Below, in pieces: positions 1-64,000 of a DNA stretch of 64,000 nucleotides. How positions within the stretch are numbered: position 1 is the first letter of the stretch; the number at the start of each line of letters is the position of its first letter. The notes under the pieces were generated by a model, which searched no databases, was not told the origin of the DNA, and saw nothing but the letters and a program-made list of their open reading frames with translations. A program made the translations under genes and the position numbers. The DNA comes from an uncultured bacterium (GTDB lineage Bacteria > Cyanobacteriota > Vampirovibrionia > Gastranaerophilales > Gastranaerophilaceae): assembly GCA_947073645.1 (NCBI GenBank), contig CAMTMK010000006.1, positions 1-64,000 of the forward strand, in the 5' to 3' direction.

Positions 1-387
1 GAGTGGCGATTGGACGTTTGCAAAAAAGAGGTTGAGGATTTGAATATTCCCGTTGAACTTATCCCTTGCCCTATTGTAAGAGAAGAAAGCGGATTGGCAT
101 TGTCTTCAAGAAATAAATATCTTTCTGAGGAAGATAAAGTTGAGGCGCTTGTTTTAAGTAAAATTTTGTTTAATATTAAAGCTTGTTATAACAAAGGAAT
201 TACTGATGCCAGAGCGTTGACGGAAACCGCATATTCATATTTGAATGAAAAACATTCTCTTGAGTATTTGGAATTTAGAGATGCGGATGATTTGGAAGAA
301 AAAATAACTGCAGATGATAATACAATTGTATTCATAGCTTTGAAAATAGGTACAGTTAGATTAATAGATAATATTGCTTTGAGGTAG
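1..387 (+). CDS. panC: Pantothenate synthetase, C-terminal part (cut by window edge)
   Basis: Joins pantoate and beta-alanine using ATP to make pantothenate, in the cytoplasm. Only the C-terminal part is present: the frame is open from base 1 and ends in TAG at 385-387. The family signature VREESGLALSSRN and the closing segment ALKIGTVRLIDNI identify it. A start further upstream lies outside the window. The next gene begins 3 bases after the stop, so the two are probably co-transcribed. panB lies about 19 kb away on the same strand, so the pantothenate genes are not in one operon here. Confidence 0.93.
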   Translation, partial: EWRLDVCKKEVEDLNIPVELIPCPIVREESGLALSSRNKYLSEEDKVEALVLSKILFNIKACYNKGITDARALTETAYSYLNEKHSLEYLEFRDADDLEEKITADDNTIVFIALKIGTVRLIDNIALR

Positions 388-389
388 TT

Positions 390-1298
390 ATGTTGAAAAT
401 ATACAAAGGTCTGATTAAAGTTTTGGAAACTGTTTTGAATTTGACGTTTGTTGCTCAAATAGCACTTCTTATAGTAGTGTTTTTGACTGCCACTTACTGG
501 TTTTTGGATTTAATCAACTGTTCTGCATTCGAATTTGCAAGACCATTAGCTGAAAGTATATCAGATTTTGTAAGACTTTTTTATCAGGAAGATATTGAAA
601 TCGGCGGAGTTTATCTTGACGGTTCGTTGCTGCTTTTTGATATTCTTGCATTAGTTACAGTATTTCTCATCACGAAATCAAAATTCTATATCTATAGAGC
701 TATAGAACAGGTTGAGGCTTCAATAAAAATTTGTTTAAAAGAAGATGAAGAAAGGTTTAATGAAGAATTACAGAAAGAGGCTGACGATAGAATTAAGCAG
801 TGCAGCAATGTTGCAATACTTGTAAAATTTGAAGTGAAAAATATGTACGTTGATTATGAACAAGGTAATGCAAAAGACAAAGAGGACGAGGCTTTTAAAG
901 CTTTCTATTCTGCAATAAAATCTTTAAGCGGATGTAAGTTTGCCAAAACCGGTGATAAGATGCTTATTTTGCTTAACGGGTTTACAAGAGTTGATAACCT
1001 TTTAAATTTTGTTGATATGTCAATAAATAAGATTAGAGTAAATATGAAAAAGGATAAATGGGCGTTATTTAGTTACGTTGCTGTTGATGTATTTAGTTCT
1101 AAATCAGATTTCAAAGGCGAAGTTTATCCTATTTTAGAAAAATTATTGACCTTGCGTCATAAAAATGAAGCTTTGTGTCTTGGTAATTTTAATTTGAGAT
1201 ATAAATTTAATAAAGAGCAAATGTATACTTTGTTTTTAAAAGGCTCTTACAATATTGACGGTGAGTGCGATGTGTTTGCGTTAGTTAAGAAAGGTTAA
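390..1298 (+). CDS. Uncharacterised membrane protein, 302 aa
   Basis: I do not recognise a family. The protein has two strongly hydrophobic segments, at about residues 18-42 and 78-96, separated by an acidic loop. A cytoplasm-like soluble region of about 200 residues follows, with a charged, probably helical stretch at 105-135 and a mixed alpha/beta-looking C-terminus. The ATG lies 3 bases after the panC stop, which suggests translational coupling. It ends just upstream of the L10 leader promoter. No catalytic motif is evident, and a role in pantothenate metabolism cannot be inferred from position alone. Confidence 0.8.
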   Translation: MLKIYKGLIKVLETVLNLTFVAQIALLIVVFLTATYWFLDLINCSAFEFARPLAESISDFVRLFYQEDIEIGGVYLDGSLLLFDILALVTVFLITKSKFYIYRAIEQVEASIKICLKEDEERFNEELQKEADDRIKQCSNVAILVKFEVKNMYVDYEQGNAKDKEDEAFKAFYSAIKSLSGCKFAKTGDKMLILLNGFTRVDNLLNFVDMSINKIRVNMKKDKWALFSYVAVDVFSSKSDFKGEVYPILEKLLTLRHKNEALCLGNFNLRYKFNKEQMYTLFLKGSYNIDGECDVFALVKKG

Positions 1299-1306
1299 CC
1301 AAACTC

Positions 1307-1334
1307 TTGCATTTTAATATTTTTCATATATTAT
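1307..1334 (+). promoter_or_regulatory. Sigma70-type promoter for rplJ-rplL
   Basis: TTGCAT at 1307-1312 and TATTAT at 1329-1334 are separated by 16 bases. Transcription would start near 1341, at the beginning of the L10 leader RNA. Confidence 0.55.
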
Positions 1335-1340
1335 AAAAAT

Positions 1341-1527
1341 ATACCGCAGACAGTTAGTAAGCGTAAGCTTTTAATCGAAAGGCTAACCGAGGTTAAACAG
1401 TCGAAATATTAAATAGATTTGTTAACCAGTGAGATTTTGCGGTCTGAATATGACTAAAAAATCTTTTTTCGTATTCAGGGTTACAGGTCGAGCGGGGCTA
1501 GTCCCCACAGTAATACAACAAAGGAGC
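1341..1527 (+). ncRNA. Ribosomal protein L10 leader (autoregulatory 5' UTR of rplJ-rplL)
   Basis: The 5' UTR contains the recognisable L10-leader elements: CCGCAGACAG at about 1344-1353, a short hairpin with GCTTTTAAT, CTAACCGAGGTTA at about 1382-1394, and the closing complement TGCGGTCTG near 1438. This matches my memory of Rfam family L10_leader, in which free L10(L12)4 binds the RNA and represses the operon. A GGGG-CTAGT-CCCC hairpin at 1494-1506 and the RBS AAGGAG follow. A covariance-model search was not run. Confidence 0.75.
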
Positions 1528-1532
1528 TAAAC

Positions 1533-2054
1533 ATGGCAACAAAAGCTTTTAAATCTGAAAAAATAGATGCTATTAAAGCAAAAGCAGAAAAAGCCCAAGT
1601 AGCTATTTTAACTGAATATAAAGGTTATTCTGTAGAAGAAATCACTAATCTTAGACGTTCTTTGCAAAAAGACGGCGGTGACTACATGGTAACTAAAAAT
1701 ACTTTAGCTAAAATCGCTTTCAAAGGTACTGATTTTGAAGTTCTTACAGAAAACATGACAGGCCCTATCGCTATCGCGTTCGGTTTTGAAGATCAAGTAA
1801 GTCCAGCAAAAGCAGTTGCAAAATTTATTAAAGAATCTAAAAAAGGAGCAATCCTTGGCGGTGCTTTAGACGGCAGATTGTTATCAGCACAAGAAGCAGA
1901 AGCATTATCTAAACTTCCATCAAAAGAAGAACTTATTGCGAAAATTCTTGGCTCTATCAATTCACCGGCTTCAGGTATCGTTGGATCAGTTAACGCAGTT
2001 ATGGCACAACTTACAAGAGCTATGGCAGCAGTTAGAGATCAAAAATCTGCTTAA
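1533..2054 (+). CDS. rplJ: 50S ribosomal protein L10
   Basis: L10 anchors the L7/L12 stalk on the large ribosomal subunit and, with L12, represses its own mRNA through the leader. The 173-residue length is normal. The N-terminal rRNA-binding domain has the conserved LRRSL and TKNTLAKIA segments, and the C-terminal helix (about 130-170) carries the L12-docking region. The ATG follows AAGGAG at good spacing. The gene heads the rplJ-rplL unit and is separated from rplK-rplA, its usual neighbours, by about 21 kb. Confidence 0.97.
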   Translation: MATKAFKSEKIDAIKAKAEKAQVAILTEYKGYSVEEITNLRRSLQKDGGDYMVTKNTLAKIAFKGTDFEVLTENMTGPIAIAFGFEDQVSPAKAVAKFIKESKKGAILGGALDGRLLSAQEAEALSKLPSKEELIAKILGSINSPASGIVGSVNAVMAQLTRAMAAVRDQKSA

Positions 2055-2212
2055 ATTTTGCGTAGAGTGATGTGAGCGAAGCGAACAAACTCGAAATGGC
2101 GCGAAGCAAATGAGCGAATATTTTATGAAATAAAATGTAGCGAATACAGCGTAGCGTGAAGCAATAATTTAACATAATAGTGAAAAACAAATAACAAAAA
2201 AGGAGAAAAATA
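2055..2212 (+). other. Unusual 158-bp rplJ-rplL spacer rich in GCGAAGCGAA-like units
   Basis: The spacer is long for an rplJ-rplL junction. It holds short imperfect repeats such as GAGCGAAGCGAA, GCGCGAAGCAAATGAGCGAA and AGCGTAGCGTGAAGC, all richer in G+C than the surroundings. No terminator or ORF with an RBS is visible. It resembles in flavour, but does not copy, the spacers after rpmG and nusG. Confidence 0.5.
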
Positions 2213-2587
2213 ATGAGTAACGTAGAAACAATTTTAGAATCAATTGAAAAATTAACTTTATTAGAAGCAGCTGAATTAGTAAAAGCTATGGAAGAAAAAT
2301 TCGGCGTATCTGCAGCAGCTCCTGTAGCTGTAGCAGCAGCTCCTGTAGCAGCTGGTGAAGCAGCAGCTGAAGAAGCATCTGAAGTTAACGTAATCTTAGC
2401 TTCTGCTGGTGCTAACAAAATCGCTGTATTGAAAGAAGTTCGCGCTATCACAGGTCTTGGCTTGAAAGAAGCTAAAGAATTAGTTGATGGTGCTCCTAAA
2501 GCTGTTAAAGAAGGCGTTAAAAAAGAAGACGCTGAAGCTATCAAAAAACAACTTGAAGCAGCTGGCGCAACTGTTGAAATCAAATAG
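2213..2587 (+). CDS. rplL: 50S ribosomal protein L7/L12
   Basis: This is the stalk protein that recruits translation GTPases. It has 124 residues with the standard layout: N-terminal dimerisation domain (1-32), an Ala/Pro/Val hinge (about 37-55), and a C-terminal factor-binding domain with [20 protein letters not shown] and [13 protein letters not shown]. The ATG is preceded by AAAAAAGGAG. A strong terminator follows, and then prepilin gene A. A long opposite-strand reading frame over this gene is an artefact of its Ala-rich codons. Confidence 0.98.
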
Positions 2588-2624
2588 TGCTACGCACGTA
2601 GCCCATTGGGTTTTGTATAGACTT

Positions 2625-2653
2625 AAAAAGCACTCACTATGTGGGTGCTTTTT
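2625..2653 (+). terminator. Rho-independent terminator of rplJ-rplL
   Basis: AAAAAGCACTCAC pairs with GTGGGTGCTTTTT around a 3-base loop, with a T run. The promoter of the next gene starts a few bases later. Confidence 0.85.
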
Positions 2654-2656
2654 GTA

Positions 2657-2685
2657 TTGAAAATTTTTAAAGAAAGAGTTATAAT
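2657..2685 (+). promoter_or_regulatory. Promoter of prepilin gene A
   Basis: TTGAAA at 2657-2662, 17-base spacer, TATAAT at 2680-2685. The same TTGAAA-17-TA(T/A)AAT layout sits at the same place behind rplA and tuf, ahead of prepilin genes C and G. Confidence 0.7.
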
Positions 2686-2713
2686 AATATAAGATAGTAT
2701 GAAAGGAGCAAAA

Positions 2714-3448
2714 ATGAGTATTAATGAGAATTTCGGGGGGGGGGCCCCTTATAGCTTAACTCCTGCATTTACGTTAGCTGAGGTGTTAGTTACTCTCGGT
2801 ATTATTGGTGTGGTTTCAGCGATGACATTGCCGACACTGCTAAAAAATCATCAGCGTCAGGTGTATGTAACTCAGTTACACAAAGTTTATAACGAAATTC
2901 AGCAGGCTGCGGATTTGTATGTGACAGAGAATAATTATGTGAACTTGGGTGAATCACGTATTAGAAATAATGCGAACGGTTTAAGAAATTTTATTACCAG
3001 ATATTTTAAAGTCGCACAGGATTGTGGTACAAGGTATGTTCCTTGTTTTGCAGATGAGTATACTTCTTTTTCCGGTAACGTTGTTAAAACTAAAAATGGG
3101 CAATGTAATGTTGTTGTAGCTCTTGTAAATGGGGCTACAATATGTGCAGATGCTGCTGCAATGTCAAATGTTACTGATAAGAATGAAGATGGTGAAGATG
3201 AAACTGTATCCAGTTCAAACCATGTCGGAAATGGCGGAGATGTAATTGCTTTTGAGGTAGATATAAACGGCAAACAAGGACCAAATATATATGGCAGAGA
3301 TTATTTTTCTTTCCAGATAGATAGAAATGGACAAATTTTTGATAAGTTTTATATTCAAAATGGCGAAGAAGCAGATTTCAATGCGGGTCATCCTGATAAC
3401 GGTATTTTTGGCAAAATTGTAGCTGACGGCTGGAAAATGGACTATTAG
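2714..3448 (+). CDS. Prepilin-like protein A (poly-G leader, in frame/ON)
   Basis: Predicted type IV pilin-like or pseudopilin subunit. The leader MSINENFGGGAPYSLTPA is followed by the mature start FTLAEVLVTLGIIGV, with Glu at +5 and the long hydrophobic helix typical of substrates of prepilin peptidase and pilus or type II secretion assembly. The ATG at 2714 is chosen because AAAGGAG precedes it; the ATG at 2699 lacks an RBS. A run of ten G (2735-2744) lies in the leader codons and keeps the frame open, so the gene reads ON. The C-terminal region carries DINGKQGPNIYGRD near residue 183 and ends WKMDY like genes C and G. The pilus type and surface role are inference. Confidence 0.85.
   Translation: MSINENFGGGAPYSLTPAFTLAEVLVTLGIIGVVSAMTLPTLLKNHQRQVYVTQLHKVYNEIQQAADLYVTENNYVNLGESRIRNNANGLRNFITRYFKVAQDCGTRYVPCFADEYTSFSGNVVKTKNGQCNVVVALVNGATICADAAAMSNVTDKNEDGEDETVSSSNHVGNGGDVIAFEVDINGKQGPNIYGRDYFSFQIDRNGQIFDKFYIQNGEEADFNAGHPDNGIFGKIVADGWKMDY
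2735..2744 (+). repeat. Homopolymer tract G10 in the leader of prepilin A
   Basis: Ten consecutive G between TTC and CCCC. Ten keeps ATG 2714 in frame with FTLAEV; gain or loss of one G would break it. Confidence 0.9.
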
Positions 3449-4056
3449 ATACAAATTTTTCTATATTCACAAAACTCACATTTTTTTGAATGCTCAACAT
3501 TTGGTTGGGCATTTTTTATTTTGTCACAGATTTCTAGGATTGGTTTTTCATAGTCCTTGTCAAAATCAATTATGCAGTTCTGGTTGTTTTTCAAGTCTAT
3601 GTAAACAAACTTGATATTTCTGCCGAATTTTTTAGACGCGCATAGTAAATAAACCATTGTCTGATAATCATATTCGGGATTTTTAGGTATTTGTCCTGTT
3701 TTATAATCCAATATATAATAGAAGTTTTCATCTTTTACTAAAGCATCCAATCGCCCGCCAATCCAATATTCTCCGATTTTGCAGGAAAGATTGTATTCGG
3801 AATTTACATAATTTTTTTTGAAAAATTCGTTCTGTTTCAAATTTTCCCAAACAATGCGTTCATCTGTATTCAAGGCAGTTTCAAGTTTTGAAATATTGTC
3901 ACCGCGCAGGTAATAATTTGCAAGTGCATGAACTTTTTTCCCTTTTTCAAAGAATGAACTCTTTTGAGGTACGGAAATTTTTTGAACATATTTGAACCAA
4001 TACTTTTGAGGGCAGGTTTCGAAAGTTTTTAGCATATTCGGTGAAAAGTTATTCAT
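3445..4056 (-). CDS. PD-(D/E)XK nuclease with probable Fe-S cluster (RecB/AddB/Cas4-like)
   Basis: Stand-alone nuclease domain of 203 residues. Visible active-site pattern: His43, Asp104 in GGRLDAL, Asp117 and Lys119 in DYKTG, and Gln132 in the RecB-type YxxQ motif. Cysteines at 15 (CPQKYW), 193, 196 and 202 (CEFCEYRKIC) match the four-Cys iron-sulfur pattern of AddB and Cas4 nucleases. The start overlaps the end of the upstream helicase gene by 8 bases, so the two are almost certainly co-translated and should form one helicase-nuclease for DNA-end processing. There are no cas1/cas2 genes nearby, so a Cas4 role is unlikely. Confidence 0.85.
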   Translation of the reverse strand: MNNFSPNMLKTFETCPQKYWFKYVQKISVPQKSSFFEKGKKVHALANYYLRGDNISKLETALNTDERIVWENLKQNEFFKKNYVNSEYNLSCKIGEYWIGGRLDALVKDENFYYILDYKTGQIPKNPEYDYQTMVYLLCASKKFGRNIKFVYIDLKNNQNCIIDFDKDYEKPILEICDKIKNAQPNVEHSKKCEFCEYRKICI

Positions 4057-7000
4057 TTAAAAGTTCTCCAAAAATTGTGTTTGGTTCTTGTTCTATGATT
4101 TTATCAAACGATTTAATTTTACGGCTTGTTGTAAAATAAAGCTGTTTTCTTGCTCTTGTGATTGCAACATATAAAAGTCTCAAGTGTTCTGCAATCTGCT
4201 CCTCTTTCATTTGAAGTTCTGTTTTGGGGTTGTAATTCGGATTTAGTCGTTTGAGAGTTTCTGTAAAATCCGCACCTTTAAGTTTCATTTGATTGATATC
4301 TAATGTTAAACTCTTTTCAGACATTTCCGGAATAAAGACGTAATCAAATTCGTCGCCTTTGGATTTGTGCATTGTCATAACCTGAACTTTGCCTGCAAGA
4401 AACTCTTTGTCGCTTTCATCTTCTTCTGAGAAGAACTTAAATCCGCTTAATGATGGTTTTTTGGCAAGTTCGCCAAGACGTTCGAGAAGTGTTGGGAAGT
4501 CTTTGTAATTCAGACTCAAACGCTTGATAAGTGTTGAAATTAAATACACGTTTGATTTCTCGATTTCTGAATTGAAGTAATGAAGTCCGATTTTGATTGC
4601 AAGTTCTTCACCTGCAAGATGCGGGAAAGAAAGCCAGTAAGTTAAATCCCAGTAAAATTGTGCAAGGTGAATGTTTTCAATATTGTCGCAATCGGTTTGG
4701 ATAAACGGAGTTTCATATTTTCTGATTTCAAGCCCTAAGCGTTGTTTATAAAATCCCATTTCTGCAAGAATTTCATAATTATCAGCAATAATATTATTAT
4801 CAAACGGATGTAATATCATTTGCATAATTGCATAAATTGTTCTGAAAATTGTCTTTTGTTCAAGACTTTCACTTCTTGTAATACATCTAAGCCCGCTGTT
4901 GTTTGTAAAGTTCAGCCATTGAGCGACTTGATAATTGCTTCTTAAAAGTATACCGATTGTGCATTTCGGGTCTTTTTTGAGCGCTTGTTTAATTTCTTTT
5001 AGGATATAATTTCTTTCTTCAAGCGGTTTTTCAAAAATTTCTGCATGAATTGCATTGTCGGAAACAGGATTTCTGCCGTCAACAGGGTTCATATAAATTT
5101 CAAAAAATGCTTCTTTGCGCCATTTTACAAGGTCGTTTGCAAGCATCCAGACATCTTTTGTACAGCGTTGCGAGCGATTCATGCTTACGTTGCTGCTTTC
5201 TATAATGAATTTTCTGAAACCTTCTACATCTGCATTAGAAAAAGTTGTTGTGATAGCCTGATTTATATCTCCGCAACGGATTAAGTTGTTGTGTTTTGCG
5301 CTTAATAGATTAATTAATCGTTGTTGAATTGATGAAGAATCTTGCGCCTCATCTTCAATTATATATTGGCAAATATCTTGATAGTATTTTTGGATATCAG
5401 GATTTTCTTCCAAAAGTTTGACAGATGAGATGAGCATATCATCATAATCAATAAGGTTTGCTTCTTTTAAAACAGTTTGATATTCCTCGAAGAATTTTTG
5501 GAAATTGGAGAGTTTTTTGTCTTTGGTTTCTTGGAATTGCCCACCGCCAATCTTAAATACAGAGATGCCCCTATCAAATTCGTCTGTTTCAGTTTTTTTG
5601 AGTTTTAATTTCTGTGCAATTTCTTTGATAATTCTAGAACGCTGGGTATCATCACAGATTTCAAAATCTGACGAAAGACCGAGACGCTCAAAATTTCCGT
5701 TTTCTTTTAAAATTCTTAGTGCAAGTCCGTGAATTGTGCTGATATTAGGAAGCTGTGCTGAATTCTGACGGATATTTTTAATTCTGTCACGGAAATTACG
5801 TGCTGCAGATTCCATATAAGTCATGACAAATATGTTTTCCGGATTTACACCGTTATCCAAAAGTTTTACAATCAATGCGAGCAAAATTGTTGTTTTGCCG
5901 GCTCCGGGGACCGCTGAAATTGCCATTTTACCTGATTTGTAATCAAGAACGGGCTTTTGGTCATCGCGCGGAGTGATGTTGAAGCTTTTTTCGTCATTGC
6001 GTACTTGATGCGCAGTTTCCTTAACTATTATATAGTCTTCTATTCCGCCGAAATTTTCAACACCATTGCCGTCAAAGAGGCTTGAGAATGTATAAATATG
6101 TTCAGATGCGCAGAGGGTTAGTTTGCGCAAAATTCTTGCGGTTTTTTCTTTTGAAAGTTCAATGTTATCATCAATTGTATATTCGTCTTTTGCCCATCCG
6201 CGTTGGAAGACCCAGGCATTATATAAAGGTCCTGTGTCGCTTTTAATCCATTCATCGCTTGAAATATCAAGCCATAATTGATATTTTGTTCTGATTTTGT
6301 TATCAATTATTTTTTGCGGAGTTGAGATTATCAAATCATTATCAGAAATTTCCAAGGTTGAATATGGGTTTTCTGAGATAATAGAATTTTCAATCTGTGT
6401 GAGAATGTCATTTTGGCGGGTTTTAAAATTTTCGCCGAAAATGTTTTCAAACTCTTGAAGCTGTTTTACAAAAAAGTTGAATTTGTTTATTTCTATCGGG
6501 TTTACTTCGTAAAATTCGGCAAGTTCATAGAATATATCACAAACTTTTTCCGAAAGTTTTGCTTCATTTTGTTCCAGATTTTCCAAAATTGTTCGGAATT
6601 TTTTATATTTTTCTGAATATTCTTCTAAAGCAAATTCATGTTCTATAAATTCACCCGCATCTAATATCTCTTTGCAGTATTTGACGGGAATACCCAAAAA
6701 TTCTGACAACACAACGCGCATGTCAAATTCATTTTTTTGAGGTTTCAGAATTGTTAAAATTGATTTTACAAGTCTATTTTGGATAAGTTTTTCACTGCCT
6801 GATAAATATACAAGATTGCAATGTATATTTTCTTTCAGTGAAAATTTTAGCATGTCGTCAATTACGGGTGTGATGATAGAAATCTCACAAGGGTTGATAT
6901 TTTTTGCAAAAATTTCATTAATCTGTTTTATTGCCCCGTCAATCATAGACGCTCTTTTAGATGGTGATTGAGTCGAAAAATGCTCCAGCGGTTCTAATTT

Positions 7001-7837
7001 CCCTTCAATTATATTGGAAAATAGAGTTTCTGCGTCATGATTATTACTTTGGATTTTTTGAGCTTTTTGGTTAAAGAGTTCTTCAAATTTCCAAACGGCA
7101 GTTCTGTCGGCACTCAAGTAGCCTGCACGGCTTGCGCCTTTTTCGTCAGAACATACAAAAACATCTTTCAATTGAGGTGCTAAGTATCCAATAAAATCAA
7201 AGCAAATCGGGGTTATTTCGTCACCGTCATCAAGGATAAGATATTTTATATTTTTGAAATAATCAGAATTTTTATAAACATAATTAAATACAAGTGCTTG
7301 TCTTAGATAGTCAAAATCTCGTAACTCTAATGTGCGTTTTAAAAGTTCTTTCAGAGCTTTTTTTGCATCATCGGCAAAACTTTCACCCAAAACTCTTGAG
7401 CGCCATTCCACATCTTCATCAGACAAGTTGTTTTGTACAATAAGCGAATATCTTCTGAAAATTTGGTGAAGAAGTGATTTTTTTGAATTGTAACCCTTAA
7501 ATTGAATATCTTTCAAAATATCTTTTAAAATGAATTGAGAAATTTCTAACCCTGCAAGGTTTGGCAAAATTGTCGGATTATCAAACGGGTTGATGTTTTC
7601 AAGCAGTGCCCAATTATCATTTATTGTGTTATATACAAGTGAGAAAAAAGTATGAACCTGAAGTTTTTCCATACAATTTACTTTGAGTGCTTCAAGAGTT
7701 TTGTCTATAAATTTTTGTTTACCGCTTTGAACCAGAACCAGAATTTCAGAAGCATCAATTCCAGAGTTTAATAGTTCTGCATATTTTTCTATTAAAAACT
7801 CAGTCTTATTTGTCGATAAATCCGTTGAAATTAACAT
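4049..7837 (-). CDS. UvrD/RecB-family ATP-dependent helicase with a fused degenerate helicase half
   Basis: Protein of 1262 residues. The C-terminal half is an intact SF1A helicase: Walker A VPGAGKTT at about 640, Walker B/motif II EDEAQD at about 829, motif V MTMHKSKGDEFDYV at about 1159, and motif VI LLYVAITRARKQL at about 1226. The first ~600 residues mirror the same order in decayed form: STDLSTNKT at 4-12 in place of Walker A, VHTFFSLVYN, LILDDGDE in place of motif II, and a Ser/Asp-rich motif-III-like stretch. That is the arrangement expected if a RecC/AddB-like dead helicase were fused to a RecB/AddA-like live one. The nuclease is encoded separately by the overlapping downstream gene. 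Likely role: double-strand-break end resection. Confidence 0.85.
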   Translation of the reverse strand: MLISTDLSTNKTEFLIEKYAELLNSGIDASEILVLVQSGKQKFIDKTLEALKVNCMEKLQVHTFFSLVYNTINDNWALLENINPFDNPTILPNLAGLEISQFILKDILKDIQFKGYNSKKSLLHQIFRRYSLIVQNNLSDEDVEWRSRVLGESFADDAKKALKELLKRTLELRDFDYLRQALVFNYVYKNSDYFKNIKYLILDDGDEITPICFDFIGYLAPQLKDVFVCSDEKGASRAGYLSADRTAVWKFEELFNQKAQKIQSNNHDAETLFSNIIEGKLEPLEHFSTQSPSKRASMIDGAIKQINEIFAKNINPCEISIITPVIDDMLKFSLKENIHCNLVYLSGSEKLIQNRLVKSILTILKPQKNEFDMRVVLSEFLGIPVKYCKEILDAGEFIEHEFALEEYSEKYKKFRTILENLEQNEAKLSEKVCDIFYELAEFYEVNPIEINKFNFFVKQLQEFENIFGENFKTRQNDILTQIENSIISENPYSTLEISDNDLIISTPQKIIDNKIRTKYQLWLDISSDEWIKSDTGPLYNAWVFQRGWAKDEYTIDDNIELSKEKTARILRKLTLCASEHIYTFSSLFDGNGVENFGGIEDYIIVKETAHQVRNDEKSFNITPRDDQKPVLDYKSGKMAISAVPGAGKTTILLALIVKLLDNGVNPENIFVMTYMESAARNFRDRIKNIRQNSAQLPNISTIHGLALRILKENGNFERLGLSSDFEICDDTQRSRIIKEIAQKLKLKKTETDEFDRGISVFKIGGGQFQETKDKKLSNFQKFFEEYQTVLKEANLIDYDDMLISSVKLLEENPDIQKYYQDICQYIIEDEAQDSSSIQQRLINLLSAKHNNLIRCGDINQAITTTFSNADVEGFRKFIIESSNVSMNRSQRCTKDVWMLANDLVKWRKEAFFEIYMNPVDGRNPVSDNAIHAEIFEKPLEERNYILKEIKQALKKDPKCTIGILLRSNYQVAQWLNFTNNSGLRCITRSESLEQKTIFRTIYAIMQMILHPFDNNIIADNYEILAEMGFYKQRLGLEIRKYETPFIQTDCDNIENIHLAQFYWDLTYWLSFPHLAGEELAIKIGLHYFNSEIEKSNVYLISTLIKRLSLNYKDFPTLLERLGELAKKPSLSGFKFFSEEDESDKEFLAGKVQVMTMHKSKGDEFDYVFIPEMSEKSLTLDINQMKLKGADFTETLKRLNPNYNPKTELQMKEEQIAEHLRLLYVAITRARKQLYFTTSRKIKSFDKIIEQEPNTIFGELLNE

Positions 7838-7980
7838 CCATACTCCTTATCAGTATTTTAGCACAAATAATAAAAAATAAATTTCCTCAACCAAATGAAC
7901 TATTGCAAATATTTGCCCGTTCGGCTATTATATAACCATAAAGAAAAGAGATGTCGCATTTTTAAATAGGAGGTTAAATT

Positions 7981-8187
7981 ATGCAAGAGTTACAAGAACA
8001 AATCGGTTTTTCAGCAGGACAAATTTATGATTATTTGAACAATAACGGAGAGTCAACTTTCTCTAAAATGAAAAAAGAATTAGACCTTAAAAGCAATTTT
8101 GCAGATTTAGGTCTTGGTTGGTTAGCTAGAGAAGATAAAGTTGAAATTTCTAAAAAAGGAACTTCAGTAAGCGTAAGACTTAAGTAG
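7981..8187 (+). CDS. Small winged helix-turn-helix protein (DUF2582-like)
   Basis: 68 residues, GQIYDYLNNNGESTFSKMKKELDL then LGWLAREDKVEI and a final beta-hairpin. This is the pattern of the small winged-helix family I know as DUF2582. The ATG follows a strong AGGAGG at 6-7 base spacing. It is monocistronic and followed by a terminator. DNA binding is likely from the fold; the target is unknown. Confidence 0.75.
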   Translation: MQELQEQIGFSAGQIYDYLNNNGESTFSKMKKELDLKSNFADLGLGWLAREDKVEISKKGTSVSVRLK

Positions 8188-8203
8188 TTTTAATAAATAA
8201 ATA

Positions 8204-8235
8204 AAAAAAGAACGGTATTTATACCGTTCTTTTTT
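8204..8235. terminator. Bidirectional terminator between the wHTH and RHH genes
   Basis: AAAAAAGAACGGTAT pairs with ATACCGTTCTTTTTT. It has A and T runs on both sides and lies between converging genes. Confidence 0.85.
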
Positions 8236-8237
8236 GT

Positions 8238-8426
8238 TTACTCTAAAAGTGATTCCAATAATTCTGCATTTCTTGCGGATGCGGTCGATTCCCTGACTTT
8301 TTGTTTGTAGATGTAAGTGCGCAGTGCTTCTCTGATTAGTTCACTGCGTGAACGATTTTCACCATCCGCAACTTGGTCAATTCTTTGTAAAAATTCTTCG
8401 GGCATAGAAATTAATACTCGTGCCAT
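8238..8426 (-). CDS. Ribbon-helix-helix (CopG-type) transcriptional regulator, 62 aa
   Basis: The sequence MARVLISMPEEFLQRIDQV gives the beta-strand and first helix, and ENRSRSELIREALRTYIYK gives the second helix of a ribbon-helix-helix fold. These proteins bind DNA as dimers, often as antitoxins or small repressors. No toxin gene is adjacent, so a stand-alone repressor is at least as likely. The RBS is GGAGA upstream. A close paralogue sits at 63842-64000, where a further small gene follows it. Confidence 0.82.
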   Translation of the reverse strand: MARVLISMPEEFLQRIDQVADGENRSRSELIREALRTYIYKQKVRESTASARNAELLESLLE

Positions 8427-8586
8427 ATGTTCTCCTTTTCTTTTATTTTCGAAAATCGCTTATACTTAAATAAAAACATTTCTATATAAAAAAGTGCTAT
8501 TTTGTATTGATAGAATATATATTAAATTTTAAAAGCCTTGATATGAGTGGATTTTCCAGCTTAATAAAAGTTAATATTGCGCCCTG

Positions 8587-8615
8587 TTGCTTTAAAATCA
8601 AATTTAAGATATTAT
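8587..8615 (+). promoter_or_regulatory. Promoter of the pyrH operon
   Basis: TTGCTT at 8587-8592 and TATTAT at 8610-8615 with a 17-base spacer, ahead of the pyrH RBS (AGAGAAGG). Confidence 0.5.
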
Positions 8616-8637
8616 AAATGCAAAGAGAAGGTATCCT

Positions 8638-9348
8638 ATGAAATATAAAAGAATTTTATTAAAGATTAGCGGTGAAGCTTTATTGGGAGAGCAGCAATTT
8701 GGTATTGACCAAAACCCTGTGAAGATGATTGCCGGAGAGATTCAGAAAGCTAGAGAATTAGGTGCAGAAGTTGCAGTAGTTGTTGGCGGCGGAAACATAT
8801 TCAGAGGCATGAAAAACAGTGCGAAACTTGGCATGGATCAGGCATCAGGTGATTATGTCGGAATGCTTGCAACTGTTATGAATGCAATTGCTTTGCAAAG
8901 TGTATTAAATCAAATGGAAATTCCTTGCAGAGTTCAAAGTGCTCTTGCAATTAATCAGGTTGCTGAACCCTATATCAGACACAGAGCTATCAGACACCTT
9001 GAAAAAGGCAGAGTTGTAATTTTTGCGGCAGGTACAGGTAACCCGTTCTTTACAACTGATACTGCTGCAGCATTAAGAGCGTCTGAAATTAATGCAGAAG
9101 CTATGCTTATGGCGAAAAACGGAGTTGACGGGGTTTATACAGATGACCCGAAAACTAATCCCGATGCGAGAAAATTAGATAAAATCAAATATGATGATAT
9201 TATTATTAAAGGTTTGAAGGTTATGGATACTTCTGCATGCACATTGTGTAAGCAGAATAATATTCCAATCGTTGTATTTGATTTTGAGGCAGAAGATGCA
9301 ATTGTTGATATTCTGCATGGTAAAGAAATAGGCACATATATAAATTAG
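8638..9348 (+). CDS. pyrH: UMP kinase
   Basis: Phosphorylates UMP to UDP in pyrimidine nucleotide synthesis; hexameric cytoplasmic enzyme of the amino-acid-kinase fold. 236 residues, normal length. Recognisable segments are YKRILLKISGEALLG at the N-terminus, VVVGGGNIFRG near residue 47, the FAAGTGNPFFTTDTAAALRA nucleotide-binding region at 127-146, and NGVDGVYTDDPK. It heads pyrH-frr-cdsA-rnc-rpe; the pyrH-frr pairing is widely conserved. Confidence 0.97.
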   Translation: MKYKRILLKISGEALLGEQQFGIDQNPVKMIAGEIQKARELGAEVAVVVGGGNIFRGMKNSAKLGMDQASGDYVGMLATVMNAIALQSVLNQMEIPCRVQSALAINQVAEPYIRHRAIRHLEKGRVVIFAAGTGNPFFTTDTAAALRASEINAEAMLMAKNGVDGVYTDDPKTNPDARKLDKIKYDDIIIKGLKVMDTSACTLCKQNNIPIVVFDFEAEDAIVDILHGKEIGTYIN

Positions 9349-9472
9349 AAAGAGTAAAGACGGGAACGAGCGCTTTTGTGTTTAAGTAAATTAACGATAA
9401 AATTAAATAAAAGCGACGTGACTGACCAAGATATTTAAAGTCCGACCAAGGTCGGCGGAAAGGGTATAAAAA
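9349..9472 (+). other. pyrH-frr spacer with a CCGACC/GGTCGG hairpin
   Basis: The 124-base spacer contains CGGGAACGAGCG and, just before frr, the inverted repeat CCGACCAAGGTCGG followed by GGAAAGGG. There is no T run, so it is not a terminator. Its position over the frr RBS region suggests a possible effect on translation; that is inference. Confidence 0.4.
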
Positions 9473-10039
9473 ATGTCAGAGGCGTTAGAAGAATTATTTT
9501 TATTTGGCGAAGAAAAAATGGAAAAAGCAATTAATCAGCTTCATAGAGAATTTGGTTCAATCCGTTCAGGCAGAGCTAATCCTATGATTTTGGATAAAGT
9601 TATTGTGGAATATTACGGAGCTCCTACTCCTTTGAGACAAATGTCACAGGTTACAGTTCAAGACGGTACAACTCTTGTTATTACACCTTATGATAAAACA
9701 ATTTTGAAAGAAATTGAAAAAGCTATTATCAAAGCTGAAATCGGTATTACACCAAACAGTGACGGTATTTGTATAAGACTTCCTTTCCCGCCATTGACCG
9801 AAGAAAGAAGACGCGAAACTGCTAAGGAAGTTAAAAAGTTAGGCGAAGATGCTAAAATTGCTATTAGAAATGTTCGCCGTGATATGGTTGATGATTTGAA
9901 AAAACTTGAAAAATCTGAAAATCTTCCTGAAGATGCAGTGAAAGATAATCAAGATAAAATTCAAAAATTGACTGATAAATATACAGGTATTATCGATAAA
10001 GATGTTGCAGATAAAGAAAAAGAGGTTATGACTGTATAA
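9473..10039 (+). CDS. frr: Ribosome recycling factor
   Basis: Splits post-termination ribosomes together with EF-G. 188 residues, close to the usual 185. Visible hallmarks are FGSIRSGRANPMILDKVIVEYYG near the N-terminus, the TPYDKTILKEIEKAI region, and RLPFPPLTEERRRE followed by the helical KKLGEDAKIAIRNVRRD. Its last base overlaps the cdsA start (TAATG), so translation is coupled. Confidence 0.97.
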   Translation: MSEALEELFLFGEEKMEKAINQLHREFGSIRSGRANPMILDKVIVEYYGAPTPLRQMSQVTVQDGTTLVITPYDKTILKEIEKAIIKAEIGITPNSDGICIRLPFPPLTEERRRETAKEVKKLGEDAKIAIRNVRRDMVDDLKKLEKSENLPEDAVKDNQDKIQKLTDKYTGIIDKDVADKEKEVMTV

Positions 10040-10899
10040 TGGATGAAACTAAAGGCTTGAATAAAAACGCGACAAGAATGCTGACAGGGTTTATAATGGG
10101 AACGATTACCATGGGATGTATTATGCTTGGTGGTGTGGCGCTTCTGTTGTTACTCGCATTAGTTATATTTTTTGCATCAAAAGAGTATGTGAAAATTCTT
10201 GAACACAAAGGTTTTTATCCAAGCCTTAAAATCATTCTTTTAGCAGGTGCTATCCTTGCCGGTATAACTTTCTTTGAACGTACTGATTTTGTAGCTGGTG
10301 CGCTTACTTTTTGTTCGTTTGCTTCGTTTTTATGGGTTTTATTTAAAGGCAGACAGCCATATATTGCAAATGTTGCAACTACTATTTTAGGTTTTGTTTA
10401 CTGTGCATATTTTCCGTTACAGCTCCAATTATTGAGAGATATGCATTCTGCTCAATACCATGATGGATTAGGATTTGTTGTAATGATGTTTACTGCAGTT
10501 CTTTTGACTGATGTAGGATGTTATTATGCAGGTACAAAATTTGGAAAACATAAACTTGCTCCTGTAGTAAGTCCAAATAAAACTATTGAAGGTTCTATAG
10601 GTGGTATTATTTGTGCTGTTTTAGGCGCTGTGCTTGTCGGGTCAGTAATCGGAGTACAGTGGTATTTGTCGGCTGTTGCTGGTCTTTTATGTACAGTATT
10701 TGCTCAAATCGGTGATTTATGTGAATCATTAATCAAACGTGATGCGGGTGTTAAAGATTCCGGAAATTCACTCCCGGGTCATGGCGGTTTTTTGGACAGA
10801 ACTGACAGTTTTGTGTTCACAATTCCTGTTATGTATTATTTCTGTAAGTATTTTATTTTTTCTAACGATATAGTTGAATTTATTAAAGGATTAGTTTAG
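10039..10899 (+). CDS. cdsA: Phosphatidate cytidylyltransferase (CDP-diacylglycerol synthase)
   Basis: Makes CDP-diacylglycerol from phosphatidic acid and CTP, the branch point of phospholipid synthesis, in the inner membrane. 286 residues with about seven or eight hydrophobic segments. The CDS signature spans the C-terminal third: SPNKTIEGSIGG at about 174, QIGDLCESLIKRDAGVKDS, and LPGHGGFLDRTDS. The rnc start directly abuts its stop. Confidence 0.95.
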   Translation: MDETKGLNKNATRMLTGFIMGTITMGCIMLGGVALLLLLALVIFFASKEYVKILEHKGFYPSLKIILLAGAILAGITFFERTDFVAGALTFCSFASFLWVLFKGRQPYIANVATTILGFVYCAYFPLQLQLLRDMHSAQYHDGLGFVVMMFTAVLLTDVGCYYAGTKFGKHKLAPVVSPNKTIEGSIGGIICAVLGAVLVGSVIGVQWYLSAVAGLLCTVFAQIGDLCESLIKRDAGVKDSGNSLPGHGGFLDRTDSFVFTIPVMYYFCKYFIFSNDIVEFIKGLV

Positions 10900-11589
10900 A
10901 TGAAAGAGTTAGAAGAAATTTACGGAATAGCAATCGATAATTCCGATTTATTCAAATGCGCATTGACGCATCCTTCGTATACACAGGAAAATAATCTGTC
11001 TTATGGAGAAAATTATGAACGTTTTGAGTTTTTGGGTGATGCAGTATTAAAACTTGCTGCTTCAGAAATTCTTTATAAAAAATATCCTCAATATGCAGAA
11101 GGTGAGTTGTCAAAAATTCGTTCTATTGTTGTTTCAGATAATACTTTATCAAAAATAGCACATGAAATCGGTTTGTGTGAATTGATTATTTTAGCAAAAC
11201 ATGAGGAAAAGCAAGGGCTTGCACGTATTGAATCAGTTTGTGCATGCGCGTTTGAAGCAGTTTTGGGAGCGTTTTATCTTGACGGTAAGCTGGAACAGTT
11301 AAAACCTTTTTTAGAAAAAGTTCTAACTCCATATATTGAAGCTGTTGATGCAAACTTTGAAAAATATAATGCAAAAGCCTTGTTGCAAGAGTTTACACAA
11401 TCTGTTGATAAACAAACTCCGATATATAAACTTGTTGAAGAAAACGGACCTGCACATAAAAGAACATTCAAGGTTGCAGTTTCTTATCAGGGAAAAGTTG
11501 TTGCATACGGTACAGGTAAAACCAAAAAAGAAGCAGAACAGCATGCCGCTTATGAGGCTTGCAAAATTTTAGGAGCATTACCGTTATGA
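10900..11589 (+). CDS. rnc: Ribonuclease III (with a Cys at a usual metal-binding Asp position)
   Basis: Cleaves double-stranded RNA in rRNA maturation and mRNA turnover. 229 residues: RNase III domain (1-150) with ERFEFLGDAVL (Glu43, Asp47) and a dsRNA-binding domain (157-227) ending in GKTKKEAEQHAAYEA. In the second active-site motif the sequence is ESVCACAFEA, which places Cys116 where E. coli has Asp114, while Glu119 matches E. coli Glu117. The 3' end overlaps the rpe start as ATGA. Confidence 0.95.
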   Translation: MKELEEIYGIAIDNSDLFKCALTHPSYTQENNLSYGENYERFEFLGDAVLKLAASEILYKKYPQYAEGELSKIRSIVVSDNTLSKIAHEIGLCELIILAKHEEKQGLARIESVCACAFEAVLGAFYLDGKLEQLKPFLEKVLTPYIEAVDANFEKYNAKALLQEFTQSVDKQTPIYKLVEENGPAHKRTFKVAVSYQGKVVAYGTGKTKKEAEQHAAYEACKILGALPL

Positions 11590-12212
11590 CAATAATTTCT
11601 CCATCTATTTTATCAGCAGACTTTGCTAATTTAGAACGTGATATTAAAGCTGTTAATACAGCAGATTGGCTTCATATTGATGTTATGGACGGTCATTTTG
11701 TTCCGAATATTACAATTGGTGTACCTGTTGTTGTATCAATCAGAAAAATTACTGATATGCCTTTAGATGTTCATCTTATGATTGAAAATCCTGAAAAATA
11801 TATTGAAGCATTTGTAAAAGCAGGTGCTGATATTATTACTTTTCATTATGAAGCTGTGCAAGATGTAAGTGCTGTGATAAAACAAATAAAATCTTTCGGG
11901 GTAAAAGCTGGTATGTCAATTAAACCTAAAACACCGGCTGATGTCGTTTTTCCATATTTGAATGAATTGGATATGGTTCTTGTGATGACTGTAGAACCAG
12001 GTTTTGGCGGACAAAAATTTATGCAGGATTGCGCAGAAAAAATTCCTGCTATAAGGCAAAAAGCTCATGAAAATTTGATTATTCAGGTTGATGGCGGTAT
12101 AAATGCTGAAACAGCAAGAATTTGCACGTTTTACGGTGCAAATTCTTTAGTGGCGGGTAATTATATTTATAAGTCTTCTGATATAAAATCAGCTATTGCC
12201 TCATTGAGGTAG
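11586..12212 (+). CDS. rpe: Ribulose-phosphate 3-epimerase
   Basis: Interconverts ribulose-5-phosphate and xylulose-5-phosphate in the pentose phosphate pathway. The start at 11586 overlaps the rnc stop (ATGA) and gives the canonical N-terminus ISPSILSADFANLERDI. Metal-site motifs HIDVMDGHFVPN and DVHLM, and the TVEPGFGGQKF and QVDGGIN loops, are all present. 208 residues, slightly short of the common 215-230. It ends the pyrH operon and overlaps the converging gene by 12 bases. Confidence 0.96.
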   Translation: MTIISPSILSADFANLERDIKAVNTADWLHIDVMDGHFVPNITIGVPVVVSIRKITDMPLDVHLMIENPEKYIEAFVKAGADIITFHYEAVQDVSAVIKQIKSFGVKAGMSIKPKTPADVVFPYLNELDMVLVMTVEPGFGGQKFMQDCAEKIPAIRQKAHENLIIQVDGGINAETARICTFYGANSLVAGNYIYKSSDIKSAIASLR

Positions 12213-12722
12213 ACCTTTTCGTTCTTTACGTTTTCTTATTTCTTCCGGATCTGTTGTTAATTTTGTATCAGCAAGTCCCAGTTCTTTATCAGGTTCTTCA
12301 ACCTCTTCATCTTCTGCAGGCTTTTTATCGGAAGCTTGTCCGGGGACAGGAGGATTCATGAAGATATTTTCATCATTATCATCATCAACTTCTGCATCTT
12401 GAGCTACATCTTTTACAGCTCCCGGGTCTTCAGTTTTTCCAGCAGGAAGGGCGTTATCACTTTGGACACCTACCGGATTTTCTTCTTCTATACCAAGTTT
12501 TTCAAGTGCATCAAGTCCTACGTCACCATCTACTTGTTCATAAGTTACGTTATCAGGAATCTTTGCAATAGCTGCCATTTGTTGAGCCCAGGCTATAATC
12601 TCAGCGGGTATTTCTTCGCCCTTGCTTTCTTCTTTTATAATCTCTTGCGCAGTAAGTTTTTTCCATTTTGCCGTATCTACTTTTGGTGTTGTAGCGCTCC
12701 CTACACTCATTGAATCTGCCAT
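12201..12722 (-). CDS. Acidic low-complexity protein of unknown function, 173 aa
   Basis: No family recognised. The N-terminal 60 residues look helical (WKKLTAQEIIKEESKGEEIPAEIIAWAQQMAAIA). The middle and C-terminus are strongly acidic and Pro/Glu/Asp-rich (DDDNDENIF, AEDEEVEEPDKE), so probably disordered. It lacks a signal peptide and membrane segment. GGAG precedes the ATG. The reading frame is long and preceded by a good RBS, so I consider it real, probably lineage-specific. Confidence 0.7.
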   Translation of the reverse strand: MADSMSVGSATTPKVDTAKWKKLTAQEIIKEESKGEEIPAEIIAWAQQMAAIAKIPDNVTYEQVDGDVGLDALEKLGIEEENPVGVQSDNALPAGKTEDPGAVKDVAQDAEVDDDNDENIFMNPPVPGQASDKKPAEDEEVEEPDKELGLADTKLTTDPEEIRKRKERKGLPQ

Positions 12723-12887
12723 TATTTTCTCCTTTCTTATACCTGTAAAATAACGGCAATTTCGATTAAAATCTTTAGTAAATGTAAAGTATTGTAACGA
12801 AAGTTATATAAGTTGAATATAAAAAGGCAATAATTTTTTAGAAAAATTTTTTATATAAGAGTAAGAGATAAGAGAGAGAAAAAGAAA

Positions 12888-13064
12888 ATGGCATCAACTT
12901 TATTATTTACAAATACTGTAACAGATACATACAAACAAACATCAGACGCGCTTAGTTCAGTAGATTTGAACGGGAAACACGTTATTAAAAAAACTTTAGT
13001 GGATATGATGAAGCAATCATTCTTCCACGGGGCAAGCAGGTTTGGAACAAACTTTATTGCTTAG
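12888..13064 (+). CDS. Candidate small protein, 58 aa
   Basis: Frame from ATG 12888 to TAG 13062-13064: MASTLLFTNTVTDTYKQTS, then a Lys-containing helical stretch and a C-terminus FFHGASRFGTNFIA. A purine-rich GAGAGAGAAAAAG precedes the ATG, which is only a weak ribosome site. It fills an otherwise empty 440-base gap between two minus-strand genes and reads on the opposite strand to both. No relative is recognised. Confidence 0.4.
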   Translation: MASTLLFTNTVTDTYKQTSDALSSVDLNGKHVIKKTLVDMMKQSFFHGASRFGTNFIA

Positions 13065-13130
13065 TTAGAAAATCAATAGGAAAGAATTAGGAAAACATAG
13101 GAAAAACATTTAGGATAGGAATAATATTTA

Positions 13131-13158
13131 AAAAGACCGATTTTATATCGGTCTTTTC
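13131..13158. terminator. Hairpin terminator between the small ORF and the membrane peptide gene
   Basis: AAAAGACCGATtttatATCGGTCTTTT, with A and T flanks that allow function on both strands. Confidence 0.75.
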
Positions 13159-13160
13159 TT

Positions 13161-13346
13161 TTAAAAATGTTCTTGGATAGTTTGTTGAGTTTCATCTTTA
13201 TTTTGTTTGTCAGCATCAAAGAAAACTTTCATTGTTTTTTCTTCCCTAAGTTTGCTTTGCGCATCCGAACCAAGGTTACTGAAATCTACGTTTAAATAAG
13301 CCCAAACACCAGCTGCCACTACAAGTAAAATAATAATCCATTTCAT
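13161..13346 (-). CDS. Small single-pass membrane protein, 61 aa
   Basis: One hydrophobic N-terminal segment (residues 2-19, WIIILLVVAAGVWAYL) followed by a charged, soluble tail ending in TQQTIQEHF. GAGGTA precedes the ATG at good spacing. This could be a signal-anchored small protein. No family recognised. It is transcribed away from the nucleotidyltransferase gene. Confidence 0.6.
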   Translation of the reverse strand: MKWIIILLVVAAGVWAYLNVDFSNLGSDAQSKLREEKTMKVFFDADKQNKDETQQTIQEHF

Positions 13347-13456
13347 AAAAATACCTCACTATTGTTTTACATGCTAAATATACATATTTTGCGCAGATAA
13401 TAAATCAAATTAATGATTGATTTTTTTTATGTTAATATTCTGTCAGAGGAGTTTAT

Positions 13457-14101
13457 ATGGAATTTAATATTGATAAGTGGCTGGATGAAATTGTTGAAAA
13501 ATTAAAATGTGAATTTACTTCACGTTTGATTTTTGTCGGTTTGCAAGGAAGTTATAATAGAGGAGAAGCTACATCCAAAAGCGATATTGATTTGGTTGTT
13601 ATTATTGACGAACTTAATTTCGAAAATTTAAAAACATATCGTTCAATAATTGATGGAATGCCGTTTAAAGAAAAAGCTTGCGGTTTTATTTCAGGTAAAC
13701 AAGAGTTGCAAAATTGGTCAAAATCGGATTTGTTTCAGTTTTATTATGATACAAAACCTTTGCTTGGTAAGCTGAATGATATTATTCAAGTTCCGTCAAA
13801 GGAAGATATTAAAAAATCAATTAAAACAAATTGTGAGAATCTTTATCACGCGACTGTTCACAGTTTTGTGCATTCAAATAATTATATAGAAGATTTGCAA
13901 GGACTATATAAAATGACTTTTTTTATTTTACAGGCAGATTATTTTGTAAAAAATCAGGTATATATTTCGACTAAAAGAGATTTGTTTAATAAGTTAGAAG
14001 GTTTGGATAAAGAAATTTTAGCTGTTTGTATTAATACTAATATGCAAGATCCTGAAAATTTATATGAAAAACTTATATATTGGTGCAAAACTAAAATATA
14101 A
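13457..14101 (+). CDS. Nucleotidyltransferase-domain protein (MNT/ANT type), 214 aa
   Basis: The polymerase-beta-like nucleotidyltransferase core is clear: GSYNRGEATSKSDIDLVVII at about 30-50, i.e. the GSxxRG...SDxD pattern with two catalytic Asp. The C-terminal half (about 110-214) is helical (YIEDLQGLYKMTFFILQADYF) and could be a HEPN-like or substrate-binding domain. The family includes aminoglycoside adenylyltransferases and MNT antitoxins; the sequence does not decide between them. GAGGAG precedes the ATG. It is monocistronic. Confidence 0.72.
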   Translation: MEFNIDKWLDEIVEKLKCEFTSRLIFVGLQGSYNRGEATSKSDIDLVVIIDELNFENLKTYRSIIDGMPFKEKACGFISGKQELQNWSKSDLFQFYYDTKPLLGKLNDIIQVPSKEDIKKSIKTNCENLYHATVHSFVHSNNYIEDLQGLYKMTFFILQADYFVKNQVYISTKRDLFNKLEGLDKEILAVCINTNMQDPENLYEKLIYWCKTKI

Positions 14102-14104
14102 CAT

Positions 14105-14131
14105 TAAAAAAGAGGGTTTAAAACCCTCTTA
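14105..14131 (-). terminator. Terminator downstream of tRNA-Asp
   Basis: Read on the minus strand: AAGAGGG, loop, CCCTCTT followed by a T run. The plus strand has only two T after the hairpin, so it fits the tRNA transcript better. Confidence 0.7.
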
Positions 14132-14134
14132 AAA

Positions 14135-14212
14135 TGGCGGGAACGACGAGGCTCGAACTCGCGACCTCATGCGTGACAGGCATGCGCTCTAACCAAACTG
14201 AGCTACGCTCCC
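14135..14212 (-). tRNA. tRNA-Asp (GTC), CCA encoded
   Basis: On the minus strand GGGAGCG (14212-14206) pairs with CGTTCCC in a 7-bp acceptor stem with one G-T pair. The D arm TAGCTCAGTTTGGTTAGAGC, the anticodon loop CTGTCAC with GTC, and the T arm with GTTCGAG are all present. Discriminator G and an encoded CCA end the gene, in contrast to tRNA-Trp in this window, which has no encoded CCA. Confidence 0.95.
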
Positions 14213-14330
14213 ATAAATTTTGTTGTCATGTCTCTCGACAAGATTTATTATAATATGCTAAAAATTTTTTTGCAAGCGTTTTGTTAAAAGTTTTTTATTA
14301 TGTTATAGTAATATTCGTTGGAGGTATTTA

Positions 14331-15118
14331 ATGAAAGATTTAAAATTAGATCGTGATTTCGGGGGGGGGGCACTCATAGTTTAGCTCCTGCATTTACGTT
14401 AGCTGAGGTTTTAATTACTTTGGGGATTATGGGTATTGTTGCAGCTTTGACGTTACCTTCTGTAATTAATAATGTGCAAGACAAGCAATTTATTGCAAAA
14501 TGGAAAAAAGCTTATTCAATAATTAGTAATGCTGTTTATTCTGCTTCTGAAGAGTATGAGTTCTGTAAAGGTACTTTTATTGAGTATTCGGACACCACTC
14601 ATTTATGTAGTACAGAACAAATAATAGAAACATATCGACAGGTACTTTCAAAAATTAATATAGCTGATGCCTGTCGTGGTACTTCAGGTAAATCTTATGA
14701 TATATTAGGATTAAGAGCTTGTAATAAAACAGAATTTGAACATATACAAGATTTAAACAGTCCTAAATGTAAATCGTTAAGTGGAGATTATGACGGTTAT
14801 TGTGCCAATGATGCAGCAACAGTTATTGCAATATTAAAAGACGGAACTTGGTTATATTTTGCGGGTCCTTTCTGGAATGCTCCAAAAATACTGGTTGACG
14901 TAAACGGACCGGCTGGACCGAATACTATTGGGCGTGATATGTATGTTGTTTTTTTAGTTAAAAATAAAGCTATACCTTATGGCTCAGAAGGATATGGTAA
15001 AGATACAAATATTTGTGCTAAAAATGCAGTATCAAGTCCGATGTTTGGAAATTTTACTTATGCTAACGGCTCAGGATTAGCCGGGGCCGGATGCAGTAGT
15101 GAATATTTATATAAATAA
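14331..15118 (+). CDS. Prepilin-like protein B (poly-G leader, out of frame/OFF as assembled)
   Basis: The ATG at 14331 has the RBS GGAGG. It reads MKDLKLDRDFGGGALIV and stops at TAG 14382-14384 because ten G (14361-14370) put the leader out of register. With eleven or eight G the frame would continue as THSLAPAFTLAEVLITLGIMGIV to 15118. As assembled, the only ATG in the downstream frame is 14420, inside the hydrophobic helix, without an RBS or leader. The rest of the frame is intact and encodes DVNGPAGPNTIGRD and paired cysteines, so this looks like a switched-off gene and not a decayed one. A miscounted homopolymer is the alternative. Confidence 0.8.
14361..14370 (+). repeat. Homopolymer tract G10 in the leader of prepilin B
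   Basis: Ten G; eleven or eight would restore the frame. The flank CACTCATAGTTTAGCTCCTG is shared exactly with gene C. Confidence 0.9.
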
Positions 15119-15143
15119 AAAGCTCCCGAAGGAGCTTTTTTAT
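15118..15143. terminator. Terminator between prepilin B and the GH57 gene
   Basis: AAAAAGCTCC-CGAA-GGAGCTTTTTT, positioned between converging genes and usable in both directions. Confidence 0.85.
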
Positions 15144-16858
15144 TTGTATAATGGTGCAAGTTTTGCAGATTGCTGAGGAATTACTCCTTCCTCTATTGAT
15201 TGATATACTCTGTAATCGATTACAGGGAAGCAGTTATCAATGTTTTCGATTTCGAATAAGTCACCTTCATTGATGCTGTTATTTTCAATCATATCTGCAA
15301 TCTTTTCAAATCTTTCAACATGTTCTCTAAATCTGTCTGTTGCATAGTCTTTAGCCTGCCATGTTGTAATTAAGAAAGGCCAATCTGAACTTTGCAATAA
15401 CAGATTTTCTCTTGCAAGCTGATTTAACGCTCTGTGCAACAATTTATCTTCAGGAATTTCTGAATATTTATCAGCAATTGCACTCATACGTTTTTCGCAG
15501 GCATGGATTATAGGCCACATCCATTCTGTTAAATGGTTATTCCATACATAGAAGTGTCCGCCTTGTCCCCAAGAGCTTTCAGGGATTTGGATAGCTTCTT
15601 TTGGAGCATGGGTATGAACATATTCACCTGCAGTCATTCTTTCAACTTCAGGAATATATGCGTTGAATTTTTTAATAACCTGTTTAATAAATTCAACACC
15701 TTCAAACCACCAGTGTCCGAATAATTCTGTATCGAATGATACCATTACCAAACCTTCTTTACCTGTAGCTTTTTTGTAATCATTAAGCATATGATAAATT
15801 AATGTTGTGTAGTGGTCTGAGTTTTCGTTAATTTTATTTAAAGCTAAAACAGGATCGTAAAGCATTTTGTCGCCTAAATCGGTTTTAGATGAAGTAATTC
15901 TCCAATAGTGCATACCTGAGTTTGCATCTTTTCTATGGAACTCTCTAAAACATCCGTCACCGGGGTATCCGTCAGCAGCAGACCAAACCTGATAGCCTGC
16001 TCTTTCGTTTCTGCCCATAACGGCAACCTGCGCGTCTGGAAGCCAGTATGCAGAATATGTGTCATATCCTGTCGCGGGACGTTCGGGAAGCGGAATGTAC
16101 TCAATATTACCGTAAATTCCAATTACACGTCTGTTTCCGATAGAATTCCCGCCTTCAATTACGTGCGATTCTGTAAAGAAGTATTCAATATCGTTATTTT
16201 GCAGAGTTACTTCAATAGCAGGTCTCCAGTGTTTTTGACCGTCTTTGCCCACATATTCGTAACCTTGTCTGTATGCACATTCAGGCAGCCAGCATCCACA
16301 TGCTTTTTTGCCGAATAATCTTTTAGTTGTATCTGAACCAACTTTAAATTGAGCATTCAAGTTAGCGTCAGTTGCAAGCAGTGGAGAAAAACCATGTGTT
16401 GCACCTGATGTTGTAATCTCAATACATCCTAAATCTTGGTATTTTTTGAAAGCTGAAATCAAGTCCATGCCGTATTTGTTTATGAAACAGTCTTTAATAC
16501 TTGTAAACCAATCAAAGTAATATTTAGCAAGATATTTCAAATGTTGAGAGTGAGGAACTTTCTCATCGGGATATCTTTCCAAATCCTTTGAAACTTTAGC
16601 GATTCTTGAATCAAGATATTCTATGAATCCATGTTTAAGGTGTTCATCATTAAGCTGTTCGGCTAAAATCGGGGTAATACCTACTGTTAACTTAGCCTTA
16701 ATACCTTCATCATATAATTCGGAAATAGCATTCAACAATGGAATGTAAGTTTCTGCCATACATTCATAAAGGTTTTCTTCCCCGAAAGGCCACATACCGG
16801 CTTTTCTATAATATGGAAGATGACTATGTAACATAAATACGAATTGTCCTACTGACAT
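15140..16858 (-). CDS. GH57 family glucan enzyme, probable 1,4-alpha-glucan branching enzyme
   Basis: 572 residues. GH57 motifs in order: HSHLPYYRKAGMWPFGEE (11-28), GATHGF near 153, GCWLPE with the likely nucleophile Glu193, GYPGDGCFREFHRKD near 298-311, and FDTELFGHWWFEG with the likely acid/base Asp376. The combination and length suit the TK1436-like branching-enzyme group, which introduces alpha-1,6 branches into glycogen-like glucan, better than GH57 amylases. No other glycogen gene is nearby. Strong GGAGG precedes the ATG. Confidence 0.87.
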   Translation of the reverse strand: MSVGQFVFMLHSHLPYYRKAGMWPFGEENLYECMAETYIPLLNAISELYDEGIKAKLTVGITPILAEQLNDEHLKHGFIEYLDSRIAKVSKDLERYPDEKVPHSQHLKYLAKYYFDWFTSIKDCFINKYGMDLISAFKKYQDLGCIEITTSGATHGFSPLLATDANLNAQFKVGSDTTKRLFGKKACGCWLPECAYRQGYEYVGKDGQKHWRPAIEVTLQNNDIEYFFTESHVIEGGNSIGNRRVIGIYGNIEYIPLPERPATGYDTYSAYWLPDAQVAVMGRNERAGYQVWSAADGYPGDGCFREFHRKDANSGMHYWRITSSKTDLGDKMLYDPVLALNKINENSDHYTTLIYHMLNDYKKATGKEGLVMVSFDTELFGHWWFEGVEFIKQVIKKFNAYIPEVERMTAGEYVHTHAPKEAIQIPESSWGQGGHFYVWNNHLTEWMWPIIHACEKRMSAIADKYSEIPEDKLLHRALNQLARENLLLQSSDWPFLITTWQAKDYATDRFREHVERFEKIADMIENNSINEGDLFEIENIDNCFPVIDYRVYQSIEEGVIPQQSAKLAPLYK

Positions 16859-17015
16859 TTGTTCCTCCTTATTTAAACAGAATTATTATATAACTATAAT
16901 TCTTTCTTATATATTATTTATACCACAATCGGGTAAAAAATATAATCCTTAAGAACTAATTCTGCCGAATACTGTTACAAAAGTTAAAAGTTTTGACAAA
17001 ATGTGGCGGAAACTA

Positions 17016-17043
17016 TTGCAATTTCTAATTTTTTGTTTAAAAT
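17016..17043 (+). promoter_or_regulatory. Probable promoter of rpsT
   Basis: TTGCAA at 17016-17021, 16-base spacer, TAAAAT at 17038-17043. A second TTGACA lies at 16993-16998 with a poorer partner. The remainder of the 16859-17113 gap shows no gene. Confidence 0.4.
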
Positions 17044-17113
17044 AAAATTACTCACATCCTCAAATGTGCCTGAAGTCATTAAGCAGGCTAAGAGTAAAGA
17101 AAGGCAAAACAAA

Positions 17114-17383
17114 ATGGCAAATATTAAATCTGCTAAAAAAAGAGTATTAATCGCTGAAAGAAACAGAGTTAGAAATGTAGCTTTCAAAACATCTATTAAA
17201 ACTGCGGTTAAGAAAGTATTAGAACTTGCAAAAGCTGATGATAAAGAAGCTTTAAATACAGCAATGTCAAAAGCATATCAATTATGTGATAAAGCTGTAT
17301 CAAAAGGTGTTTTACACAAAAACACAGCTGCAAGAAAAAAATCAAGATTAACTCTTGCTGTAAACAAATTACAAGCAAAATAG
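17114..17383 (+). CDS. rpsT: 30S ribosomal protein S20
   Basis: Primary 16S rRNA-binding protein of the small subunit. 89 residues beginning MANIKSAKKRVLIAERNRVRN and ending with the typical NTAARKKSRL region. Earlier in-frame start codons would add about 37 residues with no match to S20, whereas ATG 17114 gives the family length and has GAAAGG upstream. It is monocistronic and followed by a strong terminator. Confidence 0.95.
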   Translation: MANIKSAKKRVLIAERNRVRNVAFKTSIKTAVKKVLELAKADDKEALNTAMSKAYQLCDKAVSKGVLHKNTAARKKSRLTLAVNKLQAK

Positions 17384-17400
17384 TTAACTTATTTGAGGTT

Positions 17401-17432
17401 AAAAAAGACATCCGAAAGGATGTCTTTTTTTT
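17401..17432 (+). terminator. Terminator of rpsT
   Basis: AAAAAAGACATCC-GAAA-GGATGTCTTTTTTTT. Confidence 0.9.
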
Positions 17433-17513
17433 GTTTGTGATTAATATTATGTAAAGATTGTAGTAATAAAATATTTTCTGAGTATAATTATTTCATTAGA
17501 AGGAAATAACATT

Positions 17514-18287
17514 ATGCAGATAAAAAATATTGATTTTAACATAGACTTGGCTCAAAGTTTTGGTTTTTATAAGAATAATTCGGAGTTTGATTTATTGGAT
17601 TATGCAAGCTCTGTTAATATTTCTTGCGGATTTCACGCAGGTGACCCGCTGACAATCAGAAATGCTCTATTAAGAGCTAAAGAAAAAAATGTTGTGGTAG
17701 GTGCTCACATCGGATTTGATGATATTCAAGGGTTTGGCTATCGCGAAATGGATTTGTCGGAAGATGAAATTGAAGCTCTTGTAGTTTATCAGGTTGGAGC
17801 TCTAATGTCATTTGCTAAAACTTTTAATATGGAAATTGAACATGTTCGTCCGCATGGTGCGATGTATAAAAAATGTGCAGAAGATTTTTCTTTTGCATGT
17901 TCTGTAGCAAGAGCTGTACAAAAATGTTCAAAATGGCTTGTTTATTATGGTGCTACAGGTGAGATTACCGAAAAAACAGGCGAACTTTTAAATATTCCTG
18001 TAGCACAGGAAGTTTGTCTTGAAAAAATGTATAATGTTGACGGTACGGTAAACACTGTAGCTCGCGACAATGAAAATACGGAAATGGAAATTCAAAGATT
18101 GAAACAATTGCTAAGCTCATCTCAAGTTTCTAATATCGAAGGCGGAAAAACTGTAGTTAAGGCTGATACAATTCACTTTACAAACAGATTATCAAATTCT
18201 TTGGATTTGATTAAACAAGCAAGAGAAATAATTACCCCTGTTCCCGTAAATTATAAAAACGCATGCTTATCAGGCTGGGTGGAGTAG
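17514..18287 (+). CDS. pxpA: LamB/YcsF family protein (5-oxoprolinase subunit A-like)
   Basis: The family signature is clear: FNIDLAQSFGFY at the N-terminus, SVNISCGFHAGDP at about 29-41, GAHIGFDDIQGFGYREM near 63-79, and VRPHGAMY near 116. In other bacteria PxpA with PxpB and PxpC hydrolyses 5-oxoproline to glutamate. No pxpB or pxpC is adjacent, so the gene may act with partners elsewhere or have another role. The RBS is AGAAGGAA. It runs 3 bases into yvcK. Confidence 0.85.
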   Translation: MQIKNIDFNIDLAQSFGFYKNNSEFDLLDYASSVNISCGFHAGDPLTIRNALLRAKEKNVVVGAHIGFDDIQGFGYREMDLSEDEIEALVVYQVGALMSFAKTFNMEIEHVRPHGAMYKKCAEDFSFACSVARAVQKCSKWLVYYGATGEITEKTGELLNIPVAQEVCLEKMYNVDGTVNTVARDNENTEMEIQRLKQLLSSSQVSNIEGGKTVVKADTIHFTNRLSNSLDLIKQAREIITPVPVNYKNACLSGWVE

Positions 18288-18290
18288 AAA

Positions 18291-19640
18291 ATGAAAGATT
18301 TTAGAAAAAATATGAAAATGCCCCAAGAAGCTAAATGGTTAATGCCGGGGCTTCAGGTAAAAAGATGGTTTGCACTTATATTTTTAGGTGCGGTAATGAT
18401 GACATTGGGTGTTCTTATTTTATTTGATATTAAACCTATTTTTTACACAATGGAGTTTATTCGAAAAGTTGCGATGAATTTGTCAACTGAATGGATTGCG
18501 TTTGCTATTGTAATGTTTGGTGCAGGTGTTTTCTTTAAAGGCTGGCAGAAAACTAATATTTCTATTATTGACGGGATTGATAATCAATCTTTGTTAGAGA
18601 ATTTATATAGAAGAAGAAAATTGAACAGGGGTCCGAAGGTTGTAGCAGTTGGCGGTGGAACAGGACTTTCAATGTTATTAAAAGGGATTAAAAATATAAC
18701 AAATAATATTACTGCGGTTGTAACTGTTGGTGATGACGGCGGAAGTTCCGGAAGATTGCGTGAAGAAATGGGAGTTTTACCTCCCGGTGATATTAGAAAC
18801 TGTATCGCAGCGTTAGCTGATGACGAAGATTTGGTTACAAAGTTGTTCCAATATCGTTTCAAAACAGGTGAAGGGCTTGAGGGACACAGTTTTGGCAACT
18901 TGTTTTTGACAGCTTTATGTTCAATTACGGGAGACATGGTTCGTGCTGTAAAAGAAAGTTCTAAGGTTCTTTCTATCAGAGGCAGAGTGCTGCCTTCAAC
19001 ATTGGATAATATGCGTCTTGGCGCTGAAATGGAAGACGGCAGAATAATTCATGGAGAATCAAATATTCCGGAAGCGCATGGGAAAATTAAAAGATTATTT
19101 ACAGAACCTAAAAGCTGTAAGGCTTTGGATGATGTAATTGCAGCAATTAGAGATGCGGAATTAATTATCTTAGGGCCCGGAAGTTTATATACAAGTGTTA
19201 TCCCAAATCTTTTGATTAAAGAGATTTCTTATGAAATTGCAAAATCAAATGCTAAAAAGATTTATGTATGTAATATTATGACACAGCCAGGTGAAACTGA
19301 CGGGTACAATGTTTCTGACCATGTGAATGCGTTGATGAAGCATGCCGAAAGCAGAAATATTATCGACACAGTATTAGTAAATGATTTTTTACCTTCTAAT
19401 TTAGCTAAAAAATATCAAATGTCAGGTTCATATCCTGTAAGATTGGATTATGAAAATTTGAAAAAACTTGGTGTAAAATTATTCTCCAGAAAGCTTATAG
19501 AAGACAGCAGAGAAGGACTTGTCAGACACAGTTCTAACCGAGTTGCAAGAGCAATTTACTATTGGTATAGAAAAGAGCATAAAGCTGATAGAAAATTTTT
19601 CAATAAAGAAACTGAAAAACAGGAATGCTGTAATGGTTAA
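18291..19640 (+). CDS. yvcK: YvcK/CofD-like family protein (gluconeogenesis factor type) with N-terminal membrane segments
   Basis: 449 residues. Two hydrophobic segments at about residues 25-47 and 58-82 precede the YvcK domain, which starts near 116: PKVVAVGGGTGLSMLLKGI, then TVGDDGGSSGRLREE, LPPGDIRNCIAAL, and GHSFGNLFLTAL. YvcK proteins bind UDP-sugars and influence cell-wall precursor and carbon metabolism; the fold resembles CofD but coenzyme F420 synthesis is not implied. The membrane extension is a known variant in some phyla. Its end overlaps panB by 8 bases. Confidence 0.88.
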   Translation: MKDFRKNMKMPQEAKWLMPGLQVKRWFALIFLGAVMMTLGVLILFDIKPIFYTMEFIRKVAMNLSTEWIAFAIVMFGAGVFFKGWQKTNISIIDGIDNQSLLENLYRRRKLNRGPKVVAVGGGTGLSMLLKGIKNITNNITAVVTVGDDGGSSGRLREEMGVLPPGDIRNCIAALADDEDLVTKLFQYRFKTGEGLEGHSFGNLFLTALCSITGDMVRAVKESSKVLSIRGRVLPSTLDNMRLGAEMEDGRIIHGESNIPEAHGKIKRLFTEPKSCKALDDVIAAIRDAELIILGPGSLYTSVIPNLLIKEISYEIAKSNAKKIYVCNIMTQPGETDGYNVSDHVNALMKHAESRNIIDTVLVNDFLPSNLAKKYQMSGSYPVRLDYENLKKLGVKLFSRKLIEDSREGLVRHSSNRVARAIYYWYRKEHKADRKFFNKETEKQECCNG

Positions 19641-20433
19641 GAAAGTTACCGTAAATACGCTTCAAAAATGTAAAGATAACGGTGAAAAGTTTTCCGTATT
19701 AACGGCGTATGATTACTCGACCTCAAAATATCTTGATGAAGCAGGTATTGACGTAATCTTGATAGGTGACAGTCTGGCAATGGTAGCTCTCGGGTATGAG
19801 ACAACCCATGCTGTAAGTGCGGATGAAATGGCAATTTTTACACGTGCTGTAGCAAAAGGTGTGGAGCGTGCTTTTGTAATTACAGATATGCCGTTTTTGA
19901 GTTATCACACAGATATTGCATCAGCTGTAAAAAATTGCGGTGATATGATTAAGCATGGCGCAAATGCCGTAAAAATAGAGGGTTATGGCGATTATATAGT
20001 TGATGTTGTAAAAAGGCTTACTCAATCAGGAATTCCCGTAGTATCTCATATTGGATTTACTCCGCAATTTATAAATACTTTGGGCGGTTATAAAATTCAG
20101 GGGAAAACTGATGAAAAAGCGCAGGAGCTTTTAAAACAGGCGAAAGAACTTGAGAAGGCCGGTGCTTTTGCTATTCTTTTAGAAATGGTTCAGGCAGAAA
20201 CTGCAAAATATATTACCGAAAATATAAACATTCCGACAATTTCATGCGGGGCAGGAAAATATTGTACAGCACAAGTTCTTGTATCTGATGATGTGTTCGG
20301 CAAATATTCAGATTTTACGCCAAAGTTTGCAAGAAAATACGGAGATATGAAATCTCTGATTTTGGATTGCGCTAAAAAATTTGATTATGATGTTAAAAAC
20401 GGATTATTTCCGTCAGATGAGGAAAGTTTTTAA
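19633..20433 (+). CDS. panB: 3-methyl-2-oxobutanoate hydroxymethyltransferase
   Basis: First committed step to pantothenate: methylene-THF plus alpha-ketoisovalerate gives ketopantoate. The start at ATG 19633, preceded by CAGGAA and overlapping the yvcK stop, gives a 266-residue protein; a longer in-frame reading would run into yvcK. Motifs include LTAYDYSTSKYLDEAGID, GDSLAMVALGYETTHAVS, DMPFLSYH near 84 and GHIGFTPQ-like SHIGFTPQ. The stop overlaps the coaD start by one base. Confidence 0.95.
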   Translation: MVKKVTVNTLQKCKDNGEKFSVLTAYDYSTSKYLDEAGIDVILIGDSLAMVALGYETTHAVSADEMAIFTRAVAKGVERAFVITDMPFLSYHTDIASAVKNCGDMIKHGANAVKIEGYGDYIVDVVKRLTQSGIPVVSHIGFTPQFINTLGGYKIQGKTDEKAQELLKQAKELEKAGAFAILLEMVQAETAKYITENINIPTISCGAGKYCTAQVLVSDDVFGKYSDFTPKFARKYGDMKSLILDCAKKFDYDVKNGLFPSDEESF

Positions 20434-20921
20434 TGACAACAGCTGTTTATCCGGGAAGTTTTGACCCGATTACAAAAGGACATCTTGATATATTGCATAC
20501 TGCATCAGAAATTTTTGATAAAGTAATTATTGCAGTTGCAAGAAATTCTAAAAAACAAGGCTTTGTTCCTATTGAGGACAGAGTAAAATTAATTAAAGAA
20601 AGTGTTAAGGATCTGCCAAATGTGGAAGTCGATTTTTTTGAAGGGCTGACTATTAATTATGCAAAACAAAAAGGCGCAAAAGTATTGATAAGAGGACTTC
20701 GCGCCGTATCCGATTTTGAATATGAAATGCAGTTGTCGCAAGCAAATAGTGCGCTTGCAAGCGAAATAAAAACTGTATTTCTCACAACAAAACCGAAATA
20801 CAACTTTATTTCATCAAGTACAATAAAAGAAATTTTTCTTAACAATGGAGATATTTCAAAGTTTGTGCCTGAGCCTGTAAACGATTATTTGCAAAATCGT
20901 AACAAATTATTTGACAATTAA
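20433..20921 (+). CDS. coaD: Phosphopantetheine adenylyltransferase
   Basis: Penultimate step of coenzyme A synthesis: 4'-phosphopantetheine plus ATP gives dephospho-CoA. 162 residues. The nucleotidyltransferase motif YPGSFDPITKGHLDI (6-20) includes the TxGH element. LIRGLRAVSDFEYEMQL (about 88-104) and the ISSSTIKE motif near 129 complete the family pattern. It sits with panB in one operon, a sensible CoA-pathway pairing. Confidence 0.96.
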   Translation: MTTAVYPGSFDPITKGHLDILHTASEIFDKVIIAVARNSKKQGFVPIEDRVKLIKESVKDLPNVEVDFFEGLTINYAKQKGAKVLIRGLRAVSDFEYEMQLSQANSALASEIKTVFLTTKPKYNFISSSTIKEIFLNNGDISKFVPEPVNDYLQNRNKLFDN

Positions 20922-20962
20922 TTTGCGCTTATGTAGAATGTTATTATTAGAAAGGGATAATT

Positions 20963-21565
20963 ATGCAGCAAAACGGTGTATACGATTTATTGAGAATGCT
21001 GGAGATTTCTTTGGAGGAAGGTTTTCCGATTGTTCCACGCAAATTTACCGTTGTCAAAACAAAAGAAATTGAAACGTTAATAGATAGAATCTATGCTTCT
21101 TTACCTGTAGAAGTACAAGAAGCAAGAGCGTTTTTGAGACGCAAAGATGAGTATCAGATTGAAGCACAGCAAAAAGCTGAAAAAATTATAAATGATGCTC
21201 AGGCAGAAGCTGATAGAAAACTTTCAGAAGCAGATTTTATTAAAGCTCTAGAAAGAGAAGGTATCAGGATTAGAACTCAAGTTCAGCAAGAATGTGAAGA
21301 AATTAAGCGTAAAGCAATGGAAGAAGCTGAAAATATCAGAGCTCAAGCAACAGAAGATGCAATGAGAACTAAGGAAGGCGCGGAATTATATGCAGAACAA
21401 GTTCTTACAAATCTTGAAAAGAATTTGACACAACAACAGCAAATTGTTAAAAATGGTCAAGTTTACATGGAAAAACTTCGTTCAGATTCTTTTGGAAGCT
21501 ATGATGTTCCGACATCTTATTCTTCTGAAAGAGCACAGCAATTTTCAGATTATAGAATGGATTAG
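20963..21565 (+). CDS. Coiled-coil protein of the family found downstream of coaD (ATP synthase subunit b-like)
   Basis: 200 residues. An N-terminal globular part (VYDLLRMLEISLEEGF, ... ETLIDRIYASLPVEVQEARAFL) is followed by a long charged coiled coil, about 70-180, with AEKIINDAQAEADRK and EEIKRKAMEEAENIRAQATEDA. Databases often label such proteins ATP synthase F0 subunit b-like because of the coiled coil, but there is no membrane segment. GAAAGGGA precedes the ATG. The function is not established; a DivIVA-like scaffold is one possibility. Confidence 0.7.
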   Translation: MQQNGVYDLLRMLEISLEEGFPIVPRKFTVVKTKEIETLIDRIYASLPVEVQEARAFLRRKDEYQIEAQQKAEKIINDAQAEADRKLSEADFIKALEREGIRIRTQVQQECEEIKRKAMEEAENIRAQATEDAMRTKEGAELYAEQVLTNLEKNLTQQQQIVKNGQVYMEKLRSDSFGSYDVPTSYSSERAQQFSDYRMD

Positions 21566-21584
21566 TCCTTCCGTAAAGTTTTGT

Positions 21585-21617
21585 AAAAAAAGACTGCTCT
21601 ATTGAGTAGTCTTTTTT
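21585..21617 (+). terminator. Terminator of the yvcK-panB-coaD unit
   Basis: AAAAAAAGACTGCTC-TATT-GAGTAGTCTTTTTT. Confidence 0.85.
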
Positions 21618-21625
21618 GTATTTGT

Positions 21626-21653
21626 TTGCAATTTATTTTGTTTGATTTATTAT
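21626..21653 (+). promoter_or_regulatory. Probable promoter of the rpmG-trnW-secE-nusG unit
   Basis: TTGCAA at 21626-21631 and TATTAT at 21648-21653, 16-base spacer. It lies between two hairpins, so the second one (21670-21702) would be transcribed in the leader. Confidence 0.45.
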
Positions 21654-21669
21654 ATATGTATAAGCCGAT

Positions 21670-21702
21670 AAAAAAGAATGTGAGGGAATCACATTCTTTT
21701 TT
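21670..21702 (+). terminator. Terminator-like hairpin in the rpmG 5' leader (possible attenuator)
   Basis: AAAAAAGAATGTGA-GGGAA-TCACATTCTTTTTT, a complete intrinsic-terminator shape about 40 bases upstream of the rpmG ATG and downstream of the candidate promoter. It could also be a second terminator for the preceding unit. Confidence 0.6.
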
Positions 21703-21740
21703 AAAGAGAATGAATATAACAATCAAAAAGGAATAAAACA

Positions 21741-21908
21741 ATGGGTATCAAAGGAAAAAATGACAGAATGGTAGTTCTTGCATGTGAAGATTGCAAAGAA
21801 AGAAACTACACAACAACAAAAAACAAAAAAAATATTAAAGAAAGACTTGAGTTGAGCAAATATTGCCCAACTTGCAAAAAACATACAAATCACAAAGAAA
21901 CTAAATAG
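21741..21908 (+). CDS. rpmG: 50S ribosomal protein L33
   Basis: 55 residues beginning [20 protein letters not shown] and containing [18 protein letters not shown]. It is the zinc-ribbon (CxxC...CxxC) form of L33. AAAAAGGA precedes the ATG. It starts the conserved order rpmG, tRNA-Trp, secE, nusG, rplK, rplA. Confidence 0.95.
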
Positions 21909-22022
21909 CGCGAGCGAGCTGAGGGCGAAGGCTGGTGTTGGCTTTGCAAAGGCAAAGGCAAGCAGAGCCGAAGACCCGTTAAACGCGAGCGAGCAAGACC
22001 TGCGGGGATTATCCCCCAACTT
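21909..22022 (+). repeat. GC-rich spacer repeat, copy 1 (rpmG to tRNA-Trp)
   Basis: It begins at the rpmG stop with CGCGAGCGAGCTGAGGGC and continues to AGACCCGTTAAACGCGAGCG and AGCAAGA at about 21998. The same beginning and end recur after nusG. It is much richer in G+C than the genes around it, with no RBS-led ORF. Confidence 0.65.
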
Positions 22023-22095
22023 GCGTCCTTAGTTCAGTTGGTAGAACGTCGGTCTCCAAAACCGGATGTCGAGGGTTCGAGTCCTTCAGGGCGCG
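22023..22095 (+). tRNA. tRNA-Trp (CCA)
   Basis: GCGTCCT (22023-22029) pairs with AGGGCGC (22088-22094). The D arm has AGTTCAGTTGGTAGAAC, the anticodon loop CTCCAAA has anticodon CCA, and the T arm has GGTTCGAGTCC. Discriminator G at 22095; the 3' CCA is not encoded. The placement before secE is the classical arrangement. Confidence 0.95.
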
Positions 22096-22123
22096 ATTTT
22101 TATAAATAAAAAAGGAAACAAAA

Positions 22124-22348
22124 ATGATAGGTGCAGAAAATAATACACCAGCATGGTTAGAAAAATCAACAAATTCAGTGAAAACTTACTTTAGAGGCGT
22201 AAGAACCGAGTGGGGAAAAATCAGCTGGCCTGAAAAACGTCAGGTTGTTGCAGAAACAGTATTTGTTGTTGCTATTGTTTTTGTGTTTACAGTTGCAGTC
22301 TATTTAATGGATATAATTTTTAAAGGTTTACTGGGACTTATTAAATAG
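22124..22348 (+). CDS. secE: Preprotein translocase subunit SecE
   Basis: 74-residue small subunit of the SecYEG channel in the inner membrane. It has the amphipathic VRTEWGKISWPEKRQV segment (about 26-41), which is the SecE signature, then one transmembrane helix (about 45-68). AAAAAGGAA precedes the ATG. It is followed by nusG with a 19-base gap. Confidence 0.95.
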   Translation: MIGAENNTPAWLEKSTNSVKTYFRGVRTEWGKISWPEKRQVVAETVFVVAIVFVFTVAVYLMDIIFKGLLGLIK

Positions 22349-22367
22349 TTCAAAGAAAAGGTGGCTT

Positions 22368-23006
22368 ATGACTAAAAAAGAAAAATCAATGGAAGAACAG
22401 TTGAATGAAGATAAAGCTTTAGAAGCCGCAGAAGCAGAGGCTCAAGCTGAAGCAGAAGCTGAAAAAGAAAAAGCTAAAAAAAGCCAGAAACGCTGGTATA
22501 TCGTTCACACATATTCAGGTTACGAGAACAAAGTAAAAGTAAACCTTGAAAAACGTATTGAATATATGAACATGGCTGATAAAATCTTTAGAATTGAAGT
22601 TCCTCAAAAAACAGTTACTCAGCTTAAAGGCGGTAAAAAACAGGAACGTGAAGAAAAAATCTTCCCCGGCTATGTTTTAGTTGAAATGATTATGGATGAA
22701 GACAGCTGGTATGTTGTAAGACACACTTCAGGAGTTACAAAATTTGTAGGTTCTGCAAAACGTCCTATTCCTGCTCGCGACAGCGAAATTAAAAAGATTA
22801 TTAACCGTTCAACTTCTACTTCACAAAAAGTTGAACTCGATGTTAAAGCTGGCGACAAAGTTAGAATTACATCAGGTCCATTCGCAGACTTTATCGCTGA
22901 TATTATCGAAGTTTACCCTGACAAGTCTAAACTTCGTGCAAATGTTTCAATCTTCGGACGTGAAACTCCGGTTGAATTGGAATATAAACAAATTAATAAA
23001 TTATAG
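22368..23006 (+). CDS. nusG: Transcription termination/antitermination protein NusG
   Basis: Binds RNA polymerase and links it to Rho or the ribosome. 212 residues. A charged Glu/Ala/Lys-rich N-terminal extension (about 1-38) precedes the NGN domain (RWYIVHTYSGYENKVKVNL...). The KOW domain begins near 158 (AGDKVRITSGPFADF), ending RETPVELEYKQINKL. The extension is common in some phyla. Confidence 0.96.
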   Translation: MTKKEKSMEEQLNEDKALEAAEAEAQAEAEAEKEKAKKSQKRWYIVHTYSGYENKVKVNLEKRIEYMNMADKIFRIEVPQKTVTQLKGGKKQEREEKIFPGYVLVEMIMDEDSWYVVRHTSGVTKFVGSAKRPIPARDSEIKKIINRSTSTSQKVELDVKAGDKVRITSGPFADFIADIIEVYPDKSKLRANVSIFGRETPVELEYKQINKL

Positions 23007-23100
23007 CGTGAGCGAGCCGAGGGCAAAGGCTTGACGGCAAGATGACAAAGTCATCAAAGACGGCAGCTGTAGACCCGTTTAAGGCGAACGAGCAAGATGA
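23007..23100 (+). repeat. GC-rich spacer repeat, copy 2 (nusG to rplK)
   Basis: It begins at the nusG stop with CGTGAGCGAGCCGAGGGC and ends with AGACCCGTTTAAGGCGAACG and AGCAAGA at about 23097, matching copy 1 at both ends. The middle differs. Size is about 93 bases. Confidence 0.65.
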
Positions 23101-23153
23101 TACAAAAAAGTGTGGAAGGGACGCCCCCGTTTGTACCACAAAAGGAGAAAAAA

Positions 23154-23582
23154 ATGGCTAAAAAAGTAGTAGGAAAAATCAAGCTTCAAATCGAAGCTGG
23201 TAAAGCAAACCCATCACCACCGGTTGGTCCGGCATTAGGTCAACATGGTGTTAACATCATGGATTTCTGTAAGCAATTCAACGCTAAAACAGAATCTCAA
23301 GCAGGATATATTATTCCGGTTGTTATTGATGTTTACGAAGATAGAAGTTTTTCTTTCGTTGTAAAATCACCTCCGGCACCTGTTTTAATTAAAAAAGCTT
23401 TAAACTTGCCTAAAGGTTCAGCAGTACCTAACAAGGATAAAGTTGGTGAAATTACTCAAGCTCAACTTGAAGAAATCGCTAAAATTAAAATGGATGACTT
23501 GAACGCAACAACTATGGAAGCTGCAGTGAACATGATTAAAGGTTCTTGCAGAGCTATGGGTGTTACAGTAAAAGCAGAATAA
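23154..23582 (+). CDS. rplK: 50S ribosomal protein L11
   Basis: Forms the GTPase-associated centre with 23S rRNA. 142 residues. The start at ATG 23154 follows AAAGGAG and gives the normal N-terminus; the upstream in-frame codons belong to the spacer. Recognisable parts are [29 protein letters not shown], the [16 protein letters not shown] region, and [15 protein letters not shown]. Confidence 0.97.
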
Positions 23583-23630
23583 TTGATGGAAGGGGTAAAA
23601 CCCGCTATTACCACGAAAGGAATTTAAAAA

Positions 23631-24356
23631 ATGTCAAAATTAACTAAAAAACAAAAGAAAATGCAGGAAATGTTGGCTGAATTCGTTCAACCTGCAACTG
23701 CAGTTGATTCTATTAAAAAATTGAAAGAAATCTCTAAAGAGCTTTCTAAATTTAACGAAACAGTTGAATGTCACATGAGATTAGGTATTGACGTTCGTCA
23801 AGCTGACCAGCAAATCAGATCTACAGTTGTATTACCTGCAGGTTTGGGTAAAACTGTTAGAGTTTGTGTTATCGCTAAAGGTGTTAAAGCTACTGAAGCA
23901 AAAGAAGCAGGTGCTGATTTTGCAGGTGCTGAAGAAATTATCGATAAAATTTCAGGTGGTTGGTTTGAATTTGATACATTAATCGCTACACCTGATTGTA
24001 TGGGTATGTTGGGTAAATTAGGTCGTGTATTAGGACCTAAAGGTTTGATGCCAAACCCAAAAACAGGTACAGTAACTATGGATGTTGCTAAAGCTGTATC
24101 AGATGCTAAAGCAGGTAAAGTTGAATACAGAGCTGACAAACAAGGTATGATTCACTGCCCTGTTGGTAAAGTTGAATTTTCTGAAGAAGATTTGTTGAAA
24201 AACTTTGCAACTCTTGCAGATGCAGTTTTGAGATCAAAACCGTCTTCAGCTAAAGGTACATTTGTTAAATCAGTATACCTTTCAACTACTATGGGACCTG
24301 GTATTAAACTTGATCCTAAAAATATCGCAACAGAAGTTAAAGAATTATTAGCTTAA
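23631..24356 (+). CDS. rplA: 50S ribosomal protein L1
   Basis: L1-stalk protein and, in many bacteria, translational repressor of the rplK-rplA mRNA. 241 residues. Includes [22 protein letters not shown] (about 128-149), the L1 signature, and [16 protein letters not shown]. It ends the rpmG-rplA series; rplJ-rplL lie elsewhere. A terminator follows. Confidence 0.97.
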
Positions 24357-24372
24357 TTCTTTTTAATAATAC

Positions 24373-24403
24373 AAAAAACGCTTCCATAAGGGGGCGTTTT
24401 TTT
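24373..24403 (+). terminator. Terminator of rplA
   Basis: AAAAAACGCTTCC-ATAA-GGGGGCGTTTTTTT (one or two non-Watson-Crick pairs). Confidence 0.8.
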
Positions 24404-24404
24404 G

Positions 24405-24433
24405 TTGAAAATTTTCTCTAAATATGTTAAAAT
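24405..24433 (+). promoter_or_regulatory. Promoter of prepilin gene C
   Basis: TTGAAA at 24405-24410, 17-base spacer, TAAAAT at 24428-24433 with TG two bases upstream. Near-identical to the promoter of gene G. Confidence 0.7.
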
Positions 24434-24455
24434 GAATATGCATACAGGAGGATTT

Positions 24456-25150
24456 ATGAATAGTTTTACTAAAAATTGGTATTTGGGGGGGGGGGCACTC
24501 ATAGTTTAGCTCCTGCATTTACTTTGGCAGAAGTGTTAGTAACTCTTGGTATTATTGGAGTTATATCTGCAATGACTTTACCAACGCTTGTTAAAAATCA
24601 TCAGCGTCAGGTATATGTTACACAGTTGCACAAAGTTGTAAATGAGGTTTCGCAGGCTCTTGAGTTATATAAAAATGATAATAATGCAGTTGGTTTACTA
24701 GAAACTCCGTTAAGAAATAACCCTGCAGGATTAAGAGATTTCGTTCTTAGATATTTTAAAGTCGCAAAAGATTGTGGAACCAAGTATGCACCTTGTTATG
24801 CTGATACTATTAAAGAGCTTGATGGTAGTCAAGAATATATGGTAAAAAATAACCAATGTAATATAGTATTTACTTTAGCAAGCGGTGCTGCTATATGTAT
24901 GGATGTTGCACAAAATCAAGACGGATATTCTTATGAAGATGAGGATGGAAATATTGTAAATGTTGCAGGCGTCAATGCTAAAGATGTTTTATATATGGAA
25001 GTAGACATTAATGGACCTAAAGGTCCAAACCTTATTGGTAGAGATATAATTATGGGTATTGGCGTTTCAAGCGACGGACAGTTATATCCTGAAAATGATG
25101 ATTCATATTTTGCACAAATTATTGATGCAGGTTGGAAAATGGAGTATTAA
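24456..25150 (+). CDS. Prepilin-like protein C (poly-G leader, out of frame/OFF as assembled)
   Basis: ATG 24456 has the perfect RBS AGGAGG and reads MNSFTKNWYLGGGALIV then TAG, because eleven G (24485-24495) leave the leader out of register. Twelve or nine G would join it to THSLAPAFTLAEVLVTLGIIGVISAMTLP. The downstream frame is open to 25150 and can start only at TTG 24476, which has no RBS. The mature protein is a close relative of A and G: KNHQRQVYVTQLHKV, DINGPKGPNLIGRD, and an end in WKMEY. Its position directly behind the rplA terminator parallels A behind rplL and G behind tuf. Confidence 0.8.
24485..24495 (+). repeat. Homopolymer tract G11 in the leader of prepilin C
   Basis: Eleven G; twelve or nine would restore the frame from ATG 24456. 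Confidence 0.9.
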
Positions 25151-25188
25151 AACTTGTATTTCAACTTTATTTTGCATATAATTGTTGT

Positions 25189-26004
25189 ATGAAAAGAATT
25201 AAATTGAGAGATTTTGAAATAGGCGGGGATAAGCTTACTATTTTAGCTGGTCCTTGTGCTATTGAAAGTATGGAAATCCTTGAAGAAACTGCTAAAGGAT
25301 TAAAGGAGATTACCAAAAAACTGGATATCAACTTCGTGTTCAAGTCATCGTTTGACAAAGCAAACCGTTCTTCTATAACCTCATTTAGGGGGCCGGGAAT
25401 GGAAAAAGGTTTGGAAATGCTTCAGGCTATCAAGAATAAATATGATTTGCCTATTGTAACAGATATTCATATACCTGAACAAGCGGAACCTGTAAGCAAG
25501 GTTGCTGATATTTTACAAATTCCTGCCTTTTTGTGCAGGCAAACTGATTTGCTTGTTGAGGCAGGTAAAACAGGTAAAATTGTAAATATTAAAAAAGGTC
25601 AGTTTCTTGCGCCTGAGCAAATGAAACCGCTTGTAAAAAAAGTTGAAGATTGCGGAAATAACAATATTTTGTTGACTGATAGAGGTACAAGCTTCGGTTA
25701 TAACAATCTTGTTGTGGATTTCAGAGGAATTCCTATTATGCAGGAATTTGGTTATCCTATTGTCTTTGATGCTACACACAGCGTGCAATTGCCTGGAGCA
25801 CAGGGAACTTGTTCGGGCGGTGACAGAAGATTTGTTCCTATACTTGCAAAAGCTGCAATGGCGGTTGGTGCAAATGTTTTGTTCTTTGAGGTTCACCCCA
25901 ATCCGGATAGTGCAAAATGCGACGGACCGAATATGGTTGCGCTCAAGGATGCAGAAGAATTATTCAAAACTTGCAAAGATATTTTTGAATTGGTGAAAAG
26001 ATGA
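25189..26004 (+). CDS. kdsA: 3-deoxy-8-phosphooctulonate synthase
   Basis: Condenses PEP with arabinose-5-phosphate to make Kdo-8-phosphate for LPS, so it implies an outer membrane. The start at ATG 25189 gives 271 residues, near the family norm; the longer in-frame reading overlaps prepilin C. Motifs include ILAGPCAIES (near 19-28), FKSSFDKANRSS, DIHIPEQ and DATHSVQLPGAQG. It overlaps the next gene as ATGA. Confidence 0.95.
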   Translation: MKRIKLRDFEIGGDKLTILAGPCAIESMEILEETAKGLKEITKKLDINFVFKSSFDKANRSSITSFRGPGMEKGLEMLQAIKNKYDLPIVTDIHIPEQAEPVSKVADILQIPAFLCRQTDLLVEAGKTGKIVNIKKGQFLAPEQMKPLVKKVEDCGNNNILLTDRGTSFGYNNLVVDFRGIPIMQEFGYPIVFDATHSVQLPGAQGTCSGGDRRFVPILAKAAMAVGANVLFFEVHPNPDSAKCDGPNMVALKDAEELFKTCKDIFELVKR

Positions 26005-26612
26005 TAATTAAACAGTTTATTGCAGGACAATTAGAAAATAATATGTATTTAGTTGCCGATGAGGCATCTAAAAAGGCTGTTTTGATTGATGCTTCTTCAA
26101 ATATTCCCGAATTAACAAAGTTTGCAAAGGATTATGATGTTGAGTATATTCTTTTGACACATGGACATTTTGACCATATTATGGGTTTAACTTCATTGAA
26201 GCAGGCTTTAGGAGCTCAAGCTGTGATTTGCAAAGATGATTTGGTTATTTCTGATAATATAAATGAATTTACAAGTCTTTTTGGGCTTCCTGATACTGTG
26301 CCGCCGGTATATGATAAATATATTAAAGACGGTGATATAATTAATGTTGGAAATCTTAAGATTAAAGTAATTCACACTCCTGGACACACTGAGGGCGGGG
26401 TTTGCTACTTGATTGAGGATAACTTATTTTCGGGTGATACGTTGTTTAAGCAAAGTGTAGGCAGAACTGATTTGTTTGGCGGTAACTTTAATAAATTAGT
26501 TGACAGCATTAAAAACAAATTGTTTAAGTTAGATAGTAATATTAAGGTTTTCCCGGGTCATGGCGATATGACAACAATCGGATTTGAGAAAAAGTATAAC
26601 CAATTAGTTTAA
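26001..26612 (+). CDS. MBL-fold metallo-hydrolase (glyoxalase II-like)
   Basis: 203 residues of the metallo-beta-lactamase fold. Metal motif THGHFDH at about 53-59, HTPGHTEGG near 125-133, SGDTLFKQSVGRTD near 143-156, and FPGHGDMT near 187. The small size and motif spacing match the YcbL-type thioesterase/hydrolase group rather than full glyoxalase II. It is co-translated with kdsA and precedes pheS. The substrate cannot be stated. Confidence 0.88.
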   Translation: MIIKQFIAGQLENNMYLVADEASKKAVLIDASSNIPELTKFAKDYDVEYILLTHGHFDHIMGLTSLKQALGAQAVICKDDLVISDNINEFTSLFGLPDTVPPVYDKYIKDGDIINVGNLKIKVIHTPGHTEGGVCYLIEDNLFSGDTLFKQSVGRTDLFGGNFNKLVDSIKNKLFKLDSNIKVFPGHGDMTTIGFEKKYNQLV

Positions 26613-26629
26613 TAAATAAAGGCGAAAAG

Positions 26630-27664
26630 ATGAAAGAACAATTAGAAAAAATATATCAAAATGCGTCATGCGACCTTGAAAAAGTTTCTTCAATTGCAGA
26701 ATTAGAAGAAATTAGAGGTAAATATTTGAGTCGTAAGGGTGAGTTTAATGAGATTAAGAAAAACCTTAAAAACTTGTCTGATGAGGATAAAAGAGTAGTT
26801 GGAGCACTTGCTAACGAAATTACTCAAAAGCTTGAAAGTGCATTGAGAGCTAAACATGATGATTTTTATAAAAAAGAATTAGATGAAAAATTAAAGCAGG
26901 AAAGAATTGATATTACTTTGCCTGGCAAATATACACCTCAAGGCAGAGAACATCTGTTGACTTCAACTACAAATGAGATTGTTTCTATTTTCCAAGGCTT
27001 GGGATTTTCTGTTGTGCCTAAGGAACATTCTCCAGAGGTTGAAACAGAATATTATAACTTTGATGCATTGAATGTGCCAAAAGACCACCCAGCACGTGAT
27101 GTTCAGGATACTTTCTATACAGAACTTGCAGGAAATATTGTTTTGAGAAGTCAAACCTCAGGTGCTCAAATTCATGCTATGGAAGGTAAAAATCCTCCTA
27201 TTAGAGTTATTGCACCGGGTAGAGTTTACAGAAATGAAAATATAAATGCTCGTAAAAACAACTTCTTCCATCAGATTGAAGGCTTGTATGTTGATAAAGG
27301 CGTGACTTTCGGGGATTTGAAAGGTGTTTTAAACGAATTTATCAGAATATATTTTGGAGCAAGCAGACCAACAAGATTTAGAAACAGCTTTTTCCCGTTT
27401 ACAGAACCTTCTGCTGAGATTGATGTTCAATGTATTATGTGCGAAGGTAAAGGCTGTAAAATTTGTTCAGGTACAGGCTGGCTTGAAATTTTAGGAGCAG
27501 GAATGGTTGATCCTAATGTTTTAAGAGGAGTTGGAATTGACCCTGATGTATATTCCGGATTTGCTTTCGGAATGGGTGTTGAGCGTTTAACAATGCTTAA
27601 GTACGCAGTTGATGATATTCGTTTATTCTTTAACAATGATGAAAGATTTTTGAAGCAGTTCTAA
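26630..27664 (+). CDS. pheS: Phenylalanine--tRNA ligase subunit alpha
   Basis: Catalytic alpha subunit of the alpha2beta2 enzyme. 344 residues. An N-terminal coiled coil (1-90) is followed by class II motifs: motif 2 APGRVYRNENINARKNNFFHQIEGL at about 195-219, and motif 3 GFAFGMGVERLTMLKY near 309. A CxxC-x4-CxxC insert (CIMCEGKGCKIC) near 264 is of the type seen in several phyla. No pheT follows; the next gene is on the other strand. Confidence 0.97.
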   Translation: MKEQLEKIYQNASCDLEKVSSIAELEEIRGKYLSRKGEFNEIKKNLKNLSDEDKRVVGALANEITQKLESALRAKHDDFYKKELDEKLKQERIDITLPGKYTPQGREHLLTSTTNEIVSIFQGLGFSVVPKEHSPEVETEYYNFDALNVPKDHPARDVQDTFYTELAGNIVLRSQTSGAQIHAMEGKNPPIRVIAPGRVYRNENINARKNNFFHQIEGLYVDKGVTFGDLKGVLNEFIRIYFGASRPTRFRNSFFPFTEPSAEIDVQCIMCEGKGCKICSGTGWLEILGAGMVDPNVLRGVGIDPDVYSGFAFGMGVERLTMLKYAVDDIRLFFNNDERFLKQF

Positions 27665-27690
27665 AAAAGCCCTTTAAAGGGCTTTTTTAA
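27662..27690. terminator. Terminator between pheS and prepilin D
   Basis: AAAAAAGCCCTTTAAAGGGCTTTTTT, a perfect palindrome between converging genes. Confidence 0.88.
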
Positions 27691-28484
27691 TAGCTATATT
27701 TTATTTCCCAGCCGTCTTGAATAATTTTTTGCAGGCATCGCGTATAATTTCCGCTTTCTTTAGTGCAGTCGTTGTCTTTAAGTGGCTGGCAATAATATCC
27801 ATCGTCGGAGCATATTGGTGAACCGTTTGGGAGTATGTGGTTAAACTGAGTTATAGAAGTTGTGAAAATATTCTTGCCATATAATGATTTATTGGCTATA
27901 CTTGCATTACATACACTGGTTGTAGGTTTTACGATTTTGGTGTCTGTTATTATAAGTATTCTTGCACGGAACACGTCGTCTTTAAGCCTGTAGTAATTAT
28001 CATATGGATAGCCGGTTATTATATAAGCATAGTTCCCGGTGGGAGACATAAGATAATATTGCCTTGAGGGATTTTCTTCAGTAATTGGTGATTCTGTAGC
28101 TAGTCCGCTCCAATTATCTTGACCTGGATTTTTTAAACAAAACCAATTGTTTTTTCCAGGTTTTGAACTGTCTTTAAAATTTTGTTTGTCTTGTAAAAAT
28201 TTTGCGAATTTATAAACAAATTCGCCGTCGTTTGGTGCGCAGTTTGAAAAATTTGTATTACAATCGTTTTCATAGTCAAAAGCTTTTATATATTGGTGCA
28301 AATCACTATAAGCTCTTTTTAATGTAGTGGCATTTCTTTTTTTCTCAAAATTACCTAATAATTGAGGCATTGTAAGTGCAGCAACAATGCCGATAATTCC
28401 TATAGTGATAAGTACTTCTGCCAATGTAAATGCTACTTCGCACTTGCGTGGGGAGGGGCAATTCTGAGAAATTAATTTTAACAT
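27687..28484 (-). CDS. Prepilin-like protein D (interrupted C tract, in frame/apparently locked ON)
   Basis: ATG 28484 is preceded by AAGAGGAA. The leader MLKLISQNCPSPRKCEVA is followed by FTLAEVLITIGIIGIVAALTMP. The leader codes through CCCCTCCCC, an interrupted version of the long C tracts in genes E and F, and is in frame. The 265-residue protein has several cysteines in the C-terminal half (SNCAPND, ICSDDGYYCQ, CTKES) that may form disulfides after export. It lacks the DxNG...GPN signature of A, B, C, E and G. It ends DGWEIKYSY. Confidence 0.83.
   Translation of the reverse strand: MLKLISQNCPSPRKCEVAFTLAEVLITIGIIGIVAALTMPQLLGNFEKKRNATTLKRAYSDLHQYIKAFDYENDCNTNFSNCAPNDGEFVYKFAKFLQDKQNFKDSSKPGKNNWFCLKNPGQDNWSGLATESPITEENPSRQYYLMSPTGNYAYIITGYPYDNYYRLKDDVFRARILIITDTKIVKPTTSVCNASIANKSLYGKNIFTTSITQFNHILPNGSPICSDDGYYCQPLKDNDCTKESGNYTRCLQKIIQDGWEIKYSY
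28453..28461 (-). repeat. Interrupted homopolymer CCCCTCCCC in the leader of prepilin D
   Basis: The + strand reads GGGGAGGGG. A single T breaks the coding-strand C run; short runs of four should slip far less than runs of nine to eleven. Confidence 0.85.
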
Positions 28485-28497
28485 ATATAAGTTCCTC

Positions 28498-29550
28498 TTA
28501 TTTTACAACTTTATTTAATCCATGAGGTTTGTCGACGTTTCTGCCGAGTGCTTTTGCAGTTTCCAGTGCAAGAAGTTGGGCAATAACCACAATACAGAAT
28601 GATTTTACAATATCACTTTCACAATCTATATTTATATGATGTTTTGGATTAATTTTGACGTTTGAACAGCCTATTATACATAATGGCGGATTATAATCTT
28701 CTTCTATCTTGTTTAAATTTTTTATTGCAGTATAGCTTAGTTCGTTTATTGAGATATGAATAAATGCAGGTTTGTTATTTAAAATTGCAACGTGACCATG
28801 CATAAATTCACCTAAAATGTTTGAATAAACGTTGATATAAGATGTTTCTTTAATTTTCAATGAAGCTTCTTTTGCTATTGCATAAGAAATTCCATCAGCT
28901 GTAATTACAATATTTTTAAATTTAGATAAGAATTTTGCAGTCTCTTTGATTTTTGAATGAAGTTGATATGTTTTTTCAATCATTGCTGAAAGAGTTTTCA
29001 GTTCGTTCAAATATGGTGCAATATCTATACCTTTATGTGCTGCGTATTTTAAAACTAATAAAGTACAGCAAAGCATTTGTGTTGTTAAAGATTTTGTTGC
29101 GGCAATACTTTTTTCTTCACCTGCACAGCAATCGATTTTGAAATCTGATGCTTCCCAAATTGTAGAGCCTTTTTTGTTGGTAATACAAAGAGTCCGCATT
29201 CCAAGTTCTTTTGCTTTTTTTAAAGCAGAATTAGTATCTGAAGTTTCGCCTGATTGAGTTATGAAAACATATAAAATATCACTTTCATGTGGAACTGTAG
29301 ATTTTAGAAGAAATTCACTTGAATAAATTGCGCGCGCTTCTATGTTTGCAATATTTCCAAACAGGTCAGCTGTAAATCTTGCACAGTGATATGATGAACC
29401 GCTTGCAACAATTACTACTTTTTGAATATCTGACGGGATATCAAAAAGAATATAATTGTTGTCATTTACATGTGTTTTAAGCAAATTTTCGAGCACATTA
29501 GATTGCTCGAAAATTTCTGTTTCCATACTTGATTTTTGTTTGTTTAACAT
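28498..29550 (-). CDS. SIS-domain sugar-phosphate isomerase/deaminase-like protein (GlmS C-terminal type)
   Basis: 350 residues with two SIS domains. First: VIVASGSSYHCARF at about 46-59 and TQSGETSDTN near 100. Second: ADGISYAIAKEASLKIKETSY at about 218-238 and GEFMHGHVAIL. The C-terminus GRNVDKPHGLNKVVK resembles that of glucosamine-6-phosphate synthase, but the glutaminase domain is absent. Such proteins act as amino-sugar-phosphate deaminases or isomerases (NagB-II, AgaS, FrlB). It directly follows gatB. The exact substrate is unknown. Confidence 0.83.
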   Translation of the reverse strand: MLNKQKSSMETEIFEQSNVLENLLKTHVNDNNYILFDIPSDIQKVVIVASGSSYHCARFTADLFGNIANIEARAIYSSEFLLKSTVPHESDILYVFITQSGETSDTNSALKKAKELGMRTLCITNKKGSTIWEASDFKIDCCAGEEKSIAATKSLTTQMLCCTLLVLKYAAHKGIDIAPYLNELKTLSAMIEKTYQLHSKIKETAKFLSKFKNIVITADGISYAIAKEASLKIKETSYINVYSNILGEFMHGHVAILNNKPAFIHISINELSYTAIKNLNKIEEDYNPPLCIIGCSNVKINPKHHINIDCESDIVKSFCIVVIAQLLALETAKALGRNVDKPHGLNKVVK

Positions 29551-30993
29551 TTAGCCTAATATTTCCTTCATTAAGTCATTAACTGCTTTCGGGTTAGCTC
29601 TTCCTTTAGTTTCTTTCATTACTTGACCAACAAAGAAGCCTAATAATTGAACTTTACCGCCTTTGTATTTTTCAACTTGTTCAGGGTTAGCGTCAACTAC
29701 TTTTTGGCAGATTTCCTTGATTGCGCCTTCATCTGAGATTTGGCTTAAACCGCGTTTTTCAACAATTGAAGAAGCTCTTTCGCCGTCTTTCATCATATCG
29801 ATAATAATTTGTTTACCGATGTTGTTGGAAATTGTATTTTTTTCAATCAATGAAATTAATTCTGCTAAGTTTTCAGGAGTTAATTTTGTTTCAGTGATTT
29901 CAAGTTTTTCTTCTTTCAAGTAAGCTGCGATTTCGCCCATAATGAAGTTTACGGCGATTTTAGCAGAAGCACCTGTTTTCAAAACTTCGTCAAAGAACAA
30001 TGCCAATCCCATTTGTTCAACGATAACTGAAGCATCGTATTCGCTCAAACCTAATGACATATAACGTTCACGTTTAGCTTGAGGAAGTTCAGGCATTTTG
30101 TCCTGAATTTCTTTTACCCATTCTCTTGAAATTTTCAAAGGCATTAAATCAGGTTCAGGGAAGTATCTGTAATCGTGAGCATCTTCTTTACCTCTCATAG
30201 AACGAGTTTCACGAGAGTTGTCATCCCATAATCTTGTTTCTTGAACTACTTGACCACCTTCTTCAACGATTTCGATTTGTCTGTCGATTTCGTATTCAAT
30301 TGCTCTTTGTAGTGCAGAGAAGCTGTTTACGTTTTTAATTTCTGCACGAGTACCGAACTCTTTAGAACCTTTAGGCATAATAGAAATGTTTGCGTCACAT
30401 CTCATAGAACCTTCTTCAAGGTTTCCGTCGCAAACGCCAATATAGCGAACGATGTTACGTAATTCTTCCATATAATTTCTTGCTTCTTCGGAAGATCTCA
30501 TATCCGGTTCTGAAACGATTTCAAGAAGCGGAGTACCTGCACGGTTAAGGTCAACTAATGAGTATGATGAGCCTGCAAGTCCGTCAGCGCCTGCGTGTAC
30601 GAGTTTTCCTGCATCTTCTTCCAAGTGCGCGCGTGTGATGCCGATTCTTTTGCCTTTAACGTCCAAATAGCCGTTAATACAAATCGGTTCATCATATTGA
30701 GAAATTTGATAACCTTTCGGAAGATCGGGATAGAAATATTGTTTTCTGTCGAATTTACATCTTTCTGGAATTTCGCAGTTTAGTGCTAAACCTGTCAAGA
30801 TACCCATATTAACAACTTCTTTGTTTAATACAGGTAAAACACCCGGCATACCTAATGTAATCGGGCTTGTTTGAGAATTTGGTTCGTGACCGAATTCACA
30901 TCCGTCAGGTGCGAAAATTTTTGATTTGGTTTTCAATTGTGCGTGAACTTCCAAACCTATAACTACTTCATATTTATCTCTTAAATCTTCCAT
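29551..30993 (-). CDS. gatB: Asp-tRNA(Asn)/Glu-tRNA(Gln) amidotransferase subunit B
   Basis: tRNA-binding and kinase subunit of GatCAB, which converts mischarged Glu-tRNA(Gln) and/or Asp-tRNA(Asn). 480 residues, standard length. Key segments are YEVVIGLEVHAQLKTKSKIF, the YPDLPKGYQISQYDEPI motif, HLEEDAGKLVH, and DLNRAGTPLLEIVSEPD; a YqeY-like tail domain ends the protein. gatA and gatC are not adjacent. GGAG lies upstream of ATG 30993. Confidence 0.97.
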   Translation of the reverse strand: MEDLRDKYEVVIGLEVHAQLKTKSKIFAPDGCEFGHEPNSQTSPITLGMPGVLPVLNKEVVNMGILTGLALNCEIPERCKFDRKQYFYPDLPKGYQISQYDEPICINGYLDVKGKRIGITRAHLEEDAGKLVHAGADGLAGSSYSLVDLNRAGTPLLEIVSEPDMRSSEEARNYMEELRNIVRYIGVCDGNLEEGSMRCDANISIMPKGSKEFGTRAEIKNVNSFSALQRAIEYEIDRQIEIVEEGGQVVQETRLWDDNSRETRSMRGKEDAHDYRYFPEPDLMPLKISREWVKEIQDKMPELPQAKRERYMSLGLSEYDASVIVEQMGLALFFDEVLKTGASAKIAVNFIMGEIAAYLKEEKLEITETKLTPENLAELISLIEKNTISNNIGKQIIIDMMKDGERASSIVEKRGLSQISDEGAIKEICQKVVDANPEQVEKYKGGKVQLLGFFVGQVMKETKGRANPKAVNDLMKEILG

Positions 30994-31014
30994 TTTTTTC
31001 TCCTTCTTATGGGT

Positions 31015-32124
31015 TTATTTTACCATAAACATCGACATCAAATCAAGGAGATTTTTGTGCATTTTTACATTGTGAACTCTTATGTAGTCTACGTTTCTTT
31101 CGATTGCAAGTGCGTTGAACATTGCGGTATAAGCATCATCCTGTGTTTCAAGAAATGATTTGCGTGAAATACCGAGCATTACTGGATAACCAAGACTTTT
31201 AAATTCCTCAATGCGTCTGATTATTTCAAAGTTATTTTCGCGAGTTTTACCAAATCCGATACCGGGGTCTACGATAATATTTTTAATATTTAGTGAATGT
31301 GCGAAGTTTATTTTCTCAAGTAATGCAAGAAAAATTTCTTCCATTACATCATTATATGTTGGAGAATTCTGCATATTTTCAGGTGTGCCTTGAGAATGCT
31401 GGATGATTATGGGAACATTGTATTTTGCAATTACATCAGCCATTTTTTTGTCATAATCAAAGCCTGAAACATCATTTATAATATGTGCACCTGCTTTAAG
31501 GCATTCCTCTGCAACAAGTGCAGAGCGTGTGTCGATGCTTATTTTTGCTTTATCTTTTGCAAAATCAATGACGGGTAAGAGTTTTTGGAGCTGTTCCTCG
31601 GCAGATATTGCAGTTGAGTATGGTTTTGTACTTTCAGCACCAATATCGATTACATCAGCCCCGTCTGAAATCATTTCAAGAAGATGTTTTTTAGCATTTT
31701 CAAAATCATTATAAAGTCCGCCGTCAGAGAACGAGTTATCTGTAATATTTAAAATCCCGACAATTTGGGGTAATGTTTGAATTGTTTCATTCAAAAGTTT
31801 TTCGCCTAAGATTTTTAACCCCAACGGCTGAAATTTTAATTTTTCTGCAACTTTTCGGATTTCTGAAACGCTTCCGCCTAATATGCAATTTGAATTTTCT
31901 ATTTTACCGGTGATTACTTCTCTATGTGTTCCGCAGTCACAGCCGACAGAAAGTGCTGTTTGTTTTAGGATGTTTGCTTGTGCGGGTGATAGGTTATAAA
32001 TTTTTATATTTTTATATTCAAATTTTGAAACTGCTTTATGTGCATAAGATTTATCGAAACCAATACGATTAAGTTCAGTTTCTATATCTGCGTTTTTAAT
32101 TTCTCTCAAAATAAAATCTTGCAT
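31015..32124 (-). CDS. folP: Dihydropteroate synthase with N-terminal extension
   Basis: Condenses p-aminobenzoate with dihydropterin pyrophosphate in folate synthesis. The catalytic TIM barrel begins near residue 118: VGILNITDNSFSDGG, then DVIDIGAESTKPYS, SIDTR, INDVSGF, IVDPGIGFGK, and LGISRKSFL. About 115 residues precede it (NRIGFDKSYAHKAVSKF..., CDCGTHREVITGKI); extensions like this are known in some DHPS subgroups. 369 residues in total, versus about 270-280 for the minimal enzyme. Confidence 0.93.
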   Translation of the reverse strand: MQDFILREIKNADIETELNRIGFDKSYAHKAVSKFEYKNIKIYNLSPAQANILKQTALSVGCDCGTHREVITGKIENSNCILGGSVSEIRKVAEKLKFQPLGLKILGEKLLNETIQTLPQIVGILNITDNSFSDGGLYNDFENAKKHLLEMISDGADVIDIGAESTKPYSTAISAEEQLQKLLPVIDFAKDKAKISIDTRSALVAEECLKAGAHIINDVSGFDYDKKMADVIAKYNVPIIIQHSQGTPENMQNSPTYNDVMEEIFLALLEKINFAHSLNIKNIIVDPGIGFGKTRENNFEIIRRIEEFKSLGYPVMLGISRKSFLETQDDAYTAMFNALAIERNVDYIRVHNVKMHKNLLDLMSMFMVK

Positions 32125-32145
32125 AGGTTTAGTTTAGCATAAACA

Positions 32146-32622
32146 TTAGTTGTCAAATTTTTGTACTGCATCAGAAGCAACTTTTGTAATATCTGACAAG
32201 CCTGAAATTAATGTTACCGCTCCGAAACCATAGCCCAAGAAACCTGCACAGCCTCTAAATGCTCTGCTTTCCACAAGAGGTTTTATCATTTTCATATTTC
32301 TGAATTTTGTACCCCAATTTAGAATTGCATCTTTAGCCCAGCGTGCGTTTTCACCAACTTTGGCCCGTAAACTTTTTGTTTGTTTAGCTACATTGCTTGC
32401 TGTTTTTGTTGTGTTTGTGACAGTACTCATTCCTCTTGAAATTTTTCCTGTTGATGCAAACATATCAACCCCTGATTTTGTAGCTTTTAAATTAGTAACA
32501 GAAGCTGTTGCGGCAACCGCACCTCCGCCTGTTACAACTTTTTTCTCAGCTTCTTTTCGCTCAGGAGTGCGTTCGTTGCCTGTAAATGTTATGGTATTCA
32601 AAGAAACCGACATATTAATCAT
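32146..32622 (-). CDS. Uncharacterised Lys/Thr-rich protein with a C-terminal glycine-containing hydrophobic segment
   Basis: 158 residues. Starts MINMSVSLNTITFTGN; the second ATG (32613) is also possible. The centre is basic and Thr/Ser/Lys-rich, and a hydrophobic stretch GCAGFLGYGFGAVTLISGL (about 124-142) ends the protein. Its start overlaps the stop of the next upstream gene, so the two are translated together. No family recognised. It shares an early aromatic-Thr-Gly motif (TFTGN) reminiscent of the PAFKAS of its neighbour. Confidence 0.65.
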   Translation of the reverse strand: MINMSVSLNTITFTGNERTPERKEAEKKVVTGGGAVAATASVTNLKATKSGVDMFASTGKISRGMSTVTNTTKTASNVAKQTKSLRAKVGENARWAKDAILNWGTKFRNMKMIKPLVESRAFRGCAGFLGYGFGAVTLISGLSDITKVASDAVQKFDN

Positions 32623-33298
32623 TATCTCCGTCTTTTTCTTTTATAGCCGTAACTCCTGATGCGACACCGCCTGATACACCAACTGTGTTAACTGTAGCTT
32701 TTTCCCAGGTTTCTTTTTTCACACCTCTGATTTTGTCCCAAACGTGTTTTACACCTTTAGCAACTTTATCATAAGCCTTTTTAATACCTGAACCTAATGA
32801 ATTAAAGAATTTTACAATAGGTCTGCCTATTTTCTTTTCACCAAATTTTTTCCAACTATTGGTTATAGTATCTGAAATTTTTGTATAAAATTTTGATTCT
32901 AAGAATTTTGTTTTTAAGCTTTTTGCAGTTTTCACCGTACCAATTTTACAATCTGTAAGTTGTTTTTTTACACCTTGCAAAGCTTTAGTTTTGCCGAGTT
33001 TGCTTAATCCTGCAATAGATTTTTTTGTCCCCCAGCCTGTAGCCATACCGCCTAAAAGTCCTGTTGTAACAACTGCTCCGCCTTTTAAAGCTTTATTAAT
33101 CGGTTTTGGTAAGTTTAGTTCTTTATCTTCTGCAAGTTCTTTGAGTTCATCACGTTGACTTTCTAATTCATCACGCATTGATTCATACTTATCTTCAGTC
33201 AAATTATTAAGATCAATTAATTCTTCATCTTCAAATTTTTCTGATGCTTTGAATGCAGGACGATAACTGTTTAAAACTTTAGGCTGTATTGTTAACAT
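32615..33298 (-). CDS. Uncharacterised basic protein with a glycine-rich hydrophobic segment
   Basis: 227 residues from ATG 33298, chosen because GGAGA precedes it; the in-frame codons further upstream lack an RBS. An acidic N-terminal third (FEDEELIDLNNLTEDKYES) is followed by a Gly-rich hydrophobic stretch GGAVVTTGLLGGMATGWG at about 75-92. A Lys-rich remainder follows, with amphipathic helices and a second small Gly/Val-rich segment near the end. No known domain. It is paired with the overlapping downstream gene. Confidence 0.65.
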   Translation of the reverse strand: MLTIQPKVLNSYRPAFKASEKFEDEELIDLNNLTEDKYESMRDELESQRDELKELAEDKELNLPKPINKALKGGAVVTTGLLGGMATGWGTKKSIAGLSKLGKTKALQGVKKQLTDCKIGTVKTAKSLKTKFLESKFYTKISDTITNSWKKFGEKKIGRPIVKFFNSLGSGIKKAYDKVAKGVKHVWDKIRGVKKETWEKATVNTVGVSGGVASGVTAIKEKDGDND

Positions 33299-33408
33299 AT
33301 TATTCTCCGATTTTCCATTAAACCTAAAAAGTCTCAAGAAAAATTTTTGCTACCCTAATCTTCTTTTTGTAAAAAAATGTTACATAAATAATTATTGCAC
33401 AGGATATT

Positions 33409-34335
33409 TTATTTGTAAATGAATTTACAAGATTGATATGAATTTCTGTTAATAAATTCTCTGTCGATTTTGTTAAGACAGTCAAATTTTTTGTTTAACC
33501 ATTGAGGTGCAATAAGTGTTTTTGAAAAACCGTTGCCAGCAAGACGATGAATAGTTGTACTTTTGGGCAGATATTCCAAAAAGTCGCATACTGTTTTTAC
33601 ATATTCATCTTCGCTCATAAAATCAATCTCGCCGGCTTTGTATATTTGTGCAAATTTTGTATTTTCAAGTGCGCAAAGCATATGAATTTTTACTCCGTCT
33701 ACTTCAAGTCTTGCAAGTTCTTGTGCGGTTTGCATAATATCATCATGAGTTTCCCACATTCCGAAAATTACGTGAACGCATACATTAATTCCTGCTTCTT
33801 TGGTTTTTTCATAAGCTCTTAAAAAACACTCGTAATCATGACCTCTATTAATTTTTTGCAGAGTTTTGTTATGAATTGACTGCAATCCGTATTCAATCCA
33901 AGTATAATAGTTATCTTTGTAACCTGAAATGAGTTTTAATTTCTCCTCATCAATGCAGTCAGGACGAGTTCCTATTGAAATTCCTACGATATCAGGATGA
34001 TTGAGTGCAGAATTGTAGATTTTTTCAAGTTCGTTTACGGGTTTATAGGTATTTGAAAAAGCTTGAAAATATGACATAAATTTTTCTGCTTTAAAGCGTC
34101 CTTTTAGATTTTGAGCTCCGATATTAACCTGTTCTTCGATAGAAAGAAGGTTTGAGTGAGCTTGTGAAAAGCTTCCGCCGTCATCACAGAAAATACATCC
34201 GCCAGTTGAAATCGTTCCGTCGCGGTTCGGACACGAAAAACCGGCGTCAAGTGTTATTTTATAAACCTTAACGCCGAATATTTCCTTTAAATGTGCACTA
34301 AACTGATTATAGCGTTTATCAGTGTTGTTAAACAT
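33409..34335 (-). CDS. Radical SAM protein, TIGR01212/YhcC family
   Basis: 308 residues. The [4Fe-4S] motif lies in CPNRDGTISTGGCIFC (about 29-44), the CxnCxxC arrangement characteristic of this subfamily. SYFQAFSNTY near 68-77 and GISIGTRPDC, CVHVIFGMWE and HRLAGNG further on are also typical. No substrate is established. Its ATG overlaps the stop of the upstream zinc-ribbon gene. Confidence 0.88.
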   Translation of the reverse strand: MFNNTDKRYNQFSAHLKEIFGVKVYKITLDAGFSCPNRDGTISTGGCIFCDDGGSFSQAHSNLLSIEEQVNIGAQNLKGRFKAEKFMSYFQAFSNTYKPVNELEKIYNSALNHPDIVGISIGTRPDCIDEEKLKLISGYKDNYYTWIEYGLQSIHNKTLQKINRGHDYECFLRAYEKTKEAGINVCVHVIFGMWETHDDIMQTAQELARLEVDGVKIHMLCALENTKFAQIYKAGEIDFMSEDEYVKTVCDFLEYLPKSTTIHRLAGNGFSKTLIAPQWLNKKFDCLNKIDREFINRNSYQSCKFIYK

Positions 34336-34502
34336 TATGCTTCTTCTTTATCGTCATAGATTGGATAAACGTAGTGTTCACCACAGTTTGGGCATACAAC
34401 TTCTTGTTGTTTGCCGTCTTCTAATTTAGCTACTTCAAATAAAGTTTTGCATCCTGATTGAACGCATCTTATAGCCCAGCTTGGTCTGATTAATCTTGCC
34501 AT
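34335..34502 (-). CDS. Small zinc-ribbon protein, 55 aa
   Basis: Begins MARLIRPSWAIRCVQSGCK and ends EHYVYPIYDDKEEA. Two cysteine pairs (C-x4-C in RCVQSGC and CPNC) make a zinc ribbon. A strong AGGAGG stands upstream of ATG 34502. Its stop codon shares a base with the ATG of the radical SAM gene, so the pair is one operon. Function unknown. Confidence 0.75.
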   Translation of the reverse strand: MARLIRPSWAIRCVQSGCKTLFEVAKLEDGKQQEVVCPNCGEHYVYPIYDDKEEA

Positions 34503-34606
34503 AATATTCCTCCTGAGGATATTTTATCATTTCGCCGAATTTTATGCAAGTGATTAATTTATTTTTTTATAATTCGCGTTAAACTTGGGGCGGAAAGGTG
34601 AATTTT

Positions 34607-34897
34607 ATGAAAAAATTATTTATATTCTTCTCGGTATTTATTATAGGTTTAATTGCATTTTGTGATGCGCGGGAAAGGTTTCAGCAGCTTGATGAAATTT
34701 CAGCAAATACTCCGTCGCAGGTTGAAATGAAGCAGATGATTAACAAACCTGATGAGCATATGAGAAAAGATAACATACAAAACCAAAACAGTATGCAGAA
34801 TTTTCAAGAAAAGATGAAACAGAACAATGTTTTACAGCAAAATCAGCTTAATAATGTTGATAAACGCAGGGATACAATTAATAATCAAATACAATAG
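34607..34897 (+). CDS. Small secreted Gln/Asn-rich protein
   Basis: 96 residues from ATG 34607, chosen over the GTG nine bases upstream because GGAAAGGTG lies at proper distance. An N-terminal signal sequence (MKKLFIFFSVFIIGLIAF, cleavage possible after Ala at DA) is followed by a polar, Gln/Asn/Met-rich, probably helical region (NQNSMQNFQEKMKQNN). No family recognised. It converges on the next secreted-protein gene. Confidence 0.6.
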   Translation: MKKLFIFFSVFIIGLIAFCDARERFQQLDEISANTPSQVEMKQMINKPDEHMRKDNIQNQNSMQNFQEKMKQNNVLQQNQLNNVDKRRDTINNQIQ

Positions 34898-34902
34898 AAT
34901 GT

Positions 34903-35673
34903 TTAAATTCCGAAAAGTGTATCTCCGTAAAAATCTTCTCTCGGTTTGAGATTAGGTTTTTCGGGGATTGTGCGCTCAAATTTTAAAGCTCCGCCTTGAC
35001 TGTCAATTTCGGTTTGAATCGGACGGATTGATTTTGGGAAAAATCTTAGCAGAATATTTTGCGATACTGAAGGTGCAATTATTGTTTTTGAATATAATTT
35101 TATTTTTTCATATTCAGCGTCAGCTTGCGCAATATTTTTTGCAGAAAATTCGTTATTGTTGGTACCCAATTTAGTTGAATAGTTATTGCTCCATATTGCG
35201 AGTTCATTTTCGCTGTCCAATAAAACTACAGAATTTTCTAATCTGAAAGGATATGATATATCAAATGCTGTTGAAACTTCCAAAACTTCCCACAGGCTGC
35301 GTCTTAAAGAGTTTTTATTGGTCATTACGGAGCTGTTAACAAGCAGGATGTAATTACATCCGAAGTCTTTTCCTATTATTTTAAATGCTTCATAATCTAT
35401 AGTGTTGTTTTTATATTTATTTAAAGCGTTTTTTAACAGAGCATTATTGTTGAATTTTGCTTTTATATCATAAAGGTCAAAAGATTTGAGTTTACCGTTT
35501 GTTTTGTTGAATTCATTTATAATATCATTCGCAATGATTTCAGACGGCTCGTCAAAGCTGTAATAATTTTCTTTTGTCTGTAACAAATCGGCAGGAATCA
35601 CCAGGATATCATGAGCGAATGCAGGTGTAATTATAAAACAAAATATAATAAATAATTTAATCAAAATCTTCAT
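34903..35673 (-). CDS. Secreted protein of unknown function, 256 aa
   Basis: A clear signal peptide, MKILIKLFIIFCFIITPAFA, is followed by HDILVIPADLLQ. The mature part shows alternating beta-like stretches (NYILLVNSSVM, NSVVLLDSENELAIWSNNY) resembling lipoprotein or periplasmic stress proteins in style, but I cannot place it in a family. No lipobox cysteine is present. It is monocistronic on the minus strand. Confidence 0.7.
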   Translation of the reverse strand: MKILIKLFIIFCFIITPAFAHDILVIPADLLQTKENYYSFDEPSEIIANDIINEFNKTNGKLKSFDLYDIKAKFNNNALLKNALNKYKNNTIDYEAFKIIGKDFGCNYILLVNSSVMTNKNSLRRSLWEVLEVSTAFDISYPFRLENSVVLLDSENELAIWSNNYSTKLGTNNNEFSAKNIAQADAEYEKIKLYSKTIIAPSVSQNILLRFFPKSIRPIQTEIDSQGGALKFERTIPEKPNLKPREDFYGDTLFGI

Positions 35674-35742
35674 AAAATTATTATAGCATAATTCATATAA
35701 TTAATGGATGGATTTTTGGATAAAAAGGGTTAAATTAGACTT

Positions 35743-36126
35743 ATGAACTATGAAGAATTGATAAAATTGGCAGAAGAAGCCTCAAAAAATGCATATGTAC
35801 CATATTCAAAATTCCCTGTAGGAGCTTGTGTATTGACAGAAAACGGTAAAACTTACACAGGATGCAACTTTGAAAATGCAAGTTATGGCTTGACGATTTG
35901 TGCAGAACGTAATGCTGTAGGTACAGCAATTGCAAATGGTGAAAGAAAGCTTAGAGCTGTTGCAATATTTTCTCCAAATATGCAAAATTGTACTCCTTGC
36001 GGAGCTTGCAGACAGGTTCTTGCAGAGTTTAAATCTGATGAGGGGCTTGATGTCATAACTTTGTGTTCTGACGGTATTAGAGTTCATACAATAAATGAGC
36101 TTCTGCCTGAAGGGTTTGTTCTTTAA
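35743..36126 (+). CDS. cdd: Cytidine deaminase
   Basis: Deaminates cytidine/deoxycytidine to uridine/deoxyuridine in pyrimidine salvage. 127 residues, the small homotetrameric form. Zinc-site motif CAERNA with Cys53 and Glu55, and PCGACR with Cys86 and Cys89; the substrate loop GCNFENASYGLT precedes. The start is ATG 35743, without a strong RBS. Confidence 0.96.
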   Translation: MNYEELIKLAEEASKNAYVPYSKFPVGACVLTENGKTYTGCNFENASYGLTICAERNAVGTAIANGERKLRAVAIFSPNMQNCTPCGACRQVLAEFKSDEGLDVITLCSDGIRVHTINELLPEGFVL

Positions 36127-36175
36127 GAAAATTAGATGGTAAAATTTCTGCAATATTGGCAGCGTGGCGAAAAAG

Positions 36176-36391
36176 ATGTATTTATTTGAATTAATTACCA
36201 AATATATCCAGGGTAAAAAATATAAGCGTCAAAGTGATTTTGACCCTTTCGCTCAAGATGAGAGCGAAGATGATATTTGCGAACATATTTTTCTGCCTGT
36301 TGACAGTACGGGAGAAATACTGGCATGTTCAAAATGCGGGCTTATGCTTAATAAAAAAGACTTGAAAGATAAAAATATTTTCAAATCTTAA
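36176..36391 (+). CDS. Small protein with a C-terminal zinc-binding Cys/His cluster
   Basis: 71 residues from ATG 36176 (a GTG at 36164 is an alternative start). MYLFELITKYIQGKKYKRQ is followed by DFDPFAQDESEDD and then CEHIFLPVDSTGEILACSKCG. The Cys-x-His ... CxxC spacing suggests a small zinc ribbon. It follows cdd by about 50 bases on the same strand. Not recognised. Confidence 0.6.
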   Translation: MYLFELITKYIQGKKYKRQSDFDPFAQDESEDDICEHIFLPVDSTGEILACSKCGLMLNKKDLKDKNIFKS

Positions 36392-36407
36392 GTTTTTTGG
36401 TAAAAGT

Positions 36408-37276
36408 TTATAATTTTAAACTTTCCCAATAACCTTTTGTACTATCATCAGGATTTTGGTTTTTTAGCGCATATTGATAACAACCGCGGACATTATAAAC
36501 TCTGTCGGATTTATTATTTGTACACAGTAGATTCCAGGTTCCTGTTGTGTAAATAAATAAATCATATCCATATCTATTTGGACCTTTATAAGGTCCGTTT
36601 GTATCAAATGTAAAAGTTATTCCGTCATTGCGTTCATGATAATAAAAAGTTAATCCGGAGATTATGCTGTTATCATTTAAAAAATACATATTATGACTTG
36701 GAGTATTAAAAGCAGTTACACCGTATAATTGAGTATAATTAAGACCAAGACTGCCGTCAAAACTTTTTATTTGTATTTTGGATAATTGAGTTTGTTGCTT
36801 TTGTGTAATTGGGATTGGATTATTAAAATTATTAATAAATGTATTTTGTATATTGGTTATTAATGTTGTATTTTCACTTCTCCAGTTAGAGCAATCTTTT
36901 TTATATTGCCCTTCACCTTCGCAAATCTGGTTAAAATCATTAAAATTGCTATATCCAAATTCAATTGCAGTATTATTCAAGGCTTGTTGGATTAAAGATG
37001 AAGATCTTTTAAACGCAACTTCAAGTTGTTTGATTTTGTATTTTTGAACTAAAGGTGCAATCGTTAATGCAGCAACAACTCCAATAATTCCTAAAGTAAT
37101 TAAGACCTCAGCAAGTGTAAAAGCAATAACTGCGCCTCGCGCTAAACAGCACCGCTCACGCCAACATCGAAAACTCAACGTTTCCGTTAGTTGTCGTTCG
37201 TCTCTCGCTATATGCTCGTGCTTTTGCTCGGCTTGTCGGGGGGGGGGCAATTTTGAGCTTTATTAATTTTTATCAT
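36408..37276 (-). CDS. Prepilin-like protein E (poly-C leader, out of frame/OFF as assembled)
   Basis: From ATG 37276 the frame reads MIKINKAQNCPPPDKPSKS... and stops at TAG near 37208. Ten C (+ strand G 37238-37247) put it out of register with the downstream frame. Eleven or eight C would continue through a 106-base GC-rich leader insertion into GAVIAFTLAEVLITLGIIGVVAALTI. As assembled the downstream frame can start only at TTG 37250, immediately before the tract and without an RBS. The mature part is intact and holds DTNGPYKGPNRYGYD near the C-terminus. The very long, Arg/Glu-rich leader is unusual for a prepilin. Confidence 0.75.
37238..37247 (-). repeat. Homopolymer tract C10 (G10 on + strand) in the leader of prepilin E
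   Basis: Ten C on the coding strand; eleven or eight would restore the frame from ATG 37276. Confidence 0.9.
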
Positions 37277-37321
37277 AATCCAACTTCTTTTTTCTTAATT
37301 ATTTAGATTTTATTATTTTTG

Positions 37322-38572
37322 TCAATTGTTTTGGCTCAAAAGCATCTGTGAAAGAATGTTTTTTGCAGTCTGTAATTGGGCATCGTTATTGTTTTTTACA
37401 TCTTTAATGCTGAATTCAACTTTAATATCAGGATTTATCCCTTTTTTGTTAATATCTGTGCCTTTTGGGGTTAAGTATTTTGCGATTGTTAAATTTAAGC
37501 CAGTTTCATTCGGCATCGGGATAATCTTTTGTACCATGCCTTTGCCGTATGTTTTTGTGCCTAATAGTTTTGCTTTATTATAATCTTTTAAAGCTCCTGA
37601 TAAGATTTCGCTTGCGCTTGCAGAACCGCCGTCAACAAGAACAATTGTCGGTTTATCAATACTCAGTTCGGTGTCTTGTGCGTTGATATCGTATTTGTAT
37701 CCGTCTCTGCCGACTATACTTACTATATTGCCGTGAGGAATAAACAAGTTTGCGATAAATACGGCATTTGGTAAAAGTCCGCCGGTGTTTCCGCGCAAAT
37801 CAAGGATTAGACCTTCTGTATCTTTGGTTTTTTCCAAGGCTTCCAAAAACTCGTTTGGAGTAGTTGAACCGACGAAGCTTGTAATTTGAATATAGCCTAT
37901 ATTTTTGTCTACAACTGCGCTTTTAACTGTCTTAATTTTAATCTCTTTGCGCATAACGCGTTTTGTTAATTTATCTTTGTTTCGTAAAATTGTAATATTT
38001 ACAAAACTGTTTTCAGGGCCTCTGACGAGGTCTGCAACTTCTGACAGTGCAAGTCCGTTAACTTCTTTGCCGTCAATGGACAAAATAATATCTTCGGGTA
38101 AAAGGTTTGCAAACTGCGCAGGTGTACCTTCCATAACGTTTACGATATGAATTTTTCCCGCATTGGATGAAATATTTACACCGATGCCTGTAATTTTTGA
38201 ATTCAGTGAGTTGTTCTGGTCTAAATATTCAGCCTTGTTCATATACCTTGAATATGGGTCATTAAGGCTTGCAAGCATTGTATCAATTGCAACTTTTGCA
38301 TCCTCATCGGTTTTGATTTTACCGTGATAATGGTCTTTCCACCTGCCCCAGGCTTGAGTATTTAATTCGGCATCATAATAGTTATCGCGTATGATTTTCC
38401 ATGTATTGTCAAATAATCTTTGTGAAGAAATGTGGTCATGGTCAATCATGTCAGGCACTTCGGAAATCTCAGTATTTGGGCTCATAAATACTTTGTTAAG
38501 TGTTAAAAGCAGAGCAATTGCAAATATGAAAAATATAACCTGACTTCTCTTCATATGAATATTTAACATCAA
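37322..38572 (-). CDS. ctpA: Carboxyl-terminal processing peptidase (S41 family)
   Basis: Periplasmic protease with an N-terminal signal anchor (about residues 11-27). Translation may begin at MKRSQ, six residues in. A PDZ domain spans about 110-190 (GIGVNISSNAGKIHIVNVMEGTPAQFANLLPED). The S41 catalytic part follows: GLILDLRGNTGGLLPNAV and VLVDGGSASASEILSGALKDY near 310-330, with the Ser-Lys dyad completed by Lys in GTKTYGKG. Relatives process photosystem protein D1 in Cyanobacteria; here a general envelope protease is more likely. Confidence 0.92.
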   Translation of the reverse strand: MMLNIHMKRSQVIFFIFAIALLLTLNKVFMSPNTEISEVPDMIDHDHISSQRLFDNTWKIIRDNYYDAELNTQAWGRWKDHYHGKIKTDEDAKVAIDTMLASLNDPYSRYMNKAEYLDQNNSLNSKITGIGVNISSNAGKIHIVNVMEGTPAQFANLLPEDIILSIDGKEVNGLALSEVADLVRGPENSFVNITILRNKDKLTKRVMRKEIKIKTVKSAVVDKNIGYIQITSFVGSTTPNEFLEALEKTKDTEGLILDLRGNTGGLLPNAVFIANLFIPHGNIVSIVGRDGYKYDINAQDTELSIDKPTIVLVDGGSASASEILSGALKDYNKAKLLGTKTYGKGMVQKIIPMPNETGLNLTIAKYLTPKGTDINKKGINPDIKVEFSIKDVKNNNDAQLQTAKNILSQMLLSQNN

Positions 38573-38610
38573 GGATTTTTTATAATCAATATACTTTGTA
38601 AGTAGTTAAT

Positions 38611-39297
38611 CTAGATATCTTCAAAACCCGGTGAGGTTGATGGTAAATTTTTGTATCCTTCGTTAGAAATTACAGTCTTTTTGATATATTTGTTTGAGTA
38701 ATTTCCGCGTTCAAAAAGTTTTTTGAGCATGTTTTCTCTAACAACAAGCGGATGAAGTTCGTCATTACTTTCCGGATAAAGTTTTACAATCTCGTACCAG
38801 ACAGAAGCTTCCATCGTCCAAGCGTAAGTTTCTTCAGCTATTGAATTGTATTCGTCTTGATGCAGAGCTTCATGGGATAATAATGCGGCAAGTGCTCCCG
38901 GAGGTGCATCTTTGTGGCGCGGGTTAATAAATACGAATAATTGCTTATTCTTTTTCCAGCCCAATGCATCAAACTGTGCATAATCAGGATTTATTGTACC
39001 CAAATCTCTAAACTCTATTTTAACAGGGCGTCCTGATATGTTATTACCTAATAGTGCGTTTCTTGAAAACTCTCCGTTTGTACCTTTCAGCATATCCAGT
39101 GCAACGTAAATAACTTCGTCTTTGCCTGTTGCTTTATAAAGCGGTGTAATTTGTTTTACATATTCTGCCGTATATTTTGCGGGGTAGGTTTTCGGCATTT
39201 CAATAAGTTGTTCATCTTTTGCCGATACAGGTAATGCAGTTACAAGCAAAAGCATTACAGCTAATTTTTTAATATTCTTAATATCCACTAATCTCAT
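38611..39297 (-). CDS. Putative secreted zinc metallopeptidase (HExxH)
   Basis: Signal sequence in the first ~27 residues (IKKLAVMLLLVTALPVSA). The mature protein contains LSHEALHQDEYNSIAEETYAW: HEALH is an HExxH zinc-binding motif and the Glu in EET, 16-17 residues after it, could be a third ligand as in gluzincins. The region ahead, QLFVFINPRHKDAPPGALAAL, looks like the preceding strand and helix. It lies in line with ctpA on the minus strand. The peptidase call rests on this motif only. Confidence 0.6.
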   Translation of the reverse strand: MRLVDIKNIKKLAVMLLLVTALPVSAKDEQLIEMPKTYPAKYTAEYVKQITPLYKATGKDEVIYVALDMLKGTNGEFSRNALLGNNISGRPVKIEFRDLGTINPDYAQFDALGWKKNKQLFVFINPRHKDAPPGALAALLSHEALHQDEYNSIAEETYAWTMEASVWYEIVKLYPESNDELHPLVVRENMLKKLFERGNYSNKYIKKTVISNEGYKNLPSTSPGFEDI

Positions 39298-39327
39298 CTC
39301 CTTATTACAAATGTAATAATATTATAA

Positions 39328-40896
39328 TTATATATTTTTTCTTGTCAAAACTGCAAGTTCTTTATACATAATTCGATATTCTTCACTGCCAGAAATGCTT
39401 TCTGCTTCTTTTACATATTCAAGTGCGGTTTTGTAATCTTCTTTGGCTTTGTAAATTCTGCTCATTTCAGCGTAATAAGAAGCATTATTTATATCATACA
39501 TAATTGCGCGTTTCATACATTCTATAGCTTCTTCAAAATCTTTTTCCTCAAATCTTACCATTGCAAGATAATAATAACCGTCAGCAAAATTCATATCCAG
39601 AGAAATGGATTTTTGTGCGAAATCTTTTGCTTTGTCTAAATTATTTAAGCCAAAGGAAGCCTTTGCTCCGAGCGCGTATGCCGAGATATAATTTTCGTTT
39701 TCAGAAATAACGTTATTGATTATCTCAAGAGCTTTTTCATAATTTTTTTGAGCAATATAGTTATTACTTAGCTGGCATTTGTAATTTAAGCTTTGCGGAT
39801 TTCTTTCTAGAACGGTGTTTAATATATTTTCAGCTTTTTCAAACATTGAAAGTTCGGTATAAACTTTTGCAAGTGATACGAGTGTAAAGTTATCGTTGCT
39901 TCCGTTTTTGAGGTTTTGTTCAAGTTCAGTTTTTGCACCGAGAAAATCTTTATTTTCAAATTTCAAAAGCGCATTTAAAACATGTGCAGGCGCGTATTCT
40001 TGGTCTTGTTCTAGAATATAGTCAATTTCTCTTTGTGCTTTGTCAAAAGTTTTTTGTTCAAAATAAAGATATGCAAGCGAATATCTGTAACCATTGTTGT
40101 CAGGTTCCATGCATATCGCCTTTTGATAAGCTTTTACAGCTTCATCAATCCAGCCGTTATAGAAATATGCATTGCCAAGATTGTAGTTATATTTAGCATT
40201 TTGTTTATCCATATTTGATGCTTTAGAGAAGAATTTTATTGCTTCTATAAAGTTCAAATCTTCAAGTGCAAATAAACCAAGATAATTTAAAATTTCGGGA
40301 TTTTCCGTTGTTTTTGAAAAACTGTTGAAAATATCACGTGACTTAGCAAATTCACTTCTGTCAAAGTAAATTTTGCCTAAAAGAACCAGCACATCTTCGT
40401 TGTCAGGGTTTATTGAATTTGCTTGTTCCAGTTTTATTTTAGCTTCATCAAATTTTTTATTATTATAATAAGCTTTTGCAATTTCACAGAGAATTTTATC
40501 GTCATCAGAATTTTCAAATTCTCTAACTTTATTTAAATCTCTGCGTTTTGATGAAATTTCAATAAGTTTTAAGATGCTTTTTTGATTTTTTTGAATGTTA
40601 AAAATTTTTTCTGCTATTGAAAAAGCTTTAGAAAGTTCATTTGAATAAACATATATTTTTTCTAATATTTCAAGAGTTTCGACGTGATTTTCGTTTTGAA
40701 CAAGAACTTTTTCAAGATACTGTTGTGAACGTGCAAAATTATTCAACAGGAAATATAATTCGCCGAGCTGGAATAGTATCTCAATATTGTCACTTTCAAG
40801 TTCCAATGCTTTATAAAGCATTTCAATAGCTTGTTTGTAGCATTGTTGTGATTTTAATTCAAAAGCTTGTTTAATGTATTCAATAGTTTCTTGCAT
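39328..40896 (-). CDS. Tetratricopeptide-repeat protein, 522 aa
   Basis: About a dozen TPR units fill the protein, for example ALELESDNIEILFQLGELYFLL, NAKYNYNLGNAYFYNGWIDEA and NNASYYAEMSRIYKAKEDYKTA, each with the W-LG-Y-A-P type spacing. No signal peptide or extra domain is visible. TPR arrays mediate protein-protein contacts. It begins 3 bases after the DivIC/FtsB gene ends, so it may act in the same envelope or division context; that is inference. Confidence 0.88.
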   Translation of the reverse strand: MQETIEYIKQAFELKSQQCYKQAIEMLYKALELESDNIEILFQLGELYFLLNNFARSQQYLEKVLVQNENHVETLEILEKIYVYSNELSKAFSIAEKIFNIQKNQKSILKLIEISSKRRDLNKVREFENSDDDKILCEIAKAYYNNKKFDEAKIKLEQANSINPDNEDVLVLLGKIYFDRSEFAKSRDIFNSFSKTTENPEILNYLGLFALEDLNFIEAIKFFSKASNMDKQNAKYNYNLGNAYFYNGWIDEAVKAYQKAICMEPDNNGYRYSLAYLYFEQKTFDKAQREIDYILEQDQEYAPAHVLNALLKFENKDFLGAKTELEQNLKNGSNDNFTLVSLAKVYTELSMFEKAENILNTVLERNPQSLNYKCQLSNNYIAQKNYEKALEIINNVISENENYISAYALGAKASFGLNNLDKAKDFAQKSISLDMNFADGYYYLAMVRFEEKDFEEAIECMKRAIMYDINNASYYAEMSRIYKAKEDYKTALEYVKEAESISGSEEYRIMYKELAVLTRKNI

Positions 40897-40898
40897 TT

Positions 40899-41267
40899 TT
40901 ATTTCCGTTTACGTTTCTTATGTTTAAATTTTTTCTTTGCCGGCACTTGAGGCTGGTTGTTATTGATTAAAATTAAAACCTCATCTTCTCCTGCCATTTT
41001 CAGGTTATTTCTTGCAATACCTTCTAAGCTTTGCGTTGAAGAAAACTGCTTTATATCTTCTTTTAAATCGTGATTTTGTGCTTCCGCATGGTCTCTGATT
41101 TTTGTTAAAACAGAAATTTTCCCGCGGTAAGATATTGTTTTAGAGATATTTAAAATTGCTCCAAAACCTATCTGAATAAGGCAGAATAAAAGAACTATCG
41201 TTAAAAACGAATAGTAAAAACCAGTTTTGGATTTTGATACGTGAATTTCTTCCTTATTCTCAGCCAT
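40899..41267 (-). CDS. Septum formation initiator family protein (FtsB/DivIC)
   Basis: 122 residues: a short cytoplasmic N-terminus, one transmembrane segment (about 18-40), then a periplasmic coiled coil, and the family motif ARNNLKMAGEDEVLILI near 85-101. The tail is very basic (KKKFKHKKRKRK). FtsB/DivIC bridges FtsL and FtsQ in the divisome. An FtsL-like gene lies about 3.5 kb away next to rsmH. Confidence 0.85.
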   Translation of the reverse strand: MAENKEEIHVSKSKTGFYYSFLTIVLLFCLIQIGFGAILNISKTISYRGKISVLTKIRDHAEAQNHDLKEDIKQFSSTQSLEGIARNNLKMAGEDEVLILINNNQPQVPAKKKFKHKKRKRK

Positions 41268-41317
41268 AAAACCTCACAATAAAATTATAAACAAAATAAA
41301 ATTTCTAGACAACAAGT

Positions 41318-42172
41318 TTACAATTTAAAGTTTGTAGAGAAACTGAATTCCGTTTTGGTGAAATCAGTATCCATATAAACCGTTTGTTTTGCACCGACTT
41401 CAAGTTCCACTCTGTCACGATCTTTTTTGCCGAATGGATTCAGGGTAAACACGAATTTTGTTGAATTTCTGTTTCTTGTGATATCAGCGCTCAAGACATT
41501 TTTAAGCGACATATAATCATTTAATTTAAACTCGGGTGCTATTGAAATTGTATTGTAATCAAGTGCATAAGTTGTATTTAGAGACTTTTTGAAAGATGAG
41601 CTTAAGGCAAACCTGTTTTTTTCGTATTTGGTGAAAAGCCCTGTTTCTGTTTCAAGCATTGCAATATTGTCTACTTCTGTGCCGTATGTTGCACCGAATG
41701 TAAAGTTTCCGGCTTTTCCTGATGATTTTATTGTGCTGGGTGCAATTCTGTATTCAGCATCTTGATACTGTTGCAACTGTTTTTGGGGAGTGCGTGCAAG
41801 ATTTAAGCCTTTTTCTCCGGAAATTTTTTGGGGAGTTTTAATATTTAATACATAGTTGTTGTCGATATCTTTAAGATGTATTACCGCATCATCCTCTATG
41901 AATTCTGCATAACCTTTTAATGTTGTTGCGCCTAAAGTTACATTTTCTTCCTCAAGCATTATTACGTCGTTTTCTTGATTTGAATTTGGTTCTTTATATT
42001 CCACAAGGTTCTCGTTAAACTCTTTTGTATCATCATCAGGAATTGCATAAATAAATATGTTAGGGAGCAGATTTTCTCCGTCAGAGGCTGTCGGCACCAT
42101 TTTTTTGTTTGCCGAATATGATGCAGGCGACAGCAGGATTATTGTCAGTAATAACAGGAATGCTCTCTTCAT
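41318..42172 (-). CDS. Predicted outer-membrane beta-barrel protein
   Basis: 284 residues. Signal peptide MKRAFLLLLTIILLSPASYS. A polar region to about residue 150 is followed by alternating strands (FTFGATYGTEV, FALSSSFKKSL, YALDYNTISIAPEFKL, LKNVLSADITRN) ending in FSFSTNFKL. A C-terminal strand with aromatic residues and terminal hydrophobic residue is typical of barrel proteins. No named family recognised. It is divergent from gltX. Confidence 0.65.
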   Translation of the reverse strand: MKRAFLLLLTIILLSPASYSANKKMVPTASDGENLLPNIFIYAIPDDDTKEFNENLVEYKEPNSNQENDVIMLEEENVTLGATTLKGYAEFIEDDAVIHLKDIDNNYVLNIKTPQKISGEKGLNLARTPQKQLQQYQDAEYRIAPSTIKSSGKAGNFTFGATYGTEVDNIAMLETETGLFTKYEKNRFALSSSFKKSLNTTYALDYNTISIAPEFKLNDYMSLKNVLSADITRNRNSTKFVFTLNPFGKKDRDRVELEVGAKQTVYMDTDFTKTEFSFSTNFKL

Positions 42173-42282
42173 ATTTATATTTTAAATCATTATAGATGTT
42201 AGTCAAATCGTATAAAGGGTTGAAAAATTATTGTGCGCGTGCTAACCTTTTCTTGCTGATTAAAAAAGAAACGAGGGATAAA

Positions 42283-43743
42283 ATGACAGAAGTCAGAGTT
42301 AGAATAGCTCCGTCACCAAGCGGAAATTTACACGTAGGAACTGCAAGAACTGCTTTGTTCAACTACTTGTTTGCTAAGAAAAATAATGGAAAATTTGTTT
42401 TAAGAATTGAAGATACAGATGCAGACAGAACGAGTCAGGAATATATTGATAATATTTTTGACAGTTTGAAAGCATTAGGGTTAAACTGGGATGAAGGTCC
42501 GGATGTAGGCGGTCCTTACGGCCCTTATACACAGTCTGAAAGATTTGATATTTACCCGAAATATGTTCAAGAACTTTTGGATAAAGGCTTTGCTTACGAA
42601 TGTTTCTGTACTCCGGAAGAATTGGAACAGGAAAAAGAAGAAGCAAGAGCTAATAAAAAACCTTACGTTTATACAAGAAAATGCGAAAATTTAACAGAAG
42701 AAGAAAAAGCAAAATTAAGAGCAGAAGGCAGAAAACCTGCTATCAGATTTAATATTGCAAAAGCTCAAAAAGCTTTCCATGAAACTTCTATGTTAACATT
42801 TGATGATTTGGTAAAAGGCGAACTTCACGTTGATACCGACTTGCTGGGCGACTTTGTAATCTTGAAATCAAATGGCGCTCCTACATATAACTATGCTGTT
42901 GTAATTGACGATATGCTTATGAAGATTTCTCACGTTATCAGAGGTGAAGACCATATTTCAAATACATTTAAACAAATCTTGATTTTTGAAGCTTTGGGAG
43001 CAGAAGTTCCGAGATTTGGACACTTAGGTATGATTTTAGCGCCTGACAGAAGTAAATTATCTAAACGTCACGGTGCAACAGCAGTATCAGAATTTGTTGA
43101 AAAAGGTTATTTGACAGATGCGTTGATTAACTTTGTAGCACTTCTTGGCTGGGCGCCGTCAGACGGTGAAGAAGTTAAATCTGTTGACGCGATTGCTCAA
43201 GATTTTAGAATTGGTGAGATTTCATCATCAAACTCGATTTTTGAATATGACAAATTGAACTGGATGAACAGCCATTATATCAAAATGCTTTCAATTCCCG
43301 AATTGAAAGAAAGATTGAAACCGTATTTGACAAAATATGATTTGACTGAATTGACTGACGAGCAATACACTCGTATGGTTGAAATAACTTACGAACCGTT
43401 AACATTATTGTCAGATATCACTGATGCCGTTCCTTATTTCTTTGGTGAAGGTGTTGAATTGGACGAGAAAGCAAAAGAAACATTAGAAACTGAAGTTTCT
43501 CAAGATGTTTTGAAAACTTTTGTAGAACAATCAGCTGATTGGGAATGGACAGAAGAAAACTTACACGAAAAACTTGACGCTTTCCGAGGCTTCTATAAAG
43601 AAAAAGGTGTTAAACCAAAAGTTACAATGTGGGCAATAAGAGCTGCTGTAACAGGAAGACTTTGCGGAGCAGATATGACTGCAACGCTTGCTATATTAGG
43701 TAAGGAAAAATCTTTGAAACGTATCAAAAACGCAATTAAATAA
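42283..43743 (+). CDS. gltX: Glutamate--tRNA ligase
   Basis: Class I aminoacyl-tRNA synthetase of 486 residues from ATG 42283, which follows GAGGGA; the longer in-frame reading adds an unrelated N-terminus. Motifs: RIAPSPSGNLHVGTART with the HIGH-equivalent HVGT, RIEDTD, and the KMSKS-equivalent RSKLSKRHG near 245. gatB is also in this window, consistent with indirect Gln-tRNA formation if GlnRS is absent; that cannot be judged from 64 kb. Confidence 0.96.
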   Translation: MTEVRVRIAPSPSGNLHVGTARTALFNYLFAKKNNGKFVLRIEDTDADRTSQEYIDNIFDSLKALGLNWDEGPDVGGPYGPYTQSERFDIYPKYVQELLDKGFAYECFCTPEELEQEKEEARANKKPYVYTRKCENLTEEEKAKLRAEGRKPAIRFNIAKAQKAFHETSMLTFDDLVKGELHVDTDLLGDFVILKSNGAPTYNYAVVIDDMLMKISHVIRGEDHISNTFKQILIFEALGAEVPRFGHLGMILAPDRSKLSKRHGATAVSEFVEKGYLTDALINFVALLGWAPSDGEEVKSVDAIAQDFRIGEISSSNSIFEYDKLNWMNSHYIKMLSIPELKERLKPYLTKYDLTELTDEQYTRMVEITYEPLTLLSDITDAVPYFFGEGVELDEKAKETLETEVSQDVLKTFVEQSADWEWTEENLHEKLDAFRGFYKEKGVKPKVTMWAIRAAVTGRLCGADMTATLAILGKEKSLKRIKNAIK

Positions 43744-43772
43744 AAAAAAGGACCCGAAAAGGGTCTTTTTTG
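43743..43772 (+). terminator. Terminator of gltX
   Basis: AAAAAAAAGGACCC-GAAA-GGGTCTTTTTT (slightly imperfect stem). Confidence 0.85.
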
Positions 43773-43810
43773 TGCTACACACATAGCCACATTTATGCTA
43801 CAATTTTTCT

Positions 43811-44746
43811 ATGGAAGAATTTACACATTATACGGTAATGAAAAATGAGGCCGTTGACGCGCTGGAATGTCAATCAGGTAAGATTTATGTAGATTGCACG
43901 CTTGGCGGAGGCGGTCACAGCGGACTTATTTTAAGTCGTATTCAGCCAGATGGAAGACTTATTTCTTTTGATGTTGATGAAGATGCTATAAAAGCTTCGT
44001 CAGAACGCTTGAAAGATTACGAAAACTTAACAATCGTAAAAAGTTCTTATACAAATATTAAGAAGGTTATGCATGAGCTTGGTATCGAAAAAATTACCGG
44101 CGGTGTGCTTTTTGACCTTGGTGCTTCTTATCATCAATTTCATAAGGGCGAGCGCGGATTTTCTTTTTCGAAAGTTGCTCCTTTGGATATGAGATTTAAT
44201 CAAGATGCGGAATTTTCTGCCTATGATGTTGTAAATACGTACTCTGAAGAGGATTTGGTAAGGATTTTTTCAGAATACGGAGAAGAAAGATTTTCAAAAA
44301 GAATTGCAAAAAAAATAGTTGATGTAAGAAAGCTCAAAAAGCTTGAGACAACAACAGAATTAGCAGATTTAATCGTAAACTGCACTCCTCATATAAAATC
44401 CTCAATTCACCCAGCTACACGCGTTTTTCAGGCAATTCGCATTGAGGTAAATCAAGAGTTAACAAATGTAAAAAATACTCTGAATGATGTGTTGGATTTG
44501 TTAGACTTTGGTGCTATAATAAGTGTAATAAGTTTTCATTCATTAGAAGACAGGTTAGTGAAACACTTATTCAAATACCACTCGCAGAGGTGTCATTGCG
44601 ATAAATCACAGATGATTTGCCACTGTCCGCCTCCAAAGCTGGAACTTGTAAATAAGAAACCGATAGTTGCGAGTGATGAGGAGATAAGGATAAATCCGCC
44701 GTCAAGAAGTGCTAAACTTCGGGTGGCGAGGTGTATTAAGGGGTAA
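43811..44746 (+). CDS. rsmH: 16S rRNA (cytosine(1402)-N4)-methyltransferase
   Basis: 311 residues. SAM-binding motif VDCTLGGGGHSGLIL at about 28-42, FDVDEDAI, FDLGASYHQFHKGERGFSF (usually GVSSHQ, here GASYHQ), PLDMRF near 134, and ISFHSLEDRLVK near 235. Although an rRNA methylase, it belongs to the division/cell-wall (dcw) cluster, and an FtsL-type gene follows here as in most bacteria. No strong RBS precedes ATG 43811. Confidence 0.96.
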   Translation: MEEFTHYTVMKNEAVDALECQSGKIYVDCTLGGGGHSGLILSRIQPDGRLISFDVDEDAIKASSERLKDYENLTIVKSSYTNIKKVMHELGIEKITGGVLFDLGASYHQFHKGERGFSFSKVAPLDMRFNQDAEFSAYDVVNTYSEEDLVRIFSEYGEERFSKRIAKKIVDVRKLKKLETTTELADLIVNCTPHIKSSIHPATRVFQAIRIEVNQELTNVKNTLNDVLDLLDFGAIISVISFHSLEDRLVKHLFKYHSQRCHCDKSQMICHCPPPKLELVNKKPIVASDEEIRINPPSRSAKLRVARCIKG

Positions 44747-44753
44747 GAAAAAG

Positions 44754-45200
44754 TTGAATACAGTAAGAGTAAGACAGCAAGAAGGTTATTCAAATCAAAG
44801 TTATGTTAACAATCCGATAGAAACTCAGGTTATTGAAGGTTATTTTCAGAAGGAGATTTCGCAAAAAGCTATGGCAATCAGAAAAGTTAATAAAACTCTA
44901 TGTGCTTTGCTCGGTGTTGCAGTGCTTTTTGCATTTGTAAGCTATTATTTTGCTATGTCAAACGAACTTGCTCTTAATAAATTAAGTCGTCAGATTACGA
45001 CTTTGAACGATGAAAATGCTGAATTGCAAAATAATTTAGACAGATTGAAATCATTTAATAACGTTGACAGTAAAATGGGACAATACAGCATGCTCACAAA
45101 GGCTGAAAAAGTTATAGAAGTTCAGGCAGTGGATTCTATAGTTCCGGTAGTTGCGGCTCAGCCAAAAACAGCATCTTTTGATTGGGCTGTAGGATATTAA
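44754..45200 (+). CDS. FtsL-like cell division protein
   Basis: 148 residues from TTG 44754, the start with an upstream AAGGGG; another in-frame codon at 44709 lies inside rsmH. Topology is FtsL-like: cytoplasmic N-terminus of about 60 residues, one transmembrane helix (CALLGVAVLFAFVSYYFAM), then a coiled coil (LALNKLSRQITTLNDENAELQNNLDRL). Position directly after rsmH is the classic ftsL location. Sequence conservation in this family is low, so the call rests on context and topology. Confidence 0.7.
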   Translation: MNTVRVRQQEGYSNQSYVNNPIETQVIEGYFQKEISQKAMAIRKVNKTLCALLGVAVLFAFVSYYFAMSNELALNKLSRQITTLNDENAELQNNLDRLKSFNNVDSKMGQYSMLTKAEKVIEVQAVDSIVPVVAAQPKTASFDWAVGY

Positions 45201-45463
45201 TAAAAGAAAAGGAGTCCGAAGACTCCATTGGAATTAAGAATAGCTGGAAGTATGAAAAAGATTTAATGATTATATTTAACGTAATAATCGGATGTTCTGC
45301 AATTAGCCGAATATCCGATTTGTTTTCTACACTTGTCTAATAGACGCTTATACAAAAGTTTGGTTTTATTCATACTAAAGTATGAAGTTTTGTAAAATTT
45401 ATTAAAGTTTATTCTGCGTTGTGCCGTAAGAGAATATGAAGGCATGTATGTAAGGAAAATTTC

Positions 45464-46693
45464 ATGAAAAAAGAAGAGAAAAATAATGGTGTCTCACTGT
45501 TTTCGCAGTCTGAATATTTAATTGATCAAGACCCTATTGAAGAACTTTTTGCGCTTAACCTTGGTGATTTTATAGCCGAAAATCTTATTTCAGAAGATTT
45601 AGCAAGAAAAATCGGTAACAGTTCAAAAGATAAAAAATCAGGTTTGATTAATCAGTTAAAAGAATTGATTTCTATATATTCACTCCAAAATACTTTATGC
45701 GTTTTGAGTTTTAATGCTAGCGAGGAGCAAGCTATATACACATCAATTGCTTATTCTATAGTTCAGATGCTTGAAATCAATGCCTGCCATATTTATTTGG
45801 AAAAAAATAATGAGTTGGAACTTGTTGGGACAACTTCAAGCGGATGCGATTTAGAAACTGCTAAAAAAGCATTTGTTTCAAGAGAAACAGTATTTGAAGA
45901 TGTTATTGCGGTTCCAATGCATTGCAATGTGAAATCTGTCGGTGCAATTGTTCTTGAAACTGAAAAGGTTATTAATGAAGAATACTTACAGCTTGTTGAA
46001 AGTATGGCAATTCTTTTTGCGACTTCAATGACTTTACAGCAAACTATTGATGAAGCAAACAGGCTTACTGAAGATGAAGCGTCATTATCCGAGGATTTAC
46101 AGCATATTAGAGCTGAATTGACAGCTTTAATCGGTGATTTGTGTGATTATCAGCAAAGTTTTGTTGAACATCTCGCAAATGCTGTTGATACAAAAGGCGG
46201 TTATAAAGTTTCACATTCTCAAAATACCGCAAACCTTGCAAGACAGCTTTGTAAGCAATTAGGTTTGAACGAGAAAACAACAGATTTGATATATTATGCA
46301 GGATTACTTCAAAATATCGGTAAAATTGCACTTCCTGAAGAAATGTTTGCAACAAACGGAAAACTTTCTCCTGAGGATTTGAAAAAGATTCAGGAACATT
46401 CAAATCTCGGTGTGCATCTGTTGATGAATATTAACTTCTTGTCAGAAGTTGTTCCATATATAACATATCAAAAAGAAAGATATGACGGTTCAGGCGCTCC
46501 TGAAGGTTTGAAAGGTCAATCAATCCCGTTTGGTTCAAGGATTATTGCGGTGGCTGATGCGTTTTCTGCAATGACTTCGGACCGACCTTACAGAAAAGCA
46601 ATGCCTGTTGCCAAGGCGGTTGAAATTATGGAATCGGAAGCTGGAACAAAGTGGGATCCGATTGTAATCGTAGCGTTATCAAGAACAGTGTAA
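45464..46693 (+). CDS. HD-GYP-type protein with a degenerate active site and an N-terminal GAF-like region
   Basis: 409 residues. About 75-195 resembles a GAF sensor domain. An HD-GYP fold follows (about 235-405). The usual metal motif is altered: LLQNIGKI has Gln283-Asn284 in place of His-Asp, the HHE-type motif is TYQKERYDG, and GYP is GAP (344-346). His251, His312 and Asp365 in VADAFSAMTSDRPYR remain. In the family HD-GYP proteins hydrolyse cyclic-di-GMP; this one is likely inactive and could act as a binding or signalling protein. Confidence 0.8.
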   Translation: MKKEEKNNGVSLFSQSEYLIDQDPIEELFALNLGDFIAENLISEDLARKIGNSSKDKKSGLINQLKELISIYSLQNTLCVLSFNASEEQAIYTSIAYSIVQMLEINACHIYLEKNNELELVGTTSSGCDLETAKKAFVSRETVFEDVIAVPMHCNVKSVGAIVLETEKVINEEYLQLVESMAILFATSMTLQQTIDEANRLTEDEASLSEDLQHIRAELTALIGDLCDYQQSFVEHLANAVDTKGGYKVSHSQNTANLARQLCKQLGLNEKTTDLIYYAGLLQNIGKIALPEEMFATNGKLSPEDLKKIQEHSNLGVHLLMNINFLSEVVPYITYQKERYDGSGAPEGLKGQSIPFGSRIIAVADAFSAMTSDRPYRKAMPVAKAVEIMESEAGTKWDPIVIVALSRTV

Positions 46694-46722
46694 TAAAAAA
46701 GAGCCTTATGGCTCTTTTTTTA
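46694..46722. terminator. Terminator after the HD-GYP gene
   Basis: AAAAAAGAGCC-TTAT-GGCTCTTTTTTT between converging genes. Confidence 0.85.
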
Positions 46723-47013
46723 TTGAACTATGCTGTAAGCTACGATTTCGTCAATTGCTACATTCAGCCAGTCGTATTTGAAGCACACATAATCATTACA
46801 TTCGCATTTGTCGCCTTCGCATTTGCAGTAGTCATTTAATCTGCAAGCTAATGCGTTTTCTAATGTAATAAAATCGTCGTGGCATTCTTCACATCTGCCT
46901 TCCGGTAAAAATAGCATGCCGTCTATTTTTAAATGGTTTGTAAAGATTGTAATGCTGGTTGTGCCGGCTTCTTCGGTAATTTTTTTGATTGATTTTAATA
47001 AATGTTTTGACAT
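46720..47013 (-). CDS. Cysteine-rich protein of unknown function, 97 aa
   Basis: Not recognised. An N-terminal alpha/beta part (LLKSIKKITEEAGTTSITIFTNHLKIDGMLF) is followed by a cysteine cluster: CEECHDD near 41, then C, CKC, CEC and C within about 20 residues (CRLNDYCKCEGDKCECNDYVC). The spacing suggests metal binding. AGGAGAA precedes ATG 47013. Divergent from gyrB. Confidence 0.65.
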   Translation of the reverse strand: MSKHLLKSIKKITEEAGTTSITIFTNHLKIDGMLFLPEGRCEECHDDFITLENALACRLNDYCKCEGDKCECNDYVCFKYDWLNVAIDEIVAYSIVQ

Positions 47014-47160
47014 ATAAGTTCTCCTTTTTCCCTCAGAGTATAAACTGTATTTTGAGATTTTTTATTCGACAAACGGTTAACTTTTTGTCATAAATTAGCA
47101 AAAATAATGTGTTTGTGTTACAATAATGTCAAGGGAATAAGACTATAAGGGGAGAATTAA

Positions 47161-49704
<2,544 letters not shown>

Positions 49705-49707
<3 letters not shown>

Positions 49708-49731
49708 AAAAAGCTCTTCGGAGCTTTTTTT
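49705..49731 (+). terminator. Terminator of gyrB
   Basis: AAAAAAAGCTC-TTCG-GAGCTTTTTTT. Confidence 0.9.
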
Positions 49732-49855
49732 ATTGAATTTAATTATTCTTGATGTAAAATTGTTGTATAAGAGGATATTTGAAATGAATGAAACAAAAAG
49801 TATTGATGTCGTTAATATTGTAAACAATTTTATTAACGAGGAAAAGAGACAAAAT

Positions 49856-50512
49856 ATGAAAACAGAATTGATTTTTTTAGGACCGCCGGCTTGCGGAAAA
49901 GGTACTCAAACAACTATGTTAGCGGAATTTATGAATTTACCGCATGTTGATACAGGTTCACTTTTGAGAGCAGAAATTAAAGCAGAAACTCCTGCTGGTA
50001 TTGAAGCTAAAAAATTTATTGATAAAGGAAATCTTGTGCCTGTTGAACTGGTTTCAAGAATTATTAAAAACAGGTTATCTCAAGAAGACTGCAAAAACGG
50101 TTATATCTTGGATGGTTTTCCGAGAAGCCTTGAACAGGCTGAACAGCTGACTAAAATTAATGATGAAATTAACGGTAATACTCCTGTAAGATTTATGGCA
50201 GTTTACTTTGATATTGATACAAGTATTCTTGTTGAAAGAATTGTTAACCGCCGTTCTTGCTCAAAATGCGGTGAAATTTATAACCTTGCATTTAAAGCTC
50301 CTAAAGTAGAAGGCATCTGTGATAAATGTGGTGGTGAATTAACTCAACGTAAAGATGATACAAGAGAAATTGCCCAATCAAGATTTGATACATACGAGCA
50401 CGAAACAGCTCCGTTGATTGAATATTATACTAATAAAGGTGTTTTAAAATCAATCGATGCAAATGGAACGATTGATGAAGTTTGGGAAAGACTTTTACAG
50501 GTAATTAAATGA
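49856..50512 (+). CDS. adk: Adenylate kinase (zinc-LID form)
   Basis: AMP + ATP to 2 ADP. 218 residues from ATG 49856. P-loop FLGPPACGKGTQ at 7-18 (Ala-Cys replaces the common Gly-x), DGFPRS near 83, and a LID domain with CSKCG and CDKCGG zinc pairs near 130-150. A second ATG at 49784, with its own GAGGA site and in frame, would add 24 residues; the shorter start fits the family but the longer cannot be excluded. It overlaps map as ATGA. Confidence 0.95.
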   Translation: MKTELIFLGPPACGKGTQTTMLAEFMNLPHVDTGSLLRAEIKAETPAGIEAKKFIDKGNLVPVELVSRIIKNRLSQEDCKNGYILDGFPRSLEQAEQLTKINDEINGNTPVRFMAVYFDIDTSILVERIVNRRSCSKCGEIYNLAFKAPKVEGICDKCGGELTQRKDDTREIAQSRFDTYEHETAPLIEYYTNKGVLKSIDANGTIDEVWERLLQVIK

Positions 50513-51261
50513 TAAATAAAAAATCACGCGACGAAATTAAAAGAATGCGTCATGCAGGGCATATTGTTGCTCTTGTTCATAAAAAAATGAAAGAAGTTAT
50601 TGAACCCGGCATAAGCACAAAAGAGCTTGACGATATTGCCATGCAGGTTATTAAAGGTGAACGTGCTATTCCTACTTTCTTGGGATACCATGGGTTCCCA
50701 GGGTGTATTTGTGCATCAATAAATGAACAGGTTGTACACGGGATTCCACATGAAAATGTTACGGTTAAAGAGGGCGATATCATAAGTGTTGATGTCGGTG
50801 CGACTTATGCGGGAATGGTCGGCGATAGCGCGTGGACTTATCCTGTAGGAAAGGTTTCTGATGAGGTTCAGAGACTTTTAAAAACGACTGAAGAAGCTTT
50901 GTTTGCAGGAATTTCTCAGATGAAAGCCGGAAATGTTCTTGATGATATTTCTGGAGCAATTGAAGCTGTTGCAGTTCGCGAAAAAATGGGTATTGTTCGT
51001 CAATACGGCGGACATGGTGTTGGACATGAGATGCATGAAGACCCGTTTTTGTTTAATTATAGAGTAGGTGATAATACTTTAATTAAATCAGGTTATGCAA
51101 TTGCAATTGAGCCAATGTTAAATTTAGGCTGCGATGAGGTTGTAGTTGCTGATGATGAGTGGACTGTTAGTACAAAAGACGGAAGACCTTCGGCGCATTT
51201 TGAACATACTGTTCTGGCAACTGATGATGAGCCTTTAATCATGACACAATTAATGGAGTAG
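50509..51261 (+). CDS. map: Methionine aminopeptidase, type I
   Basis: Removes initiator methionine from nascent proteins. 250 residues. Metal ligands visible in order: Asp in SVDVGATYAG, Asp in GMVGDSAWTY, His in GHGVGHEMHEDP, Glu in AIEPML, and Glu in SAHFEHTVLA. It is co-translated with adk, the usual adk-map order, but the ribosomal-protein neighbours of that order are absent here. Confidence 0.97.
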   Translation: MINKKSRDEIKRMRHAGHIVALVHKKMKEVIEPGISTKELDDIAMQVIKGERAIPTFLGYHGFPGCICASINEQVVHGIPHENVTVKEGDIISVDVGATYAGMVGDSAWTYPVGKVSDEVQRLLKTTEEALFAGISQMKAGNVLDDISGAIEAVAVREKMGIVRQYGGHGVGHEMHEDPFLFNYRVGDNTLIKSGYAIAIEPMLNLGCDEVVVADDEWTVSTKDGRPSAHFEHTVLATDDEPLIMTQLME

Positions 51262-51263
51262 AG

Positions 51264-51887
51264 ATGAATTATTATATAGGTTTGGCATTGTCGGCATCTT
51301 CCGGTATGGATAGCGGAGTTGCGGTTTTGGACGAGGATAACAACTTAATTCTTGTTGACAAACTTTATACAATGAATGATGTTATGTTTTTCTTTGACAA
51401 TTATCCTATGCTGAAGTATTCAAAGATTTGTGTATCTTTGGTTTGGGATAGAACAATGCTTAACGGTAAATGGAGAATACTCGGTAAACCTTATCAGCTT
51501 GTTGCGACTAATCCTTTGATGCCTAATCGTGAGGGGTGGACGCAGAGGTATTCTACCCGCGGATGTGAATATTTTAAATCCCTTGTTGAAAAAGGTATTG
51601 AAGTTAACAGATTTGAACTTTATTTAACACGTCAGAGTATGAATTTGAATTCTTGTTATAAAGAGCGTTCTCCTGCTGATTGTAAATTTTTACAGCAGAC
51701 TTTGAAATATGAGTGGGGTTTAGATTTGCCTGCTAATATGATGCCGATGTCGCAATTAGAAGCTATTGTCGGAGCTCTGCTTGCTAGAGAAAATGCAAAA
51801 AATCCTCAAAACGTGAAAGTTGTTTCAAGCTTTAAGGATTTTAATGTTATTGATGTTGTCAAATTACCTTATAGTTTAAAAGGATAA
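51264..51887 (+). CDS. Uncharacterised protein, possible RNase H-fold (DUF429-like)
   Basis: 207 residues. The N-terminus MNYYIGLALSASSGMDSGVAVLDEDNN resembles the first strand pair of RNase H-fold proteins such as DUF429, and MSQLEAIVGALLARENA near the end resembles their last helix. I cannot identify a full catalytic set. It follows map by 2 bases and so belongs to the adk-map operon. The fold call is tentative. Confidence 0.6.
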   Translation: MNYYIGLALSASSGMDSGVAVLDEDNNLILVDKLYTMNDVMFFFDNYPMLKYSKICVSLVWDRTMLNGKWRILGKPYQLVATNPLMPNREGWTQRYSTRGCEYFKSLVEKGIEVNRFELYLTRQSMNLNSCYKERSPADCKFLQQTLKYEWGLDLPANMMPMSQLEAIVGALLARENAKNPQNVKVVSSFKDFNVIDVVKLPYSLKG

Positions 51888-52598
51888 TCTTTAGGGATTT
51901 TCCAGCCGTTGCGTTGAATTAATGCAGTACAGTAATAAGGTCTTGAACCGTCTTTTTTACAACCTTGTTCACCGTTTCTTAACTGAGTTTCGGTTCCGTT
52001 CCAGTTTGCTAAGTAAGGTTCTACTCCCTTCCCTTGATGATATTTCATCAAGTTTACAATATTGACTCTATTGCTTATAGTGTTGGGCCAAAAGCCGAAG
52101 GCAAATTCTTTTGTACCGAATGTTTTTTCTTGTGTACCATATTTGCAATCTTTTGAATAAGGACAAAATATAAAATGACCGCCAATTTTGCTGGCATCAA
52201 GCAGGTATAAATCAAATACAGCTGTGCTGCCGTCAGGGAAATGTAAATATCTTTTATTAGCTTGAGTTACGTGCCATGTAACTTTTTCGTATTTTACTCC
52301 CTGTAAATATTTTTCCAGATATGTGTAATAAAAATCATCTATATCTGTAACTTCCCAATACATTTTATCACCATTATCTATTTCAGACATTCTTATTGCC
52401 TGATTCATGGTAGAATAAAACTTTTTTAACTTAGTTTCTACAACATGTTTTTTGTGATTTTGAATAAGTGTTGGGATAGTTAATGCAGCAACAACTCCAG
52501 TAATTCCTAAAGTGATTAAGACCTCAGCGAGTGTAAACGCACCTATAATGCGAGGCTTACGGGGGGGGGCATTTCTGAGTATTAATAAGATTTTTCAT
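51869..52598 (-). CDS. Prepilin-like protein F (poly-C leader, out of frame/OFF as assembled)
   Basis: ATG 52598 reads MKNLINTQKCPPP and stops at TAA (52559-52557) because nine C (+ strand G 52561-52569) leave it out of register. Eight or eleven C would join it to RKPRIIGAFTLAEV-type sequence (short linker then FTLAEVLITLGITGVVAALTIP). As assembled the downstream frame has no good start until ATG 52408, past the hydrophobic helix. The rest is intact; the C-terminus includes FDLYLLDASKIGGHFIFCP and ends GWKIPKDYPFKL. AGGAGT lies upstream of ATG 52598. Confidence 0.78.
52561..52569 (-). repeat. Homopolymer tract C9 (G9 on + strand) in the leader of prepilin F
   Basis: Nine C on the coding strand; eight or eleven would restore the frame from ATG 52598. 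Confidence 0.9.
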
Positions 52599-52656
52599 AA
52601 TTTTTACTCCTATTATTGTACTCATTAATTATACACATTTATATATTTTTTTGCAA

Positions 52657-53190
52657 TTAATCTCTGCTTGTCATTAAACCGAGTGCAAGTCCGATGCCTG
52701 CGCCTATACCTGCGCCCCACTTGAATTTATTTTGTTTAACGCCTTTAAATGCTTTGGCGCAGTTATTGTCCATTAGTGCTACATTTTTTTTGTAGCTGTC
52801 AAAATTTTTGCTGAAATCTGCTTTTAAAGCTTTAACAGATGCAGGGTCTGATACACGTCTGTCTAAGGAAGTACATTTGTTTGTTATAGAAACAACATCT
52901 TCAGGCAGACCCATATCCTGCAATATCATTTTGCTTTCTGTAGAAACTTTATTATTGGCAACTTCTTCTGCAATTCCTTTTAGTGCTGCAATTTGTTCAT
53001 CAGCTTCACGTTTGGTAACATCAAATGCTCTGTTAATAAAAGAATCTTTTTTAACAGGCAGATAATAAGCGTTCATACCAATCATAGCACCTGCCAGTGT
53101 CATACCTATTTTTTGTTTGCGTGAGCCGGAAGGGCTTATTGTACTATATGGAACCGGCATTTGACCGACTTGTGCATCGTAATTTACCAT
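52657..53190 (-). CDS. Uncharacterised protein with a glycine-zipper C-terminus, 177 aa
   Basis: No family recognised. A weakly hydrophobic segment follows residue 25 (IGMTLAGAMIGMNAYYLPV). The middle is helical and charged with a few cysteines (NKCTSLDRRVSD, DNNCAKAFKG). The C-terminus WGAGIGAGIGLALGLMTSRD is a glycine-zipper membrane motif. GAGGTAA precedes the ATG. It lies between prepilin F and tmk on the same strand. Confidence 0.65.
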   Translation of the reverse strand: MVNYDAQVGQMPVPYSTISPSGSRKQKIGMTLAGAMIGMNAYYLPVKKDSFINRAFDVTKREADEQIAALKGIAEEVANNKVSTESKMILQDMGLPEDVVSITNKCTSLDRRVSDPASVKALKADFSKNFDSYKKNVALMDNNCAKAFKGVKQNKFKWGAGIGAGIGLALGLMTSRD

Positions 53191-53214
53191 TGCATTACCT
53201 CTTTTTTAGAGGTT

Positions 53215-53838
53215 TTAAAATCCCTGAAAAAATTTTTTTGCTAGTTGATTTACGACTTCTTTATGTATTTCCTCAATTGATTTTGAAGCATCAATTATTT
53301 TAATTCTATCCGGTTCGTGTTCTGCAATTTTTAAATAACCTTCACGTACTCGGTTGTGGAATTCAAGTCCTGCACTTTCCATACGGTCTTTTTCTTTTCC
53401 GACGCGTTTCATTGAAGTTTCTGTATCAATGTCAAATACAAATGTCAAATCAGGCTTTCTGCCGTTTGTGGCAATATTGTTCAATTGATTGATACGATTT
53501 AAGTCTAAACCTCTGCCATAACCCTGGTATGCAACGGTGGAATCTGTATGTCTGTCACATAGTACAATTTTCCCTGCTTCTACTGCAGGATTTACTATAA
53601 TATCAATATTTTGTGCACGGTCTGCAAGAAACAAGAATGACTCGCATCTGTCAGAAACTTCACCGTCATAATTAAGTAAAATTTCTCTAACTTTTTCACC
53701 TAAACCTTTTCCGCCGGGTTCACGTGTCAATACGACATCATATCCCTGCTTTTCAAGGTGTTCGGCTAACAAGCTCATTTGTGTTGTTTTTCCGCAGCCG
53801 TCTGCGCCTTCAAATGTTATAAATAAACCTTTTTCCAT
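53215..53838 (-). CDS. tmk: Thymidylate kinase
   Basis: dTMP to dTDP. 207 residues. P-loop FEGADGCGKTTQ (about 8-19), the REPGG motif at 40-44, and DRHTDSTVAYQGYGRG near 96-111. A LID region (KRVGKEKDRMESAG) follows. Normal length. It is followed by the uncharacterised gene after a 24-base gap. Confidence 0.97.
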   Translation of the reverse strand: MEKGLFITFEGADGCGKTTQMSLLAEHLEKQGYDVVLTREPGGKGLGEKVREILLNYDGEVSDRCESFLFLADRAQNIDIIVNPAVEAGKIVLCDRHTDSTVAYQGYGRGLDLNRINQLNNIATNGRKPDLTFVFDIDTETSMKRVGKEKDRMESAGLEFHNRVREGYLKIAEHEPDRIKIIDASKSIEEIHKEVVNQLAKKFFQGF

Positions 53839-53910
53839 AATAATATTATATCAAAAAAATTGAATTTTACTTGATGTTATGTTAAAATCTGTTTTAAGAG
53901 GAGAGCCGGT

Positions 53911-55122
53911 ATGGATAAAAATTTTACTAAACTGAAAAATAATATTGATTTTGCATATAAAAGAAACCAAAATACACCGAGATGTGCTTTGTATTTTAAC
54001 CTGTCATTGCCGGATACACAAGTCAGTGCAGGTGTTTATTCATTAATGACAAGACTTTTTATGCAGGGTACTGAAAAATACACGGCTCAACAATTGTCTG
54101 AAGAGTTAGACAGATATGCGATAGAATTTACGGCTGAATTAAAACTTGATTATGTAAAATTTAAGTTTGTTTGTCTTAATGAAGATTTTGAAAAAGCTTT
54201 AGAAATTTTTACAGATATTATCAAAAATACAACTTTTGAAGAATTTGATAAAGAAAAAGCTAAACTTGAAGGTGAAATTATTGCAGAAATGGATTCTCCG
54301 CGTGCTAAAGTTATCGACAGCTATTACAAAAATATTTATGAAGGTCATAGATACGGGTATACAAATACTGTGATACTGGAAAATCTTAAAAATATAGTAA
54401 AACAAGATGTTATTGATGCATATAAAAACATTTTGGATAACAGCAAAAAGGTATTAGCATTTGTTGGCGATATTGAATATGACAGGGTAAATTCACTTTT
54501 AGATAAAAATTTTGGAGATATACACCCGTCTTGTGAATTAACAGAGCCGAAAAAGCCTGTTCTTTCAATATCTAAAGATGTTGATGTTATTCAAGAAAAC
54601 TTAAATCAGGCTCATATTTTGAAAGGGTGGCTTGTGGAAACTGCTGATAGTAATGATTATCCGGCACTTTCTTTGTTAAATGTAATTTTAGGTGCTAGCG
54701 GACTTTCTTCAAGATTATTCCTTGAACTTCGCGATAAAAAAGGTCTTGCATATGTTGTAAGAAGTTCATATGATATGGCAAGAGGGGGAGCAAATTTCTC
54801 TATTTATATCGCGACAGAACCTAAAAATATTGAGGTTTCTTTAAAAGGTTTTGAAGAAGAAATTGAAAAAATCAAAACAATTCCTGTGGGTGAGGAAGAA
54901 CTTGAAAATGCTAAAAATAACCTTTTTGGTAAATGGGCATTTATTAGTGAAACAAATTCTCAACAAGCAAATTGGCTTGCTCATTATGCTATTCTCGGAT
55001 TAGGTTTTGATTTTAGAGATAAAGCTGTTGAAAAAATTAAGGATGTGACAGCACAGGATATTCAGGATTGTGCTAATAAATATTTTAATGACAAATATGT
55101 TTTGTCTGTCTTGAAACCCTAG
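53911..55122 (+). CDS. M16 peptidase-family protein lacking the zinc-binding HxxEH motif
   Basis: 403 residues of the M16 (insulinase/PqqL/MPP) fold: an N-terminal domain with SLMTRLFMQGTEKYTAQQLSEELDRYAIEF at 41-70, and a C-terminal domain with NVILGASGLSSRLFLELRDKKGLAY at about 258-282, a conserved M16 C-terminal motif. Where active members have HxxEH this protein has LMTRLF, so zinc binding is lost. Many M16 systems pair an active with an inactive subunit; no active partner is adjacent. AGGAGAG precedes the ATG. Confidence 0.87.
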   Translation: MDKNFTKLKNNIDFAYKRNQNTPRCALYFNLSLPDTQVSAGVYSLMTRLFMQGTEKYTAQQLSEELDRYAIEFTAELKLDYVKFKFVCLNEDFEKALEIFTDIIKNTTFEEFDKEKAKLEGEIIAEMDSPRAKVIDSYYKNIYEGHRYGYTNTVILENLKNIVKQDVIDAYKNILDNSKKVLAFVGDIEYDRVNSLLDKNFGDIHPSCELTEPKKPVLSISKDVDVIQENLNQAHILKGWLVETADSNDYPALSLLNVILGASGLSSRLFLELRDKKGLAYVVRSSYDMARGGANFSIYIATEPKNIEVSLKGFEEEIEKIKTIPVGEEELENAKNNLFGKWAFISETNSQQANWLAHYAILGLGFDFRDKAVEKIKDVTAQDIQDCANKYFNDKYVLSVLKP

Positions 55123-55176
55123 TCGGGTAATGCAGATGCTCTTCAAAATATTGCATAATATTTTGGGAGTGAGCCT

Positions 55177-55689
55177 GTGAAAAAACTGTACTTAATTTTT
55201 CTGATTTTAATATCAATTTTTTGTTCGGGATTTAACGTCACAATATCTTATCAGCCTGAAGTCGATAAGTTAGAGGCTCTGTTTAAGTCTGTTCTTCCTT
55301 TAAAATGCGGGATTATGTATACAAAAGTTCCGCGCGGATTGATTATAAGCCTTGACGAAAAGTGCTTTTTTAATAAGGGAGAAGTAAGAATTAAAGAAAG
55401 TTCTCTTGATATTTTGGATGCAATATCATATTTGCTGTTAAGACTGCCAAATTACTGTGTTATAGAAAATCATACAGAAGAAGATGATTTTACGAAAAAT
55501 TGGGAACTTTCCATATCACGTGCTTCAAACATTGCAGAATATATGATTAAGTATAGAAAAGTGCCAATAGAAAAGGTTTTTTCATTAGGATTTGGAGAAA
55601 CTATGCCGTTTAGAGATAATGTTGCACCCAAAAACGGGCTTAATAACAGAATAGACTTTGTAATTATTGAATACGAAGCTAGGCGATAA
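55177..55689 (+). CDS. OmpA-family protein with signal sequence
   Basis: 170 residues from GTG 55177. Signal sequence in the first 20 residues (LYLIFLILISIFCSGF). The OmpA/MotB peptidoglycan-binding domain occupies about 75-165: KESSLDILDAISYLL, ENHTEEDDFTKNWELSISRASNIAEYMI, FSLGFGETMP, and NNRIDFVI. Its 3' end overlaps the converging sigma-factor gene by 11 bases. Confidence 0.85.
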   Translation: MKKLYLIFLILISIFCSGFNVTISYQPEVDKLEALFKSVLPLKCGIMYTKVPRGLIISLDEKCFFNKGEVRIKESSLDILDAISYLLLRLPNYCVIENHTEEDDFTKNWELSISRASNIAEYMIKYRKVPIEKVFSLGFGETMPFRDNVAPKNGLNNRIDFVIIEYEARR

Positions 55690-56506
55690 TACTTTGACGA
55701 AGTCTTGTTGTTCTGTTTTCGCTTAAGATATTTTTTAATTTCATAATACCTTGAGCGTGAAGCTGACAAACTCTGGACTCTGACATACTTATAGTTTCGC
55801 CGATTTCTTTTAACGTCATGTTTTCCTGATAGTAAAGAACCATGATAATTCTTTCGCGCTCAGGTAATCTTAATAAAGCTTTTTCAAGTTCTTGTTTAAC
55901 ATTCTTTTCTTCAGCTTGTTCTTGTGGATTAAGTTTATTAGTGTCTTCAATTGTGTCGATAATTTCTACACTGTCTTCATTTGAACCTTTTTTGTCGTAG
56001 ATTGAAGTCATGGTAGAATCTTCAGAAAGCAATTGAATAACTTTTTCCGGATCCATATCAATATATTGAGCAACTTCTTGAGTTGTCGGCATTCTGCCTA
56101 ACTCTTGCTTTAAATGTTCTTGAGCAGCTTTAATATTTTTGATTTTCTTTCTTACGCTTCTCGGTAAGAAGTCTTGTGCTCTGATTCTATCTAAAATTGC
56201 ACCTCTGATTCTGATAAGTGCATAAGTTTCAAAGCGTGTATTTTTTTGAGGTGAATATCTTTCAATAGCGTTGATTAAACCTTCAACACCATAACCTGCT
56301 ATGTCTTCAATAGAAATAGTTGCGGGCAGAGTAACTTTTACACGTCCGACGACGTATCTGATAAGGTAAATGTATTGAACAATAAGAACATCGCGGGCAG
56401 ATTTATTAGTCCTGTCGTTAAGGTAGTTCTCCCACAATGCGGTGAGTTCTTCTTCTGACATTCTTTTGATGTTATTGTATGATGTAAAATCAAAACTTTG
56501 ACTCAT
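55679..56506 (-). CDS. FliA/WhiG-type RNA polymerase sigma factor (sigma-28 family)
   Basis: 275 residues. Region 2 shows ENYLNDRTNKSARDVLIVQYIYLIRYVV and TISIEDIAGYGVEGLINAIERYSP, then TRFETYALIRIRGAILDRIRAQDFLPRS, the FliA-type 2.4/3.0 stretch. Region 4 has LPERERIIMVLYYQENMTLKEIGETISMSESRVCQLH. FliA members drive flagellar and chemotaxis genes, others sporulation or stress; no flagellar gene is in this window. GGGAAG precedes the ATG. Confidence 0.9.
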   Translation of the reverse strand: MSQSFDFTSYNNIKRMSEEELTALWENYLNDRTNKSARDVLIVQYIYLIRYVVGRVKVTLPATISIEDIAGYGVEGLINAIERYSPQKNTRFETYALIRIRGAILDRIRAQDFLPRSVRKKIKNIKAAQEHLKQELGRMPTTQEVAQYIDMDPEKVIQLLSEDSTMTSIYDKKGSNEDSVEIIDTIEDTNKLNPQEQAEEKNVKQELEKALLRLPERERIIMVLYYQENMTLKEIGETISMSESRVCQLHAQGIMKLKNILSENRTTRLRQSIIA

Positions 56507-56647
56507 AAACTTCCCAAATATTGTTCTTACATATCTATTCTATACAATATATGTTTTCCTGCATCATTTAAAAAGAGGAATTGTCGCAAAAATACTAAAG
56601 TGTATAGCGTAGCCTGCTGTACCTTCGCATTAAACGGTACCGCGTAC

Positions 56648-56672
56648 AAAAAAAAACGAGCCTTTCGGCCCG
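56648..56672 (-). terminator. Terminator downstream of cobO
   Basis: Read on the minus strand: CGGGCC-GAAA-GGCTCG followed by nine T. Confidence 0.8.
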
Positions 56673-56728
56673 CTATTTCATTTTCTGAAACAAAAAGGAT
56701 TTACATTAAAACTTTCCTCAAATCTCCC

Positions 56729-57262
56729 CTAATACTCAATACCCTGTCTAGCCATAACGCCCATATCGAAGTAGTGTTTGATGGGTTTCATCTCTGTAAC
56801 AAGATGTGCCATAGCTTTTAATTCAGGGTGAGCATAACGTCCGGTTAACACGATTTCAAGATTGTCAGGTTTATTAAGCAAAGCTTCTTTAACATCAGCA
56901 ACTTTAATCATGTTCATCGCCGTACAAATGTTAATTTCATCTAAAATAATTAGTTGATATTCTCCCGAGTTGATAGCGTTTTTCGCAAATTCCCAGCCCT
57001 TTTTAGCTTCTTTAAAGTCTTCCATACAAACATTATGAGAATAGCAGACTCTATCCATACCAAATTGAACTACATCAAGGTTTGGTAAGAATTTAGAAGA
57101 TGCTGCAAGTTCGCCATATGAAGTTGCACTGTCACCCTTTGTAAATTGGATAATAAGAACTTTCCATCCGTGTCCCAAAGCTCTGAGAGCCAAACCTAAA
57201 GATGCCGTAGTTTTTCCTTTGCCGTCGCCTGTATAAATTTGAATATAACCATGTTCTAACAC
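56729..57262 (-). CDS. cobO: Cob(I)yrinic acid a,c-diamide adenosyltransferase
   Basis: Adenosylates corrinoid, giving the coenzyme B12 form. 177 residues of the CobA/BtuR/CobO ATPase family. P-loop YTGDGKGKTTASLGLALRA at about 10-28, LIILDEIN near 104, and LTGRYAHPEL near 137. No other cobalamin gene or cobalamin riboswitch is visible around it, so it may serve scavenged corrinoids. Confidence 0.93.
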   Translation of the reverse strand: MLEHGYIQIYTGDGKGKTTASLGLALRALGHGWKVLIIQFTKGDSATSYGELAASSKFLPNLDVVQFGMDRVCYSHNVCMEDFKEAKKGWEFAKNAINSGEYQLIILDEINICTAMNMIKVADVKEALLNKPDNLEIVLTGRYAHPELKAMAHLVTEMKPIKHYFDMGVMARQGIEY

Positions 57263-57757
57263 TACTAACTACCTCCAAAAAAGTTCCTCTATCCTTATTT
57301 TAACGTATTGACCAAAGGGTTTAATCGTTCTAAGGGTGGATAAATCTATAAAACCAAGGATTTAATTCCTGTTCCCAAGATTTGTATATCCATAATAGGA
57401 TAAAACAAAAAAAAATAAATGTTTTTCTTACACTCCATGCCAATCTTTTTACAATTGAATTTTGTATAAATCTAAAGAATGACAGTTTGATTGAATTTAG
57501 GATAAAAAATTTCATTTTCTAAAAATTTACATAATTTTTGTAAACTAATTGTTAAAAATACTTGCATAGTTCCAAGATAGTCGTGAATTGTTCTTTTTAC
57601 CTTAATATTGAATTGTGAACATTGTTAATAAAAAGGGTATAATATAATTAGTCGAAATTTATAATGTTAACGATTGTAACAGATTTCTAAACATGTGAAA
57701 TCAGCCGTTTTTCAAAGCGTTTACATGTTTAAGAGAGTAAAAACGAGAGAGCGTATC
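57263..57757. other. Intergenic region with a promoter for the large coiled-coil protein
   Basis: 495 bases without a well-supported gene. A minus-strand frame of 61 codons (57330-57515) lacks an RBS. A TATAAT at 57638-57643 with TTGTGA 19 bases upstream (or a TATAAT at 57643-57648) is the best promoter for the gene at 57758. The region is very A+T-rich. I see no repeat or RNA gene. Confidence 0.45.
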
Positions 57758-59419
57758 ATGTCAGTTACAAGACCAGGAGTGCAAAAACTGAATATGCTAA
57801 ATGTATCATCGCCAAAAGCGGCGATAGCGGCTAATCTTGGTTCTGCAAGCCGCAGTACTGGTGTTTCTTACGGAATTTTTGCTCAACGTTCATTAACTGG
57901 TAGTGGAATTCATTTAAATAACAGAGCTTTTAATAGTGCATCAATCAGTGCTACTCGTCATGCATTGAATGATAACAGAACTGCATTATTTAACAATATT
58001 GGAGTTGCTCCTCACAGATGCAACAACAATAACGGCAACAATACTATGAATAAGTTCATGGCTGGTATGATGGCAATGAATATGATGGCACAATTAACAG
58101 CTAAAACTGTTCAAACTATTAATGAGGCAAAAGCTGGTGATGTTGATAAAACTACTAAGAAAACAACAAGTGTAACGAAAAATATGACTACAGGTAGTCC
58201 ATCAGACACTCCCGAAGTTCAAAAATCATTGAACGAAAGACTGAATGGGGCAGCAACATTTGCTGAAATTAACGGTGTTGAAAATGATTTAAGTACTAAA
58301 CTTAATGGTTTTGGTGCTGAATATGGCAAAATCGGTAAAAGTGAAAATGGCAATAGTTTAATTCAAGATACATTATCTGCAGAAAATGTTAAAGCCGGTC
58401 TACAATCAGCAGGAGTTGAAATTGATTATAGCAAACTTACATTAAGTAATATTACTTTGACTGATGCAAGTTCAATTGCAGATATTACAAAAAATGTTGG
58501 TCAGATAGATGCAGATAAGAAAGCTGTTGAAGATTTCCAAAATACACAAATTAAGCCGGCTATTGAATCTTGTAAAAACAGGATTGATGCTATTAGCACT
58601 GAAATTAGAGGTATAGATTCAAGCATTTCCAGATTGGAAGCCCAGAAAACAGGAGATGCTACTGCTGATAAATCTATAGACCAGCAAATTACAGAACTGA
58701 AAGAGAAAAAAGAACAATTAGAGGCTGAAAAAGCTAAGGTAGAAACTGCTAAAGAAACATTAGAAACTACCGTAAAACAACAAATTAATGATATTACTAC
58801 AGCATTGGAAGCTAAGAAAGATGAATTAAATGATTTGAAAAAGACAAAGTCTGAATTGATGGATAAGAAATATGATTTAGCCAAAGATCAAGATGAAAAG
58901 ATTACTAAAAATAAAACTAAAATGGATAAATTAAACAAAGAGATTGCAACACTTAGAAATCAAACTACTGATCCGAAAAAAGGTGCAGATAAACTTGAAA
59001 AATTAAATGCTAAAATAGGTGAATATAATGATCTTGTTGCAGAAATGAAAACTTTATATGCTTCATTGAAGGAAGCAGATGCAACTGAATTTACAAATAG
59101 TAAAAATCAGAAATATACTGTTAAAAATGGCAATGAAGATTCTAATTATACGACTGTTATTACTCCTGTTCCTATAAAAGGTGCCGGAAATGATACTGAA
59201 TTGACTGGTGATATTGCAAATGATAATGCTGTAATATTAGAAGCTATCGATAACTGTCAAAATGGTCAAGTAATTGATCTTGGTAATGCAACTTATACAA
59301 AAGGTGCTGATGGTAATTTTACTTCTGATTTAGGACAAATTTTTACTGCAAATCAGTTAAAACAAATTCATACACAAAATGAAATGAGTCCGATGAATAA
59401 ATTGTTTAAAGCTTCTTAA
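57758..59419 (+). CDS. Large Asn/Ser-rich coiled-coil protein of unknown function
   Basis: 553 residues from ATG 57758, preceded by GAGAGAG; in-frame starts at 57695 and 57725 lack an RBS. The N-terminal ~110 residues are Ser/Asn/Gly-rich (LNMLNVSSPKAAIAANLGS). A Met-rich hydrophobic patch (FMAGMMAMNMMAQLT) follows near 105. A long coiled coil fills about 255-450 (IDAISTEIRGIDSSISRLEAQ, EKKEQLEAEKAKVETAKETLE, KKDELNDLKKTKSELMDKK). A polar C-terminal part ends SPMNKLFKAS. No signal peptide and no family recognised; probably lineage-specific. Confidence 0.75.
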   Translation: MSVTRPGVQKLNMLNVSSPKAAIAANLGSASRSTGVSYGIFAQRSLTGSGIHLNNRAFNSASISATRHALNDNRTALFNNIGVAPHRCNNNNGNNTMNKFMAGMMAMNMMAQLTAKTVQTINEAKAGDVDKTTKKTTSVTKNMTTGSPSDTPEVQKSLNERLNGAATFAEINGVENDLSTKLNGFGAEYGKIGKSENGNSLIQDTLSAENVKAGLQSAGVEIDYSKLTLSNITLTDASSIADITKNVGQIDADKKAVEDFQNTQIKPAIESCKNRIDAISTEIRGIDSSISRLEAQKTGDATADKSIDQQITELKEKKEQLEAEKAKVETAKETLETTVKQQINDITTALEAKKDELNDLKKTKSELMDKKYDLAKDQDEKITKNKTKMDKLNKEIATLRNQTTDPKKGADKLEKLNAKIGEYNDLVAEMKTLYASLKEADATEFTNSKNQKYTVKNGNEDSNYTTVITPVPIKGAGNDTELTGDIANDNAVILEAIDNCQNGQVIDLGNATYTKGADGNFTSDLGQIFTANQLKQIHTQNEMSPMNKLFKAS

Positions 59420-59437
59420 GATATTTTTACAATAGCC

Positions 59438-59466
59438 TTTACATTTCGGAGTGAGTACGATATAAT
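59438..59466 (+). promoter_or_regulatory. Promoter of rimP-nusA
   Basis: TTTACA at 59438-59443, 17-base spacer, TATAAT at 59461-59466. Confidence 0.7.
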
Positions 59467-59493
59467 TTACACATAGGCAGTATTGCCACAGAC

Positions 59494-59522
59494 AAAAAGA
59501 ACGGGAACCCTCGTTCTTTTTT
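59494..59522 (+). terminator. Terminator-like hairpin in the rimP leader (candidate attenuator)
   Basis: AAAAGAACG-GGAACCCT-CGTTCTTTTTT, an intrinsic-terminator shape between the rimP promoter and the rimP ATG (59548). GGCAGTATTGCC, another small palindrome, lies just upstream at about 59477. Confidence 0.7.
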
Positions 59523-59547
59523 CACTTATATAAAGAGGTAGGTAAGC

Positions 59548-60030
59548 ATGAAACACGAAATTAACAGGCATGATATTTTGGAAAAGATTACTCCGCTAAT
59601 CGAAAATACCGCAATGCGTTTCGGATACATTCCTATCGAAATTGAGTTTGTTAAAGAAAATCACAGATGGTTCTTAAGGATTTACCTTTATTCTAAAGAA
59701 AAAGATGTTACCCTTGATGACTGTGAAAAGGTTACAAGAAGCTTGTCAGATTTTCTTGATGAACTTATCCCTGTTAAATACTACTTGGAAGTTTCTTCAC
59801 CAGGATTGGAACGTAAATTTAAGTCTGATAAAGAATTTACATATTTTAACGGCAGAAGAATAAGTTTAAAACTCAAAACTCCGCTTAAAGGCGAAGAAGA
59901 AAAAATATTTAAGGGCGAAATCCTTGATTTTAATGAAACTGAAGGTTTGAAATTTTTCCGTTTCGATGACGGTCAAGAGCTTCAAATCCCGCGAGATAAT
60001 ATACAATCAGCAAAACTATATATAGATTAA
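59548..60030 (+). CDS. rimP: Ribosome maturation factor RimP
   Basis: Needed for 30S maturation. 160 residues with the two-domain layout: LIENTAMRFGYIPIEIEFV, FLRIYLYS, LDDCEKVTRSLSDFLDE, and the signature YYLEVSSPGLERKFKSDKEF near 82-101, followed by an SH3-like C-terminal domain. AGAGGTAGG precedes the ATG. It forms the conserved rimP-nusA pair. Confidence 0.95.
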   Translation: MKHEINRHDILEKITPLIENTAMRFGYIPIEIEFVKENHRWFLRIYLYSKEKDVTLDDCEKVTRSLSDFLDELIPVKYYLEVSSPGLERKFKSDKEFTYFNGRRISLKLKTPLKGEEEKIFKGEILDFNETEGLKFFRFDDGQELQIPRDNIQSAKLYID

Positions 60031-60141
60031 GCGGATTTTCGGCAGGGCGCCGTGTGAGCAACGCGAACCCAGCCCGTAAGTTGGAGCAGGACGTTACTCC
60101 GGCGACAACCCGAATAATCGAAGACAGAAAGGAATAAAAAC
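60031..60141 (+). other. GC-rich spacer between rimP and nusA
   Basis: About 110 bases with high G+C (GGCAGGGCGCCGTGTGAGCA, AACGCGAACCCAGCCCG) and the inverted repeat GGAG-CAGGACGTTA-CTCC. No RBS-led ORF until nusA. It is a third example of a GC-rich insert between genes of an expression-machinery operon. Confidence 0.5.
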
Positions 60142-61374
60142 ATGATTAAAATTGGTACAGCGCTTTTTGAAGCGTGTGAAGAACTCGAAAGAGAAAGAGG
60201 TATATCCAAAGAAGTTTTAATAGCTTCTTTATGTGACGCTATGGTTGCAGCTTACAAAAAACACATGAGAATCGGTAAAGAAGTTACAAATATCGAAGCA
60301 ATTCTTGATGAACAATCAGGTGAAATCGGTGTTTTTAGTACAAAACTTGTTGTAGAAGAAGTTGAAGACCAAGATTTACAAATTTCATTAACAGATGCTC
60401 AAGAAATCGTTGAAGATGTTGAAGCTGGTGACGAAATTAAAATTGAAGTTACTCCGGAACAATTCGGACGTATTGCTGCTCAATCTGCAAAACAGGTTAT
60501 TACTCAACGTATTAGAGAAGCAGAAAGAAATCTTGTTTTAAATGAGTTCTTAGATAAAAAAGGTACATTGACAACAGGTATTATTCAACGCGTTGAAAAT
60601 AGAAACGTAATCGTTAATATCGGTAAAACTGATGCTATAATGCCTCAAAAAGAGCAAATTCCTGGTGAATATTATAAACCAGGTAACAGAATCAGAGTGT
60701 TTGTTCTTAATGTAAAAGAAACAACAAAATTGCCTCAGGTTATCGTGTCTCACGCTCATGCAGAAATCGTTAGAGAACTCTTTGAACTTGAAGTTCCCGA
60801 AATTGAAGACGGAATTGTTGAAATTAAGTCAATTTCTCGTGAAGCAGGCTACAGAACAAAAATCGCCGTTTGGTCAAATGACCCTGAAGTTGATAGTGTA
60901 GGTGCTTGTATAGGACCTCGCGGAAGCAGAATTCAGACAATTGTTTCTGAATTGAAAAATGAAAAAATCGATATTGTAAGATATTCTGAAGACCCTGTAG
61001 AATATATTGTTAACGCATTATCACCTGCACGAGTTGTATCTGTTGATATTCTTGCAAATGACGAATATGCTCAGGAAGCTATGGTTGTTGTTCCTGATGA
61101 CCAATTATCTTTAGCAATCGGCAGAGAAGGTCAGAACGTAAGGCTTGCTCACAAATTAACAAGCTGGAAGATAGATATTAAGAGTGTTTCTCAAATGGAA
61201 AAAGCAGAAGCTGCAAATTTCCGAAACTACGAAGAACCTGAATATCTTGAAGAAGCAGAAGAACAAGATGAACTTCAACAGGAAATTGAAGAAGAAATGA
61301 ATCAACAAGCTTATGATGAAGAAGATATTCAAGTTGAAGAAGAAATTGAAGAAGTTGAAGAAACAGAAGAATAA
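60142..61374 (+). CDS. nusA: Transcription termination/antitermination factor NusA
   Basis: 410 residues. N-terminal RNAP-binding domain (1-125), S1 domain (LTTGIIQRVENRNVIVNIGKTDAIMP near 140-165), and two KH domains (GACIGPRGSRIQTIVSEL near 255, and LAIGREGQNVRLAHKLT near 325). A very acidic Glu-rich tail follows (from about 355: EEAEEQDELQQEIEEEM). No additional C-terminal repeat domains, unlike E. coli. AAAGGAA precedes the ATG. Confidence 0.96.
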   Translation: MIKIGTALFEACEELERERGISKEVLIASLCDAMVAAYKKHMRIGKEVTNIEAILDEQSGEIGVFSTKLVVEEVEDQDLQISLTDAQEIVEDVEAGDEIKIEVTPEQFGRIAAQSAKQVITQRIREAERNLVLNEFLDKKGTLTTGIIQRVENRNVIVNIGKTDAIMPQKEQIPGEYYKPGNRIRVFVLNVKETTKLPQVIVSHAHAEIVRELFELEVPEIEDGIVEIKSISREAGYRTKIAVWSNDPEVDSVGACIGPRGSRIQTIVSELKNEKIDIVRYSEDPVEYIVNALSPARVVSVDILANDEYAQEAMVVVPDDQLSLAIGREGQNVRLAHKLTSWKIDIKSVSQMEKAEAANFRNYEEPEYLEEAEEQDELQQEIEEEMNQQAYDEEDIQVEEEIEEVEETEE

Positions 61375-61377
61375 TTA

Positions 61378-61402
61378 AGAGGCTCAAATGAGCCTCTTTT
61401 TT
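61378..61402 (+). terminator. Terminator of rimP-nusA
   Basis: AGAGGCTC-AAAT-GAGCCTCTTTTTT. Confidence 0.9.
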
Positions 61403-61410
61403 AACACTTG

Positions 61411-61438
61411 TTGACAAAAAAGTTTGAGCGAATATCAT
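61411..61438 (+). promoter_or_regulatory. Promoter of tuf
   Basis: Consensus TTGACA at 61411-61416 with TATCAT at 61433-61438 (16-base spacer). A TATAAT at 61440-61445 is 23 bases away, too far for the same -35. Confidence 0.6.
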
Positions 61439-61506
61439 ATATAATATGGCTTAAAATACCAAATTAGTATTGTAGTATAAAGTAGACAAAAAAGGAGATT
61501 AATCTC

Positions 61507-62715
61507 ATGGCAAGAGAAAAGTACGAACGTACCAAACCTCACGTTAACGTAGGTACAGTAGGCCACGTTGACCACGGTAAAACAACATTAACAGCAGCTA
61601 TCACAGCTGTATTGGCTGCTCAAGGCCAAGCTGCAATGAAAAAATTCGATGAAATCGACGCAGCTCCAGAAGAAAGAGCAAGAGGTATTACCATCTCTAC
61701 AGCTCACGTAGAATATGAAACAGAAGCAAGACACTATGCTCACGTTGACTGCCCGGGCCACGCTGACTATGTTAAAAACATGATTACAGGTGCAGCTCAA
61801 ATGGACGGCGCTATTCTTGTAGTTGCTGCAACTGACGGTGCTATGCCTCAAACTCGTGAACACATTCTACTTGCTCGTCAGGTTGGTGTTCCTAACTTAG
61901 TAGTATTCTTGAACAAATGTGATATGGTTGACGATCCTGAATTGTTAGAATTGGTTGAAATGGAAGTTCGTGAATTGTTGACTTCTTATGAATTCGACGG
62001 CGACAACATCCCATTCATCCACGGTTCTGCTTTGAAAGCTCTTGAAGCTGCTCAAGCTAACCCTTCAATCGCTCGCGGCGCTGACAAATGGGTTGACAAA
62101 ATTTGGGAATTGATGGATGCTATCGATTCTTACTTCCCAACTCCAGAACGTGATTTGGACAAACCATTCTTGATGCCTGTTGAAGACGTATTCTCAATCA
62201 CAGGTCGTGGTACAGTTGCAACTGGTAGAGTTGAACGTGGTATCGTTAAAGTTGGTGACGAAGTTGAATTAGTTGGTTTAGGCGAAACTAAGAAAACTAC
62301 AGTTACTGGTGTTGAAATGTTCAGAAAATCACTTGACCAAGGTCAAGCTGGTGACAACGTTGGTGCTTTGTTACGTGGTGTTGATAAAACTGAAATTCAA
62401 CGTGGTCAAGTATTGGCTAAACCTGGTTCAATTAAACCTCACACTAAATTCACAGCTAACGTTTACGTATTGACTAAAGAAGAAGGCGGACGTCACACTC
62501 CATTCTTCCCTGGTTACAGACCTCAGTTCTATATCAGAACAACTGACGTAACTGGTTCAATCAAATTCGAAGGTCAAATGGTAATGCCTGGTGATAACGT
62601 AGTTATGGAAGTTGAACTTATCGCTCCTGTAGCTATCGAAGAAGGTATGAGATTTGCTATCCGTGAAGGCGGTAGAACAGTTGGTGCCGGTGTTGTTGAC
62701 AAAATTATTGAATAA
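61507..62715 (+). CDS. tuf: Elongation factor Tu
   Basis: GTPase that delivers aminoacyl-tRNA to the ribosome. 402 residues. G1 GHVDHGKTT near 19-27, switch I with RGITI, G3 [12 protein letters not shown]4 NKCDMVDD, G5 GSALKALE; domains 2 and 3 are complete to [10 protein letters not shown]. Codon use appears biased toward C-ending codons relative to neighbours, as expected for high expression. It stands alone: no fusA, rpsL or rpsG beside it. Confidence 0.98.
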
Positions 62716-62739
62716 TTAAGTTAATAACTATATAAATTG

Positions 62740-62770
62740 AAAACGAGCTTGGAAACAGGCTCGTTTTTTA
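62740..62770 (+). terminator. Terminator of tuf
   Basis: AAAACGAGCTTG-GAAA-CAGGCTCGTTTTTT with a T run. Confidence 0.85.
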
Positions 62771-62771
62771 A

Positions 62772-62800
62772 TTGAAAAATTTATTTATATATGTTAAAAT
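62772..62800 (+). promoter_or_regulatory. Promoter of prepilin gene G
   Basis: TTGAAA at 62772-62777, 17-base spacer, TAAAAT at 62795-62800 with an upstream TG. It matches the gene C promoter in layout and nearly in sequence. Confidence 0.7.
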
Positions 62801-62822
62801 AGATATGTATAAAGGAGGATTT

Positions 62823-63584
62823 ATGAATAGTTTTATGAAAAATTGTAATTTCGGGGGGGGGGGCACTCTAAGCAAGCGTAGCCGCTTGACCCGCCACATT
62901 GGGTTTTGTAAAAATTTTAGCGGTGCATTTACCCTTGCAGAGGTATTGGTTACTTTGGGTATTATTGGTGTTGTGTCAGCAATGACTTTACCCACGCTTG
63001 TTAAAAATCATCAACGTCAAGTTTATGTAACTCAATTGCATAAAGTTTATAACGAAATATCGCAGGCGGTTGAACAGGTTATTACTGATAGTAATGCTGT
63101 ATCTTTAGGAGAATCAGAATTAGCCAAAAAAGAAATTGATGGTGCTGAATATTTTGTAAGAAATTATTTCAAGACATCTAAGATATGTAGTACTCGTAGT
63201 GCATCAGATTGTTTTGCTGACAGTTATAAGAATATTAATGGCGGAACTATTAGAATAAGGAGTTTTATTAATCCAAGTTCTGGCTATTGTGCTAGTGCAG
63301 TTTTATCAAATGGTGCTTCTGTTTATTTTATTTCAAATGGTCACAGATATTATAAAACAGGTTTTTATGTTGTTGTTGATGTTAATGGTAAGCAAGGCCC
63401 AAATATCTTAGGACGAGATTTGTTTGATTTTGTGATTGATGGTAATGGAACTATTTCTATTGATGGCAATGTAGATGAGCTTGCTTCTGATTTTTCAACA
63501 AATTGCGGAAGCACAACAACTAAATCTACATATGGTGCTTGTTTTGCCAAAATTTTGAATGACGGTTGGAAGATGGATTATTAA
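62823..63584 (+). CDS. Prepilin-like protein G (poly-G leader, in frame/ON)
   Basis: ATG 62823 follows AAAGGAGG. The leader MNSFMKNCNFGGGG continues through a Lys/Arg-rich insert (TLSKRSRLTRHIGFCKNFSGA) into FTLAEVLVTLGIIGVVSAMTLP, in frame with eleven G (62853-62863), so the gene is ON. The mature protein is closely related to A and C: KNHQRQVYVTQLHKVYNEI, DVNGKQGPNILGRD, and an end in WKMDY. The leader is about 17 residues longer than in C because of a GC-rich insert at about 62867-62923. Likely an exported pilin-like or pseudopilin subunit. Confidence 0.85.
   Translation: MNSFMKNCNFGGGGTLSKRSRLTRHIGFCKNFSGAFTLAEVLVTLGIIGVVSAMTLPTLVKNHQRQVYVTQLHKVYNEISQAVEQVITDSNAVSLGESELAKKEIDGAEYFVRNYFKTSKICSTRSASDCFADSYKNINGGTIRIRSFINPSSGYCASAVLSNGASVYFISNGHRYYKTGFYVVVDVNGKQGPNILGRDLFDFVIDGNGTISIDGNVDELASDFSTNCGSTTTKSTYGACFAKILNDGWKMDY
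62853..62863 (+). repeat. Homopolymer tract G11 in the leader of prepilin G
   Basis: Eleven G keep the frame open from ATG 62823; ten or twelve would close it. Confidence 0.9.
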
Positions 63585-63593
63585 TAAATATAC

Positions 63594-63620
63594 AAAAAGG
63601 ACTGCTATTAGCAGTCCTTT
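63594..63620. terminator. Terminator after prepilin G
   Basis: AAAAAGGACTGC-TATTA-GCAGTCCTTT between converging genes; short T run. Confidence 0.75.
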
Positions 63621-63659
63621 ACAACTTTTTTCCCCTATAAACCAAATATTTCCTTGACC

Positions 63660-63821
63660 TTATTTTGCAATTTTTATTGCTTCAAATTTGTTAGCTTCTT
63701 TTGATTTCTGTAAGTATTTAACTAATGATTTTGCTACCAATTCTGAACGTTTTTTATTTTCCCTATCTAAGATTTCAAAGTATTCGTCTAATGATGACAT
63801 TATATATTCTGTATTTTCCAT
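63660..63821 (-). CDS. Small protein downstream of the RHH gene, 53 aa
   Basis: Minus-strand frame from ATG 63821 (AAGGA upstream) to TAA 63660: MENTEYIMSSLDEYFEILD, then ENKKRSELVAKSLVKYLQK and a Lys-rich end. KKRSELVAKSLVKYL resembles the second helix of ribbon-helix-helix proteins, so it could be a shortened RHH relative. It lies 20 bases behind the RHH gene on the same strand and is probably in its operon. It is not a recognisable toxin. Confidence 0.6.
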   Translation of the reverse strand: MENTEYIMSSLDEYFEILDRENKKRSELVAKSLVKYLQKSKEANKFEAIKIAK

Positions 63822-63841
63822 TTTCCCCATCCTTTTATGTT

Positions 63842-64000
63842 TTAACTTAATAATGCGTCTAATATTTCTGCGTTTCTTGAAGCTTTTTGTGTGTTGCGTA
63901 CTTGATTTCTGTACATATATGTTCTGAGTGCTTCTCTGATTAATTCTGATCTTGAACGATTTTCGTTACCTGCTACTTGATCAATTTCATCTAAAAATCT
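63842..64000 (-). CDS. Ribbon-helix-helix protein, paralogue of the 8.2-kb RHH gene (cut by window edge)
   Basis: The C-terminal 52 residues are present; the start lies beyond base 64000. RFLDEIDQVAGNENRSRSEL is followed by IREALRTYMYRNQVRNTQKA and the end ASRNAEILDALLS. It is nearly superimposable on the protein at 8238-8426 (RIDQVADGENRSRSEL..., ARNAELLESLLE). A DNA-binding regulator or antitoxin is likely. Confidence 0.8.
   Translation of the reverse strand, partial: RFLDEIDQVAGNENRSRSELIREALRTYMYRNQVRNTQKASRNAEILDALLS

Follow-up and report, generated by a model that had tools for sequence, protein, structure and literature searches.

The window, a 64,000-nucleotide stretch of contig CAMTMK010000006.1 (assembly GCA_947073645.1), comes from a Ca. 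Gastranaerophilales genome that is 99.8% complete. It carries two open reading frames on the reverse strand that overlap by 8 bp (Table 1). The longer one encodes two helicase halves in one chain, while the shorter one encodes a nuclease.

Table 1. Positions of the two genes and their motifs in the window
Feature	Position	Strand	Remarks
Fused helicase, 1262 aa	4049–7837	−	decayed SF1A helicase (1–620) + active SF1A helicase (621–1262)
N-half, residues 1–620	5978–7837	−	complete UvrD-like fold, degenerate motifs (pseudo-helicase)
N-half decayed Walker A, TDLSTNKT, residues 5–12	7802–7825	−	
N-half motif II counterpart, DDGDEI, residues 203–208	7214–7231	−	
C-half, residues 621–1262	4052–5977	−	active SF1A motor
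Active motor Walker A, VPGAGKTT, residues 643–650	5888–5911	−	
Active motor motif II, EDEAQD, residues 828–833	5339–5356	−	130/130 Gastranaerophilales loci
Active motor motif VI, RLLYVAITRA, residues 1220–1229	4151–4180	−	
PD-(D/E)XK nuclease, 203 aa	3445–4056	−	Cas4/AddB/AdnA-like
Nuclease catalytic stretch, D104 ... D117-x-K119	3700–3747	−	invariant, 120/120
Presumed Fe-S site cysteines C193, C196, C202	3451–3480	−	partner C15 at 4012–4014

The C-half has motifs I–VI of the SF1A (UvrD/Rep) helicases. It matches PF00580 over residues 627–877 (E 3.5e-53) and UvrD_C over residues 1139–1239, and its Walker A motif is kept in all 130 Gastranaerophilales loci (two overlapping sets, with some genomes counted twice). 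Its chain ends at residue 1262 without a nuclease domain and is thus not an AddA-type fusion. PcrA and UvrD are its closest relatives in sequence, and GajB models also match it. In the motor tree, this helicase forms a clade of its own (support 100/99), separate from PcrA, AddA and RecB, and all fused helicases fall into a single clade (98/97). The phylogeny proposed by the first-pass annotation thus yielded a distinct lineage, and the RecB affiliation did not stand.

In the N-half, motif III of the window protein reads SDEKGASR, and a consensus Walker A within the first 90 residues was found in 3/130 Gastranaerophilales loci, in 12/14 other fused proteins and in 11/15 separate N proteins. Searched against Pfam, this half of the window protein had no match at E 0.001 and one chance-level match (E 0.068); a PDB search with a profile built from Gastranaerophilales N parts alone yielded no helicase. 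Pfam and NCBIfam searches with the separate N proteins also came back mostly empty, and it was one protein, L216, matching PF00580 at E 2.1e-8, that opened up the link between this family and the helicases. PF00580 was matched independently by 14 of 37 family members, and a broad N profile matched PcrA over about 500 residues (E 5.2e-11). In hhalign comparisons, the N family scored 98.9% with PcrA, 98.7% with the family of its own C-half, 98.6% with the cyanobacterial motor and 94.3% with AddA. Since all four outscore AddB, the N part is not assignable to one SF1A parent. An AddB-like origin was rejected at 60%, a value that stems from one short stretch around motif II and from three AddB sequences only. 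A RecC-like origin found no support either: hhalign gave 0.6%, no sequence link was detectable, and nothing singles out RecC as the relative of the N-half. Judged by sequence, PcrA/UvrD are the nearest relatives of the family, AddB is weakly linked to it and RecC not at all.

An AlphaFold2 model of the N-half (pLDDT 83.2, pTM 0.81) superposes on UvrD, Rep and PcrA with Z scores of about 27–28, the same fold as SF1A (UvrD/Rep) helicases. AdnA and AdnB also superpose well, aligning along nearly all of the N-half (Z 24.0 and 24.1, respectively), as does AddB (567 residues, Z 22.6). RecC occurs only lower down in the Foldseek list; its absence from the 50 superposed rows excludes nothing. The first-pass annotation had described a full SF1A motif set in the second half of the protein and a degenerate one in the first, and both parts of this description held, the latter through the wider N family and the predicted fold. 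The 1262-residue chain therefore unites two SF1A motors, one dead and one live, and the possibility, set out beforehand, that the N-half is unrelated to SF1 helicases was contradicted by its complete UvrD-like fold and its match to PcrA.

The nuclease matches PF12705 (E 2.5e-21), and residues H43, E87, D104, D117, K119, Q132 and Y136 are kept in 120/120 sequences. All four cysteines are present in 113/120 and none in 7/120. Among solved structures, its fold is nearest to AdnA (Z 16.5), followed by ACE1 (a cyanobacterial Argonaute-associated Cas4-family protein, PDB 9IAB and 9IAC; Z 15.4 and 14.4), AddB (201 residues, Z 12.3) and RecB (Z 9.2). In sequence comparisons, the AdnB nuclease ranks first among solved chains and ACE1 next, which counters a clean AdnA reading. 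With its PD-(D/E)XK domain, its four cysteines and a score of 79.5 bits against the NCBIfam Cas4 cut-off of 65, the protein has the sequence hallmarks of Cas4, and PADLOC Cas4 models match it too. We conclude that the nuclease is AdnA/AddB/Cas4-like and not of the RecB type. A detached RecB nuclease was rejected on the order of the folds and on the Fe-S-type cysteine set. The earlier observation of a PD-(D/E)XK domain with four cysteines in a separate, overlapping gene was confirmed; its interpretation as RecC and RecB fused, with the RecB nuclease detached, was not supported on either count, since the N-half is not demonstrably RecC, superposing well on UvrD, AdnA, AdnB and AddB, and the nuclease is not RecB-like. 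The Cas4 score could also point to a Cas4 of CRISPR adaptation that happens to lie beside an unrelated helicase. We regard this as highly improbable, because in 120 loci the nuclease is linked to the helicase and not to cas1/cas2, and the ORFs adjoining it in the window include no cas gene.

The nuclease profile matches the ACE1 chains with E-values of 4.2e-10 and 2.9e-9. Single-sequence phmmer searches with three cyanobacterial nucleases, two of them presumed orthologs, gave no ACE1 match; thus, the cyanobacterial nucleases and ACE1 probably represent separate lines. A literature search on the PDB codes found no paper.

The system is not peculiar to the source genome, since 55 of 60 genomes from its family carry it. 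In a set of 50 loci, 40 have the nuclease beside the fused gene: in 38 the two overlap or abut, and in the other two they are 12 bp and 1132 bp apart. In five more the nuclease lies elsewhere, and it has no ortholog in the genomes of the remaining five (G012, G016, G028, G049, G052), three of which have only AddAB-type matches and two none. In a second set, it adjoins the fused gene in 80/80 named loci, overlapping or abutting in 75/80. The fused gene might be an accessory replication or repair helicase of the Rep/UvrD kind, its nuclease neighbour being incidental or independently used: both halves are nearest to PcrA/UvrD in sequence, and the gene persists in those five genomes and is unlinked from the nuclease in the five others. 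However, the genes overlap in most loci, the N part and the nuclease co-occur even where they are unlinked (see below), and the source genome already has a separate PcrA-type helicase, so that we consider this explanation quite unlikely.

Most of the phylum has the three-part system of N part, motor and nuclease. Three genomes from other families (L214, L215, L220) keep the three as consecutive separate genes; in a fourth (L320), the C motor and the nuclease are adjacent, and in others the parts are scattered. A nuclease match was missing in G337 and G338, and a C-type motor in G377. Since relatives carry three separate genes while the fused form is one clade, the parts were probably fused and the nuclease not cut off. 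The N part and the motor were most likely joined once, in Vampirovibrionia, so that the proposed splitting of the nuclease from a fusion most likely reverses the real history. The motor tree is consistent with one phylum-wide lineage, and presence within the family is apparently vertical.

We compared the occurrence of the N part with that of RecC in 292 genomes. An N part was scored as strong at E ≤ 3.1e-39 and matches weaker than E 1e-15 as absent, including the borderline genome G314 (8.2e-15). A strong N part was found in 237/252 RecC-negative genomes versus 5/40 RecC-positive ones; excluding the Gastranaerophilales-type family f1, the figures were 110/122 and 5/40. Thirty-five of the 40 RecC-positive genomes lack the N part and belong to one family, f38; the mutual exclusion leans mainly on this family, and both genes are present in five genomes. 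In 45 hand-picked genomes, the nuclease was present in 23/24 with and 2/21 without the N part (f38 0/10, others 2/11), two weak matches in N-negative genomes (G304, a 646-aa frame, and G433, 1.2e-7) not being counted. The Fisher p-values of 5e-28 and 2e-9 ignore kinship and were not taken as evidence.

In the source genome, UvrD_N has two matches, the fused gene and an 848-aa PcrA-type ORF; PDDEXK_1 has one, the separate nuclease gene, and RecC (PF04257) none. By these three family searches, the genome has no RecB-, AddA-, AddB- or RecC-type gene, and the complete AddAB or RecBCD elsewhere in the genome that had been named in advance as the counter-finding did not appear.

The system resembles each of the known break-end machines in part. 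Like AdnAB, it has two UvrD-like motor halves and a PD-(D/E)XK nuclease. Each AdnAB subunit has its own fused nuclease, whereas here one free nuclease, the sole PDDEXK_1 domain matched in the source genome, serves two motor halves that form a single chain in Vampirovibrionia. AddAB shares one active and one inactive part of UvrD fold as well as the four-cysteine set of the AddB nuclease; however, AddA and AddB both carry fused nucleases, and in the tree the motor of this system falls outside AddA. The folds of the inactive part and the nuclease are both compatible with AddB, but in AddB these are fused to each other, whereas here the inactive part is fused to the motor. RecBCD also combines an active SF1A motor with a dead helicase-like part and a nuclease, one of each, while here the nuclease is unfused and has cysteines, and no sequence relation to RecC could be detected for the N part. 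UvrD–Cas4-like pairs of Clostridiales are separate genes in a predicted operon with a suggested repair role (Hudaiberdiev et al. 2017, PMC5704561); the sections of that paper on these pairs mention neither a second decayed helicase nor a cyanobacterial or Melainabacteria case.

We think it probable that the three parts act as an AddAB/AdnAB-like helicase-nuclease that processes DNA break ends. The active SF1A motor, presumably 3'-5', would unwind DNA from the broken end, the pseudo-helicase would provide the scaffold and strand channel, the role of AddB, RecC or AdnA, and the Fe-S-type nuclease would cut the emerging strand or strands, leaving 3' single-stranded DNA for RecA. The same machine would destroy foreign linear DNA, as a single N–C chain in Vampirovibrionia and as separate proteins elsewhere in the phylum. 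The two genes may thus process broken DNA in bacteria without the usual RecBCD or AddAB.

Alternatively, the genes could serve chiefly in defence against plasmids, phage and transforming DNA that enter the cell, and only secondarily in break repair. The Cas4 and GajB matches and the fold of ACE1, Argonaute-associated by its PDB title, agree with this, as does the report that S. elongatus knockouts of uvrD, cas4, a PD-(D/E)XK gene (Synpcc7942_0992) and ago raise plasmid maintenance and transformation, with RSF1010 conjugation or maintenance increased for the first three (PMC10653904). Yet the near-universal, apparently vertical presence and the motor tree are more in keeping with a housekeeping gene than with a defence gene of patchy distribution. 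The fused helicase has no adjacent GajA-type partner, the gene adjoining the motor being a Cas4-type PD-(D/E)XK nuclease. As RecBCD and AddAB are also expected to degrade foreign linear DNA, the two readings overlap, and a primary role in defence seems unlikely to us.

Parts of RecBCD are reportedly missing from model cyanobacteria (PMC5101192). There is about an even chance that the break-end machine proposed here is their missing double-strand-break resection enzyme and a fourth class beside RecBCD, AddAB and AdnAB. In this view, the cyanobacterial phylum would have had a complex of three proteins (pseudo-helicase, motor and free Cas4-type nuclease) as its ancestral state; a single fusion in Vampirovibrionia would have reduced it to two genes, and in f38, a family with small genomes, RecBCD would have taken its place. 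The gene fusion of gut Melainabacteria suggests that three genes lying apart in cyanobacteria act as one machine. The S. elongatus genes uvrD, cas4 and PD-(D/E)XK are candidate counterparts of the motor and nuclease, as a lead and not a mapping; a 2020 transformation screen names Argonaute and Cas4 homologs (PMC7125226). If correct, our proposal would account for the Cas4-like and UvrD matches in a published transformation screen, and would offer structural work a natural single-chain pair of dead and live helicases. We found no paper on this three-part system in the open-access literature searched. Some relatives with the fused helicase (G018, G052, G016) also carry an AddAB-like pair, absent from the source genome, so that redundancy is possible in them.

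The two-gene layout proposed in the first-pass annotation was recovered as two open reading frames (ORFs) that overlap by 8 bp, with the nuclease as a gene of its own (see table). A prepilin-like ORF converges on the nuclease gene and shares 4 bp with it (3445-3448). The genome carrying the window is 99.81% complete, and the named relatives belonged almost exclusively to Ca. Gastranaerophilales or Melainabacteria, with a few records under another name or none; this places the window in that group of the cyanobacterial phylum.

Coordinates of the genes and domain inserts described in the text
Feature	Source	Coordinates	Strand	Detail
Prepilin-like ORF, 249 aa	window	2699-3448	+	
Nuclease, 203 aa	window	3445-4056	-	ORF call
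Fused helicase, 1262 aa	window	4049-7837	-	ORF call
Split stand-alone N gene	locus L209 (genome G401)	9017-11071	-	two adjacent ORFs, 331 and 349 aa
Fused helicase with DUF559 insert	locus L244 (genome G143)	5560-10011	+	insert at residues about 309-410; PF04480 E 1.7e-30
Fused helicase with DUF559 insert	locus L052 (genome G011)	3261-7685	+	insert at residues about 288-395; PF04480 E 3.7e-36

The second half of the helicase (C-half) had been credited with a full SF1A motif set, and our searches agreed: it matched PF00580 (E 3.5e-53) and UvrD_C, and motifs I, II, III, V and VI were retained across the examined loci. In the PDB search it matched PcrA (E 8e-65) and AddA (E 6.8e-34). The Walker A consensus was present in 130/130 Gastranaerophilales loci (overlapping fetches) and in 14/14 fused proteins of other Vampirovibrionia. 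Its sequence marks this half as an active SF1A motor.

The first half (N-half) of the window protein alone gave no match in its own profile and domain searches. Its nature was settled by the wider family and by the predicted fold. In the wider N family, PF00580 was matched singly by 14 of 37 members, the broad profile of this family reached PcrA at E 5.2e-11, and hhalign aligned the family with PcrA at 98.9% over 584 columns. The predicted structure (pLDDT 83.2, pTM 0.81) spans the whole UvrD fold, and was fitted to UvrD (4c2t_D; Z 28.1, 422 residues, 3.0 A), AdnB (9np6_B; Z 24.1, 562 residues, 4.9 A), AdnA (7sjr_A; Z 24.0, 520 residues, 5.6 A), AddB (4cej_B; Z 22.6, 567 residues, 5.8 A) and RecB (5ld2_B; Z 19.5). 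The degenerate SF1 helicase suspected in this half was thus confirmed. Its decay is graded across groups: the Walker A consensus was found in 3/130 Gastranaerophilales loci (overlapping fetches), in 12/14 fused proteins of other Vampirovibrionia and in 11/15 separate N proteins. Since motif II reads DDxDE/D in most members, as opposed to DExQD, it is questionable whether the N-part would hydrolyse ATP, including in members that retain Walker A.

Two loci carry a DUF559 (Vsr-like) endonuclease domain inserted in frame within the N-half; in L244, a near-identical peptide copy lies on each side of the insert (two copies). Genomes G206 and G225 have a similar gap between match pieces. Genome G218 has two N-half copies, on contigs C28 and C18, the second inside a 1132-aa frame.

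The separate gene indeed encodes the PD-(D/E)XK domain with four cysteines that had been described. It matched PDDEXK_1 at E 2.5e-21 and scored 79.5 bits against a Cas4 model (cut-off 65). In the 120 nucleases compared, seven residues, catalytic or in the core, were invariant (120/120), and the four cysteines were all present in 113/120 and all absent in 7/120 (L030, L044-L049), as would be expected of one metal site. The structure model (pLDDT 91.2) fitted AdnA (Z 16.5), ACE1 (15.4 and 14.4), AddB (12.3), Cas4 (8 to 12) and RecB (9.2), while by sequence AdnB and ACE1 ranked first. In one subclade (L044, L045, L047, L048, L049), a gene of 672-686 aa directly precedes the fused helicase, in the same orientation; the cysteine-less loci include at least four of these five.

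Within the family of the window, the fused gene was found in 55/60 genomes, among them a few fragments at contig ends, one gene with an internal TGA and several with inserts. Among the 53 genomes at least 90% complete, it was missing only from G008 and G046. The nuclease lay within the locus in 40 of the 50 loci read. For the other ten, an ortholog lay elsewhere in five genomes (E <= 3.1e-66) and was not found in the remaining five; nuclease-search matches fell solely in long AddAB-type frames in G012, G016 and G052, and the genome search gave no nuclease match in G049 and G028 (84% complete). G049 (locus L039, noted alongside the L041 and L042 region) is 97% complete and keeps the fused helicase. 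Both genes were present in 80/80 named loci, which were retrieved through the N-half. In addition to the fused gene, an AddB-like and AddA-like pair occurs in G018, G052 and G016, and an AddA-like protein in G012. Four genomes with no fused gene (G008, G046, G042, G177) encode a single UvrD-nuclease protein of 1013-1032 aa; frames of this size with a PDDEXK_1 match accompany the fused gene in G001 and G002.

Beyond the order, families f6, f11 and f12 have fused proteins of about 1370-1480 aa. Three genomes from other families (G312/L214, G336/L215, G330/L220) encode the N-part, the motor and the nuclease separately, in adjoining genes that share a strand. A stand-alone N-part was found in 14 further genomes, of which 13 have a C-type motor elsewhere (G377 excepted) and 12 a nuclease match (G337 and G338 excepted). 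The stand-alone N gene of G401 is split, and in G326 the motor gene adjoins the nuclease gene. A motor tree of 58 rows was rooted at its midpoint; many rows differed in composition, and L320 (2.13), RecB (3.33) and L317 had long branches. In it, the C-halves grouped with the operonic motors and the second UvrD proteins of cyanobacteria (100/99), separate from PcrA, AddA, RecB and the proteins with a single chain, and the fused rows together made up one group (98/97). The simplest history starts with three separate genes, which fused once at the root of the sampled Vampirovibrionia.

RecC and the broad N profile were both searched for in one set of 292 genomes, N being counted as present at E <= 3.1e-39 and absent at 8.2e-15 or weaker. 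RecC was found in 40/292 genomes; N was present in 237/252 RecC-negative and 5/40 RecC-positive genomes. Of the genomes sampled, 130 belong to the family of the window (127 of them N-positive). Outside this family, N was present in 110/122 RecC-negative genomes. Both occur in G306, G310, G315, G324 and G338 (9% contaminated). In family f38, 35/35 RecC-positive genomes were without N; this family probably corresponds to the marine Prochlorococcus/Synechococcus group, given its genomes of 1.6-3.7 Mb and the recBCD reported for that group (PMC5101192). In essence, the exclusion reflects a single replacement and not a series of separate ones. The nuclease profile covered 45 hand-picked genomes: 24 N-positive and RecC-negative, 10 of the 35 from f38, and 11 of the 15 lacking both. 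A nuclease standing alone (E <= 1e-27, in a frame of 257-317 aa) was found in 23/24 N-positive genomes (not G337), 0/10 from f38 and 2/11 lacking both (G314, G416). The N gene of G416 may have escaped detection, because N-positive G305 belongs to the same genus. Two further N-negative genomes, G304 and G433, had weak nuclease matches. In family f36 (3.0 Mb), genome searches found neither RecC nor the N-part in G354 and G433, and the nuclease profile had no match in G354.

Each part on its own is of a known kind. Hudaiberdiev et al. (PMC5704561) report pairs of UvrD and Cas4-like genes from Clostridiales. No description of the present arrangement, or of its phylum-wide three-part form, was found in the open-access literature searched. 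The system resembles RecBCD in that a single nuclease would serve two motor halves, and AddB and AdnA in the cysteine set and fold of that nuclease. It lacks the fused nuclease that defines AddAB and AdnAB, and it is without the RecC of RecBCD; therefore, we place it among the helicase-nucleases, outside these three families.

By analogy with the working mode of AddAB, AdnAB and RecBCD, the active half would load at a broken end and move 3' to 5' on one strand, while the dead half would hold the complex together and guide a strand. The nuclease would trim the emerging strands, leaving a 3' tail for RecA. A possible genetic lead comes from a transposon screen in S. elongatus PCC 7942 (PMC10653904), where loss of ago, cas4, uvrD, recJcy, rpoD2 or the PD-(D/E)XK gene Synpcc7942_0992 promoted natural transformation as well as the transfer or maintenance of RSF1010; the uvrD of the screen differs from PcrA. 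These phenotypes could resemble those expected from loss of a RecBCD-like enzyme.
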